A stretch of DNA of 64,000 nt, taken from NCBI RefSeq assembly GCF_000487995.2, contig NZ_CP097562.1:1175001-1239000 (forward strand), written 5' to 3'. A program made the translations under genes and the position numbers. Origin of the DNA: Mucispirillum schaedleri ASF457. Lineage in GTDB: Bacteria > Chrysiogenota > Deferribacteres > Deferribacterales > Mucispirillaceae. The notes beneath the pieces are model-generated. The model worked only from the letters and a program-made list of their open reading frames with translations. It was not told the origin of the DNA and made no database searches. Every line of letters begins with the position of its first letter. Position 1 is the first letter of the stretch. Of the stretch, positions 1 through 64,000 are shown piece after piece.

Positions 1-239
1 TTTTTTGACACTATAAGTGGAGCAACTGCACGCACAGCTATCCCAACAGCTGATATAAATATCACTGCCCTGCTTTCATAAAAAATATCTGCTGTAAACG
101 ATTTTATGTCTTTTTCAAGCATTTTTATATTATCAAATGGATATTTGCCATAAAGCAGTGCATCAGGATATATTTTATGCAGTTTTAAACTTAATTCTGC
201 CCCTTTTTGTGTAAATGATATTATATATATTTTATCCAT
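1..239 (-). CDS. cbiG: Cobalt-precorrin-5A hydrolase CbiG, N-terminal part (runs off left edge)
   Basis: CbiG opens the ring-A lactone of cobalt-precorrin-5A in anaerobic cobalamin synthesis, acting in the cytoplasm. Only the first 79 codons are visible. They begin MDKIYIISFT and carry the family segment AVGIAVRAVAPLIVSK at residues 64-79, and there is no stop before the window edge. The ATG at 239-237 overlaps the stop of the upstream cbiF gene by 8 bases, so translation is probably coupled. It is the last visible gene of a cobalamin operon transcribed leftward. The family call rests on this N-terminal segment and on the neighbours. Confidence 0.85.
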   Translation of the reverse strand, partial: MDKIYIISFTQKGAELSLKLHKIYPDALLYGKYPFDNIKMLEKDIKSFTADIFYESRAVIFISAVGIAVRAVAPLIVSK

Positions 240-990
240 CAGTGCCTTTTCTAAATTCATGGGAAAATGTGCCGTCATAAAGTTTTGAGCGTTCATACTC
301 ATCCCCTAAAAAATCGCCTGCAAGCACAAGTGCAGTTTTTGAAATATTATTTTCTCTGCCTGCTTTTTCTAAATTTTCAAGTGTTGTAACAACTTTTAAT
401 TCATCTTCCCATGTAACTTTATATATTATGGCACAAGGTGTATCTTTACTATATCCACCTGCAATTAATTCTTCTGACAGGCTTTTTAACATAGATGAAC
501 TTAAAAATATAACCATAGATGCCTGATGAGATGCCAGAAGCCTTATATTTTCTTTTTCAGGAACAGGAGTTCTGCCTGCCATTCTTGTAAGTATTACAGT
601 TTGAGAAATGGAAGGCAGAGTATATTCTGCATTCAAAGCTGCTGCCGCACCTAAAAATGAGCTTACTCCTGCTACACTTTCAAAAGGTATATTTTTACTT
701 TTTAATATATCAGACTGCTCTCTAACTGCCCCATATATACTCATATCCCCAGTATGCAGCCGCACAACTATTTGATTATTTTTATGACTTTCTTCCATAA
801 TATTCATTACTTCTTCCAAAGTCATAGAAGCACTGTTATATATAATACATTCTTTTTTTGCATAGTTTAAAAGTTCAGGATTAACAAGCGAGCCTGCATA
901 TATAATAACATCTGCTTTTTTTAAAAGCTCTGCTCCACGGACTGTTATTAAATCAACAGCACCGGGTCCTGCTCCCACAAAATATACCAT
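232..990 (-). CDS. cbiF: Cobalt-precorrin-4 C11-methyltransferase
   Basis: A 252-residue SAM-dependent methyltransferase of the tetrapyrrole methylase fold. It adds the C11 methyl group to (cobalt-)precorrin-4. The N-terminus VYFVGAGPGAVDLIT is the family's SAM-binding loop; GDMSIYG near residue 80 and the GVSSFLGAAAAL segment near residue 108 are typical of CobM/CbiF. Length is normal. The start ATG has AAAGGGG upstream and lies 4 bases after the stop of the CbiL-type gene. The oxygen-independent name cbiF is preferred over cobM because the operon also contains cbiD and cbiG. Confidence 0.92.
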   Translation of the reverse strand: MVYFVGAGPGAVDLITVRGAELLKKADVIIYAGSLVNPELLNYAKKECIIYNSASMTLEEVMNIMEESHKNNQIVVRLHTGDMSIYGAVREQSDILKSKNIPFESVAGVSSFLGAAAALNAEYTLPSISQTVILTRMAGRTPVPEKENIRLLASHQASMVIFLSSSMLKSLSEELIAGGYSKDTPCAIIYKVTWEDELKVVTTLENLEKAGRENNISKTALVLAGDFLGDEYERSKLYDGTFSHEFRKGTDG

Positions 991-994
991 ATCT

Positions 995-1678
995 TTACCC
1001 CTTTACTATTATTAATGAAAAATAACTGCTTTCATCTGCTGCTTTACTGAAATCTTTATATATTTTTTCTTCTTCCATGCCGCAGTTTTCTACCATATAT
1101 GTTTTATCAGTAAGGCAGCATTCATCTATTTCCTGCTTTACTTTTGCTATTTTTCTGCCACTTTTCATAAGCACTTTATTTCCAGATAAATTTAACAATT
1201 TTTTATTATCTTCATAGTTTGCTGGTATTATTATTAATGGCTCAGCACCATCACATAACGATATATTAAGACGCGCTGCACTGGCACAAAAAGAAGTAAC
1301 ACCTGCTATCATTTCTACATCATATCCTTTGCTTTCTACTATACGGTGAATATACATATATGTAGAATATACAGATGGGTCGCCAAGAGTAGCAAATGCA
1401 GTATTTCTGCCTTTATCTAAATAGTTTATAATAAGCTCTGCACCACTTTCATGGCTTGCCTTTAAATGCTCTTTATCCTTTACCATAGGCATAGGAATAA
1501 ATATTATTTCTTTTTCATAAATATATTCTTTTATTATTTCATAAGCCCTGTTTTTGCCAGAAAGGCTGTCAGGAATAGCTATAACATCAGCATTTTTTAT
1601 AGTGTTTACTGCCTTTAATGTAATAAGCTCTTTATCCCCGGGACCTATACCCACACCAAATAACTTACCTTTTTTCAT
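995..1678 (-). CDS. cbiL: (Cobalt-)precorrin-2 C20-methyltransferase
   Basis: A 227-residue tetrapyrrole methylase that methylates C20 of (cobalt-)precorrin-2, the first committed corrin-ring methylation. The N-terminal loop LFGVGIGPGDKELIT and the segment FATLGDPSVYSTYMYI (about residues 95-110) are diagnostic of CobI/CbiL. It lies between cbiD (stop 2 bases upstream) and cbiF (start 4 bases downstream), so it belongs to one transcript. AAGGA lies a short distance before the ATG. Whether the substrate carries cobalt cannot be seen in the sequence; CbiL is inferred from the anaerobic gene set. Confidence 0.92.
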   Translation of the reverse strand: MKKGKLFGVGIGPGDKELITLKAVNTIKNADVIAIPDSLSGKNRAYEIIKEYIYEKEIIFIPMPMVKDKEHLKASHESGAELIINYLDKGRNTAFATLGDPSVYSTYMYIHRIVESKGYDVEMIAGVTSFCASAARLNISLCDGAEPLIIIPANYEDNKKLLNLSGNKVLMKSGRKIAKVKQEIDECCLTDKTYMVENCGMEEEKIYKDFSKAADESSYFSLIIVKG

Positions 1679-1680
1679 TT

Positions 1681-2805
1681 TTATATATCCTTAAAATATT
1701 TTATAAAATCTAGTGCCTTACTGCTGTATTTCCATGTGTTTTCTTTATTTGTAAATACCATAACTTCGCACTGTATTTTATTTTGAAGCCGTCTTTTAAT
1801 ATTTTCCATAATTTTATTAATTACTATATCCCACACTTTTTCATGCAGGTTATAACGCATTAAAATATAATCTATTTCATCAGTAGATACTGCATTAAAT
1901 ATTTCTTCAATAACTTGTTTTTCTGCACCGCAAAGAGCAGCATAAGCAGCAAATATTTCATGGCGGCAATCTGCATAGTTTGAATGGGTATTCATAATGC
2001 CGCCTGCTGTTTTTGAAAGTTTTCCTGCATGACCTATTATCAATATCCGCTCTGGCTGTTTATATAAAAGATAATCAAGAGTATCGCCTATATAGTTTGA
2101 TATTTTTATACCTTTTTCTATATCTATTCCAAATTTTTCAAGTGCAGCATTTCTGCCGTAATTTCCGGGTGTTAAAAGTATATTTTTCCTGCCCTGCTCC
2201 ATCTGGCTGTCAATTTCCAAACATATTGTATCAATTAATGCTTTTTCACTCATTGGCTCAACAATACCAGTTGTTCCAAGTATAGATATGCCCCCAATAA
2301 TGCCAAGCCTTTCATTAAATGTTTTTTTAGCAGTTTCAAGCCCTTTTTCTGCTGAAATGATTACTTTAAAACTTTTATCATAGCCATAGTCTAAGCATAC
2401 TTTTTCCATTTCATAAGCAATCATTTTCCTAGGAACAGGGTTTATTGCAGCCTGCCCTGCTGGCACTTTAAGCCCTGATTTTGTAACCCTGCCTATACCT
2501 TTGCCGCCATCTATTATTAATTTATCATACCCTTTATATACTGCTGCTTTTATCTCTATGCCATTTGTAACATCTGGGTCATCGCCGCTTTCTTTAATGA
2601 CAGAGCATTCTGCATAATCATCATACTTTTCAAGACTTTTTATTTTTATTTTTAAAAGTTTTCCTGATAAAATATTTACTTCTACATAATCAAATTTTTT
2701 ATCAGTAAATAAATATACTGCCGCTGCTTTTGCTGCTGCTTGAGCACATGTGCCTGTGGTATATCCTGTCTTTAATTTACTGCCATTTTTAATTATTTTT
2801 TCCAT
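1681..2805 (-). CDS. cbiD: Cobalt-precorrin-5B C1-methyltransferase
   Basis: CbiD transfers the C1 methyl group in the anaerobic pathway. The 374-residue protein has the N-terminal signature LKTGYTTGTCAQAAAKAA (about residues 11-28) and, further on, the GTTGIVEPMSEKAL and IGHAGKLSKTAGGIMNTHS segments of the family. Length is normal. Its start overlaps the end of cbiO by 17 bases, which implies translational coupling. CbiD is specific to the oxygen-independent route, so its presence supports an anaerobic or microaerobic host. Confidence 0.95.
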   Translation of the reverse strand: MEKIIKNGSKLKTGYTTGTCAQAAAKAAAVYLFTDKKFDYVEVNILSGKLLKIKIKSLEKYDDYAECSVIKESGDDPDVTNGIEIKAAVYKGYDKLIIDGGKGIGRVTKSGLKVPAGQAAINPVPRKMIAYEMEKVCLDYGYDKSFKVIISAEKGLETAKKTFNERLGIIGGISILGTTGIVEPMSEKALIDTICLEIDSQMEQGRKNILLTPGNYGRNAALEKFGIDIEKGIKISNYIGDTLDYLLYKQPERILIIGHAGKLSKTAGGIMNTHSNYADCRHEIFAAYAALCGAEKQVIEEIFNAVSTDEIDYILMRYNLHEKVWDIVINKIMENIKRRLQNKIQCEVMVFTNKENTWKYSSKALDFIKYFKDI

Positions 2806-3640
2806 TAATCAGCTCTTTTATTGCTCTGCGTGCTTTTGAAATAGTATCTATACTTTCATCTACTGCCATATTATCACATTTTCTAAGTATTTCCATAAGA
2901 TGAGCAATACGGGGGAGCCTTAAATCATACTTTCTTAATTCATCAGCCTGCAAAAATATTTCCTCAGGACTTCCCTGCATTACAACACATCCTTTATCAA
3001 GCACATAAGCATAATCACAGTATAGTGGCACAATATCCATTTCATGAGTTGCTGTAATTATAGTAGTGCCTTTTTCCTGATTTATTTTTTTAAGCAGCAC
3101 AAGTATTTCATTTGCTCCCATTGGGTCAAGCCCTGCTGTCGGCTCATCTAAAATAATAAGCTCTGGCTCCATAACAAGCACTCCAGCTATTGCCACCCTT
3201 TTTTTCTGACCAAAACTTAAAGTATGGACAGGTCTTTCCATAAAATCATACATTTCTACATCTTTTAATGCTTTTTCTGCCCGCTGCTTTGCTTCTACCT
3301 GCGATAAGCCAAGGTTTAATGCACCAAAAGAAACATCTTTTATAACACTTGCTGAAAAAAGCTGGTCATTAGGGTCTTGAAAAACTATACCTATATTTTT
3401 GCGGATTTCTGCAATTCCTTTTTTATTATATTCTACTAACTTATCATTAAAATATACACTGCCTTTATCTTTTATATTTATACCATTTAATGTTAAAAAA
3501 AGAGTTGATTTACCTGCACCATTCCTGCCAAGGACAGCTGTTATACTGCCCCTTTTTATATTAAGAGATATGTTATTCAGGGAAAGCTCATCATCATAAG
3601 AAAAACATAGATTTTCACATTTTAATATACTTTCACTCAT
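2789..3640 (-). CDS. cbiO: Cobalt ECF transporter ATPase CbiO
   Basis: This is the ATP-hydrolysing subunit of the CbiMNQO energy-coupling-factor cobalt importer, on the cytoplasmic face of the inner membrane. Visible motifs are Walker A GRNGAGKST (about residues 38-46), the signature LSFGQKKR, Walker B LIILDEPTAGLDP and the switch histidine in TATHEMD. LSFGQ in place of LSGGQ is usual in CbiO. Its start overlaps cbiQ by 4 bases and its end overlaps cbiD by 17. The 283-residue length is normal. Confidence 0.95.
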   Translation of the reverse strand: MSESILKCENLCFSYDDELSLNNISLNIKRGSITAVLGRNGAGKSTLFLTLNGINIKDKGSVYFNDKLVEYNKKGIAEIRKNIGIVFQDPNDQLFSASVIKDVSFGALNLGLSQVEAKQRAEKALKDVEMYDFMERPVHTLSFGQKKRVAIAGVLVMEPELIILDEPTAGLDPMGANEILVLLKKINQEKGTTIITATHEMDIVPLYCDYAYVLDKGCVVMQGSPEEIFLQADELRKYDLRLPRIAHLMEILRKCDNMAVDESIDTISKARRAIKELINGKNN

Positions 3641-4398
3641 AATGCTGCCTTTAAAATAATACAGAATGCTGCAATAAAAAACATTAATGCATAAAATATA
3701 TATGCTTTTTCATACTGATTACTGATAACAGTAATCTCGCCGTCATAACCCCTTGATAAAAGTGCCTGATAGCTGAAATCTGCCCTTTTATATGCTCTTA
3801 TAAAAAGCATAGCTGCAAGCTCTGAAACACATAATAAACTGGATTTAAAATTTCTATATCCTAACCTTAATTTTTGAGCTTTATACATAGCAGCTGCTTC
3901 ATCTATTAATATAAATATATACCTGTATATAAGCTCCATAAGGGAAATAAAAAGTTTAGGAAGTCTTAATTTATAAAGGCTTTCAAAAAAACTAACCATA
4001 GGTGTGGAAAGAGCAAGAAAATATGTAATACTTACAGCTGATAATGCTCTAAAAAACAAGTTTAATGATGTTTCTAATGACTGATAAGTTATTCCTATAT
4101 TAAACTTATCTATTAATATAACTATATATTCATCTTCCACAAGCGAAATAAGCACAGGGATAATTCCCATAATTAAAAATGAAAATGGTATAAGCATAAA
4201 TTTTATATATTTTATAAAGGAAACAGCAGGGTTTGACATAATAGTAAACCCTGCAAAAAATATTAAAATAAATATACTTACAAATACATTATTTAAAATT
4301 AAGCATAAAAAAAGCATAGTAAAAGTAAATATTACCTTTGCAAGAGGGTCTTTTTTTGCAAATTTTGAAATGTAAGCATATTTATCTGTTACAAGCAA
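3637..4398 (-). CDS. cbiQ: Cobalt ECF transporter transmembrane subunit CbiQ
   Basis: This 253-residue integral membrane protein is the T-component that couples CbiO to the substrate-binding CbiM. There are about five to six hydrophobic helices, with two starting near residues 20 and 60 and one at the very C-terminus. A cytoplasmic Ala/Arg-rich coupling helix with KAQKLRLGYRN is visible around residue 175. The stop overlaps the start of cbiO by 4 bases and the start lies 2 bases after cbiN. Family membership is clear from sequence and context. Confidence 0.92.
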   Translation of the reverse strand: MLVTDKYAYISKFAKKDPLAKVIFTFTMLFLCLILNNVFVSIFILIFFAGFTIMSNPAVSFIKYIKFMLIPFSFLIMGIIPVLISLVEDEYIVILIDKFNIGITYQSLETSLNLFFRALSAVSITYFLALSTPMVSFFESLYKLRLPKLFISLMELIYRYIFILIDEAAAMYKAQKLRLGYRNFKSSLLCVSELAAMLFIRAYKRADFSYQALLSRGYDGEITVISNQYEKAYIFYALMFFIAAFCIILKAAL

Positions 4399-4400
4399 AA

Positions 4401-4679
4401 TTATTCTCCTTTTTTAGCAGTAATTCTGCCTAATATAAAACCTGCAACTCCTGCACCAAGAGCAGCCTGCACTGCAAAAAGAAGTGATTCTATTTCACCA
4501 CTTGCAGGCTCATAAAGTGATGAAAACCAAGGCTCATAATCTGGGTTGATTTCAGTAATGGCAGTTTCTGCCAAGCCGTCTGCTCCTGCAAACTCTGCAT
4601 TTTTTAATGTTATAAGGGGCAGCACTGCCAAAACTATTACAATTATTGATAATATAAGATTTTTTTTCCAAAGTGCCAT
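4401..4679 (-). CDS. cbiN: Cobalt ECF transporter accessory subunit CbiN
   Basis: A 92-residue protein with two transmembrane helices (about residues 8-26 and 64-84) joined by an acidic periplasmic loop containing AGADGLAETAI and NPDYEPWF, the usual CbiN architecture. CbiN works with CbiM to give the cobalt specificity and transport activity of the complex. It lies between cbiM and cbiQ with gaps of 10 and 2 bases. Short and weakly conserved as a family, but position and topology make the call secure. Confidence 0.9.
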   Translation of the reverse strand: MALWKKNLILSIIVIVLAVLPLITLKNAEFAGADGLAETAITEINPDYEPWFSSLYEPASGEIESLLFAVQAALGAGVAGFILGRITAKKGE

Positions 4680-4689
4680 AATATACCAC

Positions 4690-5427
4690 CTATACTGCTT
4701 TTAAAAGATGTAATTCTTTATATGAATATTTAACTAAAACATTATAAACTATTACTGATAATAAACCTTCGCTTACTGCCAGTGGTATTTGAGTTAAAGC
4801 AAAAATACCCATAAATTTCCATAAAGATGTTATAAACCCGCCAGCTGCATCAGGAAAAGCAAGTGCCAGCTGGATAGATGTAGTTACATAAGTTAAAATA
4901 TCTCCTGCAAATGCTGCTGAAAATACAGCAATTCCACTGCTGATACCAGCTTTTAATGCACCTTTAAATACACCATAAGCAGCAAAAGGTCCAACTACTG
5001 CCATTGAAAATACATTAGCACCAATAGTAGTAAGCCCGCCGTGAGCAAGCAGAATAGCCTGAAATAAAAGTATAATAAAACCTATTACTGCCATAGGTGT
5101 AGGTCCAAAAAGCACTGCACCTAAGCCAACCCCTGTTGGATGAGAACAGCTGCCTGTAACTGATGGAATTTTCAAGGAAGAAAGAACAAATGCAAATGCA
5201 CCGCACATTGCAAGCAGAATAAAAAATTTAGTATTTTCTGATATTTTCTTTCTTATTGCAAAAAAGCCGTAAATTATGAATGGGAGAGCTGAAACTATCC
5301 AAAAAATAGACCAGAATGGAGAAAGATAGCCCTCCATAATATGCATTGCATAAGATTTTTCTGGCAAGATGAGAAAAATAGATAAAAATACAGGGATAAA
5401 ACCTGCAAAGAGATTTTTTGTTATCAT
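4690..5427 (-). CDS. cbiM: Cobalt ECF transporter substrate-binding subunit CbiM
   Basis: A 245-residue membrane protein that binds Co(II). After a cleavable-looking signal (about residues 1-27) comes [12 protein letters not shown]; in this family the exposed Met-His end helps bind metal. The segment [18 protein letters not shown] is also diagnostic. It is the first gene of the cbi operon, about 110 nt after the cobalamin riboswitch aptamer. A strong GGAGG lies 9 bases before the ATG. A 6-bp hairpin (GTTATC, positions 5432-5437 on the minus strand, with GATAAC at 5420-5425) places the start codon at the loop edge next to the Shine-Dalgarno, so initiation may be structure-sensitive. Confidence 0.95.
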
Positions 5428-5527
5428 AAAAGATAACCTCCTATTTAATAGTGTGCTTTAAAAAGCATTAAAGGACAAACTGCATAGGCAATTAAAGCAA
5501 ATTATATAAAGCATTCATTGTGCTTTT

Positions 5528-5736
5528 ATAATCAGCCGCATAAGTCCTGATTATATGCGGCAAATATCGGCAGGTCTTCCGACTAAGAATCAAAGTTTGT
5601 TTTCGCCTTCCCTAAAAGTGGCTAAGTATTAAAACATACACTTTTTAATACTTGTGAAAACATTCTCATCAATACGGCAGCAAGACTGTGCAGGATTTAC
5701 ACCTGCTTCCCTTTTAATCTTAAAAACCGATATTCA
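5528..5736 (-). promoter_or_regulatory. Cobalamin riboswitch controlling the cbi operon
   Basis: Reading leftward, the leader has a 5' P1 strand ATATCGG near 5735, then GGGAAGCAGGTGTAAATCC and GCACAGTC (about 5712-5683), and the B12 box GTCGGAAGACCTGCCG (about 5582-5567), whose CCGATAT closes P1. A hairpin GCCGCATA/TATGCGGC (5561-5554 with 5542-5535) follows. Its loop contains CAGGACU (5549-5543), which can pair over seven bases with AGUCUUG at 5687-5681 in the L5 region, a plausible L5-L13 kissing contact. No U-tract follows, so control is more likely at translation than by termination. The aptamer is seen directly; the switching mode is inferred. Confidence 0.93.
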
Positions 5737-5754
5737 GCTATTAAATTTAATATA

Positions 5755-5783
5755 AAAATACCACATATCCATTTGCTTGTCAA
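5755..5783 (-). promoter_or_regulatory. Promoter of the cbi operon
   Basis: On the minus strand a perfect -35 TTGACA (5783-5778) is followed by a 17-bp spacer and a -10 TATTTT (5760-5755). Transcription would begin near 5748, about 12 nt before the riboswitch P1 stem. Confidence 0.7.
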
Positions 5784-5797
5784 GTCAATATTCAAAT

Positions 5798-5897
5798 ATA
5801 TAACTACCATTTTTTAATTAAGTTCATATATTATACATTATTGCAATATGTATAATTCAGATTTTTTGCCTGTAAAAATCAGGCTCAAAATAACTTA
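5798..5897 (-). repeat. Partial dispersed GTCATTTTGAGCCTG element
   Basis: On the minus strand the sequence reads GTTATTTTGAGCCTG, then a TTTTTACAGGC hairpin arm, AAAAAATCTGAATTATA and a TATA-rich tail. It is the left half of the repeat family seen complete elsewhere in the window; the right inverted end is missing. The stretch from 5898 to the next gene shows no gene that I can see. Confidence 0.6.
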
Positions 5898-6002
5898 TAG
5901 TCTAAGTATTTTATGTAAGTCCAGTCAATAAAGCACACCATTCTTTTATTGACTTTATACTGTCTTTTCAATAGAATGTTTCAATAAACATATGGAGAAG
6001 TT

Positions 6003-7208
6003 ATGATAAAAAAAATTTTAAAATATTTTATATACACTCTTTCATTTATTATTTTATTTTCATTATTAATATGTTTTACAGTGTGGAGCATTATTCCTGT
6101 ATATAAATTTCCTGAAGCAGTGTCTTTTACTGGTGATAAATTTTATAACCCTTATAAAGATTATGATAACACACACTACTATCGTGCAAACTTTCACGGG
6201 CATTCAAGGCTTGGTGGCGGGCTGACTAATGGCAGAGCAAACAGTGAAGAAGATGTATTTAAAGCATACCGCGATTTAGAATACGGCTTTGCAACAGTTT
6301 CCAACTATCATCATATTACAAGCAAACCACCATATTATGATTTTCCTTATGTGCCTGCTCAGGAATACGGTATTAATATTTTTAAAACTCATTTACTGCT
6401 TATAGGCACTAAAAGAAAAGAATATTTTGACCAGCCACTATGGCAGGGTGCAGACACTATACAATACCGCATAAATAGAGTTAAGCCATATAATGAAATA
6501 GTAACTCTTGCCCATCCTGCATTTGTAAATGGTATAGAAGTAGATTATATGGCACAGATTACAGGATATGATTTAATGGAAGTTGTTAATACTTTTGCAA
6601 ACTCTGTTTCACACTGGGATAAAGCTTTATCAAGCGGCAGACCAGCTTTTTTACTTGCAAGTGATGACACTCACAATGTATTTAGAAATACAGATATTGG
6701 CAGAAATATTACTATGATACCATTAAACCCAGATACAGAAGCAGATAAATTATATGATACATTAAAAAGCGGTGCGGCTTATGCTGTTACTGTTCCCCAT
6801 ATTATTGCTATACTTGATAGAAGCGAAAAATTAAAAGTTTTAAATACTCATCCACAGCTTTTATCTATGCAGGTTGCTGATAATACTTTAAATATTAAAT
6901 TAAATAGAATGGTAGATAAAATTGTTTTCTCTGCAGATAATGGTCAAGTCATGGCTGAATATGACAATGTTTCTGAAAGCTCATATAATATTGCAGATAA
7001 TAACAGCTATGTTAGAGCAACAGTTTATTTTGACAATGGCTCAACAGCTTATTTTAACCCAGTAATAAGAACTAATAATGGGGGGGGGCTGAAACCTGAT
7101 ATGCCACAGGTATTAGTAAATTATCCTTTAAGTATTATTAAGTGGATATTTACAGCTGTAGTATTTTTGTCTATACTTTATTTTATTGCCAGAAAATTAA
7201 AAAAATAA
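6003..7208 (+). CDS. Membrane-anchored PHP-fold (metal-dependent phosphoesterase-like) protein
   Basis: The 401-residue protein has an N-terminal membrane segment (about 5-28), a PHP-like domain and a C-terminal membrane segment (about 378-397). PHP features are FHGHS (an HxH metal motif near 64-68), SNYHH near 100, TLAHPAF near 170 and ASDDTHN near 220, all consistent with a di- or trinuclear metal site. The substrate is unknown; the domain probably faces the periplasm. Codons 360-362 are a run of nine G (7080-7088) just before the C-terminal helix, so slippage there would remove the second anchor. It is a single gene with GGAG near the ATG. Its neighbours are unrelated by function. Confidence 0.7.
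   Translation: MIKKILKYFIYTLSFIILFSLLICFTVWSIIPVYKFPEAVSFTGDKFYNPYKDYDNTHYYRANFHGHSRLGGGLTNGRANSEEDVFKAYRDLEYGFATVSNYHHITSKPPYYDFPYVPAQEYGINIFKTHLLLIGTKRKEYFDQPLWQGADTIQYRINRVKPYNEIVTLAHPAFVNGIEVDYMAQITGYDLMEVVNTFANSVSHWDKALSSGRPAFLLASDDTHNVFRNTDIGRNITMIPLNPDTEADKLYDTLKSGAAYAVTVPHIIAILDRSEKLKVLNTHPQLLSMQVADNTLNIKLNRMVDKIVFSADNGQVMAEYDNVSESSYNIADNNSYVRATVYFDNGSTAYFNPVIRTNNGGGLKPDMPQVLVNYPLSIIKWIFTAVVFLSILYFIARKLKK
7080..7088. repeat. Homopolymeric G9 tract inside the PHP gene
   Basis: Nine consecutive G in a roughly 30% G+C background, in frame as three Gly codons. It is a candidate slipped-strand (phase-variation) site; gain or loss of one base changes the C-terminal 40 residues. Confidence 0.85.
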
Positions 7209-7224
7209 TAGAAAAATATAAATT

Positions 7225-9135
7225 TTAAAAATAGAAACGCCATGATAGTCCTATATCATGGTTTTCTATTTCCCAGTGATTTTTATAAGCATATTTTATC
7301 TCTATTGAATTATTTTGTGTTACAGGAATAGTATATCCAAAACTGCCGCCAAATTCTGCTCCAAGGTTATCTAATACAAAATATCTGTAATAGCCGCGAG
7401 CTAAAAATTTACCACCAATAAAACTATACATTAAGCCAATATCGCCGCCAAACCCAAGCCCTGTCCAATAAGGATTATACCCTTCAGAAAAAGCTAAATC
7501 CACATCAGCCATAATCCAAGATGAAAAGCCGCCACCTGCAAAAGTAACTCCAACACCGCCCCTTATATATGGAGTAAAAAAACTGCCATTTTTATAGTCC
7601 CTTTCTTCTCCTGCTGCTTCTATCTTCCAAGAAAGCGATTTTGTCATACGGCTTACAGGAGAATATGACGAAAACTTTAATAATGCTGCTTCAGGCACAG
7701 TTACTTCATTTGTGCGAGTATTCCACCTGACATTTACATCTAAAACAGAAAGCTGACTGTTTTGGATAAACCCTTTATCTATATCATCTAAATCATGAAA
7801 ACCTAATTTAAATCCTGCTTCAGTATAAAAATCTTTAAAATTTTCTGCACCCACTCCAATACTTATTCGTGTAATATTATGACCTTCATCAGGAGAGCCG
7901 GGCTCATCTATTTTTTTATGGCTTACTACCCCAAGTTTTGCCCTGTTTGCAAGTATATTGATTGTAGCTGCCTGATACTCTTTAACTATCTGTTCTGTAA
8001 GATATTCCTTTTGCAGAAAATTAAACCGCATAGCCTCTATTGCTAAATCATATATAGCGGCTTTTTCTTCTACTGAATAATTACTGTTATTAATATCATC
8101 AATAGTTTTTTTGCCTTTTGCTACATCCTGAGCAAGTGTAACTGCTTTATTCGGCAGTCCTTTAGAGTATATTTCTAATATTTTTATATGGGATGGTCTG
8201 TATTTTTTATTATCTATCAAACCGCTTTTTTTGATTTTTTTTATAGTATCTGTTGGAGCTTCCCATAATATACTTGTTGACAAATATAAATCAGGTCTGG
8301 CAGATTCTAGAAGCATAAGCATATTATATGAGCAGTTTTCATCAAAAAAATAGTAATCACTGCCTATACCCTGCATTTCCCATAAATGATTAAAAAGTTT
8401 TATTGTTTCATCTTTTGTAAGGTTTAAATCATATTCCCAAATATCTCTGTTTTCCATATTGCCATATTCAAATATAGTTTTGTAATATTCTTTAATGGTA
8501 AAATAGCCAAAATAACCCCCAAATAAGCCTAGTGTAACATATTCTATTCCATTAACATCTTCTGGCATATCAGCTGCAAAAGTTACACTGTAAGAAGTAA
8601 GCGAGTCATTACTGGAATTATTTATTCTAAGCATAGTATGCCCAAACATACTGGCAGGGTTTTTAAGATACATAAATGGAAATATTACTGTTACACTTGC
8701 AGGGTCCATCTTTTTTTTAAATTCATTATATTTAGTGCATGATTTTTCAGGCAGTTTATTTCTATCTATATCAAGCCTTTCCACTAACCATTCCCGTCTG
8801 CCTGCAAAAACACATACTGGATGGCTGTTATCATCATTTTTTGATAAATCATTATCAAATAAAGCAAGTATAGTAGCTTCAAGCTCATCTTTTGGCGAAT
8901 ATTTACCATTTTCTGCTAAAAAAAATTTCTCATCATCTACAAGGCTTCTCAGCTTTCTGCCTGCTGGCTTTTTATACTCCATAAGCACATACCACATTCT
9001 TTCATCATATATTTTTTCATTTAATGCTTTTTCAGCAATTATTTTACCATACTGGCTTGGCTCTGCTTGAGAAAATACTGGAAGTAAAAAGATAATAAAT
9101 ATAAAAATAAATAGTGGAAATATCTTATATTTCAT
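7225..9135 (-). CDS. DUF4105 (Lnb N-terminal periplasmic) protein with C-terminal outer-membrane-type barrel
   Basis: About 636 residues. A signal peptide (about 1-24) precedes a DUF4105 domain, whose family is regarded as papain/NlpC-like. The conserved MFGHTMLR (His near 166) and DENCSYNMLML (Cys near 268) would be the catalytic pair. From about residue 415 onward, alternating aromatic/Gly strands ending in SWRFYF look like an outer-membrane beta-barrel. An upstream in-frame ATG at 9153 lies inside the terminator hairpin of the preceding gene, so I chose the ATG at 9135, which starts the signal peptide MKYKIFPLF. The next gene upstream is a DUF3015 protein; the two may share an envelope role. 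Function is unknown. Confidence 0.75.
   Translation of the reverse strand: MKYKIFPLFIFIFIIFLLPVFSQAEPSQYGKIIAEKALNEKIYDERMWYVLMEYKKPAGRKLRSLVDDEKFFLAENGKYSPKDELEATILALFDNDLSKNDDNSHPVCVFAGRREWLVERLDIDRNKLPEKSCTKYNEFKKKMDPASVTVIFPFMYLKNPASMFGHTMLRINNSSNDSLTSYSVTFAADMPEDVNGIEYVTLGLFGGYFGYFTIKEYYKTIFEYGNMENRDIWEYDLNLTKDETIKLFNHLWEMQGIGSDYYFFDENCSYNMLMLLESARPDLYLSTSILWEAPTDTIKKIKKSGLIDNKKYRPSHIKILEIYSKGLPNKAVTLAQDVAKGKKTIDDINNSNYSVEEKAAIYDLAIEAMRFNFLQKEYLTEQIVKEYQAATINILANRAKLGVVSHKKIDEPGSPDEGHNITRISIGVGAENFKDFYTEAGFKLGFHDLDDIDKGFIQNSQLSVLDVNVRWNTRTNEVTVPEAALLKFSSYSPVSRMTKSLSWKIEAAGEERDYKNGSFFTPYIRGGVGVTFAGGGFSSWIMADVDLAFSEGYNPYWTGLGFGGDIGLMYSFIGGKFLARGYYRYFVLDNLGAEFGGSFGYTIPVTQNNSIEIKYAYKNHWEIENHDIGLSWRFYF
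7240..7265 (+). terminator. Possible terminator of the PHP gene
   Basis: An 8-bp hairpin CCATGATA/TATCATGG with a 6-nt loop is followed by TTTTC. It lies inside the 3' end of the convergent gene, so its sequence is also coding; the U-tract is short and the call is weak. Confidence 0.35.
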
Positions 9136-9136
9136 A

Positions 9137-9164
9137 GAAAATAAAGAGGGCATTAAATGCCCTC
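9137..9164 (-). terminator. Intrinsic terminator after the DUF3015 gene
   Basis: On the minus strand GAGGGCATT / AATGCCCTC forms a nearly perfect tight stem followed by TTTATTTTC. It begins 11 bases after the DUF3015 stop and directly precedes the start of the DUF4105 gene. Confidence 0.75.
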
Positions 9165-9174
9165 ATTATGTTAA

Positions 9175-9633
9175 TTAGCTGAGTGCTACAATTTTATTAG
9201 CAACTGAATCAGATTGAACATCTGCATTAGGGAAAATATCGCTGAAATTAGCCTGTAATTTGTTTGCGAAAGCATCTATATCTTTAACAGCAAGCATAGT
9301 GCCTAAAGAATTAATAGTGTCCCCGTGCCCCATAGCTATATCTTTAGCAAGATTATCCATATTATCAGTAACAAATTCATAGACTTCTGTGCTGACTACT
9401 TTATTGATTTTACCTTGACAACCAACTGTTCCAGTAGTCATAGAGAAAGTATTTGATAATGTTGAGTTAGTCCAAGAAGCTGTCATTTGAAGTAACCAGC
9501 CACCGTTAGGTTTACCAACAGTTTCAAATAATAATGTTCCGATACCACAACCAGCATTATTTCTAAGTGTACCTGCAAATGCAGCTGGTGCCATTATACA
9601 TACAATGAGTAATACTAAAAAAACTTTTTTCAT
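9175..9633 (-). CDS. DUF3015 family secreted protein
   Basis: A 152-residue protein with a clear signal peptide, MKKVFLVLLIVCIMAPAAFA. The mature part has the DUF3015 hallmarks NAGCGIGTLLF, a central TTGTVGC and NLAKDIAMGHGDTINSLGTML. The two cysteines in GCG and VGC may form a disulfide. A longer frame exists upstream, but the ATG at 9633 has a near-perfect GGAGGAG 5-6 bases before it and starts the signal peptide. It is probably periplasmic; no enzymatic function is known for the family. A strong terminator follows, so it is probably expressed independently of the downstream DUF4105 gene. Confidence 0.82.
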   Translation of the reverse strand: MKKVFLVLLIVCIMAPAAFAGTLRNNAGCGIGTLLFETVGKPNGGWLLQMTASWTNSTLSNTFSMTTGTVGCQGKINKVVSTEVYEFVTDNMDNLAKDIAMGHGDTINSLGTMLAVKDIDAFANKLQANFSDIFPNADVQSDSVANKIVALS

Positions 9634-9755
9634 GTATACTCCTCCTAAAAAAATTCTTTTTTTACTTTTATCATTGAAAATATCTTTTGTCAACCTATTT
9701 ATAATACTGTTTTTAAGCATTTTTTACTTAAAAATATTTGCTAAAAACAAGTGGT

Positions 9756-10592
9756 TTACTTTAAATATAAATCAAGAGCATTTAAAAATTCTTTTCTTAT
9801 CCGCGGGTTGCTGATAATCTGTGCATGATTAGAAAAATCATCTTTCAGCAGCATTTTTGGCTCTTTTGCTATTTTATATAGTGCCTCTCCATTATTAAAC
9901 TTCACAAGCTTATCTGCTTTTGAATGTATAATAATAGTATTTTTTATTTTACTGCTCTTTAAATTATCAAGTGAAGAATATTCTTTTGGTATGCTCCATG
10001 TGACAGCATACTGCCATATATATGTAAAAAAATTGCTGGCTGCCACTTCTTTTGCAATACTCCGCCATGAAGTAAAGGTGGATTCTAAAACAAGTACTTT
10101 AAATTTATCAGCATAAGGGGAATATCTTGCAATATGGGCAGCAACTGCTCCGCCTAAACTCTGACCATAAAGCACCATATTTCTTTTATCTATTTTATCA
10201 TCTTTAAATACTGCTTCTGTATATTCTAAACCATCCTGCAAAACACCTTTTATATCAGGCTTGCCTTGAGATATACCATACCCCCTGTAATCAAAAGTCA
10301 ATAAATTATAGCCTTTATCTACAAGCCACATCACAGCCACGCTTTCTGTGCTTATATTATTTGAATTACCATGAAGAAAAAATATTGTGCCTTTAGGATT
10401 TTTTACTTTTGTTTTAAAATACCAGCCATGCAGAAGCTTACCGTCGTTAGTGTCTACAAGAATATTTTCAGGATTATTTGCACATGTTTCAGGCATATAA
10501 AAAAGCTGCTGTTTAGGAAAGAAAAAATATTTTTCACAGCCTGCAAGTAATAATAAAACTGTAATTAATAATATAGTTTTTATTTTATTCAT
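9756..10592 (-). CDS. Lipoprotein alpha/beta hydrolase (YfhR/BEM46-like)
   Basis: A 278-residue serine hydrolase-fold protein anchored as a lipoprotein. The signal sequence ends in the lipobox LLAGC (Cys near 19). The oxyanion segment FFLHGNSNN, the nucleophile elbow GQSLGGA (Ser near 146), an acid in HSKADKLV and the histidine in SNHAQI complete the catalytic set. It resembles the YfhR/BEM46/FrsA-like group of unknown substrate. It is a single gene on the minus strand with no obvious partner; the start codon has only a weak ribosome-binding site. Confidence 0.78.
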   Translation of the reverse strand: MNKIKTILLITVLLLLAGCEKYFFFPKQQLFYMPETCANNPENILVDTNDGKLLHGWYFKTKVKNPKGTIFFLHGNSNNISTESVAVMWLVDKGYNLLTFDYRGYGISQGKPDIKGVLQDGLEYTEAVFKDDKIDKRNMVLYGQSLGGAVAAHIARYSPYADKFKVLVLESTFTSWRSIAKEVAASNFFTYIWQYAVTWSIPKEYSSLDNLKSSKIKNTIIIHSKADKLVKFNNGEALYKIAKEPKMLLKDDFSNHAQIISNPRIRKEFLNALDLYLK

Positions 10593-10695
10593 ATTGTTAT
10601 ATATTTTTATTTTACGGAAAATGTCAAGTAATTATTTTACTGTTTTACCACCAATTTTTTTGAGCTGTAATAAAGAGTGATGATTTATAATAAAC

Positions 10696-10883
10696 TTTGT
10701 AAGAATACTTATAACTCAATATTCCTATGAAATATATTGTAAACTATTATACCGCCGCACATCTCAAAAATCAAAGTTTTCGTTATTTTATTCCTTATGC
10801 TCCAATTCCTTAAACATTCACTGTTTTTAATTTTATTAAATAAGTTATTTCTATTATTTGATAGTTATAAGTATTCTTACAAA
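10696..10883. repeat. 188-bp element with perfect 21-bp terminal inverted repeats
   Basis: The sequence at 10696-10716 (TTTGTAAGAATACTTATAACT, written here as TTTGTAAGAATACTT plus ATAACT) is exactly the reverse complement of 10863-10883. The interior is non-coding and AT-rich. It has the architecture of a miniature inverted-repeat transposable element; no clear target duplication flanks it. Apart from this element and the hairpin at 10976-11005, I see nothing in 10593-11014. Confidence 0.7.
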
Positions 10884-10975
10884 AAAATCGGGGCAAACCA
10901 GATTATTTTAAAATTTCAGATGAATAGATTATTTGCTTAGCTCAAAATGATGGCACATTTATGTAATATGCAGCA

Positions 10976-11005
10976 TTTCAACCCATATAAAATTATGGGT
11001 TGAAA
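10976..11005. terminator. Strong hairpin downstream of ackA
   Basis: An 11-bp perfect stem TTTCAACCCAT / ATGGGTTGAAA with an 8-nt loop begins 10 bases after the ackA stop. The U-tract is poor on either strand, so it may stabilise the 3' end or be a weak terminator. Confidence 0.5.
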
Positions 11006-11014
11006 TATATATAA

Positions 11015-12250
11015 TTATAAAAATGAATAGGAATAAGATGAGTGGTCTTTATATTTGCCATTTAATACTGCAATTACATCTTCTGTAAGAACAATCTCTT
11101 CATCTGTTGGGATAACAAATACTTTTATTTTTGACGAGCTTGCAGATATTTCTGTTTCTACTCCCCGCTTTAAATTTCTATTTTTTTCTTTATCAATCTC
11201 AATACCCAGATATTCAAGATTTTCAAGAGTTTTTTCCCTAATTAAAGATGAATTTTCACCTACTCCACCAGTAAATGATAAAGCGTCTACTTTATTTAAA
11301 ACAGCCATATAAGAGCCTATGTATTTTTTTAATCTGTAACATTCCATATCAACAGCCATCTTACACAGCTTATCTGTTTCCATATTTGCTTCTATATCTC
11401 TTCTGTCAGAATATTTGCCTGTTATTCCAAGAAGCCCAGACTTTTTATAAAGAATTTCATCTACTTCTTCAATACATTTTCCAGTCATTTTAGTAATAAA
11501 AGCAGGAACTGAGGCATCAATATCGCCACATCGTGTGCCCATAATAAGCCCTTCAAGTGGTGTCATTCCCATAGATGTATCTACTGAAAGCCCGTTTTCC
11601 ACAGCTGTTATACTTGCACCATTTCCAACATGGAGAATAATCATATTGCACTCACTGGCAGGTTTGTCAAGCATTTTAGCTGTTCTTTTTGATACATACA
11701 GATGGCTTGAACCGTGAAATCCGTAACGCCTTACTTTATATTTACTATACCATTCATCGCAAACTGCATATCTATATGCCTTTTCTGGAATGCTTGAATG
11801 AAATGCAGTATCAAATACTGCTACATGAGATATATTTGGAAGTATTTTTTGCAATACTCTTATACCTAAAATATTTGCTGGATTATGCAAAGGTGCAAGA
11901 TGTGAGATTGATTCTATCTGCTGTATGACACTTTCATCTATCAGTGTGCTTTTTTGAAATAAATCTCCACCATGAACAATTCTATGTCCAGCTGCTTCTA
12001 TTTCATTTATGTCTTTTAGAACAGCGGAATCTTTAAAACACTTTAATATGCTTTCAATGGCTTCTTTATGGTCTGTAATAATTTTATCTTTTACAGTTAT
12101 TTCTCCGTTATCACTTTTTACACTGATAACAGCACCACTAAGCCCTATTCTGTCTGCTGCAGCTTTTGCAATTATTTTGTTAGATGCTTCATCATATAAT
12201 TGACATTTGAGAGATGAGCTGCCACAATTTAAAGTTAATATTAACATCAT
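11015..12250 (-). CDS. ackA: Acetate kinase
   Basis: AckA converts acetyl phosphate and ADP to acetate and ATP in the cytoplasm. The 411-residue protein has the N-terminal phosphate loop NCGSSSLKCQ, the substrate segments VFDTAFHSSIPEKAY and RYGFHGSSH, and GTRCGDIDASVPAF, all typical of the acetokinase family. The start codon overlaps the pta stop (ATGA), which is typical coupling. A second ATG follows immediately and either may be used. It ends the ato-pta-ackA series and supplies its ATP-yielding step. Confidence 0.96.
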   Translation of the reverse strand: MMLILTLNCGSSSLKCQLYDEASNKIIAKAAADRIGLSGAVISVKSDNGEITVKDKIITDHKEAIESILKCFKDSAVLKDINEIEAAGHRIVHGGDLFQKSTLIDESVIQQIESISHLAPLHNPANILGIRVLQKILPNISHVAVFDTAFHSSIPEKAYRYAVCDEWYSKYKVRRYGFHGSSHLYVSKRTAKMLDKPASECNMIILHVGNGASITAVENGLSVDTSMGMTPLEGLIMGTRCGDIDASVPAFITKMTGKCIEEVDEILYKKSGLLGITGKYSDRRDIEANMETDKLCKMAVDMECYRLKKYIGSYMAVLNKVDALSFTGGVGENSSLIREKTLENLEYLGIEIDKEKNRNLKRGVETEISASSSKIKVFVIPTDEEIVLTEDVIAVLNGKYKDHSSYSYSFL

Positions 12251-13254
12251 TCCACCTGCACTGCCGTTATAGCCGTTACATTTACTATATCGTAAACTGA
12301 ACAGCCACGGGATAAATCATTTACAGGACTGTTAAGCCCTTGTATTATGGGACCTATAGCTGTTGCTTCAGCTATTCTTTCTACTAATTTATATCCAATA
12401 TTTCCTGCATCAAGATTAGGAAATATTAAAACATTCGCTTTGCCTGCAACTTCACTTTCTGGTGCTTTCCGCCTGCCTACTTCATCTACAAGTGCCGCAT
12501 CAAGCTGCATTTCTCCATCTACTGCTATATCAGGACATCTTTCTTTTAATATTTTAACAGCTTGTGCCACTTTTTCTGTTTCAGCTGTTTTTGCACTGCC
12601 TTTTGTGGAAAATGAGAGCATAGCAACTACTGCATCTACTCCCATCATCTTTTTACAGCTTTCAGCGGTGCTTTCTGCAATATCTGCAAGCATAGGTGCA
12701 TCAGGGTTTGGGTTAACTGCACTATCTGCAAATAAAAGAATGCCGTTTTTTCCAAACTTTTCATTTTTTGTAACTATAATGAAATAAGAAGAAACAGTAT
12801 TAAGCCCTTTTTTTACACCTATTATCCGCAGTGCCGCACGAAGAACATCGCTTGTAGTGTTTGCTGCTCCTGCCACAAGTCCATCACATATTTTTTGTTT
12901 TACAAGCATTGAGCCAAAAAACAAATTATTTTTCATAGATGATGATGCTTCTTCCATAGTAAGCCCTTTTTCCTTGCGGGATTGATAATATATATCTGTC
13001 CATTCTTGCAGGTAAGGGGAGTTTAAAGGATTTATAACAGTTAATTTTTCGCTGTCTATATATTCCTTTTTCAGACCATAGTTTAGAAGCTCTTTTTTAA
13101 TTTCATCTTCACTGCCTAAAACAGTGAGGCGGGCAATGCCCTCCTCACATATTTTTACTGCTGCTTGAATTGTTCTATCATCATAACCTTCTGGCAGAAC
13201 TATGTGCTTATATCTGTTTTTAGCTTTATTTTTAAATTCCTGCAGTATATCCAT
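12247..13254 (-). CDS. pta: Phosphate acetyltransferase
   Basis: Pta exchanges the CoA of acetyl-CoA for phosphate to give acetyl phosphate. At 335 residues this is the short, single-domain PTA form without the N-terminal regulatory region of the enterobacterial enzyme. Family segments include HIVLPEGYDDRTIQAA at the start, DGLVAGAANTTSDVLRAAL (about 130-148) and the C-terminal IGPIIQGLNSPVNDLSRGCS. The gene starts 5 bases after atoA and overlaps ackA by 4 bases. A GGAG in the end of atoA probably serves as its ribosome-binding site. Confidence 0.95.
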   Translation of the reverse strand: MDILQEFKNKAKNRYKHIVLPEGYDDRTIQAAVKICEEGIARLTVLGSEDEIKKELLNYGLKKEYIDSEKLTVINPLNSPYLQEWTDIYYQSRKEKGLTMEEASSSMKNNLFFGSMLVKQKICDGLVAGAANTTSDVLRAALRIIGVKKGLNTVSSYFIIVTKNEKFGKNGILLFADSAVNPNPDAPMLADIAESTAESCKKMMGVDAVVAMLSFSTKGSAKTAETEKVAQAVKILKERCPDIAVDGEMQLDAALVDEVGRRKAPESEVAGKANVLIFPNLDAGNIGYKLVERIAEATAIGPIIQGLNSPVNDLSRGCSVYDIVNVTAITAVQVE

Positions 13255-13259
13255 AAAAA

Positions 13260-13910
13260 TTAAAGCTCCATTACTTTTAAATCAGGAGATACAGAATATT
13301 CTGCCGTAGTAACAGCTTTTATATCTTCCAGCGTAACATTTTCCGCATGCTCAATAAGCGTCATTTTTTTGTTTTCTATTTTAAAAACAGCCATCTCTGT
13401 AACTATCATATCAACACATTCAGAAGCTGTCAATGGCAATGTGCATTTAGGAAGTATTTTAGGATTTCCTTTTGCAGTATGTTCCATTGCTAAAATAACT
13501 TTTTTGGCACCTACAACTAAATCCATAGCACCACCCATACCCGGAACCATTTTGCCCGGAATATTCCAGTTTGCAAGATTGCCTTCGCTGTCAACCTGTA
13601 ATGCACCTAACACTGTTGCATCAAGATGACCGCCTCTTACAAGTCCAAATGAAAATGCACTGTCAAAAAACATACCACCCGGAACAATAGAAGCAGGCTG
13701 ACCACCCGCATTGCTTATGTCTTTATCTGCTTTATCTGGCTCTGGAGTAGGTCCTAACCCTATAAACCCGTTTTCTGAATGAAGAACAACTTTCATATCA
13801 GATGGGATATAATTAACTACCATAGTAGGAATGCCTATTCCTAAATTTATAAAATCGCCATCTTTTATTTCTTTTGCTACTCTCTTTGCTATAATTGTTT
13901 TTGCGTCCAT
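13260..13910 (-). CDS. atoA: Acetate/acetoacetate CoA-transferase beta subunit
   Basis: The beta subunit carries the catalytic glutamate that forms the enzyme-CoA thioester; here it is Glu46 in LHSENGFIGLGP. The 216-residue length, the N-terminal GDFINLGIGIPT and the GGHLDATVLGALQVD segment fit family I CoA-transferases (AtoA/ScoB). With AtoD it would move CoA between acyl-CoA and acetoacetate or another short-chain acid. It has AGGAAG before the ATG and follows atoD by 10 bases. The actual acid substrate cannot be read from sequence. Confidence 0.92.
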   Translation of the reverse strand: MDAKTIIAKRVAKEIKDGDFINLGIGIPTMVVNYIPSDMKVVLHSENGFIGLGPTPEPDKADKDISNAGGQPASIVPGGMFFDSAFSFGLVRGGHLDATVLGALQVDSEGNLANWNIPGKMVPGMGGAMDLVVGAKKVILAMEHTAKGNPKILPKCTLPLTASECVDMIVTEMAVFKIENKKMTLIEHAENVTLEDIKAVTTAEYSVSPDLKVMEL

Positions 13911-13920
13911 AATACACTTC

Positions 13921-14571
13921 CTATGCTTTAACTAAATAATCTACCAATACACAAGGTATTGTTATTATTTCTGGGTCTAAATTGCCACTTTCCATGATTT
14001 CTTCTACTTCCACAACTACAACATCAGCAGCAAATGCCATAAGTGCATTGAAATTTTTAGTTGATTTAGCACAGAATATATTTCCGTCTTTATCTGCTTT
14101 TGCACCTTTAAGATATGCTATTTCTGCTTTTAAAGGCTTTTCAAGAATATATTTTTTACCGTCTGATTCAATAATCTGTTTGCCTTCTTCAACTACGGTA
14201 TCTATCCCTGTTGGTGTTAAAATGCCGCCAAGTCCATATCCGCCTGCTCTTACACGCTCTGCCAAAGTGCCTTGCGGCGAAAGCTCCACTTCAAGCTCGC
14301 CTGAATTCATTTGGTTTCCTGTTTCTTTATTTGTGCCTATATGGGATGCTATAACTTTTTTAAGCATTTTCTTTGCAACAAGTTTGCCTATACCTGTATC
14401 TATAAAAGCAGTATCATTTGCAATAAGAGTTAAATCTTTTATATCTTTTTCTGCAATAACATCCATAATCTTATTAGGACCGCCCACACCAAGAAAACCG
14501 CCAGCCATTAAAGTCATACCGCTTTTAAGCATATTTGCAGCTTCTTCTATTGAAATTATTTTATTTTTCAT
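13921..14571 (-). CDS. atoD: Acetate/acetoacetate CoA-transferase alpha subunit
   Basis: A 216-residue alpha subunit of the family I CoA-transferase, partner of AtoA. The glycine-rich loop LMAGGFLGVGGPNKIMD near residues 21-37 and the segments ELSPQGTLAERVRAGG and GIDTVVEEGKQ are diagnostic. GGAG precedes the ATG. It lies between the thiolase gene and atoA, and the pair is of normal length and intact. Together with the transporter and thiolase it makes an acetoacetate or butyrate utilisation set. Confidence 0.93.
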   Translation of the reverse strand: MKNKIISIEEAANMLKSGMTLMAGGFLGVGGPNKIMDVIAEKDIKDLTLIANDTAFIDTGIGKLVAKKMLKKVIASHIGTNKETGNQMNSGELEVELSPQGTLAERVRAGGYGLGGILTPTGIDTVVEEGKQIIESDGKKYILEKPLKAEIAYLKGAKADKDGNIFCAKSTKNFNALMAFAADVVVVEVEEIMESGNLDPEIITIPCVLVDYLVKA

Positions 14572-14586
14572 AAAAATACTCCATAT

Positions 14587-15768
14587 TTATTTTACAAGCT
14601 CTACTATAAGAGCAACGCCCATGCCACCGCCTACACATAAAGTAGCAAGCCCTTTATCCGTATTTCTTCTTTTCATTTCATAAAGCAGAGTTGTTAATAT
14701 TCTGGCACCGCTTGCACCAATAGGGTGTCCCAAAGCGATTGCTCCACCATTTACATTTAATATTTCCGCATTAAATCCCAGCTCTTTTCCTACACTTAAT
14801 GACTGAGCAGCAAAAGCTTCATTTGCTTCTATAAGCCCTATATCTGAAAGTTTCAAGCCACCTTTATCTAATGCTTTTTTAACTGCAGGCACAGGTCCTA
14901 TACCCATAATAGATGGCTCCACCCCTGCTGTTGCTGAAGAAACATATTTTGCAACAGGTTTCAAACCATATTTTTTAACTGCTTCTTCGCTTGCTAAAAC
15001 TATTGCAGCAGCTCCGTCATTTATGCCTGATGCATTGCCTGCTGTTACAGTGCCTTCTTTTTTAAATGCTGGTTTCAGTTTTGAAAGCCCTTCAATAGTA
15101 GCATCTTTTCTTGGAAACTCATCTTTATCTATTACAACATCGCCTTTTCTCGTTTTAATAGTTACTGGCACTATTTCATCATTAAATCTGCCTTCTTCAA
15201 TAGCTTTTTGGGCTTTATGCTGGCTTGAAAGAGCAAATTGATTTTGTTCTTCCATAGAAAGACTATATTTTTCAGCTAAATTTTCAGCAGTAATACCCAT
15301 GTGATAATCATTAAAAGCATCTGTTAAGCCGTCGCTTATCATAGTATCATTTAATGTGCCGTGTCCCATACGGTAGCCACTTCTTGCTTTATCAAGGCTG
15401 TAAGGAGCATTAGTCATACTTTCCATACCACCTGCCACAATAATATCACTTTCACCAAGCATTATGCTTTGAGCTGCTAAAATAACAGATTTCAGACCTG
15501 AACCGCATAAAATGTTTATAGAATAAGCTGGTGTTTCAACAGGAATACCTGCATTAATAGATGCCTGCCTTGCAGGACCTTGTTTTTCACCTGCCTGTAA
15601 AACATTGCCAAATATTACTTCATCTACCTGCTCAGGTTTAATGCCTGCTCTGTTTAATGCTTCTTTTATTGCAATAGAGCCTAATTCATGTGCTCTCAAA
15701 GGTGCTAAGCCACCATTAAAATTACCTATTGGAGTGCGGCATGCCGCAACTAAATATACATCTCTCAT
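14587..15768 (-). CDS. atoB: Acetyl-CoA acetyltransferase (thiolase II)
   Basis: A 393-residue thiolase that cleaves acetoacetyl-CoA with CoA into two acetyl-CoA, or the reverse. The active-site cysteine is Cys88 in [11 protein letters not shown]; the C-terminal His in [12 protein letters not shown] and Cys in LCVGGGMG complete the site, and [10 protein letters not shown] is conserved. SD GAGGTGAT precedes the ATG. In this operon the degradative direction is likely because the CoA-transferase, transporter, pta and ackA are co-transcribed; this is inference. Confidence 0.95.
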
Positions 15769-15791
15769 TTTATCACCTCATAAAATATTTT

Positions 15792-17144
15792 TTAAGTTAA
15801 CAAGAAAAAACCACCGCATACAACCAAACCTACAAAGATAAGGGTTATAATACAGTATCCCATAATATCCCTTGCACCTAATCCAGCAATTCCTAATGCA
15901 GGCAGTGCCCAAAACGGCTGTATCATATTTGTCCATGCATCACCCCATGCGATAGCCATAGCTGTAACAGAGTAATCTACCCCAAGCTCTTTAGCAGCAG
16001 GCATCATGATAGGAGCCTGCACTGCCCACTGTCCACCACCTGATGGAACAAAGACATTTACAATACCTGCGGATAAAAATGTGAGTATAGGGAAAGTATC
16101 TGCATTGGCAATGTTTACAAATGCGTTAGAAATTGAGCCTGCCAGAGAAACACCCTCTGGGCTTGTTCCTACCATCATACCCATAATACCTGCATAAAAA
16201 GGGAACTGTAATATGATACCAGCAGCACTTTTTGTTGCATGGTTTATTGCACGAACATAATTGATAGGTTTTTTATGTAATATAATACCTGCAAATAAAA
16301 ATATCATATTGATAATATTTAAACCTAAACCACCGCCTTTATAGAAGTAATAAATAATCCATGTAACTCCTATAAGAGATATAAGGATTGTTACTATAAT
16401 ACTGTTTTCAAGTTTTTCAGATGGAGTATGTTCTGATTTTATAAGCGGTTTATCGTCTTCATCATCTTCTAAAAGAGCAGGGTCTATTTCTATAACTTCA
16501 TCTTTTGACGGCATCATTTTAGCCATAATTATAGGCAGACATACAAATATAATTGCAAGCATAATAAGGTTGTAAGATGAAAATAAAGTGAGACTTGTAG
16601 GAATAGCTTCTGTTATTATTCCACCTGTTGCTTTTGTTACGGCTTCTCCACCGCCTGCAACAGTTAAAGGCACAGAACCGCTTAAACCAGCATGCCATAT
16701 TACAAAAGTAGAGTATGCAGCAGCTATTAAAAGTGGATAATCAACACCTTTTACTTTTTTTGCCAGCTCTTTTGCAAATATAGCACTTATTACTAATCCA
16801 AAACCCCAGTTTACCCAGTTTGCAATCAAACCAACGATTGTAACAAGAATAATTGCCTGCTGAGGACTTTTTGGAACGGAAGCAAGAGTTGAAAGCAGCC
16901 TTTTAAAAAGAGGTGCTCCTGCAAGTGCCTGCCCCAAAACCAGCACAAGAGCCATCTGCATTGAAAATCCTAAAAGGTCCCATGCACCTTTACCCCAGTG
17001 TGAAACCACTTCTAATGGTCCTTGATTTGTTACAGGCATAGTAATTCCAAACACCACTAATGTAAGTATAACTGCAAACAAAAATGGGTCTGGCAGATAC
17101 TTATGAACTAAAGTAACACAAGCATGCGTAAATTTTTTAAACAT
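15792..17144 (-). CDS. atoE: Short-chain fatty acid / acetoacetate permease AtoE family
   Basis: A 450-residue inner-membrane transporter of the AtoE family with about ten or more hydrophobic segments. Family markers are KYLPDPFLFAVILTL at the start, FGLVISAIFAKELAKK, the YSTFVIWHAGLSGSVPL segment and GGQWAVQAPIMMPAAKELG near 375-393. It probably imports acetoacetate or another short-chain acid by symport. It is the first gene after the sigma54 promoter at 17187-17202 and has AGGAG before the ATG. Confidence 0.92.
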   Translation of the reverse strand: MFKKFTHACVTLVHKYLPDPFLFAVILTLVVFGITMPVTNQGPLEVVSHWGKGAWDLLGFSMQMALVLVLGQALAGAPLFKRLLSTLASVPKSPQQAIILVTIVGLIANWVNWGFGLVISAIFAKELAKKVKGVDYPLLIAAAYSTFVIWHAGLSGSVPLTVAGGGEAVTKATGGIITEAIPTSLTLFSSYNLIMLAIIFVCLPIIMAKMMPSKDEVIEIDPALLEDDEDDKPLIKSEHTPSEKLENSIIVTILISLIGVTWIIYYFYKGGGLGLNIINMIFLFAGIILHKKPINYVRAINHATKSAAGIILQFPFYAGIMGMMVGTSPEGVSLAGSISNAFVNIANADTFPILTFLSAGIVNVFVPSGGGQWAVQAPIMMPAAKELGVDYSVTAMAIAWGDAWTNMIQPFWALPALGIAGLGARDIMGYCIITLIFVGLVVCGGFFLLT

Positions 17145-17186
17145 ATCAGCCTCTCCTGTTATTAAAATAATATACTTACTAAAAGA

Positions 17187-17202
17187 GCAAGTGCAATGCC
17201 AC
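17187..17202 (-). promoter_or_regulatory. Sigma54 (RpoN) promoter of the ato-pta-ackA operon
   Basis: On the minus strand the sequence is TGGCAT-N5-TTGCT, with the invariant GG at -24 and GC at -12 and one mismatch to TGGCAC-N5-TTGC. Transcription would begin near 17177, about 33 nt before the atoE ATG. An NtrC-type activator gene lies directly upstream, as such a promoter requires. Confidence 0.8.
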
Positions 17203-17261
17203 TTATTTGTTAATATAAATATTTGATAATAAAGATAATTTTATAAAATGAGATAATGGAT

Positions 17262-17279
17262 TGTGCAAATAAATGCACA
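17262..17279. promoter_or_regulatory. Candidate upstream activator site for the ato operon
   Basis: The inverted repeat TGTGCA-N6-TGCACA lies about 85-102 bp upstream of the predicted sigma54 start, in the gap between the regulator gene and atoE. Position and symmetry suit an enhancer site for the adjacent regulator; this is inference. Confidence 0.45.
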
Positions 17280-17291
17280 TTTTGATATAAT

Positions 17292-18650
17292 TTATTCTAT
17301 GTTATATTCTTTTATTTTATAAAGTAGATTTCTTCTTGATATACCTAGATGTTTAGAACATTGGCTTCTATTGCCGCCATATTTTAAAAGTGTATATTCT
17401 ATAACACTTTTCTCAAAATATTTAATAATTGATGTAAAGTCTTTTTCCTTTAAAAGCTGTTCTATAAGCATATTAAGTGAATAAGCTCCATCAGCCTGTG
17501 AACTATTATGCATATTCTGTGCAAAAATATTCTCATAAGTGATACTGTTATCCAGCAGTATCATTCTTTCTATTAAGTTTTTAAGCTCTCTAATATTTCC
17601 CGGCCATGAATAATTTTTAAACCACTGTAAAACCTGCTTATCAATAGTATGAAAAGGTTTATTATATTTTTTTGCAAACATAGATATAAAATGATTTATA
17701 AGCGGCTCTATATCATCTTTGCGTTCTCTTAAAGGCGGCACATGTATATGTATAACTTTTAAACGGTGATAAAGGTCTAGACGGAATAATCCTTTATTAA
17801 CCATATCATCAAGGTTTCTATTTGTTGCAGCTATAATTCTCAAATCAAGGGGAATACTGTCAGGGGCTCCTATTGGAGTGATAACTCTTTCTTGAATAGC
17901 GTGTAAAAGTTTACTCTGCATACTTTTAGGCAGCTCACCTATTTCATCTAAAAATAAACTTCCTTTGTGAGAAAGCTCAAACCTGCCTTTTTTGGAAGTA
18001 ACAGCACCAGAAAAAGCACCCTTATTGAAACCAAATAACTCGCTTTCCATTAAATTTTCTGGAATACTGCCACAGTTTATTTGCACAAACCTTCCTTGTC
18101 TGCTGCTTAACTTATGTATAGTTTCAGCTATAATCTGTTTGCCATTACCGCTTTCACCAGTTATTAATACTGTTGCATCTGTTTTAGCAATTTTTGCAGC
18201 AGTTTTAAAAATATTCTGCATGGAAGCACTTACTCCCACCAGTTTTTTTGTATTTTGTGGAAGAAGGACCTGTTCTCTTATAATTGTAAGATATGATGTA
18301 ACTTTATCTATTACTTCTCGTATCTCACTTAGTGATGATGGCTTTACTATATACTCAAAAGCACCATTTTGTATGGCTTCTATTGCAATATCAACTGTGC
18401 CAAATGCTGTAATCAAAATAATAGGACAGCCTGCATTGATTTGCTTCATAAGCTCCATAGCCTGCATACCACCCATAACAGGCATTGAAATATCCATAAG
18501 CACAAAATCAGGCATCTGTTCTTCAAATACATTTAAAGCCTGCCTGCCGTCAAATGCAGTTACTACTTCAAGCCCAAGCTGAATGGCTATCTCCTGCAGC
18601 AAATCTACAATATTTTTCTCATCATCTGCTATTAATACTTTATATGACAT
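17292..18650 (-). CDS. NtrC-family sigma54-dependent response regulator (AtoC-like)
   Basis: A 452-residue activator with a receiver domain (phospho-acceptor Asp53 in LMDISMPVMG), an AAA+ domain with Walker A GESGNGKQ (165-172) and a Fis-type HTH at the C-terminus (GGNRSQCSKHLGISRRNLL). The sigma54-contact loop reads GAFSGA (211-216) instead of the usual GAFTGA. Its start codon lies directly after the sensor kinase stop, with AAGGAAG as SD. Standing between the kinase and the ato operon, it probably activates the sigma54 promoter at 17187-17202 in response to a short-chain acid signal. Confidence 0.88.
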   Translation of the reverse strand: MSYKVLIADDEKNIVDLLQEIAIQLGLEVVTAFDGRQALNVFEEQMPDFVLMDISMPVMGGMQAMELMKQINAGCPIILITAFGTVDIAIEAIQNGAFEYIVKPSSLSEIREVIDKVTSYLTIIREQVLLPQNTKKLVGVSASMQNIFKTAAKIAKTDATVLITGESGNGKQIIAETIHKLSSRQGRFVQINCGSIPENLMESELFGFNKGAFSGAVTSKKGRFELSHKGSLFLDEIGELPKSMQSKLLHAIQERVITPIGAPDSIPLDLRIIAATNRNLDDMVNKGLFRLDLYHRLKVIHIHVPPLRERKDDIEPLINHFISMFAKKYNKPFHTIDKQVLQWFKNYSWPGNIRELKNLIERMILLDNSITYENIFAQNMHNSSQADGAYSLNMLIEQLLKEKDFTSIIKYFEKSVIEYTLLKYGGNRSQCSKHLGISRRNLLYKIKEYNIE

Positions 18651-20156
18651 TTAGTCTTCCTTTATATATGGCATAGTTATTGTAAAACATGTCCATAAAT
18701 CTTTTAATGAAGATACATGCAGCTGCCAGCCCATAGAATCTATAAAACTTTTTACTATAAAAAGCCCAAGACCTGTGCTGTTTGATTTTGTTGTCCAAAA
18801 AGGCTGAAATATATCCTGCATTATATAATCAGGTATTCCGCAGCCGTTATCTTTAATGCTCACAGAAAGCATTCCACTTTCTGCTGTATCTGATAATGTT
18901 ATTTCTATTTTATTGTTATCTCTGCCATTAAATGCTGATAGTGAATTAAGAAGCATATTCAATATAATCTGCTTAAATCTATTACTGTCGCATATTATAT
19001 AATAATCTTGACTACTTTTAATCGTGTAACTTACATTATGCCTGCGAAAATTAGGCAGAAGCAATGAAACTGATTCGTTAATTAAATTATTTATACAGTG
19101 TTTTTCATTTATTACATCATTTTTCTTGGATACAGAAAGCAGATTTCCTATTAATTTATTAATTCGCTCAGTTTCATCAGAAATGATTTTTGTATATTTT
19201 ATAATAGAATTGTCGCTGCTGCTTTCTTTTATAAGGTCTGAAAAACCTTTTATAGACATAAGCGGATTTTTTATTTCATGAGCTATGCTTAAAGTAATGA
19301 AACTGCCTACAAGCATATTTTCTGCTTTTAACATTCTTGTTTCTATTTCTTTCTGCTCTATAAACTGGTTGGAAAGTAAATTTATTGTATTATTAATTTC
19401 GCCATATATTCCCTGCATCTGCGGCAGTCGGATACTGTTATCTGATGATATACATTTAATGTAATCATTTAAGCTTCTTATATACTTTTTATCATTATAT
19501 TTGAATAGTAATATACTGAAAACTGCAATACCTATACCTATGAGAATAGATACAGCTATGGCAATATTTACATACATTGGGAATAATTCTTTATTTATAT
19601 TCTCATCAAGTTCCACAGCCCATATATAGCCAATAGATTCATTATTTCTTATAATAGGAAAAAAGACGGCTATTCCATTACCCCATACTAACTCCCCCCC
19701 CCTGTATGAAATCCACTGTTTAGTTGCCATAGCTTCCCGCCCATTGTGGTTTTTGCTTATAGGCATACCTATAGTCCAGTTCATTTTTTCAGATGGAGAA
19801 TATGTTATTATTGCATCAAGTTCCTTACTGTAATAGCCTATGCCTGTATCTTTAAATCCTGATACAACAGTATCAGATACAGGGGATAACTCTTTTGATA
19901 ATACTTTAATTTTATCTTCTTTAGAAGCATTCTGCATATTATATTTTTCAAGTATTGTATCATAGTCAGAAGTTAATAACTTATCAAGTGTATTAGCTAT
20001 ACCATAAAGCTTATTTGTCTTTTCCTCTACTATCCTGCCTGAAACATATTTGCTTAATACGAAACCAGAAGCAACAGGTGGAATAAAAATAAGCATAAAA
20101 AACACAATAATAGCTGCATCTATATTTAATAATTTACTCATGCAAACTGACCGCAT
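18651..20156 (-). CDS. Membrane sensor histidine kinase (AtoS-like)
   Basis: A 501-residue kinase. Two transmembrane helices (about 10-35 and 193-217) flank a periplasmic sensor domain of about 155 residues. A HisKA domain has His293 in SIAHEIKNPLMSIKGF and an HATPase_c domain has NMLLNSLSAF, DNGCGIPDY and STGLGLFIVK. It is the cognate partner of the adjacent sigma54 regulator. Codons 152-155 contain a C9 tract on the plus strand (G9 in the gene) inside the sensor domain; a one-base change would truncate the protein before the kinase domain. A second in-frame ATG at 20141 is an alternative start. Confidence 0.88.
   Translation of the reverse strand: MRSVCMSKLLNIDAAIIVFFMLIFIPPVASGFVLSKYVSGRIVEEKTNKLYGIANTLDKLLTSDYDTILEKYNMQNASKEDKIKVLSKELSPVSDTVVSGFKDTGIGYYSKELDAIITYSPSEKMNWTIGMPISKNHNGREAMATKQWISYRGGELVWGNGIAVFFPIIRNNESIGYIWAVELDENINKELFPMYVNIAIAVSILIGIGIAVFSILLFKYNDKKYIRSLNDYIKCISSDNSIRLPQMQGIYGEINNTINLLSNQFIEQKEIETRMLKAENMLVGSFITLSIAHEIKNPLMSIKGFSDLIKESSSDNSIIKYTKIISDETERINKLIGNLLSVSKKNDVINEKHCINNLINESVSLLLPNFRRHNVSYTIKSSQDYYIICDSNRFKQIILNMLLNSLSAFNGRDNNKIEITLSDTAESGMLSVSIKDNGCGIPDYIMQDIFQPFWTTKSNSTGLGLFIVKSFIDSMGWQLHVSSLKDLWTCFTITMPYIKED
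19694..19702. repeat. Homopolymeric C9 (G9 in the gene) tract inside the sensor kinase gene
   Basis: Nine consecutive C on the plus strand, read as Arg-Gly-Gly-Glu codons 152-155 of the kinase. It is in frame in this sequence and is a candidate slipped-strand switch. Confidence 0.85.
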
Positions 20157-20193
20157 TAATTAATATTAAATACATATTGATATATACACAAAT

Positions 20194-21561
20194 TTATAAC
20201 CGCTCCGCTATTTTCTCAGCTATCAGCTTACTTGTTTTTGTGCAGTCATTTAAGCCTATACCATAAAGCACATTACCGCCAATATAAATATTGCCTAATT
20301 TTGAAGTGATTTCTTCTATTTTTGCAACTTTCTCACGATGACCTGTGTGATATTGTGGTATTGCTTTCATTACTTTAAAACACTGCACCATATAAGGCTC
20401 TTTTTTTACCCCTAATACTTTTGTTACATCTTCTAAGCATATTTTAAGCAGTTCATCTTCGCTTTTTTGCATAAGCTCATGGTTTGTATCGCCGCCTGCC
20501 ATAATACGCAGGAACTTTTTACCCTGTGGTGCCTGCACAGGAAACATACTTGATGTAAATAATGCACCTAATATTCGCATATTTTCTTTTTTAGGTATGA
20601 GATAACCAAAGCCGTGTATATCATCTTCTATATCTTCACTATTAAAACCTAAACCTGCCACAAACATTGGTGCATAAGGAATACTTAATAAGGTTTCTGC
20701 CAAATCACTATCTAACTCTTTTAAAAATCTGCCGCCTGCATAAGCTGGAGCACATACGGCAAGCACATCAAACTCATATTCTTTATTGCTGCTTGTTACA
20801 ATATATCTGCCATCTTTTTTAATAACTTTTTCAGCAGGGCTTTCTGTATAGATTTTTACACCTTTGCTTTCTGCAGCACGGGCTAAATCTTTTACAGCTT
20901 CCCCCATACCGCCTTCATAGCTTGTTAATGCTCCACCGGGACCTGCAGGACCACTTTTTTTCTTAGGTTTTTTAAACATACCTTTTATTAAGCCGCCATA
21001 AGTTTTCTCTAAATCATATATTACTGGAAAACATGATTGTAAGCTCATTTTGTCTGGGTCGCCTGCAAATACACCTGATACCATAGGTCCTATTAAATAA
21101 TCAAGTGCTTCTCTGCCTAGTCTTCTTTCAGCAAAATGTGCCAGAGTTTCATCGCTGTCGTCTTTTTTCTGTGGAACAAAAAACTCTTTTGCTAAACGCA
21201 TTTTTCCGCCAAAACTTAAAAGTTTTGATGAAAGGAATGCAGAAGCACCCTCAGGCAGTCTTTGCAGAGCGCCATATCTTTGAATATATCTAATCCTTGC
21301 ATTATCATTGCTTCTTACAAGTTTACTTTTTAAGCCTGCTTCTTCAAATACCTCTAATGTAAAAGGTTTGCTGTCTAAAAATCCATTTGTGCCAGATTCT
21401 ATAACATAACCTTCTTTATGAACAGAATCTATTGTGCCGCCTAATCTATTTGATGCTTCCAGCAGTGTAATATCTATATCTTTTCCCTGCTCTTTTAATA
21501 AACCAAGTTTTAATGCAAGAGATACACCTGAAATACCGCCACCTATTACCCCAACTTTCAT
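20194..21561 (-). CDS. hemY: Oxygen-type protoporphyrinogen/coproporphyrinogen oxidase
   Basis: A 455-residue FAD-dependent oxidase that aromatises protoporphyrinogen IX (or coproporphyrinogen III) late in heme synthesis. The N-terminal dinucleotide motif VIGGGISGVSLALKLG, the motif RLGGTIDS, the segment PMVSGVFAGDPDKMS (about 160-175) and the C-terminal GNVLYGIGLNDC are typical of HemY/PgoX. GGAG precedes the ATG. It stands alone upstream of the kinase genes. Many databases label this family hemG; I use hemY for the FAD amine-oxidase-like form. Confidence 0.88.
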   Translation of the reverse strand: MKVGVIGGGISGVSLALKLGLLKEQGKDIDITLLEASNRLGGTIDSVHKEGYVIESGTNGFLDSKPFTLEVFEEAGLKSKLVRSNDNARIRYIQRYGALQRLPEGASAFLSSKLLSFGGKMRLAKEFFVPQKKDDSDETLAHFAERRLGREALDYLIGPMVSGVFAGDPDKMSLQSCFPVIYDLEKTYGGLIKGMFKKPKKKSGPAGPGGALTSYEGGMGEAVKDLARAAESKGVKIYTESPAEKVIKKDGRYIVTSSNKEYEFDVLAVCAPAYAGGRFLKELDSDLAETLLSIPYAPMFVAGLGFNSEDIEDDIHGFGYLIPKKENMRILGALFTSSMFPVQAPQGKKFLRIMAGGDTNHELMQKSEDELLKICLEDVTKVLGVKKEPYMVQCFKVMKAIPQYHTGHREKVAKIEEITSKLGNIYIGGNVLYGIGLNDCTKTSKLIAEKIAERL

Positions 21562-21749
21562 AAACTACTCCTGTTTTACATTATTGTTATTATTATTGAA
21601 TAAACCTTTTTTAAAATTTTGCAAGAAATATTTTATAAAAAAGTGTTTTATTTTATTGCTATACAGATAATTTATTAATAAATAATATAAATTTTAAAAG
21701 ATTTTTCATCACATTTTCTTCAACAAAGACAAATTTTATCTTATATTAT

Positions 21750-22910
21750 CTACTTTGGACATACATAAATATCTTCAGAAGCAAACACTGGCACAACAGT
21801 ATAGCTTACATTACCAGCAAGTTTTACCTGCCTGCATACCAGCTTATAATCATCATAAGAAAGCATACCTTTACCTAAAAATGATTTAGACTGCAGCTTC
21901 ATTATAACTGCCTTTTCATTACCCATAACTTTTACAGCATTTTCTGCAATACTGCCAATAAATGCGGCAGTCTCTACCCTGCCTAGTTTCTGCTCACTGC
22001 TTATTTGTTCAAAATAGCCCATAACTGCAAAATAATCTGCACCTGCTGATTTTAAGGTAGATAGTTTCTGAGAATACCATGCCATAGCAGCCGCCTCATC
22101 TACTGGTGTTTCATAATATACATTTGCTGCAAACTTTATTTTAGGATTTACTGTTTTTGCTTTCTCTTTTAACTCTTTAAATAATAAGGCAAGCTGACTG
22201 CTTTTCCATTCCGCCCACACATAAAACTCATCTTTATATTCTGAAAAAACTTTCCTGCCATTATATTCCTTTATGCTTTTAAAAAAATTTTCCTTTTTAA
22301 CATCTATCCCAGTTTCTTCTTTAAAAAGTGCAGCCGCATATTTATCACTGCCTTCTGTATATTTTATTATAAAATCATCCTGAAAAAGTATTCCGTCTAT
22401 TTCATATTTTGCTAAATCTTCAAACAGGTTAAGCAGAGTATCCCGCACATCTTTCTTAAATATATTTGCACCATAGCCTGTAACATCTTTGCCCTCTGCA
22501 CTTAAACTCATACTCATATTCTCTGCTGTTTTTAAAAAGGACAGTGAACGGGTTGCCATCCATGCATAAAGTTTAATATTATTTTTATGGGCATAATCTA
22601 CCATATCTTTTAATAGATTATTGACTGTGCAGGCATACTTTGTTTCAAAATATACACCACTTTCACATGTTACAGGCATATTCAAATGGCTTCTGTCTTT
22701 GCTGTTATGAAATACTCTAAAAAAAACAGTATTAATGCCTTTTGACTTTGCTTCCTTAAAAAATAAGTCAATATTGTCTTTGTATTTTTCATCAAGAACA
22801 AATACCTGTGCTCCATTGATTAAATATATACTTTCACTGGAAAGGACAGTTTCACTATAAGCTGAACTAAAAGACAAAAATATAAATATTAATACTGCAA
22901 ATTTCTTCAT
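21750..22910 (-). CDS. Secreted glycosyl-hydrolase-like (GHL10/PgaB C-terminal-like) protein
   Basis: About 386 residues with a signal peptide MKKFAVLIFIFLSFSSAYS. The mature part looks like a TIM-barrel of the GHL10/PgaB C-terminal group: KSKGINTVFFRVF, YAHKNNIKLYAWMA, YEIDGILFQDDF with paired acids near 195, and AANVYYETPVDEAAAMAW. It may hydrolyse a polysaccharide in the periplasm; the substrate is unknown. The first in-frame start upstream is a TTG, so I chose the ATG at 22910, which begins the signal peptide. It follows the SPOR gene by 4 bases. Confidence 0.65.
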   Translation of the reverse strand: MKKFAVLIFIFLSFSSAYSETVLSSESIYLINGAQVFVLDEKYKDNIDLFFKEAKSKGINTVFFRVFHNSKDRSHLNMPVTCESGVYFETKYACTVNNLLKDMVDYAHKNNIKLYAWMATRSLSFLKTAENMSMSLSAEGKDVTGYGANIFKKDVRDTLLNLFEDLAKYEIDGILFQDDFIIKYTEGSDKYAAALFKEETGIDVKKENFFKSIKEYNGRKVFSEYKDEFYVWAEWKSSQLALLFKELKEKAKTVNPKIKFAANVYYETPVDEAAAMAWYSQKLSTLKSAGADYFAVMGYFEQISSEQKLGRVETAAFIGSIAENAVKVMGNEKAVIMKLQSKSFLGKGMLSYDDYKLVCRQVKLAGNVSYTVVPVFASEDIYVCPK

Positions 22911-22914
22911 ATAT

Positions 22915-23688
22915 TTAGTTATTTTTAGTAACAATTGGTTTTATTTTAAATTCAGATGCTACTTTATTTGCTTTCTGCTGTGCCTGTTCCTTTGTAGCAC
23001 TTACACCAAGACGAACTCTATACCATGTTTTGCCATCTATACTTACCTGTTTTATAAATACATCTGGGTATTTACTTCTATATTTTGCTGCCTCTTTTTC
23101 TGCAGCATCTCTTGACTGCACTGCCACAAGCTGCACTACGAAAGCTCCAGTCTGTGCAGGTGGTGCAGTTTTAACTGTTTCTTTGACAGGTGCAGGTTTT
23201 GTTTCCTGCTTTGGTTTTGCCTGCTCTGCCTGATTTGTATTTTCTTTTGGTTTTACAGTTTCTTTTGGTTTAGCGGTTTCCTGCACTTGTTTATTTTCCT
23301 GCGGTTTTACCTGCTTAGAAGCAGGCTCCACTGGCTTTTCTTCCTGTAATACTGGTGCTGGAATAGGTGATATATTATCCTGATATAACACTGCTGTTTC
23401 TGTATTATTCTGTTTTGGCGGTGTAACTGTTGTGCGGATATTATTTTCATCAGGCATAACTTCATCAGCAGTTTCCCCCATAGATGTAAAAGTTAAAGTA
23501 TCACCTTCCTGCGGATTAGTTGTTACTTCCTTTGGTCTTTCATTAGCAGCAATCTCAGGCTCTGGACTGCTGGAAAATACTTTCCCTGTTAAATATGCTA
23601 TGCCATATATTGTAATGCCAAAGCATATAAGCACTACAAATATAATTAAAATCATATCCCTGAATGAATTTTTATTTTCTTCTGTCAT
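22915..23688 (-). CDS. SPOR-domain inner-membrane protein
   Basis: A 257-residue bitopic protein: a short cytoplasmic tail, a transmembrane helix (about residues 12-33), a long Pro/Lys/Glu/Gln-rich periplasmic linker (about 40-175) and a C-terminal SPOR domain (about 180-255; GAFVVQLVAVQSRDAAEKEA and WYRVRLGVSATKEQA). SPOR domains bind denuded glycan strands at division sites. The ATG at 23688 has AGGTG upstream and lies 7 bases after argS; the longer frame begins inside argS and lacks support. Confidence 0.85.
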   Translation of the reverse strand: MTEENKNSFRDMILIIFVVLICFGITIYGIAYLTGKVFSSSPEPEIAANERPKEVTTNPQEGDTLTFTSMGETADEVMPDENNIRTTVTPPKQNNTETAVLYQDNISPIPAPVLQEEKPVEPASKQVKPQENKQVQETAKPKETVKPKENTNQAEQAKPKQETKPAPVKETVKTAPPAQTGAFVVQLVAVQSRDAAEKEAAKYRSKYPDVFIKQVSIDGKTWYRVRLGVSATKEQAQQKANKVASEFKIKPIVTKNN

Positions 23689-23695
23689 AATACAC

Positions 23696-25351
23696 CTACA
23701 TTTTTTCAGGTGCAGAAACACCTAATATTTCAAGCCCTGTTTTAATAGTCACAGCAACAGCTTCACATAATGAAAGTCTGCCTGTTGTAAGATCTTTATC
23801 TTCAAGATTTAATATTTTATTACTGTAATAATATGAATGAAATGCTGCTGCAAGCTCCTGTAAATGATAAGCAACTCTGTGTGGCTCTAAATGGACTGCT
23901 GCAAGCTCAATAACATATTTTAACCTTATCATATTTTTTATAAGCTGTATTTCTTCAATGCCAAGAGCTTTCTCTAACCCTGCTCCCCTTTCATATTTTA
24001 TGCCTTTATCTTCTGCATTTGCAATTAAACTGTGCACCCTTGCATGTGCATACTGAATATAATATACTGGGTTGTCATTTGATTTTGATTTCGCTAAATC
24101 TATATCAAAATCAAACTGAGCGTCATGACTTCTCATATTATAAAAAAATCTTGCTGCATCAATTCCTACTTCATCTATAAGATATGAAAGTGGAATAAAA
24201 TCGCCACTTCTTGTAGACATACTGATTTTTTCACCATTCTGTATTAAATTAACCATTTGGATTAATGAAACTTTAAATGTAGATACATCATGGTCTAAAC
24301 ACTCTAATGCACTCTGCATTCTTTTAATATAGCCGTGGTGGTCTGCTCCCCATATATCTACTAAATATTCATATCCTCTGTCATATTTATTCTGATGATA
24401 TGCAATATCTGGTGTAAAATAAGTATATTCTCCAGTAGATTTTCTTAACACTCTGTCTTTATCATCACCCATACTGGAAGTATTAAGCCATAATGCTCCA
24501 TCCTGCTCAAAAGTTTTACCAGATTTACTTAATTTTTCAAGTGCTTTATCTATTAAACCCTGTTTATAAAGGCTTTTTTCACTGAAATAATTGTGAAACT
24601 CTACTCTAAAATCTTTTAAATCATCATCTATATTTTTCTGAATAGTTTCCACAGCTGTTTCAAGACATAACTCTAATGCTTCTTTTTTATCAATATCTAA
24701 TATATCTTTTCTTTGCCTTAAAAGAGCTGCTGATATATCTTTTATATAATCTCCATGATAGCCTGTTTCTGGAAATGGTGCTTCTTCTGCTCTGCCTAGC
24801 AGCTCCGCATATCTGGAATATACACTTAATGCCAGATTATTCATCTGGTTGCCTGCATCATTAACATAATATTCTCTTGTTACATCGTAGCCAGACATGG
24901 AAAGCACTCTTGCAACAGAATCACCATAAGCTGCCCCTCTGCCATGACCAATATGCAAAGGACCAGTTGGGTTTGCACTAACAAACTCTACCATTGCTTT
25001 TTTATTTCTGCCTGTATTATTATGAAAATATTTTTTATTGTTAATAATATCCATAACAGTTTCAGCAAAAAAGCATTTTGAAGTTTTTATATTTATAAAT
25101 CCGGGACCTGCAATTTCCACAGACACCTGCCCATTCATTTTTTCAACTAATGCACTGCATATTTCTTCTGCTATCATTTTTGGGTTTTTCTTTAAAAAAC
25201 GCACAAGCTGCATAGCAGCATTACATGCAAAATCGCCATGTTCTTCTTTTTCTGGTATAACAAGTGTAAAAGAAACTTCTTCTGATACACCTGCTTTATT
25301 CAGCATATCTTTTACTATTTCATCAATGATTAATGTAAGTTTTTCTTTCAA
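23696..25351 (-). CDS. argS: Arginyl-tRNA synthetase
   Basis: A 551-residue class I aminoacyl-tRNA synthetase that charges tRNA-Arg. The HIGH motif is seen in NPTGPLHIGHGRGAAYGDS (about 111-129) and a KMSKS-equivalent in KISMSTRSGDFI. An N-terminal Add1 domain and a C-terminal DALR anticodon-binding domain (HARVHSLI through LTTGRLSLCEAV) are present. Length is normal and the gene is intact. It begins a short leftward group with the SPOR gene and lies just left of the large repeat array. Confidence 0.96.
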   Translation of the reverse strand: MKEKLTLIIDEIVKDMLNKAGVSEEVSFTLVIPEKEEHGDFACNAAMQLVRFLKKNPKMIAEEICSALVEKMNGQVSVEIAGPGFINIKTSKCFFAETVMDIINNKKYFHNNTGRNKKAMVEFVSANPTGPLHIGHGRGAAYGDSVARVLSMSGYDVTREYYVNDAGNQMNNLALSVYSRYAELLGRAEEAPFPETGYHGDYIKDISAALLRQRKDILDIDKKEALELCLETAVETIQKNIDDDLKDFRVEFHNYFSEKSLYKQGLIDKALEKLSKSGKTFEQDGALWLNTSSMGDDKDRVLRKSTGEYTYFTPDIAYHQNKYDRGYEYLVDIWGADHHGYIKRMQSALECLDHDVSTFKVSLIQMVNLIQNGEKISMSTRSGDFIPLSYLIDEVGIDAARFFYNMRSHDAQFDFDIDLAKSKSNDNPVYYIQYAHARVHSLIANAEDKGIKYERGAGLEKALGIEEIQLIKNMIRLKYVIELAAVHLEPHRVAYHLQELAAAFHSYYYSNKILNLEDKDLTTGRLSLCEAVAVTIKTGLEILGVSAPEKM

Positions 25352-25438
25352 GTATATACTCCTTAAAATAAATTAAAACGGGGGATAAATCTAGTATATA
25401 AAAAAGATACTGGACTTACCCAAAAATTTTATATTATA

Positions 25439-26283
25439 AGTCATTTTGAGCCTGATTTTTTACAGGCAAAAAATCTAAATTATATATATTACAGTAATGC
25501 ATAATATATTACAGTAATGCATAATATATTAAATCATCTGCTTTTTATATACTTCGCCCTATAACTCTCACTATGACAAGTCAAGAAGCAGGATGCTTCA
25601 TCTAAAAGTGAGCGATAGACGAACTTATTTCGGCAGAGCGTGTTTTAAAAAATACAAGGATGTATTTTTTAATATAAATTTATTAAGATACTTCGCTTTG
25701 CAGGCTCAGTATGACATACTGTTTTCGCATTATCAGTCATTTTGAGCCTGTTATAACAGGCGAAAAATCTAAATTATATATATTACAGCAATGCATAATA
25801 TATTAAATCATCTGCTTTTTATATACTTCGCCCTATAACTCTCACTATGACAAGTCAAGAAGCAGGATGCTTCGTCTGAAAGTGAGCGATAGACGAACTT
25901 GTTTCGGCAGAGCATGTTTTAAAAAATACAAGGATGTATTTTTTAATATAAATTTATTAAGATACTTCGCCTTGCAGACTCAGTATGACATACAGTTTTC
26001 GCATTATCAGTCATTTTGAGCCTGTTATAACAGGCGAAAAATCTAAATTATATATATTACAGCAATGCATAATATATTAAATCATCTGCTTTTTATATAC
26101 TTCACACTATAACTCTCACTATGACAAGTCAAGAAGCAGGATGCTTCGTCTGAAAGTGAGCGATAGACGAACTTGTTTCGGCAGAGCGTGTTTTAAAAAA
26201 TACAAGGATGTATTTTTTAATATAAATTTATTAAGATACTTCGCCTTGCAGACTCAGTATGACATACAGTAGTTTTCATGCTG
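25439..26283. repeat. Three direct copies of a structured 274-296 bp dispersed element
   Basis: Copies begin at 25439, 25735 and 26009. In each, GTCATTTTGAGCCTG at the left faces a right inverted end, GCTCAGTATGAC or GACTCAGTATGAC (copies end near 25714, 25989 and 26263). Inside are a 16-base palindrome GCCTGTTATAACAGGC in copies 2 and 3, an inner copy of the right end, then a hairpin GAAGC-AGGAT-GCTTC, the core GTCTGAAAGTGAGCGA with its own stem TTCGTCT/AGACGAA, and AAAAAATACA-AGGA-TGTATTTTTT. Copy 1 also has a 20-bp tandem duplication (25491-25530). No ORF is conserved. This array fills the whole gap between argS and the next regulator gene. Confidence 0.9.
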
Positions 26284-26349
26284 TAAGTCCATTATATTTC
26301 AAGCTCTGCATAATATGCAGCTGTCGCTTATATTCGCACTTTTTTATTA

Positions 26350-27810
26350 TTATTTTAAATATTCTTCTACATCAATGCCAGCGTCGCGGTATTCATTTAA
26401 TTTGTTTCTTAAAGTTCTAACAGTTATACCCAATATTTCAGCTGCTTTTGTTCTGTTGCCTGATACATCCTGCAAAGTTTTAAGTATTAATTCCTGCTCC
26501 ACATCTGCAATAGTTCTGCCTACTGCATTATCAACTTTATGTTCTTCTGCACTATATTTTGCTTCCTTTGCATCTTTTTCTGCCTTTTCTTCTTTTATAA
26601 TATCTTTTATATCTTCCTTAGGGTTTGATTTAAAGCCAGCTATTGTTATACCATGCAGAAATAAATCTTTTGATGTAATTTCAGTAGTTTTTGAAAGAAC
26701 AACTGCTCTTTCAATAGTATGTTCAAGCTCCCTTACATTGCCGGGCCATTCATAGCTTTGCAGTGTTTTTAAAGCATCATCTGAAAGCGGTTTCACTGGT
26801 TTTTTATTAATTTCTGAATATTTTTTTATAAAAAATAAAGATAAATCTGCCACATCTTCTTTTCTGTCTCTTAATGGCGGAAGCTCCATACTGATAACAT
26901 TAAGCCTGTAATATAAATCTTCCCTGAAAGAGCCTTCTTCACTCATTACTTTTAAGTTTCTATTAGTTGTAGCAAGCACCCTTGTATTTATTTTAGAAGG
27001 CTTTAATGCACCAAGCCTTTCCACTTCCCTTTCCTGCAGCACTCTTAAAAGTTTTGCCTGTAAATGCAAAGGAATTTCACCAATTTCATCAAGCAGGATT
27101 GTGCCGCCGTCTGCTGCTTCAAATTTACCTATTTTTTTATTAACTGCACCTGTGAATGCTCCTTTTTCATAACCAAAAAGTTCACTTTCTATTAAGTTTT
27201 CTGGTATTGCAGCACAGTTTACTGCTACAAATGGACCTTTTGCATGGCCTGAATTTTCATGAATAAATCTTGCAAGTACTTCTTTACCTGTTCCTGATTC
27301 ACCAGTGATTAATACTGTTGCTTCGCTTTCTGCCACATCTTTTGCCAGCGAAAAAATATGCTCCATATAAGCACTTTTATAAACAGTGCCTTTTTTACTG
27401 TTATCTTCCAAAGGCACATTTCCTGCTGCACTGCTCTGGCTTCCTGCAAGCTCAAATGTTCTTCTTATTAATTCTTCTATCACTTCTGGTGAAAATGGCT
27501 TTAAAATATAGTCATAAGCACCTATTTTTAATGCTTCTACTGCACCTGTAACAGAGCCGTAAGCTGTTACGAAACAGACTGGTGTTTTTATGCCTGTTGC
27601 CTTTAACATTTCAAACATAGAAAGACCGTCAATTTCAGGCATACGCATATCGCTTATGATTAAATCATATACTTTCTTCGTTGCTTTTTCAAACCCAATA
27701 CGGCCATTTTCCGCTGTATCAACTGATACTCCAAGCCTTAATACAGTTTCTTTCATAGCTTCCCGCATATTGTCATCATCATCAACTATTAAAATATTCT
27801 TATCAATCAT
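26350..27810 (-). CDS. Sigma54-dependent response regulator, FlgR/FlrC-like
   Basis: A 486-residue NtrC-family activator with a receiver (Asp54 in LIISDMRMPEIDG), an AAA+ domain with GESGTGKE and a canonical GAFTGA, and a C-terminal Fis HTH ending GITVRTLRNKLNEYRDAGI, which resembles flagellar regulators of the FlrC/FleR/FlgR group. The ATG at 27810 overlaps the kinase stop by 8 bases and has GGAGAAAATA before it, so I prefer it to an upstream start at 27834. With the soluble kinase upstream it probably controls RpoN-dependent genes, possibly flagellar; this is inference, as no flagellar gene is in the window. Confidence 0.85.
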   Translation of the reverse strand: MIDKNILIVDDDDNMREAMKETVLRLGVSVDTAENGRIGFEKATKKVYDLIISDMRMPEIDGLSMFEMLKATGIKTPVCFVTAYGSVTGAVEALKIGAYDYILKPFSPEVIEELIRRTFELAGSQSSAAGNVPLEDNSKKGTVYKSAYMEHIFSLAKDVAESEATVLITGESGTGKEVLARFIHENSGHAKGPFVAVNCAAIPENLIESELFGYEKGAFTGAVNKKIGKFEAADGGTILLDEIGEIPLHLQAKLLRVLQEREVERLGALKPSKINTRVLATTNRNLKVMSEEGSFREDLYYRLNVISMELPPLRDRKEDVADLSLFFIKKYSEINKKPVKPLSDDALKTLQSYEWPGNVRELEHTIERAVVLSKTTEITSKDLFLHGITIAGFKSNPKEDIKDIIKEEKAEKDAKEAKYSAEEHKVDNAVGRTIADVEQELILKTLQDVSGNRTKAAEILGITVRTLRNKLNEYRDAGIDVEEYLK

Positions 27811-28912
27811 TATTTTCTCCACCAGATACCGCATATTCAGCAGACGGCAGTATTACTGTAAACATTGTATAATCTTTACCATTGCTTTCTGCTGTAATGT
27901 CTCCTCCATGCACTTTTATAATTTTATATGATATAGAAAGACCTAAACCAGTGCCTTTTGCTTTTGTTGTTTGAAAGGGCATAAAAAGACGGGAAAGCAT
28001 ATCTTCATCTATTCCACAGCCATTATCTCTAATATGCAAAACAGTTTCCTTTTCTGTCATTTCAGATGTAACAATTATTTCTCCACCTGTGCTGACAGCA
28101 TCTACTGCATTGCCTATTAAGTTCATTATAACCTGCTTATACATATCTTCATCGCAAAAAACAATGTGTTCTTCATCAAGTTTATTAACAACTCTGACTT
28201 TCTTGTCTCTTATTATATGCTGCAGATAAAGCACTACCTCATCAACAATATCTACAAGCACATGCTTAGATGGATTTATTTTAATTTCTTTTGCAAAAAG
28301 CAGAGTGTTGCTTATCACAGCATTAATAGTGCGGACACCTTTTATTATGGAAGTTGTAAGCCGTTTTTTATCAGGATACTGCTCTAAATCTCTTGCTAAA
28401 AGTGATGCATAAAGCTCAATAGAGCCAAGCGGATTTCTAACTTCATGGGCAATATTTGCTGCCATTTCACCCATGATGCGAAGCCGCTCATTTCTCTGCT
28501 TTTCCTGCTCAAACTTTTTAAGCCTTGTAATATCATCCATTACATATACAAAGCCTTCAGAATCTTCTGATTTTAATGCACTGACACTGAGCCTGAAATA
28601 TCTTCTGCCCTCATCATCATAGTCATGGACACCAGTTGTATGAAATGAGCTTAATATACTAAAAACTTTATCATAACCAAGCTCTTCTATTAACTCTTTT
28701 GCCCGTCTGTTTTTTAAAAACACGCCGTTTTTATTATCCTGAGCAATAATAGCAGAGTTTGTATTATCAAGCACAGAATCTAAAAGACCTTGTGTATGCT
28801 CTAATTTTTTCTGCAAAAGAGCATAAGATTCTTTTAAGCTTTCTGTTGTTCTATTTACAGCATCAACAACTTCTTTTAACAGCTGGACATCAATATTTTG
28901 TATGTCTGACAA
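27803..28912 (-). CDS. Cytoplasmic sensor histidine kinase, FlgS/FlrB-like
   Basis: A 369-residue kinase without transmembrane segments. A coiled N-terminus and a PAS-like domain (about 40-130) lead to HisKA with His156 in ANIAHEVRNPLGSIELYASLL, then HATPase_c with NLIGNAVDAV, DNGCGIDED and KGTGLGLSISYKI. Soluble NtrB-like kinases with this HEVRNPLGSIELYAS motif are typical of flagellar two-component systems. Co-transcribed with the sigma54 regulator (8-base overlap) and with the TPR gene upstream. Confidence 0.85.
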   Translation of the reverse strand: MSDIQNIDVQLLKEVVDAVNRTTESLKESYALLQKKLEHTQGLLDSVLDNTNSAIIAQDNKNGVFLKNRRAKELIEELGYDKVFSILSSFHTTGVHDYDDEGRRYFRLSVSALKSEDSEGFVYVMDDITRLKKFEQEKQRNERLRIMGEMAANIAHEVRNPLGSIELYASLLARDLEQYPDKKRLTTSIIKGVRTINAVISNTLLFAKEIKINPSKHVLVDIVDEVVLYLQHIIRDKKVRVVNKLDEEHIVFCDEDMYKQVIMNLIGNAVDAVSTGGEIIVTSEMTEKETVLHIRDNGCGIDEDMLSRLFMPFQTTKAKGTGLGLSISYKIIKVHGGDITAESNGKDYTMFTVILPSAEYAVSGGENND

Positions 28913-28931
28913 TTTATCACCTTACCACACA

Positions 28932-31571
28932 TTATTTATTAAGATTTTTACGCCATTCATCTTCTTCCATCTCACCTTTTGCGATGCCTGCATATATGCT
29001 TGATGGAATATTTGATATAATATCATTATAATAATTATATCCACGCTGAATATCGCCCATATTAATAAATGATTTACCAAGATAGTATAAAGCTTCTGCC
29101 CGCCTGTCATCTTTTTCCTTATAGCTGTCTGTAAACTGTTTTAATGGAATAACTGCATTTTTAAAGTCATTTTTTCTGTAAAAAATTAAGCCTATATCCA
29201 TATAAACATTATTGCTGCCCTCAAACCTTGCACCTGCATCCTGCCTGATAGTATCATATATACTCATAAGGATTTGCTGGCGTTTAGCATCACTTGGTAT
29301 ATTTTTCGCAAGAGAATATTTTAAGCTCAGTGCATATTTTTTATCTCTTGTATATTTATCAAGCAGTGACACTGCCATATCAGTATCAAGCTGTTCTAAT
29401 TCGCTTGTAATATATTTAAATGTATCTTTATCAAAGCTGTTAACATCTGCTTTTAAGTTTTTGTCCCCTAAAAGATAGCCAAGCACAGCATAATTCATAT
29501 TAGCAGGATTTGGTGTAATTTCTGCATAAAATGTTCTTGCTTTACTTGGTGAGCCAAGCCTGTAAACACTCATAGCAACCATAGTTTTTATTTTATCTTT
29601 AAAGGCTTTATTATTCCATGAGCTTATCCAGTCAGAATTTGCATCATAAAGCTGCACAACAGATGGATAATCAAGAGATTTATATGACTCTTCCAATGGT
29701 TTAAGCATAGCATTTTCTAATATTGCAGAAACTTCTTTCCTGTATTTGCCATTTTTAAATTTCTCAAAATATTCTTTAGCACCTGCTCTTGCTGCAGGGT
29801 AGTTTTTAGAGCCGTATATTACATTAATATCTTTATATGTGGCTTCATCAAGCAGAGCTTCCCACCTTGCCTTATCTCCATATTTTTCAGGGTCTGGTGA
29901 AGCAAGCTGTGCTTCTGCAAAAGAAATTACACTTTTATAATCATTATTTTTATAAATGCCGTCTATTTTTCCATATTTTATTTCATTAAGCATAATATCT
30001 GTTCTTGGTTTATATTTAGAGTCTGGATATTCTGTATTAAACCTGTTTATAAGCGGCTCTGCTGTAATATAATCTTTTTTATTATATACATCAGAAAGCT
30101 GAGCAAACATATAATCTTCTTTTATAGTGTTTAGCTCTTCATAATACCTGCTTTCAGGATACATGCCTAAAAAGTTTGATATCATATCAACAGCTTCTGC
30201 CATTCTGTTTTCTTTATACAGTGTTTTAATAAGCATATATTTTGCCTGCTCATGCAGTCCGTAAGAATCTGGCCTTGTAAATAAATCTTCAAAAAACTTA
30301 TTCCAGTATTCATAAGGTTTTGTATTTAAGTATTTTTCTGCATATTCAATAGTTGCTCTTTGACCGCTTTCTCTATCAGGATAAAGCTGTTTAAGCCTTA
30401 ATAAAAGCTGGTCTGCATCTGTATCTCTGCCAGTTTTATGCAGTATTGATGCTGACCTGAAAATTGCAGTGTTAGCTGATGAATCATCTGGATATTTTTC
30501 ATATATATATGTATAAAGTTTTAATGCATTATCCAGCCTGTTCTTTTTATAAAAAGTATCTGCCACAGCATTAAGGCGTGCAAGAGTAATATCTGGATTA
30601 TTTAAAAGCTCATCAATATTTAATGTGGAAAAATATTCAAAGGCTAAGTTTTCTTCATTCATATCATAATACATCTGCCCAACTTCCCCATTAATCATAT
30701 TCTGGTCTGTTTTAAAATTGCGAAGATATGAAAGATATGTTTCTATTGCTTTCTCAACCTGACCTACTTTTTTATAAAGCTCTGCCATTTTTTTCAAAGC
30801 ATCTCGTTTTGTTTCTAAATCAGGCACTGTATTATATATTTTTAAGTATGTATTTATAGCTTCAAACTGCTGGTTTGCATCAACTTTTGCTTCTGCTGAT
30901 TTAAGCAGAGCATCAGGAGTGCGGAAGTTATCAGGGTAAAGTTTTACAAACTCATCAAATATTTCATAAGCACTTGTATAGTAAAGCCCGTCATACTGCC
31001 CCATTAAAAGATATGTTTCACCAAGCTTATATATGGCTTCCTGCTTATAAAACTCATTTTGAGTAGAAGCAAGTATCTGCTGCAGCACCTGTGCTCCCTG
31101 CCCAAACTGCTTTGATGCTATATATCTATCTGCCTGGTCAAGCATATCCTGCATATTTTTATCTTCAAGCCCTTGAGATTTAGTAGACAGCAGCGGCTTT
31201 GCTACACCATAGCTTGAAAGAGTATCTTCGTTAGTTTTAGATTTTGTTGCGATAATCTTAATACCTGTAGTATCATTAACAATAGAAAATTCTGCGTCAG
31301 GCTTAATATTGATTACAAAACTACTGCCGCTTCCATGTATGCTTGATACATAGTCATCATTAATATCTTGAGAAAAAGGCTGCTTAATACTGCTTTGAAA
31401 TGATATAGTTACCTGATTTGTGCCTTTTTCAATGTTTTTGATATTCTTTTTATCAAGTTTTAAATATACTTCTGTAAAATATTTATCCTTTCTTAAAAAA
31501 AGCTGCTGAGCATAAAGACTGCTGAAACTTATCATAAGGATAATTATTACTAAACAAAACTTTCTCATCAT
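28932..31571 (-). CDS. Large periplasmic TPR-repeat protein
   Basis: An 879-residue secreted protein with a signal peptide (about 1-21, ending SLYAQ). An N-terminal beta-rich region (about 22-115) precedes many tetratricopeptide repeats from about residue 135 to the end. Repeats such as YKQEAIYKLGETYLLMGQYDG and DRRAEALYYLGKSFINMGDIQ are recognisable. It probably serves as a protein-interaction scaffold in the periplasm. It lies 19 bases upstream of the FlgS-like kinase on the same strand; the association with that pair may be functional. No enzymatic domain is seen and the product is otherwise unassigned. Confidence 0.7.
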   Translation of the reverse strand: MMRKFCLVIIILMISFSSLYAQQLFLRKDKYFTEVYLKLDKKNIKNIEKGTNQVTISFQSSIKQPFSQDINDDYVSSIHGSGSSFVINIKPDAEFSIVNDTTGIKIIATKSKTNEDTLSSYGVAKPLLSTKSQGLEDKNMQDMLDQADRYIASKQFGQGAQVLQQILASTQNEFYKQEAIYKLGETYLLMGQYDGLYYTSAYEIFDEFVKLYPDNFRTPDALLKSAEAKVDANQQFEAINTYLKIYNTVPDLETKRDALKKMAELYKKVGQVEKAIETYLSYLRNFKTDQNMINGEVGQMYYDMNEENLAFEYFSTLNIDELLNNPDITLARLNAVADTFYKKNRLDNALKLYTYIYEKYPDDSSANTAIFRSASILHKTGRDTDADQLLLRLKQLYPDRESGQRATIEYAEKYLNTKPYEYWNKFFEDLFTRPDSYGLHEQAKYMLIKTLYKENRMAEAVDMISNFLGMYPESRYYEELNTIKEDYMFAQLSDVYNKKDYITAEPLINRFNTEYPDSKYKPRTDIMLNEIKYGKIDGIYKNNDYKSVISFAEAQLASPDPEKYGDKARWEALLDEATYKDINVIYGSKNYPAARAGAKEYFEKFKNGKYRKEVSAILENAMLKPLEESYKSLDYPSVVQLYDANSDWISSWNNKAFKDKIKTMVAMSVYRLGSPSKARTFYAEITPNPANMNYAVLGYLLGDKNLKADVNSFDKDTFKYITSELEQLDTDMAVSLLDKYTRDKKYALSLKYSLAKNIPSDAKRQQILMSIYDTIRQDAGARFEGSNNVYMDIGLIFYRKNDFKNAVIPLKQFTDSYKEKDDRRAEALYYLGKSFINMGDIQRGYNYYNDIISNIPSSIYAGIAKGEMEEDEWRKNLNK

Positions 31572-31744
31572 AATACATAATACTACATATTTTCAATAAT
31601 ATTACAAGAAAAACTTTAATACATTTATGATTTTTCTATAAACTTTATCGTCAGATTTCCAAAATTAATATACATATAAAAAAATTTTAAAGATATTTTT
31701 ATATTTTAATTGAATATTTAAAAATCTTTTGCTAAACTTCTCAA

Positions 31745-32815
31745 ATGAAAACTTTAAAAGATTTACGAGAAGAAATTGATAATATAGACAGCCAGATACT
31801 GGAACTTTTAAATAAGCGTGCCGTCTGTGTTATCAAAGTTGGCGAAATTAAGAAAAAGGAAGGCTCGCCTGTATGGGTTAATTCCAGAGAAGAGCAGATA
31901 TATGCCCGCTTAAAAGAAGAAAATCAAGGTCCATTTCCGCAGCATTCTTTAAGAAATGTTTTTCGTGAGATAATGAGTGCATCTTTATGTTTAGAAGAAG
32001 AAGTGCGTGTTGCTTTTTTAGGACCTGTTGGCACTTTTTCTAATTTGGCAGCAGTTAAAAGGTTTGGTCAGTCAGCAAAACTTATCCCTGTTAGAAATAT
32101 TGGCGAGATATTTCAGGGGGTGGAAAAAGGTCATGTGCATTATGGTATTGTGCCTGTTGAAAACTCTCTTGAAGGTGCAGTTAACCAGTCCCTTGATATG
32201 TTTATGGACAGCGATGTTATTATTATGGGGGAAGTGTATGTGGAGATTGCAGAAAATCTGCTTAATAAAACTGGCAGAAAAGAAGATATAAAAAAAATAT
32301 ATTCTCATCCAAGCCCACTAGGGCAGTGTTCAAAATGGCTTGCTAAAAACTTTCCAGATACAGAGCTTATTCCATGCGAATCTACTGCACTTGCTGCAGA
32401 AATGGCACAAAATGATGAAACAGTTGCAGCAATAGGCAGTGAGCTTGCAGAAGCAGTATATAATTTAAAAGTTATAGAAAGGCATATAGAAGACGGAGCA
32501 GGTAACTTTACAAGGTTTGTGGTTATTGGCAAAAATCATCAGGAAGCAACAGGTAATGATAAAACATCATTAATGTTCAGCGTTCACCATAAATCAGGTG
32601 CTTTATATGATGTGCTTGAAATATTTAAGCGTGGCAGTATTAATATGACCACTCTTGAAAGCAGGCCATCTAAACAAAAACCATGGGAATATCTTTTTTA
32701 TACAGATATAGATGGTCATAAAGACAGCCCTGAAATAAAGAAAGTATTAGATGAGTTTATAGAAAAAACACCTATTGCAAAAGTGCTGGGTTCATATCCA
32801 AAAGGAGAATTTTAA
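31745..32815 (+). CDS. pheA: Bifunctional chorismate mutase / prephenate dehydratase (P-protein)
   Basis: A 356-residue fusion that makes phenylpyruvate from chorismate. An AroQ-type mutase (about 1-85; LREEIDNIDSQILELLNKRA), a prephenate dehydratase (about 90-270; VAFLGPVGTFSNLAA and GAGNFTRFVVIG) and a C-terminal ACT domain (about 278-350) with the Phe-binding GALYDVL and ESRP motifs. It is likely feedback-inhibited by phenylalanine. It starts an aromatic amino acid operon with hisC, aroF and tyrA; the ribosome-binding site is poor. Confidence 0.96.
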   Translation: MKTLKDLREEIDNIDSQILELLNKRAVCVIKVGEIKKKEGSPVWVNSREEQIYARLKEENQGPFPQHSLRNVFREIMSASLCLEEEVRVAFLGPVGTFSNLAAVKRFGQSAKLIPVRNIGEIFQGVEKGHVHYGIVPVENSLEGAVNQSLDMFMDSDVIIMGEVYVEIAENLLNKTGRKEDIKKIYSHPSPLGQCSKWLAKNFPDTELIPCESTALAAEMAQNDETVAAIGSELAEAVYNLKVIERHIEDGAGNFTRFVVIGKNHQEATGNDKTSLMFSVHHKSGALYDVLEIFKRGSINMTTLESRPSKQKPWEYLFYTDIDGHKDSPEIKKVLDEFIEKTPIAKVLGSYPKGEF

Positions 32816-32817
32816 TT

Positions 32818-33915
32818 ATGGCAGATTATAAATCATTAGTATGGGATGGGCTGTTAGAGCTATCAGCTTATGTTCCGGGCAAACCAGTAAAAGAGCTTCA
32901 AAGAGAGCTGGGGATAGAAAAAGTTATAAAACTTGCATCTAATGAAAATCCTTACGGAGCAAGTCCAAAAGCAACAGCTGCTTTAAAAGAATATGAAAAG
33001 GAAATAACAAGGTATCCAATAGGCGACAGCTTTTATTTAAGAAATGAAATTGCAAAATTTCATAATGTTGATATTGATAATATTGTATGCGGTGCAGGAA
33101 GTGATGAAATTATCCAGCTTTTATATATGGCATTTTTGTCAACTGATACCCATGTGGTTGCACCAAGTCCATCTTTTTCTGAATATGAGCTGCTTGCCCG
33201 CAGTTTAAAATCAAGCTGCAGATGGGTGGAAACAAACAAAGATTTTTCTATTAATTTTGATAATATATTAAATGCTGTTAATAATGAAACACGCTTTATT
33301 ATGCTTGCAAATCCTAATAACCCAACAGGCACTCTTTTTGGTGAAAAGGCATTTACTGATTTTATGGACAGGCTTTCCCCAGATGTGCTTGTTGTGCTTG
33401 ATGAAGCATATATTGAATTTGCAGAGGGAGAATATCCTGATGCATTTATGCTTATGAAAAAGTATAATAACCTTATGACTATGAGAACTTTTTCAAAAGC
33501 TTATGGGCTTGCATCTATCAGGTGTGGTTATTTAGCAGCAGATAAAGAATGTATATCATTAATAAACAGAGTTCGTCCGCCTTTTAATGTAAACTCAGCT
33601 GCTCAAATTATTTGTGCAGAAGCAGTTAAAGACCAAGAGCATATTAAAAAAATTGTGGCTTTAAATAAAGCAGGCAAAGAATATATATATAAAGAAATCA
33701 CTGCTATGGGTTTAGAGTATGTAAAAACTGATACAAACTTTATGCTTATAAAAGTGGGTGATGGCAGAAAAGTTTTTGATGACTTATTAAAAGAGGGTGT
33801 TATCGTAAGATTTTTAGGCGGCAGCAGATTAAAAGAATATATCCGAGTATCAATAGGGCTGGATGAGGAAAATAAAACATTTATCAGTGCATTAAAAAAA
33901 GTTTTAAATAAGTAA
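32818..33915 (+). CDS. hisC: Histidinol-phosphate / aromatic aminotransferase
   Basis: A 365-residue class I/II PLP aminotransferase with Schiff-base Lys227 in TFSKAYGLASIRCGY and conserved LASNENPYG, ANPNNPTG and DEAYIEF. HisC enzymes transaminate imidazole-acetol phosphate, and many also act on phenylpyruvate and hydroxyphenylpyruvate. Being between pheA and aroF/tyrA, with GGAG before the ATG and 2 bases from pheA, it probably works on aromatic keto-acids. Whether it also serves histidine synthesis cannot be decided here. Confidence 0.9.
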   Translation: MADYKSLVWDGLLELSAYVPGKPVKELQRELGIEKVIKLASNENPYGASPKATAALKEYEKEITRYPIGDSFYLRNEIAKFHNVDIDNIVCGAGSDEIIQLLYMAFLSTDTHVVAPSPSFSEYELLARSLKSSCRWVETNKDFSINFDNILNAVNNETRFIMLANPNNPTGTLFGEKAFTDFMDRLSPDVLVVLDEAYIEFAEGEYPDAFMLMKKYNNLMTMRTFSKAYGLASIRCGYLAADKECISLINRVRPPFNVNSAAQIICAEAVKDQEHIKKIVALNKAGKEYIYKEITAMGLEYVKTDTNFMLIKVGDGRKVFDDLLKEGVIVRFLGGSRLKEYIRVSIGLDEENKTFISALKKVLNK

Positions 33916-33938
33916 TAAAGATTTTAGGGAGTTATACT

Positions 33939-34958
33939 ATGATTATTGTAATGAAACATGATGCTTCAAAAAAAGAGATAGGCAATTTAACTGACCATTT
34001 AACAACATGTGGTTATAGACTGACTATTTCTGAAGGGGTAGAAAGAACAGTTATTGGAGCAATAGGTGATGAATCACTTTTAAAAGGCAAACAGGTGCAG
34101 ACATTCCCTGGTGTTGATGAGATTATTCCTATCTCTAAACCATATAAACTTGTAAGCCGTGAATTTAAAAAAGAAGATACTGTTATTGACATAAAGGGTG
34201 TTAAAATAGGTGGCAAAGAACTTGCTGTTATGAGCGGACCATGCTCTGTGGAAAGTTTAGAACAGGCACACACTATAGCTTTGAAAACAAGTGCAAAAGG
34301 CTCAAAAATATTAAGAGGTGGTGCATATAAACCACGCACAAGTCCATATTCATTTCAAGGTATGGGACCAGAAGGCTTAATATATTTAAGAAAAGCAGCA
34401 GATGAGTTTGGTATGATTGTTGTTACAGAGCTTACAGACCCGCGGGATTTAGACATTGTTTCAGAATATGCAGATATTATTCAAATTGGTGCAAGAAATA
34501 TGCAGAATTTCCGTCTGCTTCATGAGGTGGGAGCTCAGGAAAAACCAGTTCTTTTAAAAAGGGGCATGAGTGCTACTATAAAAGAGTTTTTATTAGCAGC
34601 CGAACATATAGCAAAAGAGGGAAACTCTAATATTATTCTTTGCGAAAGGGGTATTAGAACTTTTGAAACATATACAAGAAATACATTAGATTTAGCTTGT
34701 GTTCCTGCAATTAAAAGCCTTTCTCACCTGCCTATAATTGTAGACCCAAGTCATGGAACAGGCAGAATTGAATGTATTGGTCCTATGGCTCTTGCTGCTG
34801 TTGCAGCAGGTGCAGATGGTTTAATGCTTGAAGTGCATCCAAATCCAGATGAGGCATTAAGTGATGGCGACCAGTCACTAACACCAGACCAATACTGTGA
34901 AGTAATAGATAAAGTTGAAATTATTGCAAAAGCAGTAGGCAGGGAAATTGCAAAATAA
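33939..34958 (+). CDS. aroF: 3-deoxy-7-phosphoheptulonate (DAHP) synthase, type I-beta
   Basis: A 339-residue enzyme that condenses PEP and erythrose 4-phosphate, the entry step of the shikimate pathway. An N-terminal ferredoxin-like (regulatory) domain of about 70 residues (MIIVMKHDASKKEI) precedes the barrel with AVMSGPCSVES, LRGGAYKPRTSPYSFQG and IIVDPSHGTGR. This architecture is usual in bacteria of this type; the extra domain often mediates feedback control by Tyr or Phe. GGGAG precedes the ATG. Confidence 0.95.
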   Translation: MIIVMKHDASKKEIGNLTDHLTTCGYRLTISEGVERTVIGAIGDESLLKGKQVQTFPGVDEIIPISKPYKLVSREFKKEDTVIDIKGVKIGGKELAVMSGPCSVESLEQAHTIALKTSAKGSKILRGGAYKPRTSPYSFQGMGPEGLIYLRKAADEFGMIVVTELTDPRDLDIVSEYADIIQIGARNMQNFRLLHEVGAQEKPVLLKRGMSATIKEFLLAAEHIAKEGNSNIILCERGIRTFETYTRNTLDLACVPAIKSLSHLPIIVDPSHGTGRIECIGPMALAAVAAGADGLMLEVHPNPDEALSDGDQSLTPDQYCEVIDKVEIIAKAVGREIAK

Positions 34959-34960
34959 TT

Positions 34961-35785
34961 ATGTATTTTAAAAATATAGGAATTGCAGGTTTAGGTTTAA
35001 TTGGCGGCTCTTTTGCCAAAGCCTTTGCCTGCAAAGGTATAAAAGTTTACGGTTTTGATGTAAATAAGTCAGTGCTATTTCATGCAGTTGAAAGCCGTAT
35101 ATTTGAAGGGGTAACTGATGAGTTTGAAAAATTTATTAATTTCCCCCTTGATTTACTATATATATGTATTCCTGTTCAGTCAGCAGTTTGTTTTATTGAA
35201 ATGCTGGGGCAGGCAGAATATAAAAAAGCTGTAACAGATGGCTGCAGCACAAAAACTACTATTTTAAAAGCTGCAAAAAATAATAATCTTTACTTTTGCG
35301 GCGGTCATCCTATCAAAGGCAAAGAAACAAGCGGGTTTACAAATTCAGAACAAGATTTATATAATGGTGCAAAACATATACTCACATCTATGGGGTATCA
35401 TGAGCTTGATAATGCTCTTGAAGAACTGCATAAGTCTATAAATATGCAGGTATGTAAAATGACAAGTTATGAACACGATACAATTTTTGCCAATATAAGT
35501 CATCTTCCACATTTAATATCTTTTTGCTTAATGGATACTGTTTTAAATAAAAATAAGGAAGCACTTTCATTTGCAGGGGGTGGGTTTAGAGATTTTACCC
35601 GTATTGCTGCAAGCGATGCTTGGATGTGGAGCGATATTTTTATGGATAATAAAAAAGCTTTGCTTGAATGTGTAGAAAATTTAGAAAAAAATATTACTAT
35701 TTGGAAAAATATGATAAAAGATGATAATAAAAAAATGCTTTTTGATAAAATAGAAGAAGTAAGTGGAGAACGCAGGAAGCTCTAA
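34961..35785 (+). CDS. tyrA: Prephenate dehydrogenase
   Basis: A 274-residue NAD-dependent enzyme that oxidatively decarboxylates prephenate to hydroxyphenylpyruvate. The N-terminal Rossmann motif is GIAGLGLIGGSFAKAF, with the substrate-site segments CGGHPIKGKETSGF and ANISHLPHLISFCLMD. No mutase or ACT domain is attached. It starts 2 bases after aroF and ends the operon ahead of a repeat-filled gap. Confidence 0.94.
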   Translation: MYFKNIGIAGLGLIGGSFAKAFACKGIKVYGFDVNKSVLFHAVESRIFEGVTDEFEKFINFPLDLLYICIPVQSAVCFIEMLGQAEYKKAVTDGCSTKTTILKAAKNNNLYFCGGHPIKGKETSGFTNSEQDLYNGAKHILTSMGYHELDNALEELHKSINMQVCKMTSYEHDTIFANISHLPHLISFCLMDTVLNKNKEALSFAGGGFRDFTRIAASDAWMWSDIFMDNKKALLECVENLEKNITIWKNMIKDDNKKMLFDKIEEVSGERRKL

Positions 35786-35934
35786 TATAAAAATACATCT
35801 AATAAGCAAATTACAGATGTTTTTATTTTGTATATTAATATAACTTTTTGATATTGTTTTAAACAGCTTGCAGTTTTTAGAATATTTTATTTGCAATAAC
35901 TTTTACATATCTGGTTAAATTTGCTAGTTTTAAT

Positions 35935-36200
35935 AATCTAGATACTTCGCCTTTGGCTCGGTATGACATTATTGCAATGTGTTTTGAACTTACCTAAAAA
36001 AGTTGGACTAATCCATAAAATGAGCTTATATGGAAAGAAAATATAGTTATGAGTTTAAAAATTTAAAGTAAATTAAGTCATACTGAGCTTGAAATATAGC
36101 GAAATATCTATAAACACGGATAGTTTAAATATATTATAGACTGCTGTAATATATATAATATGAGATTTTTCGCCTGTAAAATCAGGCTCAAAATGACTTC
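35935..36200. repeat. Two fragments of the dispersed element flanking an IS end relic
   Basis: At 35938-35967 is a right-end fragment, TAGATACTTCGCC through GGTATGAC. At 36079-36195 a second, minus-oriented element runs from GTCATACTGAGCTTG to CAGGCTCAAAATGAC. Between them lies the IS relic annotated separately. The rest of 35786-36230 shows no gene that I can see. Confidence 0.75.
35986..36063 (+). mobile_element. Relic of the left end of the IS150-like element
   Basis: About 78 bases match the left end and the first codons of OrfA of the intact element at 59571: TGAACTTACC, AAAAAGTTG, ATATGG, AAGAAAATA and TATGAGTTTAA occur in the same order and spacing with scattered differences. It stops abruptly, so it is a truncated copy. 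Confidence 0.75.
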
Positions 36201-36230
36201 AAGGACAAAATTTTTAATAGGAGATTAATT

Positions 36231-37511
36231 ATGATTACATTTGATAAATGCAAATGTTTTAAAGGAAATATAAAAGTTCCAGCAGATAAATCTATTACAC
36301 ATAGAGCAGTAATTATGGGAAGTATGGCAGATGGTGTTACTGTTGTAAGAAATCCACTTATTTCAAGAGATACTCTTGCTACTATGAAGATTATGCAGCA
36401 GTTAGGGGTAAATATTGTAAATGAGACTTCAAGACTGCTTATACACTCAGAAGGTGTTAAAAATTTCAAAGAGCCTTATGATATTTTAAACTGTGATAAT
36501 TCAGGTACAACAGCTCGTCTTGTTATGGGTGTGCTTGCACCATGCAGTTTTTATTCAGTTTTATCAGGGGATGCATCACTTTTACGCAGACCAATGGCAA
36601 GAGTGATTAACCCGCTTGCAAAACTAGGTGCTGTTATTAAAGCTAAGGATAATAATAAATTACTGCCTGCAACAATACTTCCTGCTGACATGAAAGCAGG
36701 GGAGATTACTGCTGAAACAAAATCTGCTCAGGTAAAAAGTGCAGTGCTTTTAGCTGGGGTGCAGTTAGAAGGAGCTGTAAGCTATATAGAAAAAACAGCA
36801 ACACGGGACCATACAGAAAGAATGTTACAGGCTTTTGGTATAAAATGTGAAAATAATGATGGAAAAATAACTGTCCATGGTGGCAGTCTGCAATATACCC
36901 AGCTTGATGTTCCTGCTGATTTTTCTTCTGCTGCATTTTATATTGGTGCAGGGCTTATTTTTGAAGGTTCTGAAATAGTTATAGAAAACTGTGGTTTAAA
37001 TCCAAGCAGAACAGGACTTTTAAATGTTTTAAAAGATTTAGGTGTTGATGTAAAATATGAAATCACAAGCAATGAATATGAACCAATAGGCAGCATATAT
37101 ATAAAAAGTGCAAAAATAAAAGGCGGAAAAGTAAGCGGTGATATTATTGCAAATATGATAGATGAAATTCCAGTATTGGCAATGATTGCTCTTTTTGGTG
37201 AAGCTCCACTTGAAATTAGAGATGCAAAAGAACTTCGTGTTAAAGAATCAGACAGGATAGCTGCTCTTATAAATAATTTTAGAGAGTTAGGAGCAGAAAT
37301 AGAAGAATATGAAGATGGATTAAAAATATATCCACTTACAAAAGAGCCTGAAAAAGCAAAACTTTTAGCTTATGATGACCACAGAATATCTATGGTAAAT
37401 ATTATTCTTGCTAAAAAGTTTGGCATAAAAGTTCTTATGGATAATATTGCATCGCTTGATGTTTCATATCCTGATTTTATTGGTGATTTATTATCACTGG
37501 AAGAAAAATAA
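36231..37511 (+). CDS. aroA: 3-phosphoshikimate 1-carboxyvinyltransferase (EPSP synthase)
   Basis: A 426-residue enzyme that adds the enolpyruvyl group of PEP to shikimate 3-phosphate. Active-site segments are VPADKSITHRAVIMGSM, the NCDNSGTTARLVMGVL region (about 83-98), VKESDRIAAL and DDHRISMV. AGGAG precedes the ATG. It probably starts a new transcript with cmk, ispH and rpsA after the repeat gap, since tyrA ends 445 bases upstream. Its AGxxxPSD-like class for glyphosate sensitivity was not judged. Confidence 0.95.
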   Translation: MITFDKCKCFKGNIKVPADKSITHRAVIMGSMADGVTVVRNPLISRDTLATMKIMQQLGVNIVNETSRLLIHSEGVKNFKEPYDILNCDNSGTTARLVMGVLAPCSFYSVLSGDASLLRRPMARVINPLAKLGAVIKAKDNNKLLPATILPADMKAGEITAETKSAQVKSAVLLAGVQLEGAVSYIEKTATRDHTERMLQAFGIKCENNDGKITVHGGSLQYTQLDVPADFSSAAFYIGAGLIFEGSEIVIENCGLNPSRTGLLNVLKDLGVDVKYEITSNEYEPIGSIYIKSAKIKGGKVSGDIIANMIDEIPVLAMIALFGEAPLEIRDAKELRVKESDRIAALINNFRELGAEIEEYEDGLKIYPLTKEPEKAKLLAYDDHRISMVNIILAKKFGIKVLMDNIASLDVSYPDFIGDLLSLEEK

Positions 37512-37524
37512 TTAAGGTGAGATT

Positions 37525-38184
37525 ATGCAGGTAGCAATAGACGGACCAGCAGGAAGCGGTAAAAGCTCAGTATGTAAAATAATTGCAGAAAAATATTCTC
37601 TTACATATATTGATACTGGTGCAATGTATAGAAGCATAGCATGGATTAGTATCCATTTTGGAGAAGATAACCTTGTAGAAAAAGCAGGAAATACAGAGTT
37701 TATTTTAGAAGATAATGGAAGAAAAATATCTGTAAAATATGATAATAATGTATATGATTTAACAAAAGAAATACGCATGCCTGAGATTTCTGCTAAGGTG
37801 GCTTTTGCTGCATCAAACAGGGACATTAGAAAAATTTTAGTGAAGAAACAGCAGGCTTTTGCAGAAGGCAGTGATGTAATTATGGAAGGCAGAGATATTA
37901 CTACTGTTGTGCTTCCTAATGCTGATATTAAAATATATTTGACAGCAAGCCCAGAAGAGCGGGCAAAAAGACGCTTTAAAGAATGGGAAAGTATGGAACA
38001 AAATGAAGAATATGCAAAAGTATTAGAAGAAATAAAAAAACGAGATGAAATGGATATGAGTAGAAAAGAAAGCCCGCTTTTACAGTCAGAAGATGCAGTT
38101 TTGCTTGATACAACAGGGCTTTCATTAGAGCAGGTGGCAGATAAAATTGGAGAAATGATAATATCTTATAAAAATAAAAAATAA
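37525..38184 (+). CDS. cmk: Cytidylate kinase
   Basis: A 219-residue NMP kinase that phosphorylates CMP and dCMP. The P-loop IDGPAGSGKSSV is at residues 5-16, followed by TYIDTGAMYRSIAW, EGRDITTVVLPNADIKIYLTA and the LID-type KRRFKEW. SD AAGGTGAG. aroA-cmk-ispH-rpsA is a gene order shared with many deltaproteobacteria and related phyla. Confidence 0.95.
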   Translation: MQVAIDGPAGSGKSSVCKIIAEKYSLTYIDTGAMYRSIAWISIHFGEDNLVEKAGNTEFILEDNGRKISVKYDNNVYDLTKEIRMPEISAKVAFAASNRDIRKILVKKQQAFAEGSDVIMEGRDITTVVLPNADIKIYLTASPEERAKRRFKEWESMEQNEEYAKVLEEIKKRDEMDMSRKESPLLQSEDAVLLDTTGLSLEQVADKIGEMIISYKNKK

Positions 38185-38273
38185 AAAGTAATATAAAATA
38201 TTCTATTTTATTTGCCAAATGAAAAAAATTAGTATAAAATAACAATCCATACCATAGCTGAAAAGGAGCATTA

Positions 38274-39113
38274 ATGGAGATAATGGTTGCACGCTATGCA
38301 GGTTTTTGCTTTGGTGTTGAGCGTGCTATTGATATAGTAAAAGATGCTGCAAAAGAATACTCATCAGTAGTAACTTTTGGTCCTATTATACATAACCCGC
38401 AGGTTGTAGGGGAGCTCAAAGATGCAGGAGTTGCAACTGTTAAATCTCTTGATGAAGTATCAAAAGATATGTCTGTGGTAATAAGAAGCCATGGTATAGA
38501 AAGGAAAGAAGCAGAATTTCTTATAGAAAATGCTGGTAATGTGGTAGATGCTGCCTGTCCTTTTGTAAAAAAAGCACAAAGAGCTGCAGCAAGGTTATCT
38601 AAAAGCTGCGATTATATAGTTATCCTTGGGGAGTCTGACCATCCAGAAGTAAAAGGTATTGTCAGTTATATAGATATTCCCTATAAAGTTATAGAAAGTG
38701 CAGAAGAAGTTGATGCACTTGATTATGTGGAAAAATATGGGTTTTTAGCCCAGACAACACAAAGCATAAGCATATTTGAAAAAAGTGCAGAAAAATTAAA
38801 GCAAAAATGCAGCGAGCTTTCCATAGCACGAACAATATGCTCAGCTACTGAAAAACGGCAGGAAGCTGCTATTGAAGTAGCATCAAAAGTGGAAGTAATG
38901 ATAGTGGTCGGCGGTAAAAACAGTGCTAACACTACAAGGCTCTACCACCTTTGTAAAGAGATTTGTCCACATACTTATCATATAGAAACAGTTTCAGAGT
39001 TATCAGTAGAAATGTTTCAAAATATAAGTAAAGTTGGGCTTACAGCAGGAGCAAGCACTCCTGTATATCTGCTTGAAAAGGTGCGTGAATACATTTTAGA
39101 GGTCGCAAGATGA
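38274..39113 (+). CDS. ispH: 4-hydroxy-3-methylbut-2-enyl diphosphate reductase (LytB)
   Basis: A 279-residue [4Fe-4S] enzyme and last step of the MEP isoprenoid pathway. The three cluster ligands are Cys12 (GFCFGV), Cys95 (DAACPFV) and Cys189 (RTICSATEKRQ). GPIIHNPQVV and IRSHGI hold the conserved histidines. AAGGAGC precedes the ATG, and the stop overlaps the rpsA start by 4 bases (ATGA), so the two proteins are coupled. Confidence 0.96.
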   Translation: MEIMVARYAGFCFGVERAIDIVKDAAKEYSSVVTFGPIIHNPQVVGELKDAGVATVKSLDEVSKDMSVVIRSHGIERKEAEFLIENAGNVVDAACPFVKKAQRAAARLSKSCDYIVILGESDHPEVKGIVSYIDIPYKVIESAEEVDALDYVEKYGFLAQTTQSISIFEKSAEKLKQKCSELSIARTICSATEKRQEAAIEVASKVEVMIVVGGKNSANTTRLYHLCKEICPHTYHIETVSELSVEMFQNISKVGLTAGASTPVYLLEKVREYILEVAR

Positions 39114-40783
39114 GTAATGAAAACAGACAAAACGAAGAACGCATGGAAGATTTTGAGTCATTTTTTGAAGAGTCTCTCCAGCAATATCACACAGGTGCAG
39201 AAGTTAAAGGCACTATTGTAGAAATCAAGGGGGATACTGCTCTTATTAATTTTGGCTACAAAACAGAAGGTGTAGTTAATCGTTCAGAATTAGAAGATGA
39301 GAATGTTGGCGATGAAGTTGAACTTAGTATCGTTAAAATGAATAATAACGGCGTTTTTCTATCAAAAAAAGCAATCAACGCTAAAGGCGACTGGAGTGCT
39401 ATTAAAGAAAAAGAAAATAACGGTGAACCTGTTGAAGTTAAAATCACAGAATATGTCAACACTGAAAAAGTAAAAGGATACCGTGGCAAAGTTGGAGAGA
39501 TTGAAGCATTTATCCCAGAAACACACATTGATATTCATTTAAAAAATATAGACCCTGCAAAATTTTTGCATAAAACAGTTCTTGCAAAAATATTAAAAGC
39601 ACATGGTGGTAAAAGACAGTCAATTTTAGTTTCCCCTCGTCAGTATTTATCTGATGAAGCAAAAAAATTAAAAAGCGAATTTTTTGAAAAATATAATGTT
39701 GGCGATAAAATAAAAGGTGCTGTTAAAACATTAAAAGATTATGGTGCATTTATCAGTCTTGGCGGTATAGACGGATTTCTGCATAAAAATGAAATGAGCT
39801 GGGGCAGAGTAAAAAATCCTGCAAAATTTTTAGCAGAAAATGATGTTTTAGAAGTTGTGATATTAGAAATTGATAAAGCGGCTGGTAAAGTTGCTGTTGG
39901 TGTGAAACAGCTGCAAAAGGACCCATGGGATGATGCTGCAAAAAATTATCCAGAAGGCTCTAGTGTGAAAGGCACTGTAGTTGCAAGAAAAAGAGCAGGC
40001 TATGTTGTAGAAATTGCTCCAGGTATTGACGGATTTGTTCCAAACGAAGAAATCGGCTGGCTTAAAAACACTAAATCTACTTTAAACATTAAAGATATAG
40101 TAGAAGGCAGAGTTACTGGCTATGATAACGAGCGTAAAAGAGTTATTATGAGTGTTAAAGATTTAATAGATAACCCATGGAAAACTTTAAAAGAAGAAAA
40201 TCCAGAAGGCTCTATTGTAAAAGGGACTATTAAAAATATAACTGATTTTGGCTTATTTGTAGATTTTGGCAGCTTTTTAGATGGTTTAGTTCGCAAAGGC
40301 GATATATCATGGAGAGAAGAGCCTGCAAATTTAAATGAGCTATACAGTGTAGGTGATGTAGTTGAAGCAAAAATTTTACACATTGATGAAAATAAAGAGC
40401 GTATCAGCTTAGGTATTAAACAGTTAGAAGTAAACCCATGGAAAGAAGTAACAAAACTTCTGCCGCAGGGTAAAGCAGTTGAAGTAAAAATTACAGCTGT
40501 AAATAAACAGGGGCTTGAAGTGGAACTTCCGCTTGAAATGAAAGGTATTATTTTTGCAAGTGAATTAGACCCTGCAAAAGCATCTTTAGACCAGTATAAT
40601 GCAGGCGATACTGTAACCGCAACAGTTATCAAAACAGATAACAAAGAAAAACAGGTTATTCTTTCTATTAAAAAATATCTGCAGGATTCAGAACGCAGAG
40701 AAACAAAAGAGTATATGAAAAAAATGGAAACAAATATTGAAACAGGCTTTGGAAATATTTTCATGGATAAATTTGATAAATAG
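39110..40783 (+). CDS. rpsA: Ribosomal protein S1
   Basis: A 557-residue S1 protein with six S1/OB-fold repeats, starting near residues 33, 110, 197, 283, 366 and 453. Repeats 3 and 5 contain the RNA-binding GDKIKGAVKTLKDYGAFISLG-type and GTIKNITDFGLFVDFG sequences. The ispH stop overlaps its ATG. It would assist mRNA binding to the 30S subunit. A good terminator follows at 40811. Confidence 0.96.
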   Translation: MSNENRQNEERMEDFESFFEESLQQYHTGAEVKGTIVEIKGDTALINFGYKTEGVVNRSELEDENVGDEVELSIVKMNNNGVFLSKKAINAKGDWSAIKEKENNGEPVEVKITEYVNTEKVKGYRGKVGEIEAFIPETHIDIHLKNIDPAKFLHKTVLAKILKAHGGKRQSILVSPRQYLSDEAKKLKSEFFEKYNVGDKIKGAVKTLKDYGAFISLGGIDGFLHKNEMSWGRVKNPAKFLAENDVLEVVILEIDKAAGKVAVGVKQLQKDPWDDAAKNYPEGSSVKGTVVARKRAGYVVEIAPGIDGFVPNEEIGWLKNTKSTLNIKDIVEGRVTGYDNERKRVIMSVKDLIDNPWKTLKEENPEGSIVKGTIKNITDFGLFVDFGSFLDGLVRKGDISWREEPANLNELYSVGDVVEAKILHIDENKERISLGIKQLEVNPWKEVTKLLPQGKAVEVKITAVNKQGLEVELPLEMKGIIFASELDPAKASLDQYNAGDTVTATVIKTDNKEKQVILSIKKYLQDSERRETKEYMKKMETNIETGFGNIFMDKFDK

Positions 40784-40810
40784 ATTAGTTTATGTATAAA
40801 CCATCAATAA

Positions 40811-40838
40811 AGGGCTTAAAGTGATTTAAGTCCTTTTT
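40811..40838 (+). terminator. Intrinsic terminator after rpsA
   Basis: A 10-bp stem AGGGCTTAAA / TTTAAGTCCT with a GTGA loop (one G-U pair), followed by a run of T at 40834-40838. Confidence 0.8.
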
Positions 40839-40926
40839 ATATTATCAAAATATACATTCAATACTTTATTTTCAAATAAGCAGTATTTAATTATTATCTA
40901 AAATTTTATATTTCCAATTTACTATA

Positions 40927-42411
40927 CTAATCGCTTAATTTTAAAAATACAGTGTCTTCATAAAGCTCTGCACAGTTAGACGAAGGATATACGGGCATAC
41001 TTTCAATTAGTTTTTTTAAGTCATCAGGTGCACGAGATATATCTTTATTAATTATAATGCTGTTTAGTTTAATTTTTTCAGGAAGCCCCATAAGTCTTAA
41101 AAAACCATAAATTCTATGCGGCATTAATCTGCCACAACAGAAAAAAGAAGTATAAGCTAATGAGCCAGATGACTGTTTTAAATAATGTTTATTAGGTGTA
41201 ATGCTTCCATAAAATGCTATCTTATATTCACCTTTAAATATTTCTGGATATTTTGTATATATAATATCAAGTATTTTAGCAGCTGTCATTTTATCCTGTT
41301 CATACATAAGTTTGGCTGTGTTTTGGAGTTTTATATTACTTGATGTATTAACTGATATAATTATCAATGCAAATATCACAGCAATGCTTTTTAATATATT
41401 ATTATCCTTAAAAATATATAATAGTAAAAATATAAATGCTGGAAAAATAGCAAGTGGTGTCCTTGTTCTTTCAGTATTAATATTACCCATTAAAATTATT
41501 AAAGAATAAACAGCTAAAATAAAAAGAATAGATAAAAATATAAAAAATAATCTTTCTTTTATTTTTTTGAAATTAAACACTGCATATAAAACTGTTACAG
41601 CAGTATATAAATAAAACCATATATTAATAAATATAAATTTAGTTATTTTAATAATTATTTCTTTATAATCAGCATTATCTATAACCCAGAGAATTTGGTC
41701 AGTAAAATAACTTCTTATTTTTACTGTACCCATTTTATAAACTATATAATATATTATAAGTGATACTAATAATATCAATGTGCTTTTAATAATTAACATA
41801 AATGCTTTTTCTATATTTTTATCATTTATAAAATTAAGTATTACATTTAACATCATAACAGATAAAAAGACTGATACATTAGATTGATAAGATGAAACAC
41901 CAATAAAAAGCAAAAACACAGCAAGTAAATACATAAAAATATTTTTATTATTTTCTATTAATCTAAATGCTGCAGCAGCAAATAATAAGCCAATAAAGTT
42001 ATAAGCAGATTGAAAAAAGAAATGCTGCAAATATGTAAAATAAGTGGAGCTTATAAAAATAATAATAAATAAATTTTTTCCAGTGTTAGATACATTATGG
42101 CGGGATATTATTATAAGGGCTGCAAAGATTAATGATATAACACCAGTAAGCTGAGAAATAATATTGTATGAAAGAAAAGGAAATAAATTATGTAATATTA
42201 ATGACCCATAACGCTGCATTACAAACTGTTCAGTATAAGGACCATAAGCAGAATCTACTCCAAATTTAAAGGTGAATATGTCTATGGAATTAATTAATAT
42301 GCCAGAAATAAAAGATATTATTAAAACATCCCTATATTTTTTAAAAAATTCCTGAATATTTATTCCTGTATTATATATGCTTGTATTAACTTTTTCTAAG
42401 CATTTATACAT
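40927..42411 (-). CDS. GtrII-type polytopic glucosyltransferase
   Basis: A 494-residue membrane protein with about ten or more hydrophobic helices and a soluble C-terminal part (from about 370). SAYGPYTEQFVMQRYGSL near 52-69, IGVSSYQSNVSVFLSVM and GNINTERTRTPLA match the Glucos_trans_II family, which modifies O-antigen from the periplasmic side; the family call is by pattern, not by a search. The ATG at 42411 has AAGGTG upstream; an upstream TTG is less likely. Transcription starts from a promoter whose spacer is a G9 tract, so expression is probably phase-variable. It is not linked to other glycan genes here. Confidence 0.65.
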   Translation of the reverse strand: MYKCLEKVNTSIYNTGINIQEFFKKYRDVLIISFISGILINSIDIFTFKFGVDSAYGPYTEQFVMQRYGSLILHNLFPFLSYNIISQLTGVISLIFAALIIISRHNVSNTGKNLFIIIFISSTYFTYLQHFFFQSAYNFIGLLFAAAAFRLIENNKNIFMYLLAVFLLFIGVSSYQSNVSVFLSVMMLNVILNFINDKNIEKAFMLIIKSTLILLVSLIIYYIVYKMGTVKIRSYFTDQILWVIDNADYKEIIIKITKFIFINIWFYLYTAVTVLYAVFNFKKIKERLFFIFLSILFILAVYSLIILMGNINTERTRTPLAIFPAFIFLLLYIFKDNNILKSIAVIFALIIISVNTSSNIKLQNTAKLMYEQDKMTAAKILDIIYTKYPEIFKGEYKIAFYGSITPNKHYLKQSSGSLAYTSFFCCGRLMPHRIYGFLRLMGLPEKIKLNSIIINKDISRAPDDLKKLIESMPVYPSSNCAELYEDTVFLKLSD

Positions 42412-42442
42412 TGCCTGCACCTTTATTAATAAAATCAAGGGG

Positions 42443-42469
42443 ATTATATCATGGGGGGGGGAATGTCAA
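42443..42469 (-). promoter_or_regulatory. Consensus promoter with a poly-G/C spacer (phase-variable) for the GtrII-like gene
   Basis: On the minus strand -35 TTGACA (42469-42464) and -10 TATAAT (42448-42443) are both perfect. The 15-bp spacer contains a run of nine C (plus strand G 42453-42461). The ATG lies 32 bases after the -10. With two more bases in the run the spacer would be the optimal 17 bp. Confidence 0.8.
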
Positions 42470-42483
42470 TAAAAATATTTATT

Positions 42484-42915
42484 TTGGACTTATCCAAAAA
42501 AATTGGACTAAGTCATTTTGAGCCTGATTTTTAAAGGCGAAAAATCTAAATTATATATTAAAGCAGTGTATAATATATTTAAATTAGTTTATTCTTTTAG
42601 ATACATTGCATTATCACTCTTAGTAAGACACGGCAGCAGATTCATTAAGACAATGCAGGGACAGGAAGTCCCGTCTGAAAGTAAGCGACGGAAGCATTTA
42701 CTGCGACCAAGCGTAGTTTTTCAAATTCAAGGGGAGTGTTTTTTGCGATGCAAGGACTTTCCGAGCGAGTAGTGATGGAATCAAAAGTCCGTAGCTGGAC
42801 AGTATTTGAAAATAAAAGATAAATTAAATTACTTCGCCTTTTACTTTCAGTATGACCTAATTTATTTCATAAGCTCTTTATATGGATTAGTCTAATTTTT
42901 TTGGGTAAATCCATT
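42484..42915. repeat. Long dispersed element, subfamily 2, flanked by IS-like ends
   Basis: The outer edges read GGACTTATCC and, inverted, GGATTTACCC, each followed by an AAAAAAATT run and GACTA; they resemble the left end of the IS at 59571. Inside are the element's left end (GTCATTTTGAGCCTG from 42513), an inner right end near 42630, the hairpin GGGAC-AGGAA-GTCCC (42658-42672), the core GTCTGAAAGTAAGCGA (42673-42688), a stem GGACTTT (42754-42760) / AAAGTCC (42784-42790) and an outer right end finishing near 42856. The open frame across it is not conserved as protein. Confidence 0.85.
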
Positions 42916-43030
42916 TTTGTATTACAAGAGATAATATTCCGCAGTTAAATTTATAGTTTATTTATTTCCCTATTGCTTTTTTCATATATTATTGCAATAT
43001 TATATAAGAATTTAAGCATAAGGGTAAAAT

Positions 43031-44362
43031 ATGAATATATTAATAGCAGTAATAGTTCTTGGAGTGCTTGTGTTTGTCCATGAATTTGGTCATTTTATAG
43101 TGGCAAAATGGGCTAATGTATATGTAGAAAAGTTTTCAATAGGTTTTGGACCAGTGCTTTTAAGAAAAAAATATGGCGAAACAGAGTATGTGCTTTCTGC
43201 TCTGCCACTTGGCGGATATGTAAAAATGTATGGTGAGCAGAATGATGATGAGCCGGGACTTGAAAATTATGACACGACAAAAGAAGGCCGTTCCTTTAAA
43301 GATAAATCAGGCTGGCATAAAGCTGCTATTGTTTTTGCAGGCCCGCTTTTTAATGTAATTTTTGCAATACTTATTTTCTGGGGCTTATATATGACTGGTA
43401 TTCCGTCATATTCTGCTGTTATTGGCACAGTAGAATATGGCTCTGTTGCAGAAAATGCAGGGCTTAAAGCAGGGGACAGAATAGTAGCTGTTGATAATGA
43501 AAAAATCCGCTCGTGGAATGAATTTGTTTCTATTATAGCAGATAAGCCAAATGAAAAAGTAACAATTACACTATCAGATAACAGACAGATAAACTTAACA
43601 ATTGGTGAAAAAGAAGTTGCAGATATTTTTGGAGATAAAGAAAAAATCGGCTCAATAGGTGCTTCACTTCAAATAGATGCAGTTATTGGAGAAGTAATGC
43701 CTAATATGGCAGCAGCAGAAGCAGGACTTTTAAAAGGCGATAAAATATTATCAATTAATGGAGAAGAAATATTATCTTGGAATGATTCTGCTGATTTAAT
43801 AAGAAGTAAGCCGGGGCAGGAATTAATGGTAATAGTCGAAAGACAGGGTAAAGAACTGCCGTTTAAGTTAACACCAAAACCCACAGAGCAGGGCAGCGGC
43901 GAAAATAAAAAAACAGTTGGTTTAATAGGTATAGCACCAATAGATGGCGATATAAATGTCCGTTATGGTCCAGTAGATGCAATGGTAATGGGGTTAGAAA
44001 AATCCTATGAGCTTACAAAAATAATATATCTTGGCTTTGCAAAACTTGTGCAGAGAGAGATACCCGCAGATTCTCTTGGCGGGCCTATATTGATTGTAGA
44101 AACTGCGGCTCAGTCAGCAGAATCAGGCTTTTCAGCACTTTTAATATTTATGGCTGCAATAAGTATAAATTTAGCAGTATTTAATCTGCTGCCTATTCCT
44201 GTATTAGACGGCGGTCAGCTTGCAATAATTGGAGCAGAGGGTATCATGGGAAGACCACTTGGAGAAAAAGCCCTTGGAGCATTTCAAATGTTTGGACTGC
44301 TTGTTATAATATCTTTAATGGTATTTGCCTTTTATAATGATATAATGCGTTTGATTAAATAA
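43031..44362 (+). CDS. rseP: RIP metalloprotease RseP (site-2 protease)
   Basis: A 443-residue inner-membrane zinc protease. The catalytic HEFGH is at residues 17-21 in the first helix, and the second metal site is in NLLPIPVLDGG near 395. Two PDZ domains (about 120-195 and 205-290; ENAGLKAGDRIVAVDNE and AEAGLLKGDKILSINGE) lie between. It cleaves anti-sigma factors or leftover signal peptides in the membrane. AAGGGT precedes the ATG. Repeat elements lie on both sides. Confidence 0.95.
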   Translation: MNILIAVIVLGVLVFVHEFGHFIVAKWANVYVEKFSIGFGPVLLRKKYGETEYVLSALPLGGYVKMYGEQNDDEPGLENYDTTKEGRSFKDKSGWHKAAIVFAGPLFNVIFAILIFWGLYMTGIPSYSAVIGTVEYGSVAENAGLKAGDRIVAVDNEKIRSWNEFVSIIADKPNEKVTITLSDNRQINLTIGEKEVADIFGDKEKIGSIGASLQIDAVIGEVMPNMAAAEAGLLKGDKILSINGEEILSWNDSADLIRSKPGQELMVIVERQGKELPFKLTPKPTEQGSGENKKTVGLIGIAPIDGDINVRYGPVDAMVMGLEKSYELTKIIYLGFAKLVQREIPADSLGGPILIVETAAQSAESGFSALLIFMAAISINLAVFNLLPIPVLDGGQLAIIGAEGIMGRPLGEKALGAFQMFGLLVIISLMVFAFYNDIMRLIK

Positions 44363-44366
44363 AAGC

Positions 44367-44756
44367 TGGACTTACAAATTTTGTGTATCAGTCATTTTGA
44401 GCCTGATTTTTAAAGGCGAAAAATCTAAATGATATATTAAAGTAACATATAATATATTTAAATTATATACTTTTTAGATACTTATTCTTATCACTCTAAG
44501 TAAGACAGATAAGCAGGTTTATTAAGACAATACAGGGACAGGAAGTCCCGTCTGAAAGTAAGCGACGGGAGTATTTATTGCGACTAAGCGTAGTTTTTCA
44601 AATTCAAGGGGAGTGTTTTTTGCGACGCAAGGAATTTCCGAGCGAGTAGCGATGGAATCAAAAGTCCGTAGCTGGACAGTATTTGAAAATAAAGAATCAA
44701 TTAAACTACTTCTCCTTATCACTATCAGTAAGACAGGGAAGTATTCTCAGTATGCC
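44367..44756. repeat. Long dispersed element, subfamily 2, second copy
   Basis: Closely matches the 42484-42915 copy. It begins TGGACTTACAAATTTT, has GTCATTTTGAGCCTG at 44391, the hairpin GGGAC-AGGAA-GTCCC (44535-44549) and the core GTCTGAAAGTAAGCGA, with CCCGTC/GACGGG (44547-44552 with 44564-44569) closing it. The right end near 44734 is degraded. It fills the gap between rseP and the TetR gene; no other gene is seen. Confidence 0.85.
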
Positions 44757-44765
44757 TGTTTTTTT

Positions 44766-45344
44766 TCATTTAAGAGATGGGAATTGTTTTGCATAAGACA
44801 TAATGTCTGTAAAATATTCACCTGATAATATTTTAATAATAAACATAGTAATATCTTCAATAGATATTCTGCCTGCATCTGCATGCCACTGTTTAAATGC
44901 CATAGTTAGTCCGCCTGCAATAAAAGAGTTTGCAACACTATCACCAACAGAAATAGAACCCCGTTCATACATAATTGTTTTATCAAGATGTTCTTTTAAT
45001 ATATCGGCTAATATGCCGCCTAAAACTTCACTGGAATAAAGCTGAGCAAGTTTCTCATCTTCTGTAATACCAAGTAAGAAAAATAATATTAAATCGTATA
45101 ATGAATTAACACCGTTAGTTTTTGCCTGCTGTCTCCATTGACTAAATGTTTCTGCCAGATAAAATCTGATAACATCTTCTTTTGTGCCAAAAAGAGAATA
45201 AAATGTCTGGCGGGAAATACCTGCATGTGCACATATCTCTTTTATTGAAACATCATAATAAGACCTTTCCATTAGTATATCAAAAAAAGCTTCTGCTATT
45301 ATCTTTTGAGACTTAACCGCTGTTTTATGTTTGCCTTTATACAT
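44766..45344 (-). CDS. TetR/AcrR-family transcriptional regulator
   Basis: A 192-residue repressor-type protein. The N-terminal HTH is AFFDILMERSYYDVSIKEICAHAGISRQTFYSLF followed by the GTKEDVIRFYL helix (long motif split here by domain at about residues 19-62); the C-terminal ligand-binding part is all-helical. Its ligand is unknown. It is divergent from the aminotransferase gene 217 bases away, and the intergenic stretch has an inverted repeat that could be its operator. It lies 9 bases from the repeat element. Confidence 0.82.
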   Translation of the reverse strand: MYKGKHKTAVKSQKIIAEAFFDILMERSYYDVSIKEICAHAGISRQTFYSLFGTKEDVIRFYLAETFSQWRQQAKTNGVNSLYDLILFFLLGITEDEKLAQLYSSEVLGGILADILKEHLDKTIMYERGSISVGDSVANSFIAGGLTMAFKQWHADAGRISIEDITMFIIKILSGEYFTDIMSYAKQFPSLK

Positions 45345-45443
45345 ATTGTAACCCCTATATAAGAAAGCAACTAAGTTATTATTAGATATATATTATAAAG
45401 TAAAAAAATATTTTTATCAATAGTTATAATGTCGGATATTAAT

Positions 45444-45464
45444 ATACAAATGTAGAAATTGTAT
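45444..45464. promoter_or_regulatory. Candidate operator between the TetR gene and the aminotransferase gene
   Basis: The inverted repeat ATACAA-N9-TTGTAT lies about 100 bases from both divergent start codons. Size and position fit a TetR-family site; no experiment or second copy supports it. Confidence 0.35.
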
Positions 45465-45561
45465 TAAAATCATAAAAAAGAAAATTTGTTATAGTAAAAA
45501 AAATGATATAGTATATAATCAGCACTTGAAAGAATACATATAAATATGAAAGAGGTATATA

Positions 45562-46716
45562 ATGTTAAAAAAATATCTTATAACTCCGGGGCCTGTATCA
45601 GTGCCAGAGCAGGTTCTTTTAGATATGGCACGCCCAATGATACATCACAGGACACCAGAATTTGAAGAAATATTTAAAGAAGCAAGAAATGGTTTAAAAA
45701 AAGTATTTAAAACAGAGCAGGAGCCGTTAATTCTTGCAAGCAGCGGAACAGGTGCTATGGAATCAGCTGTTATTAATACTTTAAACCAAGGTGATAAAGT
45801 ATTAGTTATAAATGGCGGTAAATTTGGCGAACGATGGATAAAAATATGCCAAGCATATGGTATAAATGCAGAAAGTGTTACTATTGAGTGGGGACGCTCT
45901 GTAAATCCTGCAGATGTTAAAGCATTTCTTGATAAAAACCCAGATACTAAAGCAGTATTTGTTCAAGGAAGTGAAACATCTTCTACTGTATATCATCCTG
46001 TTAAAGAGCTTGCAGCAATTACAAAAGATATGCCTGAAACATTACTTATAGTAGATGGAATTACAAGTGCAGGTGTTCATGATACCAGATTTGATGAATG
46101 GGGTATAGATATTTTAATTACAGGAAGCCAGAAAGCGTTTATGCTTCCACCGGGTCTTGCTTTTATTACATTAAGCCAAAAAGCATGGAATATGGTGGAA
46201 AAATCTACACTTCCAAAATTTTACTTTAATTTAAAAACTGAACTTAAAAATCAGCTAAAAAATACTACTGCATGGACTGCTGGTGTCAGCTTAATAATTG
46301 GCTTAAAAACAGTTTTATCAATGATGGAAAAAGAAGGAATAGATAATGTTTTTAAAAGACATTCCATAAATGCAGAAGCTACAAGGGCAGCAGTAAAAGC
46401 ATTAGGTTTAAAACTTTTAGCTCAGGATATACCGTCAAATGCAGCAACAGGCTGTTTTTTGCCTGAAAATATAGACGGCAAAGCATTTGTTAAATATTTA
46501 AGAGATAAATGCGGTGTTTCTATTGCAGGCGGGCAGGACCATTTAGCTGGCAAAATACTCCGTATTTCTCATCTTGGCTACCATGATGCATTTGATACAA
46601 TTACAGCAGTCAGTGCTATAGAAATGGGGCTTAAAAAATTTGGTGCAGATATTGAGTTTGGCAAAGGTGTTGCTGCTGCACAGTCTGTTCTAATGGGAGA
46701 AATGCCATCAATATGA
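45562..46716 (+). CDS. Class V aminotransferase (alanine/serine-glyoxylate type)
   Basis: A 384-residue PLP enzyme with Schiff-base Lys191 in ITGSQKAFMLPPG. The N-terminal LITPGPVSVPEQVL and SSGTGAMESAV are typical of the alanine-glyoxylate / serine-pyruvate aminotransferase group. It may move amino groups between serine or alanine and glyoxylate or pyruvate; which pair is used cannot be told. GAGGT precedes the ATG. It overlaps hisZ by 4 bases, so it is co-translated with hisZ and purA. Confidence 0.88.
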   Translation: MLKKYLITPGPVSVPEQVLLDMARPMIHHRTPEFEEIFKEARNGLKKVFKTEQEPLILASSGTGAMESAVINTLNQGDKVLVINGGKFGERWIKICQAYGINAESVTIEWGRSVNPADVKAFLDKNPDTKAVFVQGSETSSTVYHPVKELAAITKDMPETLLIVDGITSAGVHDTRFDEWGIDILITGSQKAFMLPPGLAFITLSQKAWNMVEKSTLPKFYFNLKTELKNQLKNTTAWTAGVSLIIGLKTVLSMMEKEGIDNVFKRHSINAEATRAAVKALGLKLLAQDIPSNAATGCFLPENIDGKAFVKYLRDKCGVSIAGGQDHLAGKILRISHLGYHDAFDTITAVSAIEMGLKKFGADIEFGKGVAAAQSVLMGEMPSI

Positions 46717-47825
46717 CACATATTTCAAAAGAGCAGAATATAGAGCGAAGCGGCAGAATAGAAAATGCTTTAAATGTTATAAAAGGCACTCTCAGTCAGT
46801 ATGGATATACTGAGCTGCATCTTCCTATTTATGAATATTATGATTTACTGCAGGATACAGTATTTAATTTTTCTGATGAAAGCATTATCCGTTTTATAGA
46901 CAGACATACTGGTAAAACATTAGTTCTTCGTCCAGATTTCACTCCGCAGGTATGCCGCATAGTATCAGGTATGGAAAATCTGCCGCTGCCATTTAGAGTA
47001 TCTTATAATGGCACAGTTTTTCGTTCAGTAGAAAAGGACAGGGGTATAAAAGGCGAAGAAAACCAAACAGGCTGGGAAATATTTGGTGAAAGCAGTATTT
47101 TTGGAGATATAGAGATAGTTTTAACTGCAAATGATGCTTTAAATGAAATGGGGCTTAATGGTTTCTGCTTTACTTTTGGAGATACTTTATTTTTAAACAG
47201 AATAAAAATACTTGCAGGTGAAAAAGGTGATAAAATACTTGAAGCTGTTTCAGAAAGAAGAACACATGATTTAAAAAAATTAGTATCAGAAATAAATGCA
47301 GACCAGAATTTAAAAGATTTAATAGTTAAACTTCCACTTGCTTTTGGCGACATAGATAATATATATAATCTTGCTCATCTTACATCATTTGATAAAGAGT
47401 TACATGAAAGAGTAGAGTTTGTTAAAAATCTTTTTAGTCAGCTTAAAGACTGCGGAGTAGATGAAAATATTTTAATTTTTGATGCTGCAGAATCAAAAGG
47501 GCTTGATTACTATACAGGTGTTCATTTTGAAATACTGCATAAAAGTTATGGCAGTATATTAGGAAGCGGTGGCAGATATGATAAATTAATGTCAAAATTT
47601 GGTAAAGATTTAACTGCCTGTGGTGCTGCTTTAAATATTGATAATCTTTTACATTTTCCAATATGTGAAAGTAAGTCACAGGAATACGATTATTTAGTTA
47701 TCGGCAAAGATAATTTTAAAAAGGCTGTATCACTTCGCAAAGAAAATAAAAGTGTTATATTTACAGCAGAAGAAGACAATAAAGAAAACTTTATAAAAAA
47801 TTATGCTTTTAAAAATATAATTTAA
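46713..47825 (+). CDS. hisZ: ATP phosphoribosyltransferase regulatory subunit HisZ
   Basis: A 370-residue histidyl-tRNA-synthetase paralogue that activates the short-form HisG. The class II core is visible in YTELHLPIYEYYDLL, LVLRPDFTPQVCRIVSG and FRVSYNGTVFRSVE (motif 2). The region after about 290 is short and lacks the anticodon-binding domain of a true HisRS. GLDYYTGVHFEI is retained. It overlaps the aminotransferase stop by 4 bases and abuts purA, an order seen in many deltaproteobacteria. Confidence 0.85.
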   Translation: MTHISKEQNIERSGRIENALNVIKGTLSQYGYTELHLPIYEYYDLLQDTVFNFSDESIIRFIDRHTGKTLVLRPDFTPQVCRIVSGMENLPLPFRVSYNGTVFRSVEKDRGIKGEENQTGWEIFGESSIFGDIEIVLTANDALNEMGLNGFCFTFGDTLFLNRIKILAGEKGDKILEAVSERRTHDLKKLVSEINADQNLKDLIVKLPLAFGDIDNIYNLAHLTSFDKELHERVEFVKNLFSQLKDCGVDENILIFDAAESKGLDYYTGVHFEILHKSYGSILGSGGRYDKLMSKFGKDLTACGAALNIDNLLHFPICESKSQEYDYLVIGKDNFKKAVSLRKENKSVIFTAEEDNKENFIKNYAFKNII

Positions 47826-47836
47826 TGGGGGAAATA

Positions 47837-49126
47837 ATGAGCTGTTCAGCAGTGCTTGGTGCCCAGTGGGGCGATGAAGGAAAAGGAAAAATAGTTGATA
47901 TGTATTCGGAGCAGGCAGATGTTGTTGTCAGATATCAGGGCGGCCACAATGCAGGTCATACTGTATGGGTAGATGGTGTAAAATACATTCTGCGGCTTAT
48001 CCCTTCCGGCATTATCCATAATAAAACAATAAATATAATAGGTAACGGCACAGTAATTGAGCTTGATGCGTTATTTAAAGAGATTAATGAGCTTAAAGAA
48101 AAAGGTGTAAAATTTGACGGCAGATTTTTTGTAAGCGACAGAGCTCATGTAATTATGCCATACCATATCTTTTTTGATAAACATAAAGAAGAATTAAAAG
48201 GTGCTAATAAAATAGGCACAACAGGCAGGGGTATAGGACCTGCATATATGGATAAAATAGCAAGAAACGGTATCCGTATAGGTGATTTATTTAATGAAAA
48301 ACTGCTTGATGAAAAAATTAAAACTAATGTAGAAGAGCTTAATATGTATGCTGTTAAAGCTTATGGTATAGCCCCTGTTAACATAGATGAAGCAAAAGCA
48401 TACTGCAAACGACATATTGATGACTTAAAAAATTATGTTACAGATACATCATATTTAATAAATAAATTAATAGATGAAGGCAAAAAAGTAATGCTTGAAG
48501 GAGCTCAGGGCACAATGCTTGATGTGGATTTTGGAACATATCCATTTGTAACATCATCAAATGGCACAGCAGGTGGTGCATGCACTGGCACTGGTATTTC
48601 GCCTAGAAAAATATCATGTATAGCAGGTGTTATGAAAGCATATACAACAAGAGTTGGCAGTGGTCCATTTCCAACAGAGCTTTTTGATGCAGACGGTGAA
48701 GCATTAAGTGTAGCAGGTCATGAGTTTGGTGCTGTTACAGGCAGACCAAGAAGATGCGGCTGGCTTGATTTAGTAGCAGCAAAATATGCTGTTATGGTGA
48801 ATGGTCTTGATTATATTGCACTTACTAAAATGGATGTGCTTGATAATATGCATGTAATAAAAGTGTGCACAGCTTATGAAATAGACGGCAAAATTGTAGA
48901 ACAGTTTCCAGCTGATATAGAAAGTCTTGACAACATCAAACCAGTATATAAAGAGTTTAAAGGCTGGATGACTGACCTTACAAAAATTAAAAAAATAGAA
49001 GATTTTCCAAGTCAGGCAAAAGAATATATTGATTTTATAAGAAACTTTTTAGGCATTCCATACTGTGTAGTATCTGTTGGTCCTGACAGAAGCCAGACAA
49101 TAGTATTAAATGAAATATTTAAATAA
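47837..49126 (+). CDS. purA: Adenylosuccinate synthetase
   Basis: A 429-residue GTP-dependent enzyme that joins IMP and aspartate in AMP synthesis. The P-loop is LGAQWGDEGKGKIVD at the start, with GGHNAGHTVW, GTTGRGIGPAYMDK, GTYPFVTSSN and TRVGSGPFPTEL following. The ATG at 47837 has GGGGGAAATA before it; an earlier in-frame ATG at 47825 overlaps the hisZ stop and is less likely. A terminator follows. Confidence 0.96.
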   Translation: MSCSAVLGAQWGDEGKGKIVDMYSEQADVVVRYQGGHNAGHTVWVDGVKYILRLIPSGIIHNKTINIIGNGTVIELDALFKEINELKEKGVKFDGRFFVSDRAHVIMPYHIFFDKHKEELKGANKIGTTGRGIGPAYMDKIARNGIRIGDLFNEKLLDEKIKTNVEELNMYAVKAYGIAPVNIDEAKAYCKRHIDDLKNYVTDTSYLINKLIDEGKKVMLEGAQGTMLDVDFGTYPFVTSSNGTAGGACTGTGISPRKISCIAGVMKAYTTRVGSGPFPTELFDADGEALSVAGHEFGAVTGRPRRCGWLDLVAAKYAVMVNGLDYIALTKMDVLDNMHVIKVCTAYEIDGKIVEQFPADIESLDNIKPVYKEFKGWMTDLTKIKKIEDFPSQAKEYIDFIRNFLGIPYCVVSVGPDRSQTIVLNEIFK

Positions 49127-49152
49127 GAAATATTAAATAAACTTATATTTTG

Positions 49153-49177
49153 GGGAGTGTAAAAGCTCCCTTTTTTT
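49153..49177 (+). terminator. Intrinsic terminator after purA
   Basis: Stem GGGAG / CTCCC with an 8-nt loop and a run of seven T (49171-49177), about 27 bases after the purA stop. Confidence 0.75.
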
Positions 49178-49189
49178 ATGAGTGGAGTA

Positions 49190-49411
49190 ACCTAAAAATT
49201 TATGCAGCAGCATATAATATATTTAAAGTATCTAGTTTTAGATACTTCGCTGTAATACAAGCTCAGGATAACCTGCAGCTTTCACTTTGCAGTCATTTTG
49301 AGCCTGATTTTACAGGCGAAAAATCTAGATTATTTATATTAAATTATTGCATAATATATTAAATTATCGTATTTTTTAGATACTTTGTCTATAAATCAAG
49401 CTCAGTATTAT
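49190..49411. repeat. Two fragments of the dispersed element
   Basis: A right-half fragment (TAGATACTTCGC to GCTCAGGATAAC, about 49190-49272) precedes a nearly complete short element (49291-49411) with GTCATTTTGAGCCTGATTTT, ACAGGCGAAAAATCT and a right end TAGATACTTTG to GCTCAGTATTAT. It fills most of the gap between purA and the tRNA genes. Confidence 0.75.
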
Positions 49412-49541
49412 CTTATTTATTTTAAATTCTCTTAATAAATACTTTGAAAAAAATTTTTCTATATAGTAAATAAGAAAAGCATTTGATATATAAAGGTAAA
49501 ATTGCCTGCTGATTTTTTTTGAAAAAATTTTAAAAAAGTTG

Positions 49542-49570
49542 TTGACTTTTATTTTTTACTCTGTTATATA
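49542..49570 (+). promoter_or_regulatory. Promoter of the tRNA cluster
   Basis: -35 TTGACT (49542-49547), a 17-bp spacer and -10 TATATA (49565-49570). The leader has a CCCGAG/CTCGGG hairpin (49580-49606) before the first tRNA. Confidence 0.6.
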
Positions 49571-49613
49571 TTATTTCCACCCGAGAGTAGCCGAACTTGC
49601 TCGGGATAGTAAA

Positions 49614-49689
49614 GAGCCGTTAGCTCAGACGGTAGAGCAATTGCCTTTTAAGCAATGGGTCATTGGTTCGATCCCAATACGGCTCACCA
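49614..49689 (+). tRNA. tRNA-Lys (anticodon TTT)
   Basis: Full cloverleaf: acceptor GAGCCGT/ACGGCTC, D-arm GCTCAGACGGTAGAGC, anticodon loop CTTTTAA with TTT, T-arm ATTGG-TTCGATC-CCAAT. The terminal CCA is encoded (49687-49689). Confidence 0.97.
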
Positions 49690-49705
49690 TTTACTTTTTA
49701 TATAC

Positions 49706-49780
49706 GACCCGTTCGTCTAGCTCGGCCTAGGACATCGGCCTTTCACGCCGACAACAGGGGTTCAAATCCCCTACGGGTCG
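49706..49780 (+). tRNA. tRNA-Glu (anticodon TTC)
   Basis: Acceptor GACCCGT/ACGGGTC, anticodon loop CTTTCAC with TTC, T-arm AGGGG-TTCAAAT-CCCCT. CCA is not encoded. It lies 16 bases after tRNA-Lys. Confidence 0.96.
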
Positions 49781-49791
49781 CTTTACCAAAC

Positions 49792-49864
49792 GGACGGTTA
49801 GCTCAGCTGGGAGAGCATCGGCCTTACAAGCCGAGGGTCACAGGTTCGATCCCTGTACTGTCCA
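49792..49864 (+). tRNA. tRNA-Val (anticodon TAC)
   Basis: Acceptor GGACGGT/ACTGTCC (one G-U pair), D-arm GCTCAGCTGGGAGAGC, anticodon loop CTTACAA with TAC, T-arm CACAGG-TTCGATC-CCTGT. CCA is not encoded. Confidence 0.96.
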
Positions 49865-49875
49865 TTTTTTAGTAT

Positions 49876-49949
49876 GGGGGCGTAGTTCAGTTGGTTAGAA
49901 CGCTGGCCTGTCACGCCAGAGGTCGCGAGTTCGAGTCTCGTCGTCCCCG
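49876..49949 (+). tRNA. tRNA-Asp (anticodon GTC)
   Basis: Acceptor GGGGGCG/CGTCCCC, anticodon stem CTGGC/GCCAG with loop CTGTCAC (GTC), T-arm GCGAG-TTCGAGT-CTCGT. CCA is not encoded. It is the last gene of the cluster. Confidence 0.96.
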
Positions 49950-49953
49950 TTCC

Positions 49954-49980
49954 AAGCTCTGCTTATGCAGGGCTTTTTTT
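49954..49980 (+). terminator. Intrinsic terminator of the tRNA cluster
   Basis: A 9-bp stem AAGCTCTGC / GCAGGGCTT with a TTAT loop and a run of seven T. Confidence 0.85.
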
Positions 49981-50121
49981 ATATCTTTCTTTAGTTTTTT
50001 AGATTTTATCATCTGCATATAAAAATAAAATTAAAAACATATAAATTAGTATTTGAAATTATTTTACATTAATGTATAATAGTAGACGAAGCAGGTATTA
50101 TTTTAATATTTGGAGATAAAG

Positions 50122-50673
50122 ATGGCAGATAAACCAAAAGATGATGTTTATGTTGAAGAAGGTGAATTAAGAAAAATGCGCGATCCTAGGACTGGGCAGA
50201 TAAAAGAAGTAGATTTAAGCCTGCCAGCATTATCAAGGACGATGGAAAATATCCGCAAAAGTGCAGAAATTATTAACCAGCCGAATGTCAGCTTTGATAT
50301 GGCTATGGGAAGGTTTGAATACATTAAGGAATTAGTGCTTGATTCTGCACAATTTTCACCAAAGCTGCAAAATCTGCAAATTAAAATACTCAATAGAAAT
50401 ATTGAAATAGTAAAAAATATTGAAGAACTTGATGAAATAATAGCTCAGTTTGCTAAACAGCATTATATGAAAGAAGCAAAAAATATATTATCAAAAACAG
50501 ACAGGAAGTCAGGCTTTCAACGGATTGATTCATTACAGCAGGCAATAGAGTTTCTTATGAAGGGCAAAAAACATGTTGGTGATGATGAAGAATATAATAA
50601 ATACATAGTTTCATTAAGAAAAGAAATAATGGAACATCACAAATCAGCATCTGATTTAACAAGGGGAATATAA
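50122..50673 (+). CDS. Conserved-looking hypothetical helical protein
   Basis: A 183-residue soluble protein that I do not recognise. It is charged and probably almost entirely alpha-helical, with a short N-terminal acidic segment (DDVYVEEGELRKMRDP) and long amphipathic helices from about residue 35 to the end; no signal peptide or membrane segment. The ATG at 50122 has TTTGGAG 6-7 bases before it, so I chose it over an upstream TTG. It is a single gene between the tRNA cluster and a repeat element. Its function is unknown. Confidence 0.7.
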   Translation: MADKPKDDVYVEEGELRKMRDPRTGQIKEVDLSLPALSRTMENIRKSAEIINQPNVSFDMAMGRFEYIKELVLDSAQFSPKLQNLQIKILNRNIEIVKNIEELDEIIAQFAKQHYMKEAKNILSKTDRKSGFQRIDSLQQAIEFLMKGKKHVGDDEEYNKYIVSLRKEIMEHHKSASDLTRGI

Positions 50674-50683
50674 TATATAAATT

Positions 50684-50823
50684 TCAGTTCTTGCATTACA
50701 GCGAAGTATCTAACAAAACAAACAGTTTAAATATATTATATACTGCTGTAATATACATAATTTAGATTTTTCGCCTTTAAAATCAGGCTCAAAATGACTG
50801 CTACACAAAATTTTTGTAAGTCC
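50684..50823 (-). repeat. Dispersed element, minus orientation
   Basis: On the minus strand it starts TGGACTTACAAAAATTTTG, then GTCATTTTGAGCCTG, TAAAGGCGAAAAATCT, a TATA-rich middle and a decayed right end TAGATACTTCGCTG. It is a short-form member without the structured module. Confidence 0.75.
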
Positions 50824-50888
50824 ACTTTTAAGGCTTTATTTAGAATAAAGAAATCTTGACAAATGAATATATATTTTTATATTTATTA

Positions 50889-50965
50889 TTAAACCTGAGT
50901 GTATACAGCTCTTAAATGGAAATGAAAAATAAAGCATACGGAAATATTGGTCTGTATGCTTTTTT
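50889..50965 (+). ncRNA. Candidate small RNA with own promoter and terminator
   Basis: A perfect TTGACA (50855-50860), 16-bp spacer and TATATT (50877-50882) predict a start near 50889, and the terminator at 50931-50965 would end a transcript of about 77 nt. An 18-codon frame beginning ATGGAAATG at about 50917 runs into the terminator, so a short leader peptide is an alternative reading. No homologue is recognised. Confidence 0.35.
50931..50965. terminator. Bidirectional-looking terminator
   Basis: A 9-bp stem AAAGCATAC / GTATGCTTT with a 14-nt loop, T-run at 50960-50965 on the plus strand and TTTATTTTTC after it on the minus strand. It separates the candidate small RNA from the restriction gene that ends at 50989. 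Confidence 0.7.
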
Positions 50966-50988
50966 GCAATAATATTAATATAGTATTT

Positions 50989-53295
50989 TTACAAACCATA
51001 TTTTAGCTTTATGAATTTTTCCTGATATTTAACTAACTCTTTCATTTCATCTAATTCTTTTCTTGATAACTTTGGAAAAAACAACATTGTTTTGATATCT
51101 TTTTCTTTCACATCCAACATAATACTTCCTGTAGCAAGGGCTTCCATTTGAATAAGATATTGATTAGAAAAAAGAAATTTATAAAAAGACAGCCTTTTTG
51201 CTTCATCACTAATACTAATTTTATAGCATCCGTTTGTAATGATGGTATTAATTGTTTCATCATGTAAAATCATACAAAATTTATCAATACTTCCTTTAAG
51301 TTTACTTATAAATATATCATTTTTTTTGGCAGATAGCTTTGCTCTATTAGGTAAATCCCAACCATATAGTTTATTATTTAAAGAATAGTCTCCATTAGAC
51401 ATATTTGTAATATCAATATAACTATATATTGATGCATTGTCTATTTTATTAATACTCTTTTTGTTAGTAACAATACAATCATTCAATGTATAAAAATCTT
51501 TACTTTTTATTTGTTTGACAATATCAAGGTAGGAAGGTATATTCATTTCTGGACGAATAACAAAATCTTCAGATTTGATTTTATTATAAGGTATATAATT
51601 GTATGAAGCATTGTTTTTTTCTTTTTCAAAACCAACTAATGAATTGTCAAAGGCAAAATTCTTGAATTTTTTTGCAATATCATCTAGGTCAGAAAGAATT
51701 ATTTTATTATTATTATCATCTAATAGATAGTGTCCATTATTATAATTTTTCTTATATATTTTTTCCAATTTTTTTGATTTATAGTTAAAGCCAATATTTA
51801 TTGCAACATCTGTAAATATATTATATTTTTTTGGTATATTCTTATCTTTTTGTAGTATTAAAATGCCAACTTTAACACCTGTCTCTGCACCTTTAAATGT
51901 TCCCTCTGGAAGTGAAATATATGCTATAATTCGAGCTTTGGAAACAATAAATTGTCTTAAATTCTTATCGTCTTGTGGATTTGTCATATATCCATGTGGT
52001 AATATAATACATAAAATACCACCGTCAATTAATAGATTTAATGCTCTTTCAATAAATAATTTTCCTAGTTGTTTATATCCATATTGATTATATAAATCAT
52101 ATTTTTCACACACTTCATCAGAACCAGTAAAAATGGTTTTTGACCCAAATGGAGGGTTTGTAATAACGATATCAAACATATCATTATCTATATTATATTT
52201 TTCAATAGAATCATGCATATTGATATTTGTTCTACCATCTCCACTAATTATCATATTAAGATGGGCAACCTCTACTGCTTTTGAGCTAGAATCCCAATAA
52301 TATATATTTTGTGATATTTTGTGATTTTTTTTCAAACAACCTACAAGAAAATCTCCACTGCCACCTGCAGGATCAATTATTTTTTTCATATTTGATATGT
52401 CTAATAGAGTTACAATAAAATCTACTATTGTAATTGGTGTATAAAACTGGTCAAGTTCTGTTTTTAATGTAGATTGTGCAAATCTCATAAATAATGTTTG
52501 CAAAATATCCTGTTGACTTTTTAATAATGAGTACTCTTGCAATAAAATAACAATTCTAATTAATATTTCATTAGAAATCTTAATAGTTTTAGATAAAGTA
52601 AGTTTTGAATAAAATTTTTTAGCATCTTCATATAGCTTTTCTATTTGCTTTACAGTATTATTGGAGTGTTGGAATGTTAAATATTTATTACTACCTTCAT
52701 TTTGCTTTTCGTCATAATATTTGCATAGTATTATTTTAAATAATTCTTTATATTTTTCTTCTTTTGTTTTTCCTATATTATGCAATAATTGATCAAAAAT
52801 ACTAATCAATGCATTAATATTATCAATAGGTATAAGATTATTCCACACTAATGGTGTAGTATTAAAATTATAGCCATAATTTGGTAATTTGACTAAAGAA
52901 AACTCGGTTTTATAATTAGTGCTTTTAGTAAATAGAGCATTACTGACACCATCAAAATAAATTCCATAATTGCACTGTTGCTTTGTACACGCAGGGATTA
53001 ACTGATTTTCAATAGCTTTTTCTTTATCTTTTGTATCTCTTTTAGTCTCTACAATAATATGAATTTTCTTTGAAGCTTTTGTTTCATAAACGACAATATC
53101 AGCTCTTAAATGGTTTCTGCCACTATTTCCTATATCCCAAACATTTGTTTCAAATTTTATACATTCCTTAGGATACCCCTTTGATAGCAAAAAAATAACA
53201 CAATCAATTCGTATTTTTTCTTCTGAAAAATGTAAACCATCTTTTGATTTATCATTGGTATTTAGTATCCCACGAATAGGACAAGTCAGTTCCAT
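50989..53295 (-). CDS. Single-chain restriction enzyme: HsdR-N-like nuclease, N6-adenine methylase, specificity region
   Basis: A 768-residue defence protein. The N-terminal domain (about 15-110) has a PD-(D/E)xK-type core: Asp66 in LRADIVVYE and Glu83-x-Lys85 in HIIVETKRD. A helical HsdM-like region follows, then the methylase with motif I DPAGGSGDFL (about 307-316) and motif IV NPPF (379-382). The last 190 residues (DFYTLNDCIV to MLDVKEKDIKTMLFFP) resemble an HsdS-type recognition domain. This is the order of type IIG/type I-like fused enzymes, and no separate R, M or S gene is nearby. The ATG at 53295 has GGGGTT upstream. The gene is visibly more AT-rich than its neighbours, which suggests transfer. 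Confidence 0.8.
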   Translation of the reverse strand: MELTCPIRGILNTNDKSKDGLHFSEEKIRIDCVIFLLSKGYPKECIKFETNVWDIGNSGRNHLRADIVVYETKASKKIHIIVETKRDTKDKEKAIENQLIPACTKQQCNYGIYFDGVSNALFTKSTNYKTEFSLVKLPNYGYNFNTTPLVWNNLIPIDNINALISIFDQLLHNIGKTKEEKYKELFKIILCKYYDEKQNEGSNKYLTFQHSNNTVKQIEKLYEDAKKFYSKLTLSKTIKISNEILIRIVILLQEYSLLKSQQDILQTLFMRFAQSTLKTELDQFYTPITIVDFIVTLLDISNMKKIIDPAGGSGDFLVGCLKKNHKISQNIYYWDSSSKAVEVAHLNMIISGDGRTNINMHDSIEKYNIDNDMFDIVITNPPFGSKTIFTGSDEVCEKYDLYNQYGYKQLGKLFIERALNLLIDGGILCIILPHGYMTNPQDDKNLRQFIVSKARIIAYISLPEGTFKGAETGVKVGILILQKDKNIPKKYNIFTDVAINIGFNYKSKKLEKIYKKNYNNGHYLLDDNNNKIILSDLDDIAKKFKNFAFDNSLVGFEKEKNNASYNYIPYNKIKSEDFVIRPEMNIPSYLDIVKQIKSKDFYTLNDCIVTNKKSINKIDNASIYSYIDITNMSNGDYSLNNKLYGWDLPNRAKLSAKKNDIFISKLKGSIDKFCMILHDETINTIITNGCYKISISDEAKRLSFYKFLFSNQYLIQMEALATGSIMLDVKEKDIKTMLFFPKLSRKELDEMKELVKYQEKFIKLKYGL

Positions 53296-53319
53296 AATTA
53301 ACCCCATAATATATATCAT

Positions 53320-53348
53320 ATATTATATTATATTATACAAAAAGTCAA
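53320..53348 (-). promoter_or_regulatory. Candidate promoter of the restriction gene
   Basis: On the minus strand TTGACT (53348-53343), 17-bp spacer, TAATAT (53325-53320), about 25 bases before the ATG. The region is so AT-rich that the -10 is not unique. Confidence 0.45.
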
Positions 53349-53376
53349 TTCAATAAATTAAGTGATAATGGACTCC

Positions 53377-53427
53377 CTGCCTGTTTCTAAGCTGATTTGG
53401 CGGTTGCTTAATAAATGAAACAGGCAG
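53377..53427. repeat. 11-bp perfect inverted repeat
   Basis: CTGCCTGTTTC (53377-53387) and GAAACAGGCAG (53417-53427) enclose a 29-nt loop. No T-run follows. It lies between the restriction gene and a small gene; it could be an mRNA hairpin or a small mobile relic. Confidence 0.55.
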
Positions 53428-53524
53428 AGGATAATTCCATTGTCGGAAGGATATTATTATGTTTATGCATTAAAACAATATGCTGACTTTTGAAAAATAT
53501 TTGGCGGATATTAATCTTGTCGGT

Positions 53525-53740
53525 TTAAGCCATACTAACAGCTTGCAATCGTTCTAATGCCTCTTTCGAAATGATTACTTTATCCATAGACATTCCTGCG
53601 TCTTCTGAATTAGACTTACTGCTGTCTACTTTTTCTCCACGCAGAAGTTTTGAAAGTTCTGATACACTTTTTTCATTTTTACTTGCGGCAGTATATGCTG
53701 CATACTGGTTAGAATTAGAAATTAATAGAGAATCAGTCAT
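53525..53740 (-). CDS. Small hypothetical protein with a DKVIISKEAL C-terminus
   Basis: A 71-residue hydrophilic protein. The N-terminal half is Ser/Asn-rich and the C-terminus reads MDKVIISKEALERLQAVSMA, probably one helix after a short strand. The ATG has a strong AAAGGAG about 9 bases upstream, which is why I keep it despite its length. No family is recognised. It is divergent from the ABC-F gene 91 bases away. Confidence 0.6.
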   Translation of the reverse strand: MTDSLLISNSNQYAAYTAASKNEKSVSELSKLLRGEKVDSSKSNSEDAGMSMDKVIISKEALERLQAVSMA

Positions 53741-53830
53741 TATAAACGCTCCTTTGCCACCCTGCTTGGCTTATGCAATACTTATAGCAAACATCGTGCC
53801 AAAAAAAATACTTGCCAAAATTACAAAAAA

Positions 53831-55681
53831 ATGAAAAATACATTTATGATTAGTTTTGATAATGTTTCTAAAAGCTACGGCTCAAAAATTTTATTTGAAA
53901 ATGTTACCTTTAATATTAATAAGGGTGAACGCATAGGTCTTGTTGGCAGAAATGGCAATGGCAAAACAACTCTTATGCGTATTATAACAGGGGAAGAAGA
54001 AGCAGACAGTGGCAAAATCTCTATTCCTAAAAATTATAAAATCGGCTTTTTAAAGCAGCATATTAAGTTTGCAAAAAATACAGTTATAGAAGAAGCTATG
54101 CTTGGACTTACTGATGAAGAAATCCATGATAAATGGAAAGCAGAAAAAATTCTTTTTGGTTTAGGCTTTAAAGAAGAAGATATGGAAAAGAGCCCGTCAT
54201 CTTTTTCTGGTGGTTTTCAAGTGCGTCTGATGCTTGCTCAAACATTACTTGCAAACCCTGATTTATTACTGCTTGATGAACCTACAAACTATCTTGATAT
54301 TGTATCTGTAAGGTGGCTTAAAGGTTTTTTAAATTTATGGAAAGGAGAGCTTTTACTTATTACTCATGACAGGCAGTTTATGGATGATATAATTAGCCAT
54401 ACAGCAGGCATTCACAGGGCAAAAGTGCGTAAAATAGAAGGTAGAACTGATAAATTTTATGAGCAGATAGCACGAGATGAAGAAATATATGAAAAAACAC
54501 GGATAAATGATGAGCAGAAGCGTAAAGAGTTAGAACAGTATATTACAAGGTTTAGAGCAAAGGCACGGCTTGCAGGGCTTGTGCAAAGCCGTATAAAAAC
54601 TCTTAATAAAATGGAGAAAAAGGATAAACTTGAAGCCATTAAAAACTTGGAATTTGCTTTTAAGTATAAGCCTATTGCATCAAAACAGATTATGCGTGCG
54701 GAAAATATTTCCTTTTCTTATGATGGTAGGAAATTTTTAATTAATGACTTATCTATAATAATAGGCAGTGAAGATAAAATAGCAGTGATTGGTAAAAATG
54801 GCAAGGGTAAATCTACTCTTTTAAAGGTGCTTGCAGGGATACTTCCAGCTTCAAGCGGAAATGTTATATATCATACAGGATGTGTGAAAGGTTATTATGA
54901 GCAGACAAATATTTCTTCTTTAAATCCAGATAACACTATAGAAGAAGAAATCCAGTCAGTTTCAGATACTTTTGATAGAACTTATGTTAGAAATATATGC
55001 GGAGCTATGCTCTTTGAGCAGGATGCAGCACTTAAAAAAATAAAAGTTCTTTCAGGCGGCGAAAAAAGCCGTGTTATGCTTGGTAAAATTATAGCAAGCC
55101 CGCAGAATGTTTTAATGCTTGATGAGCCAACAAACCATTTGGATATGGATGCATGTGATTCTTTAATAGAAGCAGTTGATAATTTTAATGGAGCTGTTAT
55201 AATGGTAACTCATAATGAAATGTTCCTGCATGCACTTGCAAATAGATTAATAGTATTTCAGAATGAATATCCTTATGTATTTGAAGGCACTTATGAAGAG
55301 TTTTTAGAAAAAGAAGGCTGGCAGGAAGAAAATACAGCTAAATTAAAGGAAGCAAAAACAAAACTGAATAAGAAAGATGCCAGAAAATTAAGAAGTGAGA
55401 TAATATCAGAAAAAAATAAAGTATTGAAGCCATTAGAACAGCTTGTGGAAAAGCTGGAAAATGATATAAGCACTTATGAAAATGAAGTAGCAGAATTAAA
55501 TAGATTATTAATTGAAGCATCAACTAATAATGATGGACTTTTGATTGGAGAATATGGTAAAAGATTAGCAGAACTTAATAAAATGATAGAAAATGCTTTT
55601 ACTGAGCTTGATAGTGCTGTTACAGAGCTGGAAACAAAACAGCAGGAATATGAAAATAAATTAAACCAAATAGAAGAATAA
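53831..55681 (+). CDS. ABC-F family ATPase (Uup/YdiF-like)
   Basis: A 616-residue soluble protein with two ABC cassettes. The first Walker A is GRNGNGKTT (about 40-48) with LDEPTNYLD; the second is GKNGKGKST (about 324-332) with LDEPTNHLD and signature LSGGEKSR. A linker of basic helices joins them and a coiled coil fills about 530-616. ABC-F proteins act on the ribosome, or in some cases DNA, rather than in transport. The C-terminal coiled coil points to the Uup/YdiF group; the precise member is not settled. A second in-frame ATG at codon 6 is possible. Confidence 0.88.
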   Translation: MKNTFMISFDNVSKSYGSKILFENVTFNINKGERIGLVGRNGNGKTTLMRIITGEEEADSGKISIPKNYKIGFLKQHIKFAKNTVIEEAMLGLTDEEIHDKWKAEKILFGLGFKEEDMEKSPSSFSGGFQVRLMLAQTLLANPDLLLLDEPTNYLDIVSVRWLKGFLNLWKGELLLITHDRQFMDDIISHTAGIHRAKVRKIEGRTDKFYEQIARDEEIYEKTRINDEQKRKELEQYITRFRAKARLAGLVQSRIKTLNKMEKKDKLEAIKNLEFAFKYKPIASKQIMRAENISFSYDGRKFLINDLSIIIGSEDKIAVIGKNGKGKSTLLKVLAGILPASSGNVIYHTGCVKGYYEQTNISSLNPDNTIEEEIQSVSDTFDRTYVRNICGAMLFEQDAALKKIKVLSGGEKSRVMLGKIIASPQNVLMLDEPTNHLDMDACDSLIEAVDNFNGAVIMVTHNEMFLHALANRLIVFQNEYPYVFEGTYEEFLEKEGWQEENTAKLKEAKTKLNKKDARKLRSEIISEKNKVLKPLEQLVEKLENDISTYENEVAELNRLLIEASTNNDGLLIGEYGKRLAELNKMIENAFTELDSAVTELETKQQEYENKLNQIEE

Positions 55682-55695
55682 AAAGGATGGGTAAT

Positions 55696-56388
55696 ATGAA
55701 AAAAATTTTTCTTACATTGTTCTGTATGCTTATTGCAGTGCAGGCTTTTGCACAAGCTGCAGCAGAAGATAATAAAGGGGAAGCAGCACAACAAGAACAG
55801 TCAAGTGATTTCAAAACTGATTCAAAAGGCAAGCCGGATTTTAATAAGAAAAAAATCTCACTTGACAGAGTTGATGAAAAAAAATGGTCGCTTCGTATAG
55901 GCTATAATTACTTTATGCCTGACAGCAAGTATTTAACAATGTTTCAAAACAAACTAAAAATTGGCGGAGCATACGATTTTAACAAAAATGTTCAATTACA
56001 GGCTTTTCTGTCGTATGCAGATGGCAAAAAAAGTTTTGATATAGATGGTGTGTCTACTCAGTTTAAAGGGACAGTATATAATATTGGAGTGCTTGCAACA
56101 GGTTTATATCCGATAGAATTATCTGTTGGCTCTGTTGCACCTTTTGCCAGCATTGGTGCTGTTTATACTTTTGGAAACTTAAATACAGTTTATCAAAATG
56201 GCATAGAAAATAAGCAGAATTTGTCTGGCGGTGGCATACTTGCTCAGGCAGGTCTGCAATACAGTTATCATATATTAGCATTCAGGGTATATGGTGAATA
56301 TTTATATGATTTTACACCGATGAAAAATCCATATATTTCTTCATTATCTGGTTTTAGTATTGGAGCAGAGCTGGGTATTAAATTTTAA
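55696..56388 (+). CDS. Outer-membrane beta-barrel protein
   Basis: A 230-residue protein with signal peptide MKKIFLTLFCMLIAVQAFA, a charged linker of about 40 residues and then about eight amphipathic strands (WSLRIGYNYFMP to FSIGAELGIKF) ending in Phe, as barrels do. It belongs to the broad OmpA/OmpW-like barrel group; no ligand is known. The ATG at 55696 has AAGGATGG before it and starts the signal peptide. It lies 15 bases after the ABC-F stop and 6 bases before radC. Confidence 0.78.
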   Translation: MKKIFLTLFCMLIAVQAFAQAAAEDNKGEAAQQEQSSDFKTDSKGKPDFNKKKISLDRVDEKKWSLRIGYNYFMPDSKYLTMFQNKLKIGGAYDFNKNVQLQAFLSYADGKKSFDIDGVSTQFKGTVYNIGVLATGLYPIELSVGSVAPFASIGAVYTFGNLNTVYQNGIENKQNLSGGGILAQAGLQYSYHILAFRVYGEYLYDFTPMKNPYISSLSGFSIGAELGIKF

Positions 56389-56394
56389 CATACT

Positions 56395-57072
56395 ATGGAT
56401 AATAAAAAGCCTCACTATCAAGGTCATAGACAGCGACTGAAAAAGAAGTTTGATGAAGCACCATCAGTTTTAGCTGATTATGAAATATTAGAATTAATAC
56501 TTGGTTACTGTATACCTAGAAAGGATGTGAAGCCGCTTGCGAAAGAAATGCTTATGCAGGCAGGCTCTATTGGCAATATTTTTAATATTAACTTCCAGCA
56601 GTTTGATGGTGCAGGAAAAGAAACAGAAAGATTTTTTAGGATAGCTGCTGAATTTTATAACAGGATAGAAAACTCATATTGTGAAACAAAGCAGTCGCTT
56701 TCTAGTCCGGAGCAGATATACAGGCTTTTAAAATATCATATCGGGTTTGCAGAAAATGAAAATTTTGCAGTAATCCTATTAAACAGTAAAGGTTTCCTTA
56801 TTGATAAGAAAATAATGACAGAGGGTGTTGTAAATAATGCGATAGTATACCCTAGACAGATAGCAGAATATGCACTGAAAAATAAGGCAGTAAGTGTTGT
56901 TATCGCACATAACCACCCGTCAGGAGACAGCAGCCCGTCTAGAAAAGATATAGAGCTTACAAATATAGTAGCAGAATCGCTTTCCACTCTTGGCATTAAG
57001 CTGAGAGACCATATAATAGTATGCAAAAATGAATATTCAAGCCTTTATGACTTAGGATATATAAAAAACTAG
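56395..57072 (+). CDS. radC: RadC family (JAMM/MPN+) protein
   Basis: A 225-residue protein with an N-terminal helix-hairpin region (about 1-95) and a JAMM metalloprotease-like domain holding the metal motif HNHPSGDSSPSRKD (His-x-His then Ser and Asp) near 177-190. Despite the name its role in DNA repair is disputed. Intact and of normal length. It starts 6 bases after the barrel gene and may be co-transcribed with it. Confidence 0.92.
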   Translation: MDNKKPHYQGHRQRLKKKFDEAPSVLADYEILELILGYCIPRKDVKPLAKEMLMQAGSIGNIFNINFQQFDGAGKETERFFRIAAEFYNRIENSYCETKQSLSSPEQIYRLLKYHIGFAENENFAVILLNSKGFLIDKKIMTEGVVNNAIVYPRQIAEYALKNKAVSVVIAHNHPSGDSSPSRKDIELTNIVAESLSTLGIKLRDHIIVCKNEYSSLYDLGYIKN

Positions 57073-57149
57073 ATGATTTTTGCAGAAAATTTGTAAATTT
57101 TTTTATAATTTTGAAATTTCCACTTGCTTTTTTTTATATCATTGTAATA

Positions 57150-57176
57150 TTAGCACTCATAAAAAGTGAGTGCTAA
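57150..57176. promoter_or_regulatory. CIRCE element (HrcA operator) of groESL
   Basis: The perfect inverted repeat TTAGCACTC-N9-GAGTGCTAA (57150-57158 and 57168-57176) lies 62 bases before groES. It is the classic binding site of the heat-shock repressor HrcA. Confidence 0.95.
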
Positions 57177-57238
57177 TTAAAAGCAGCACTAAATTATTAA
57201 AACATAATTAATATATATACAGGAGGCTCAGAGGTATA

Positions 57239-57529
57239 ATGGCTAAAATCCAACCTTTACAAGACAGAGTAATTGTTAAACGCTTTGAAAGCGAAGAAAA
57301 AACTGCATCAGGTATTTTTATCCCTGATTCTGCAAAAGAAAAACCACAGGAAGGTGAAGTAGTTGCAGTTGGTGCAGGTAAATATTTAGATAATGGTAAT
57401 GTTATAAAACCAACAGTAAAAACAGGGGATAAAGTTCTTTTCAGTAAATATGCTGGAACAGAAGTTAAAATAGAGGGTGTTGACCTGCTTATTATGAGAG
57501 AAGATGATATATTAGGTATCATTGGATAA
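57239..57529 (+). CDS. groES: Co-chaperonin GroES
   Basis: A 96-residue co-chaperonin that caps GroEL. Typical segments are [13 protein letters not shown], the mobile loop region [21 protein letters not shown] and [15 protein letters not shown] (mobile loop about residues 16-32). The upstream AGGAGG and the CIRCE indicate HrcA-controlled, high expression. It starts the groESL operon. Confidence 0.97.
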
Positions 57530-57532
57530 TAA

Positions 57533-59206
<1,674 letters not shown>

Positions 59207-59265
59207 TTAGGTAAAACCTATTTATCATATTCATACATTAAATACATATAAAATAATAAAAATAT

Positions 59266-59294
59266 CCGCCGTATTAAAATACGGCGGTTTTTTT
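59266..59294 (+). terminator. Intrinsic terminator of groESL
   Basis: A 10-bp perfect stem CCGCCGTATT / AATACGGCGG with a 2-nt loop and seven T (59288-59294), 60 bases after groEL. Confidence 0.93.
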
Positions 59295-59329
59295 GTATTA
59301 TATAAAATATTAATTAAATTATAAGATTT

Positions 59330-59569
59330 TTAGATAATATCTTAAAAATTTCGCGATTTTAAGCATAAAAAATCTTTATTGGTTTATTTTCTATTTGCAA
59401 TATAAATAATTTAGGTTTTTTGCTGCCAAAACAAGTTCATCTACCACTCACTTTCATACGGCTCGTTATAAGCCTGCTTCCGTGTCTTACTGAGCCTAAA
59501 AGGCGAAGTATCTAAAACTAGATACTTTAAATACATTATGCACTGCTGTAATATATATAATTTAGATTT
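59330..59569 (-). repeat. Dispersed element, minus orientation, interrupted by the IS
   Basis: Read on the minus strand it holds the right end TTAGATACTTCGCC with GGCTCAGTAAGAC (about 59515-59485), then a diverged module with GTATGAAAGTGAGTGG near 59461-59446 in place of the conserved core. On the plus strand it ends TTTAGATTTT at 59570, where the IS begins. The other end of the element resumes at 61023. Confidence 0.7.
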
Positions 59570-59608
59570 TTGAACTTACCCGAAAAAGTTGTACTAGCCA
59601 TATAAGGA

Positions 59609-60172
59609 GTGTATATGGCAAGAAAATACAGCTATGAGTTTAAGAAATATCTAGTAACAGTCATAGAAAATGGAATAATGAGTGCCAGTGAATTATCAAG
59701 ATGCTGTAAAATTCATAAAGGAGTAATATGTAATATCTATAACAGATATAAGCATTCAGGCGAATCAAGTTTACATCATAGCTTTACCCGCAATGAATAT
59801 AGTAGAGATTTTAAATTAAATGTGTTAACTTATAAGGCATCAAATAATTTAAGTTATGAGCAGACAGCACTATATTTTAATATACCATCAGCATCAGTAA
59901 TATATGACTGGAATAAGTTTTGCAGTAAGTTTATTGGAGATAATATGTCAGATAAGAATATCCCGAACAGTAAAAAGAGTAAACACTCAAACTCTACTGA
60001 TATTAAACTCACTAAATCAGATGATAGTGAAGAAGTAAGACAATTAAAAGAGAGAATATCAGAGCTTGAAAAAGAGCTTTATTACAAGTCAGCGGAGAAT
60101 GCATATTTAAAAAAGCTGGAAGCCTTAATGCAGTCAAAGGAACAGAGAGTTCAACAGAAAAAGCACAAATAA
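59609..60172 (+). CDS. IS150-like OrfA (transposase DNA-binding subunit)
   Basis: A 187-residue protein with two helix-turn-helix segments (about 8-45 and 62-100) and a C-terminal leucine-zipper helix (EEVRQLKERISELEKELYY, about 143-165). In this family OrfA binds the IS ends and can inhibit transposition. It ends with QQKKHK encoded by CAG-AAA-AAG-CAC; G-AAA-AAG is the likely -1 slip site to OrfB. GGAG precedes the ATG. Confidence 0.9.
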   Translation: MYMARKYSYEFKKYLVTVIENGIMSASELSRCCKIHKGVICNIYNRYKHSGESSLHHSFTRNEYSRDFKLNVLTYKASNNLSYEQTALYFNIPSASVIYDWNKFCSKFIGDNMSDKNIPNSKKSKHSNSTDIKLTKSDDSEEVRQLKERISELEKELYYKSAENAYLKKLEALMQSKEQRVQQKKHK

Positions 60173-60999
60173 TAACTGCATTAAGGCTGTATTACAGTTT
60201 GGATATCCTGTTGTCTGTGAGTAATATGAAAAGAAGCACTTACTATTATAATGTTAAAAAGCCTGCTGCATTAGATAAATATGCAGAAGTCAAGGCATAT
60301 ATATTAGAAATATATGAAAAATCTAACAAGACTTACGGCTATCCAAGAATAACAAAGGCATTAGAGAAACTGGGTTATACTTATGACAGGAAGACAGTGT
60401 ATAAATTGATGAAAGAACTAAAAATTTCATCACTAATCAGGGTTAAGAAAAGGTATAAACAAGGCAGAGTAAGTCATATATGCAGCAATAAATTAAACAG
60501 AGCCTTTACAAGTGAGAAACCATGTTTAAAATGGGTAACAGATGTGGCAGAGATAAAAATTAATAATGAAAAGGTGTATTTATCAGCAATAATGGATTTG
60601 TATAACAGAGAAATAACAGCATACAGTGTAAGCAAATATAATAATGAAGAAATGGTAATAGATAATTTAAAACAGGCAATAGATAAAACAAAAGATACAA
60701 CAGGGTTAATGATACATTCAGACCAGGGTATATTATATCAGGCTAATCAATTTAGAAAGTTATTAAAGGAAAATAATATAGAGCAGAGTATGTCAAGGCG
60801 TGGCAACTGCTATGATAATGCTGTTATGGAAAGTTTCTTTGCTACTTTAAAATGTGAATTGGTTTATATTAACAAATTCAAAAATATAGAACAGTTTAAA
60901 TATGAACTTGAAAAATATATTGATTTCTATAATAATTACAGAATAAAAGCTAATGGACTTACACCTTTACAGGAAAAAGAAATTTATTTAGTGGCTTAG
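60157..60999 (+). CDS. IS150-like OrfB (DDE transposase), read by -1 frameshift
   Basis: The -1 frame is open from the slip site at 60157 to the stop at 60999, so the product is probably an OrfA-B fusion; a TTG at 60199 is the only nearby start for free OrfB. The HTH_21-like N-terminus (KTYGYPRITKALEKLG) precedes an rve core with DDE residues in WVTDVAEI, HSDQGILYQ and NAVMESFFATLKCE. It is full length at about 266-280 residues, so the element may be active. Confidence 0.9.
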   Translation, partial: EKAQIITALRLYYSLDILLSVSNMKRSTYYYNVKKPAALDKYAEVKAYILEIYEKSNKTYGYPRITKALEKLGYTYDRKTVYKLMKELKISSLIRVKKRYKQGRVSHICSNKLNRAFTSEKPCLKWVTDVAEIKINNEKVYLSAIMDLYNREITAYSVSKYNNEEMVIDNLKQAIDKTKDTTGLMIHSDQGILYQANQFRKLLKENNIEQSMSRRGNCYDNAVMESFFATLKCELVYINKFKNIEQFKYELEKYIDFYNNYRIKANGLTPLQEKEIYLVA

Positions 61000-61022
61000 T
61001 TCAAAATTTTTGGGTAAGTTCA

Positions 61023-61122
61023 ATCAGGCTCAAAATGACTTATATGGCAAAATTTTTGGATAAACTTAAAGATTACTGCATATTTTATATTCCAGATGTT
61101 TCACTTTACAGGCTCAGGATGA
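61023..61122. repeat. Remainder of the interrupted dispersed element
   Basis: After the IS the sequence resumes ATCAGGCTCAAAATGACTT, then TTTTTGGATAAACTT, which resembles the outer edge of the family. A fragment of a second right end, TACAGGCTCAGGATGAC, ends at 61122, five bases before the murI stop. Confidence 0.65.
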
Positions 61123-61126
61123 CATG

Positions 61127-61897
61127 TTACTTATTAATATCAACTACCTGCACAGGCACATTGCCAACAAGAATATTTTTAAGAGATAAAAATGCAGGTG
61201 TATCATCTGTTACAAGCACTTCTCTAAGACCTTTTTCTGTATCTGATAAATTTAATTTTTTAATATCTTCTATAATATAGTGAGTGCTGTCTACAATAGA
61301 AACATTAGGCAGATATTTTGCAATTAAATCTTTTAATACTGGGTAATGAGTGCAGCCTAAAATTACAGTGTCTATGCCAGTTTCTGCAATATTTTTAAGT
61401 GTTTCTTCTACAACTGTTTCTGCCATCTTGCCAGAAATAACAGCTTCCTCCACAAGCGGCACAAAAAGCGGGCATGCCTGCTGATAAACCTGAGCATCAG
61501 GCAGTATTTCTTTTATTGCATGGATATATGATTTACTGTTGACTGTCGCATGAGTGCCAAGCACACCAATTTTTTTATTTTTAGTTAAATCTACGGCATA
61601 TTTTGCACCCGGTTTAATAACACCTAAAACAGGGATATTTAATGAGTTGTCTAAATCAGGAATAGCATGTGAAGAAATAGTGTTGCAGGCAGCGATTAAT
61701 GCAGAAATATTATACTTTTCTTTTAAAAAAGAGGCACACTCTACACTGTAACGGATAATAGTTTCTTTTGAACGGTTGCCATAAGGCACTCTTGCTACAT
61801 CGCCAAGATATATTAAATCCTGCTTTTTAAAATATGCTGCTACTGCTTTATATACTGTTAAGCCGCCTATACCTGAATCATATATGCCTATTGCCAT
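61127..61897 (-). CDS. murI: Glutamate racemase
   Basis: A 256-residue enzyme that makes D-glutamate for peptidoglycan. The two catalytic cysteines are in AACNTISSHA (about 70) and LGCTHYP (about 180), with the start IGIYDSGIGGLTVYKA. The ATG at 61897 has TTAGGAGATATT before it, so I chose it over a longer frame starting at 61963. Single gene, transcribed leftward. Confidence 0.94.
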   Translation of the reverse strand: MAIGIYDSGIGGLTVYKAVAAYFKKQDLIYLGDVARVPYGNRSKETIIRYSVECASFLKEKYNISALIAACNTISSHAIPDLDNSLNIPVLGVIKPGAKYAVDLTKNKKIGVLGTHATVNSKSYIHAIKEILPDAQVYQQACPLFVPLVEEAVISGKMAETVVEETLKNIAETGIDTVILGCTHYPVLKDLIAKYLPNVSIVDSTHYIIEDIKKLNLSDTEKGLREVLVTDDTPAFLSLKNILVGNVPVQVVDINK

Positions 61898-62103
61898 AAT
61901 ATCTCCTAAACTATTTATATTATATTTATTACGGAAATGCAATAAAAATACCATAATCATCATTATACATTATTTTTTACAATTATAGCATTAAAATTTG
62001 CCAAAAGTATATATTTTTGAATAATTATTTTTGGGTTGTAACAGAGTTTCTTATTGTAAAATATACTATACATCTTTAAAAAAATTCTTTATATTAATTG
62101 ACT

Positions 62104-63273
62104 ATGAAAAAGGAAATTATAAAAAATTTGGAAATAACAGATACAGCTTATGGTGGAGCTGGTGTTGGCAGAAGTGAAAGCGGGCAGGTAATATTTGTGC
62201 AGAAAACTGTGGAAGGCGATATAGTAGAAGCAGAAATATTTGATGATAAAAAAAGTTTTGCTTTTGCACGCCTTATTAAAATAGTTAAGCCATCACATTT
62301 GAGAGTTAAACCATTATGCTCTGCAGCTGATATATGTGGCGGCTGTTCTTTTGCTCATATTGATTATGAAGCACAAAAAAATATAAAAAAACACATAGTA
62401 TTAAACCAGTTTAGAAAATATAAGCATAATATGCCTGAAATAAAAATTGTGGAAAGCAGCAGTAAAGAATACAGGCTGAGAGCAACAGCAAGAAGCAGAA
62501 ATGGCAAAATTGGTTTTTTTGAGCATGGCACAAATAAACTTGTTATGGCAGAAAAATGTCCTGTAATTAAAGAAAGTCTTTATAAGAAAATGAAAGAATT
62601 TGCAGAGATTAATAACTTATCTGGTGAAATATATGCAATAGAAAATGATGAGGGGTTATCGCTTGCAGATATAAGGGCAGAAAGTATTGATTATAAACAT
62701 ATAGGCAGTTTTGAAGGGGTATGTATAAATAATAAAAAATATGGTTGTTCAAATATAGCTTTTAATACAGCTTATGGAGCCGTGCAGGTTACACACAAAT
62801 CATTTTTTCAGGCAAATAGGTATTTACTAAATGATTTTCAAGAGTATGCTTCAAGTCTTGTATCAAATAGTTTAGATATTGTGGAGCTTTATGCTGGTTC
62901 TGGTTTTTTTACATGTGCATTAATGGCAAAAGGCAGAGTGGAAGCATGTGAATATGAGCAGGTTTCAGCAAATTTAGGCAGGCAGTCAGGTTATAATATA
63001 AAAATCAGTGACAGCGGCATATTTTTATCAAAAATCAAAAAATGTGACTGCATTTTTTTAGACCCGCCTAGAAATGGTGCAGATAAAAAAGTAATAGAAC
63101 ACATAAAAAGATTACATCCTTATGAGATAATATATGTTTCATGCAACCCGATTACTCTTGCCCGCGATATAATAAGGCTTGAAGAAAAATATAAAATAAC
63201 TGATTTTACACTATATGATATGTATCCTGATACTTATCATATAGAAAGTGTTGTAAGGCTTCAAAGGATATAG
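62104..63273 (+). CDS. 23S rRNA (uracil-5-)-methyltransferase, RlmD/RumA type
   Basis: A 389-residue SAM enzyme that methylates a uridine at C5 in 23S rRNA. A TRAM domain (about 3-55) precedes an iron-sulfur set CSAADICGGC with a later Cys in AEKCPVI, then a Rossmann methylase with ELYAGSGFFTCAL, CIFLDPPRNGADKK and the catalytic Cys in YVSCNP. The exact site (U747 or U1939 equivalent) is not clear. The ATG at 62104 is preferred over a TTG 6 bases upstream; no good SD is seen. Confidence 0.88.
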   Translation: MKKEIIKNLEITDTAYGGAGVGRSESGQVIFVQKTVEGDIVEAEIFDDKKSFAFARLIKIVKPSHLRVKPLCSAADICGGCSFAHIDYEAQKNIKKHIVLNQFRKYKHNMPEIKIVESSSKEYRLRATARSRNGKIGFFEHGTNKLVMAEKCPVIKESLYKKMKEFAEINNLSGEIYAIENDEGLSLADIRAESIDYKHIGSFEGVCINNKKYGCSNIAFNTAYGAVQVTHKSFFQANRYLLNDFQEYASSLVSNSLDIVELYAGSGFFTCALMAKGRVEACEYEQVSANLGRQSGYNIKISDSGIFLSKIKKCDCIFLDPPRNGADKKVIEHIKRLHPYEIIYVSCNPITLARDIIRLEEKYKITDFTLYDMYPDTYHIESVVRLQRI

Positions 63274-63274
63274 T

Positions 63275-63742
63275 ATGAAAATAACTGTAAATTATATAAG
63301 CAATGTATTTTTAGCTGTTATTTTAGCAGTTATTCCATATACTGCATTGATTAAATTATTTATTAAAAATAATGATACACCATTTTTAAATGTTGAAATG
63401 GTTTTAATTATTATATTAAATATTATAGTATATATTTCAGCTGTTACAGGTCTTGAAACAGCAGAAAATAAAGCAAAGGAAAATGGTATAAAAACTCATC
63501 TTTCGGCGGCTCTGTTTATCCTTATGGTGCTGCCTGTAATATTAAAATATATTATAGGCATGATGATTGCTGTAATACCAGAATTAATACATTATAACAT
63601 TACAAGGGCAGATGATGTTATATTGATTATATATACAATTATTCTTTTAACTGCATTTTTTAAATATTCACATAAAGCAGGATATTTTTTAACACCGCTT
63701 TTAATTTATCATATATATTCAGCTTTTCAGTATACGGGGTAA
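63275..63742 (+). CDS. Hypothetical membrane protein
   Basis: A 155-residue protein with four hydrophobic segments (about 8-28, 40-60, 75-98 and 115-150) and short charged loops. No family is recognised. It starts 1 base after the methyltransferase stop and ends 3 bases before rdgB, so it belongs to the same transcript. Function unknown. Confidence 0.75.
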   Translation: MKITVNYISNVFLAVILAVIPYTALIKLFIKNNDTPFLNVEMVLIIILNIIVYISAVTGLETAENKAKENGIKTHLSAALFILMVLPVILKYIIGMMIAVIPELIHYNITRADDVILIIYTIILLTAFFKYSHKAGYFLTPLLIYHIYSAFQYTG

Positions 63743-63745
63743 ACT

Positions 63746-64000
63746 ATGGTTTTATATGTAGCAACAAAAAATCAAGGGAAAATAAAAGAAATAAATAAAA
63801 TTATGGAACGAGCAGATATTATATGCAAATCTTTTCCTGATATGGAAGATGTGGAAGAAACAGGTAATACTTTTGAAGAAAATGCAAAAATTAAGGCTGA
63901 TTTTTTATCTTCTAAGTTAAAAGATGAATATGTAATAGCAGATGATTCAGGCTTATCAGTTGATGCTTTAAATGGAGCACCGGGCATTTATTCTGCTAGA
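63746..64000 (+). CDS. rdgB: Non-canonical purine NTP pyrophosphatase RdgB/HAM1 (N-terminal part)
   Basis: The first 85 codons of an ITP/XTP pyrophosphatase that removes deaminated purine nucleotides. [29 protein letters not shown] and [18 protein letters not shown] are family motifs, the last holding the catalytic Asp pair. The frame runs to the right edge. It follows the membrane-protein gene by 3 bases. Confidence 0.92.

Follow-up and report, generated by a model that had tools for sequence, protein, structure and literature searches.

A promoter in Mucispirillum schaedleri ASF457, whose two perfect consensus hexamers are held apart by a spacer containing a run of nine C's, is probably phase-variable (we put this at roughly 0.7) and of the type in which a homopolymer within the spacer sets the distance between the -35 and -10 elements. 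The promoter lies upstream of a gene for a GtrII-family membrane glucosyltransferase, and whereas the first-pass annotation of this DNA treated it as a single case, it has turned out to be one of a multi-locus class, with ten siblings in this genome when the GtrII promoter itself is counted and about 60 of the same design across eight further genomes of Mucispirillum and a related genus.

Anatomy of the promoter and its target

All coordinates below refer to the window, the whole 64,000-nucleotide stretch of DNA that was analysed, unless a genome position or another locus is given. The features of the GtrII promoter and its gene are as follows.

42470..42490, minus strand: UP-element-like A/T-rich stretch 5' of the -35 (sequence, and A/T enrichment in 71 aligned promoters)
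42464..42469, minus strand: -35 hexamer TTGACA, perfect consensus (sequence)
42463-42462, minus strand: TT between the -35 and the C run (sequence)
42453..42461, minus strand: C9 homopolymer in the spacer, with C on the non-template strand (sequence; sibling promoters match in position and orientation)
42449..42452, minus strand: ATGA at the 3' end of the spacer, its TG at 42451-42450 giving an extended -10, TGnTATAAT (sequence; TGn recurs across the class, see below)
42443..42448, minus strand: -10 hexamer TATAAT, perfect consensus (sequence)
42418..42424, minus strand: probable ribosome-binding site AAAGGTG, 6 nt 5' of the ATG (judged from the sequence)
40927..42411, minus strand: GtrII-family membrane glucosyltransferase, 494 aa, a single-gene unit between rpsA and rseP and facing rpsA (Pfam PF14264)

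Read directly, the minus strand from 42469 to 42443 is TTGACA TT CCCCCCCCC ATGA TATAAT, where CCCCCCCCC is the C9 run, in exact agreement with the perfect hexamers, nine-C run and 15-bp spacer already annotated. The spacer is the sum of 2, 9 and 4 bases, so that the two-base slippage proposed earlier as giving 17 bp corresponds to C11. The -35 and -10 that flank the homopolymer make up a recognisable promoter, whose gene begins close by, the ATG at 42411 being 31 nt 3' of TATAAT, and in anatomy alone the earlier comparison with the design of porA and opc holds good. A feature absent from that annotation is a perfect extended -10, TGATATAAT, which arises from the spacer-terminal TGA. It was considered whether the promoter forms part of a dispersed intergenic repeat that lies 5' of it, and this was rejected as matches to the repeat begin at about 42475, outside the promoter. 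Copies of this repeat are found at 42511-42856 and 44390-44734, on both sides of rseP, and are about 70-91% identical to dozens of sites elsewhere in the genome.

The identity of the target as GtrII-like, also proposed previously, is borne out by a match to the Pfam profile PF14264 (Glucos_trans_II) with E=2.1e-18 and 66.9 bits against a curated cut-off of 30. A protein search found no GtrII relatives in named genomes; a search of the genome collection recovered homologues in other species that are 33-44% identical, sit at other sites and have no C-run promoter, one of which (L216) has a G9 run within its own reading frame in place of such a promoter. Four species share the rpsA-rseP gene order but have no GtrII gene at the site, and GtrII as a target of a C-run promoter is therefore, to judge from these comparisons, species-specific.

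Enzymes of the GtrII type require undecaprenyl-phosphate glucose, which GtrB synthesises and GtrA flips. Partners of both kinds are present, all unlinked to GtrII: GtrA genes occur at three places in the genome, of which one near 1.907-1.909 Mb forms a gtrB-gtrA pair and another, near 2.079 Mb, likewise adjoins a GtrB-like gene. In the latter the frame of the GtrB-like glycosyltransferase beside GtrA is broken by a G11 run (L061, 3056-3066), so that donor supply from this pair may also be subject to phase variation. The system therefore resembles the serotype-converting GtrII enzymes of the Shigella type in its membrane glucosyltransferase family (PF14264) and in having GtrB- and GtrA-like partners in the genome, and differs from them in that there is no gtrABC operon, no phage context was seen, and the gene stands alone with its own C-run promoter.

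A class of C-run promoters in the genome and the genus

All 54 C/G runs of at least 7 in the 2.347-Mb genome were examined with their flanks. TTGACA lies 0-5 nt 5' of the C run at 10 of the 54, where 0.06 would be expected (Poisson p about 2e-19), and beside none of the 54 in the opposite orientation. It could be supposed that promoter-like hexamers and a homopolymer have come together by chance, as TTGACA followed by TATAAT is a common arrangement in a genome of 31% GC; indeed TTGACA-N10-20-TATAAT has 23 matches compared with 35 for the reversed control, and the hexamer pair is therefore without enrichment. It is for this reason that the GtrII site is notable through its C run, which the spacers of seven of the 23 matches share in addition to the GtrII promoter itself. 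Given the excess and the strict orientation of TTGACA beside C runs, and the recurrence of the design in eight more Mucispirillum species, coincidence is hardly credible and can be regarded as refuted. The runs themselves are maintained and are not the tail of a random length distribution, since 49 are of at least 8 and just 5 of exactly 7. Within the window there are 9 overlapping matches to a C7 pattern (in three runs) where 0.74 would be expected, a number that none of the shuffled sequences reached.

A -10 can be recognised in nine of the ten C-run promoters in this genome. The exception, at genome position 1921193, is a broken twin of the one at 1933225, with near-identical upstream DNA, C10 as opposed to C11 and no good -10. 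When a looser -10 is allowed, eight of the nine other Mucispirillum genomes contain from 3 to 11 such promoters each and one other genus of the family contains six, with none in one Mucispirillum genome that is 57% complete and none in four genomes of the family's third genus; the reversed pattern gave three matches in total in the same genomes. With the strict -10, no genome in a sample of 118 contained the pattern outside Mucispirillum and one related genus.

A set of 71 promoters was collected together with the genes downstream, of which 66 targets were scored, the calling of targets being mechanical. The C run varies and the rest of the spacer is stereotyped, its other bases summing to 6 in 54 of the 71 however they are divided (TT/ATGA, AAT/GTT or AAAT/GT), hence a spacer of n+6. 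Upstream, positions -4 to -10 relative to TTGACA are A/T-rich in the 71 aligned promoters. The TGn of an extended -10 is present in 48 of the 71, and in 39 of the 46 that have a 15-bp spacer, and a start codon is found 20-35 nt 3' of the -10 in 38 of the 66.

A lipobox-like motif was found in 45 of 66 class products compared with 16 of 300 background proteins (p = 5e-28, a value that overstates independence as the 66 include many relatives of one another). GtrII is the sole glycosyltransferase recognised by name or sequence among the targets, a minority of which were scanned with Pfam. Most targets of the class are thus predicted lipoproteins, with GtrII the exception. The balance tips towards a genus-wide family of contingency promoters, 3-11 per genome and built from TTGACA, about nine C's, six further spacer bases and TAtaAT, often with an extended -10, which would randomly shuffle the expression of many surface lipoproteins.

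Run length and the proposed direction of switching

The ten promoter runs in the closed genome comprise one C7, one C8, four C9, three C10 and one C11, giving spacers of 14-17 bp, and across the class spacers range over 12-17 bp and so span the 16-17 bp preferred by ordinary promoters. Orthologous promoters with near-identical flanks differ in length, one pair having C9 and C7 (L251 and L264) and another set C9 and C8 (L204 as compared with L252 and L263), and homologous lipoprotein genes of the MKKSLL family have promoter runs of every length from C7 to C11, their spacers being 14-17 bp; homopolymer lengths in assemblies may be off by one or more. The commonest form in the class combines C9 with a 15-bp spacer; indeed 52 of 61 class promoters from metagenome-assembled genomes have C9. 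As C9 was the sole allele found for the GtrII locus, its exact flanks being absent from viral contigs, slippage at that locus itself is something that we infer.

The mechanism that we propose is that slippage during replication adds or removes C's between the -35 and the -10 and so changes both the spacer and the strength of the promoter, with C9, C10 and C11 corresponding to 15, 16 and 17 bp. At C9 the promoter would be weak, the extended -10 TGATATAAT permitting basal firing, and at C10-C11 it would be stronger; on this view the class would rest at low activity, one or two slips short of its optimum. In the sub-population with a favourable length, GtrII would glucosylate a surface glycan with the help of the unlinked GtrB and GtrA. 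We infer both the direction of the effect on expression and the glycan phenotype.

It is well established that sigma-70 promoters favour spacers of 16-17 bp. In ordinary upstream regions of this genome, near-consensus pairs are in excess at 16 and 17 bp (18 and 22 where about 8-9 would be expected), with a smaller excess at 14-15 bp, none at 18 bp and an unexplained one at 10 bp (22 compared with 9). A sharp optimum at 17 bp was rejected, as the excess is modest and falls at both 16 and 17. Because ordinary promoters favour these spacings, the promoter is probably strong at C10-C11 and weaker at C9. It would be too simple to describe C9 as off, since an extended -10 is present and the C9/15-bp form predominates; the extended -10 may keep up basal expression, such that the promoter would act as a volume control and not as an on/off switch.

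The main rival to this polarity is that the promoter is indeed switched by slippage, with C9 and 15 bp as the high state by virtue of the extended -10 and a strong -35, any gain or loss of C's then lowering expression. The dominance of C9 in nature and the TGn of most class promoters would fit such a scheme, which we nevertheless think unlikely in view of what is known of sigma-70 and of the spacing profile of this genome, both of which favour 16-17 bp, and of a sibling at genome position 1933216-1933244 that stands at exactly 17 bp and two others with an intact -10 that stand at 16.

Several observations weigh against phase variation altogether: the C9 found in so many assembled promoters may be a stable functional state, the presence of MutL should lower slippage, and the extended -10 may blunt any dependence on spacer length. 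MutL is present in this genome and in all Mucispirillum genomes tested, and so loss of MutL, considered as the cause of the many runs, was rejected. Taken further, the class could be of fixed promoters in which C9, a 15-bp spacer and an extended -10 form a conserved working promoter or a site for a regulator, with lengths other than C9 representing errors or decay. The high frequency of C9, the six other spacer bases kept regardless of how they are split, the concentration of TGn in promoters with 15-bp spacers, and a mode of C9 with 15-16 bp in unrelated gut Clostridia too, among the matches listed, are all in keeping with this. However, C9 is the commonest length among runs outside promoters as well (29 of 44 in this genome) and is therefore not specific to promoters, orthologous promoters differ by one or two C's within nearly identical flanks, ordinary promoters prefer longer spacers, and a fixed promoter has no need of a pure C run. 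We consider fixed promoters improbable, slightly more so than a switch of inverted polarity. In Campylobacter a bias to insertion at 8-9 G and to deletion at 10-11 G has been reported (study cited in PMC4085013), and as slippage biased in this way would pile runs up at 9, the predominance of C9 need not be functional.

Other runs and relation to known systems

Promoters account for only some of the C/G runs, as about 40 further runs are found in the genome, many of them inside genes for glycan synthesis, chemotaxis, respiration and restriction specificity. Mucispirillum genomes of reasonable completeness contain 18-49 runs of at least 8 each, compared with 73 in the related genus that has six of the promoters; in the rest of the order there are mostly 20 or fewer, with one family varying from 6 to 74. 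Their distribution is uneven, with one of the 49 falling in the first quarter of this genome (1-585 kb).

Within the window, a C9 on the minus strand at 7080-7088 lies near the 3' end of an ORF for a 401-aa membrane protein (6003-7208, plus strand, no Pfam match), a candidate for C-terminal phase variation, and a C9 on the plus strand at 19694-19702 lies in a histidine kinase gene (18651-20156, minus strand) 5' of the HisKA domain, a candidate phase-variable sensor. Similar sequence surrounds a G9 run at four loci (L065, 2800-6000; L031, 608-616; L039, 3044-3052; L042, 2954-2962), three of them with a Tat-signal start (SRRSFLKG); L065 encodes a molybdopterin oxidoreductase in an open frame, L039 and L042 stop shortly 3' of the run and L031 has no long frame. 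These are possible phase-variable respiratory reductases. A C8/G8 run (L034, 2946-2953) coincides with the end of a 206-aa frame for type I restriction specificity (Methylase_S) and might make DNA specificity phase-variable. Two copies of a VgrG-like gene (type VI secretion spike) in L066 begin at C/G runs, one of 7 (3085-3091) and one of 9 (7026-7034); the first reads as a 99-aa frame, and Pfam confirmed the second alone.

The region L047 (genome 1447200-1465000) has six C/G runs in 12 kb, several of which are within glycosyltransferase and MBOAT O-acyltransferase genes, and is better evidence of glycan variation than is the GtrII promoter. The earlier suggestion that the organism varies its surface glycan stands in so far as such genes contain C/G runs, but draws little from a promoter class whose targets are mostly predicted lipoproteins; it would seem to rest more on the intragenic runs than on the GtrII promoter.

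Among the matches listed, many uncultured gut Clostridia and scattered members of other phyla also have this promoter pattern. Three genomes of about 0.8-1 Mb labelled as Clostridia or Firmicutes (G119, G136 and G137; L068, L103 and L105) have 8-9 TTGACA-C9-TATAAT promoters each and none with the reversed control, and these unrelated gut commensals with small genomes may have converged on the design or share it by transfer.

Campylobacter and Helicobacter likewise live in gut mucus; their genomes are small and AT-rich and contain dozens of G/C runs, the mode of which is near 9 and some of which are intragenic in glycan genes. Mucispirillum resembles them in niche, in its many G/C runs with a mode near 9 and in having runs inside glycan genes, and differs in that a sizeable share of its runs (10 of 54) lie in promoter spacers. 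The GtrII promoter belongs by its anatomy with porA and opc of Neisseria meningitidis and fetA of the gonococcus, in which a G/C run lies between the -35 and the -10 (van der Ende 1995, Sarkari 1994 and Carson 2000, as cited in PMC5084427), and length-dependent, reversible expression is predicted for it. Shared with these is a G/C homopolymer in the spacer 5' of a surface-related gene, where slippage would be expected to alter spacer length and promoter strength. The Mucispirillum class differs in having 3-11 copies per genome of a stereotyped design (six other spacer bases, a mode of C9 and a frequent extended -10), in targets that are mostly predicted lipoproteins and in its phylum, Deferribacterota. 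The mechanism is familiar from Neisseria, whereas no report of phase variation was found for Mucispirillum or, evidently, for Deferribacteres in the subset of the open-access literature that was searched, nor did the genome paper for the genus mention it on a word search. The class as a whole points to a previously unnoticed system of random on/off switching.

Mucispirillum is a core bacterium of mouse-gut mucus that has been linked with inflammation (PMC5285517). Selection on phase variation could be followed in a commensal through run length, which can be counted directly in sequence reads, and such promoters are worth seeking well outside Neisseria and Campylobacter. The genus-wide set of lipoprotein promoters is a more interesting result than the GtrII locus: if the interpretation is correct, slippery lipoprotein promoters together with about 40 other C/G runs would make the surface of this organism a moving target for immunity and phages, and clonal gnotobiotic strains would not be uniform.
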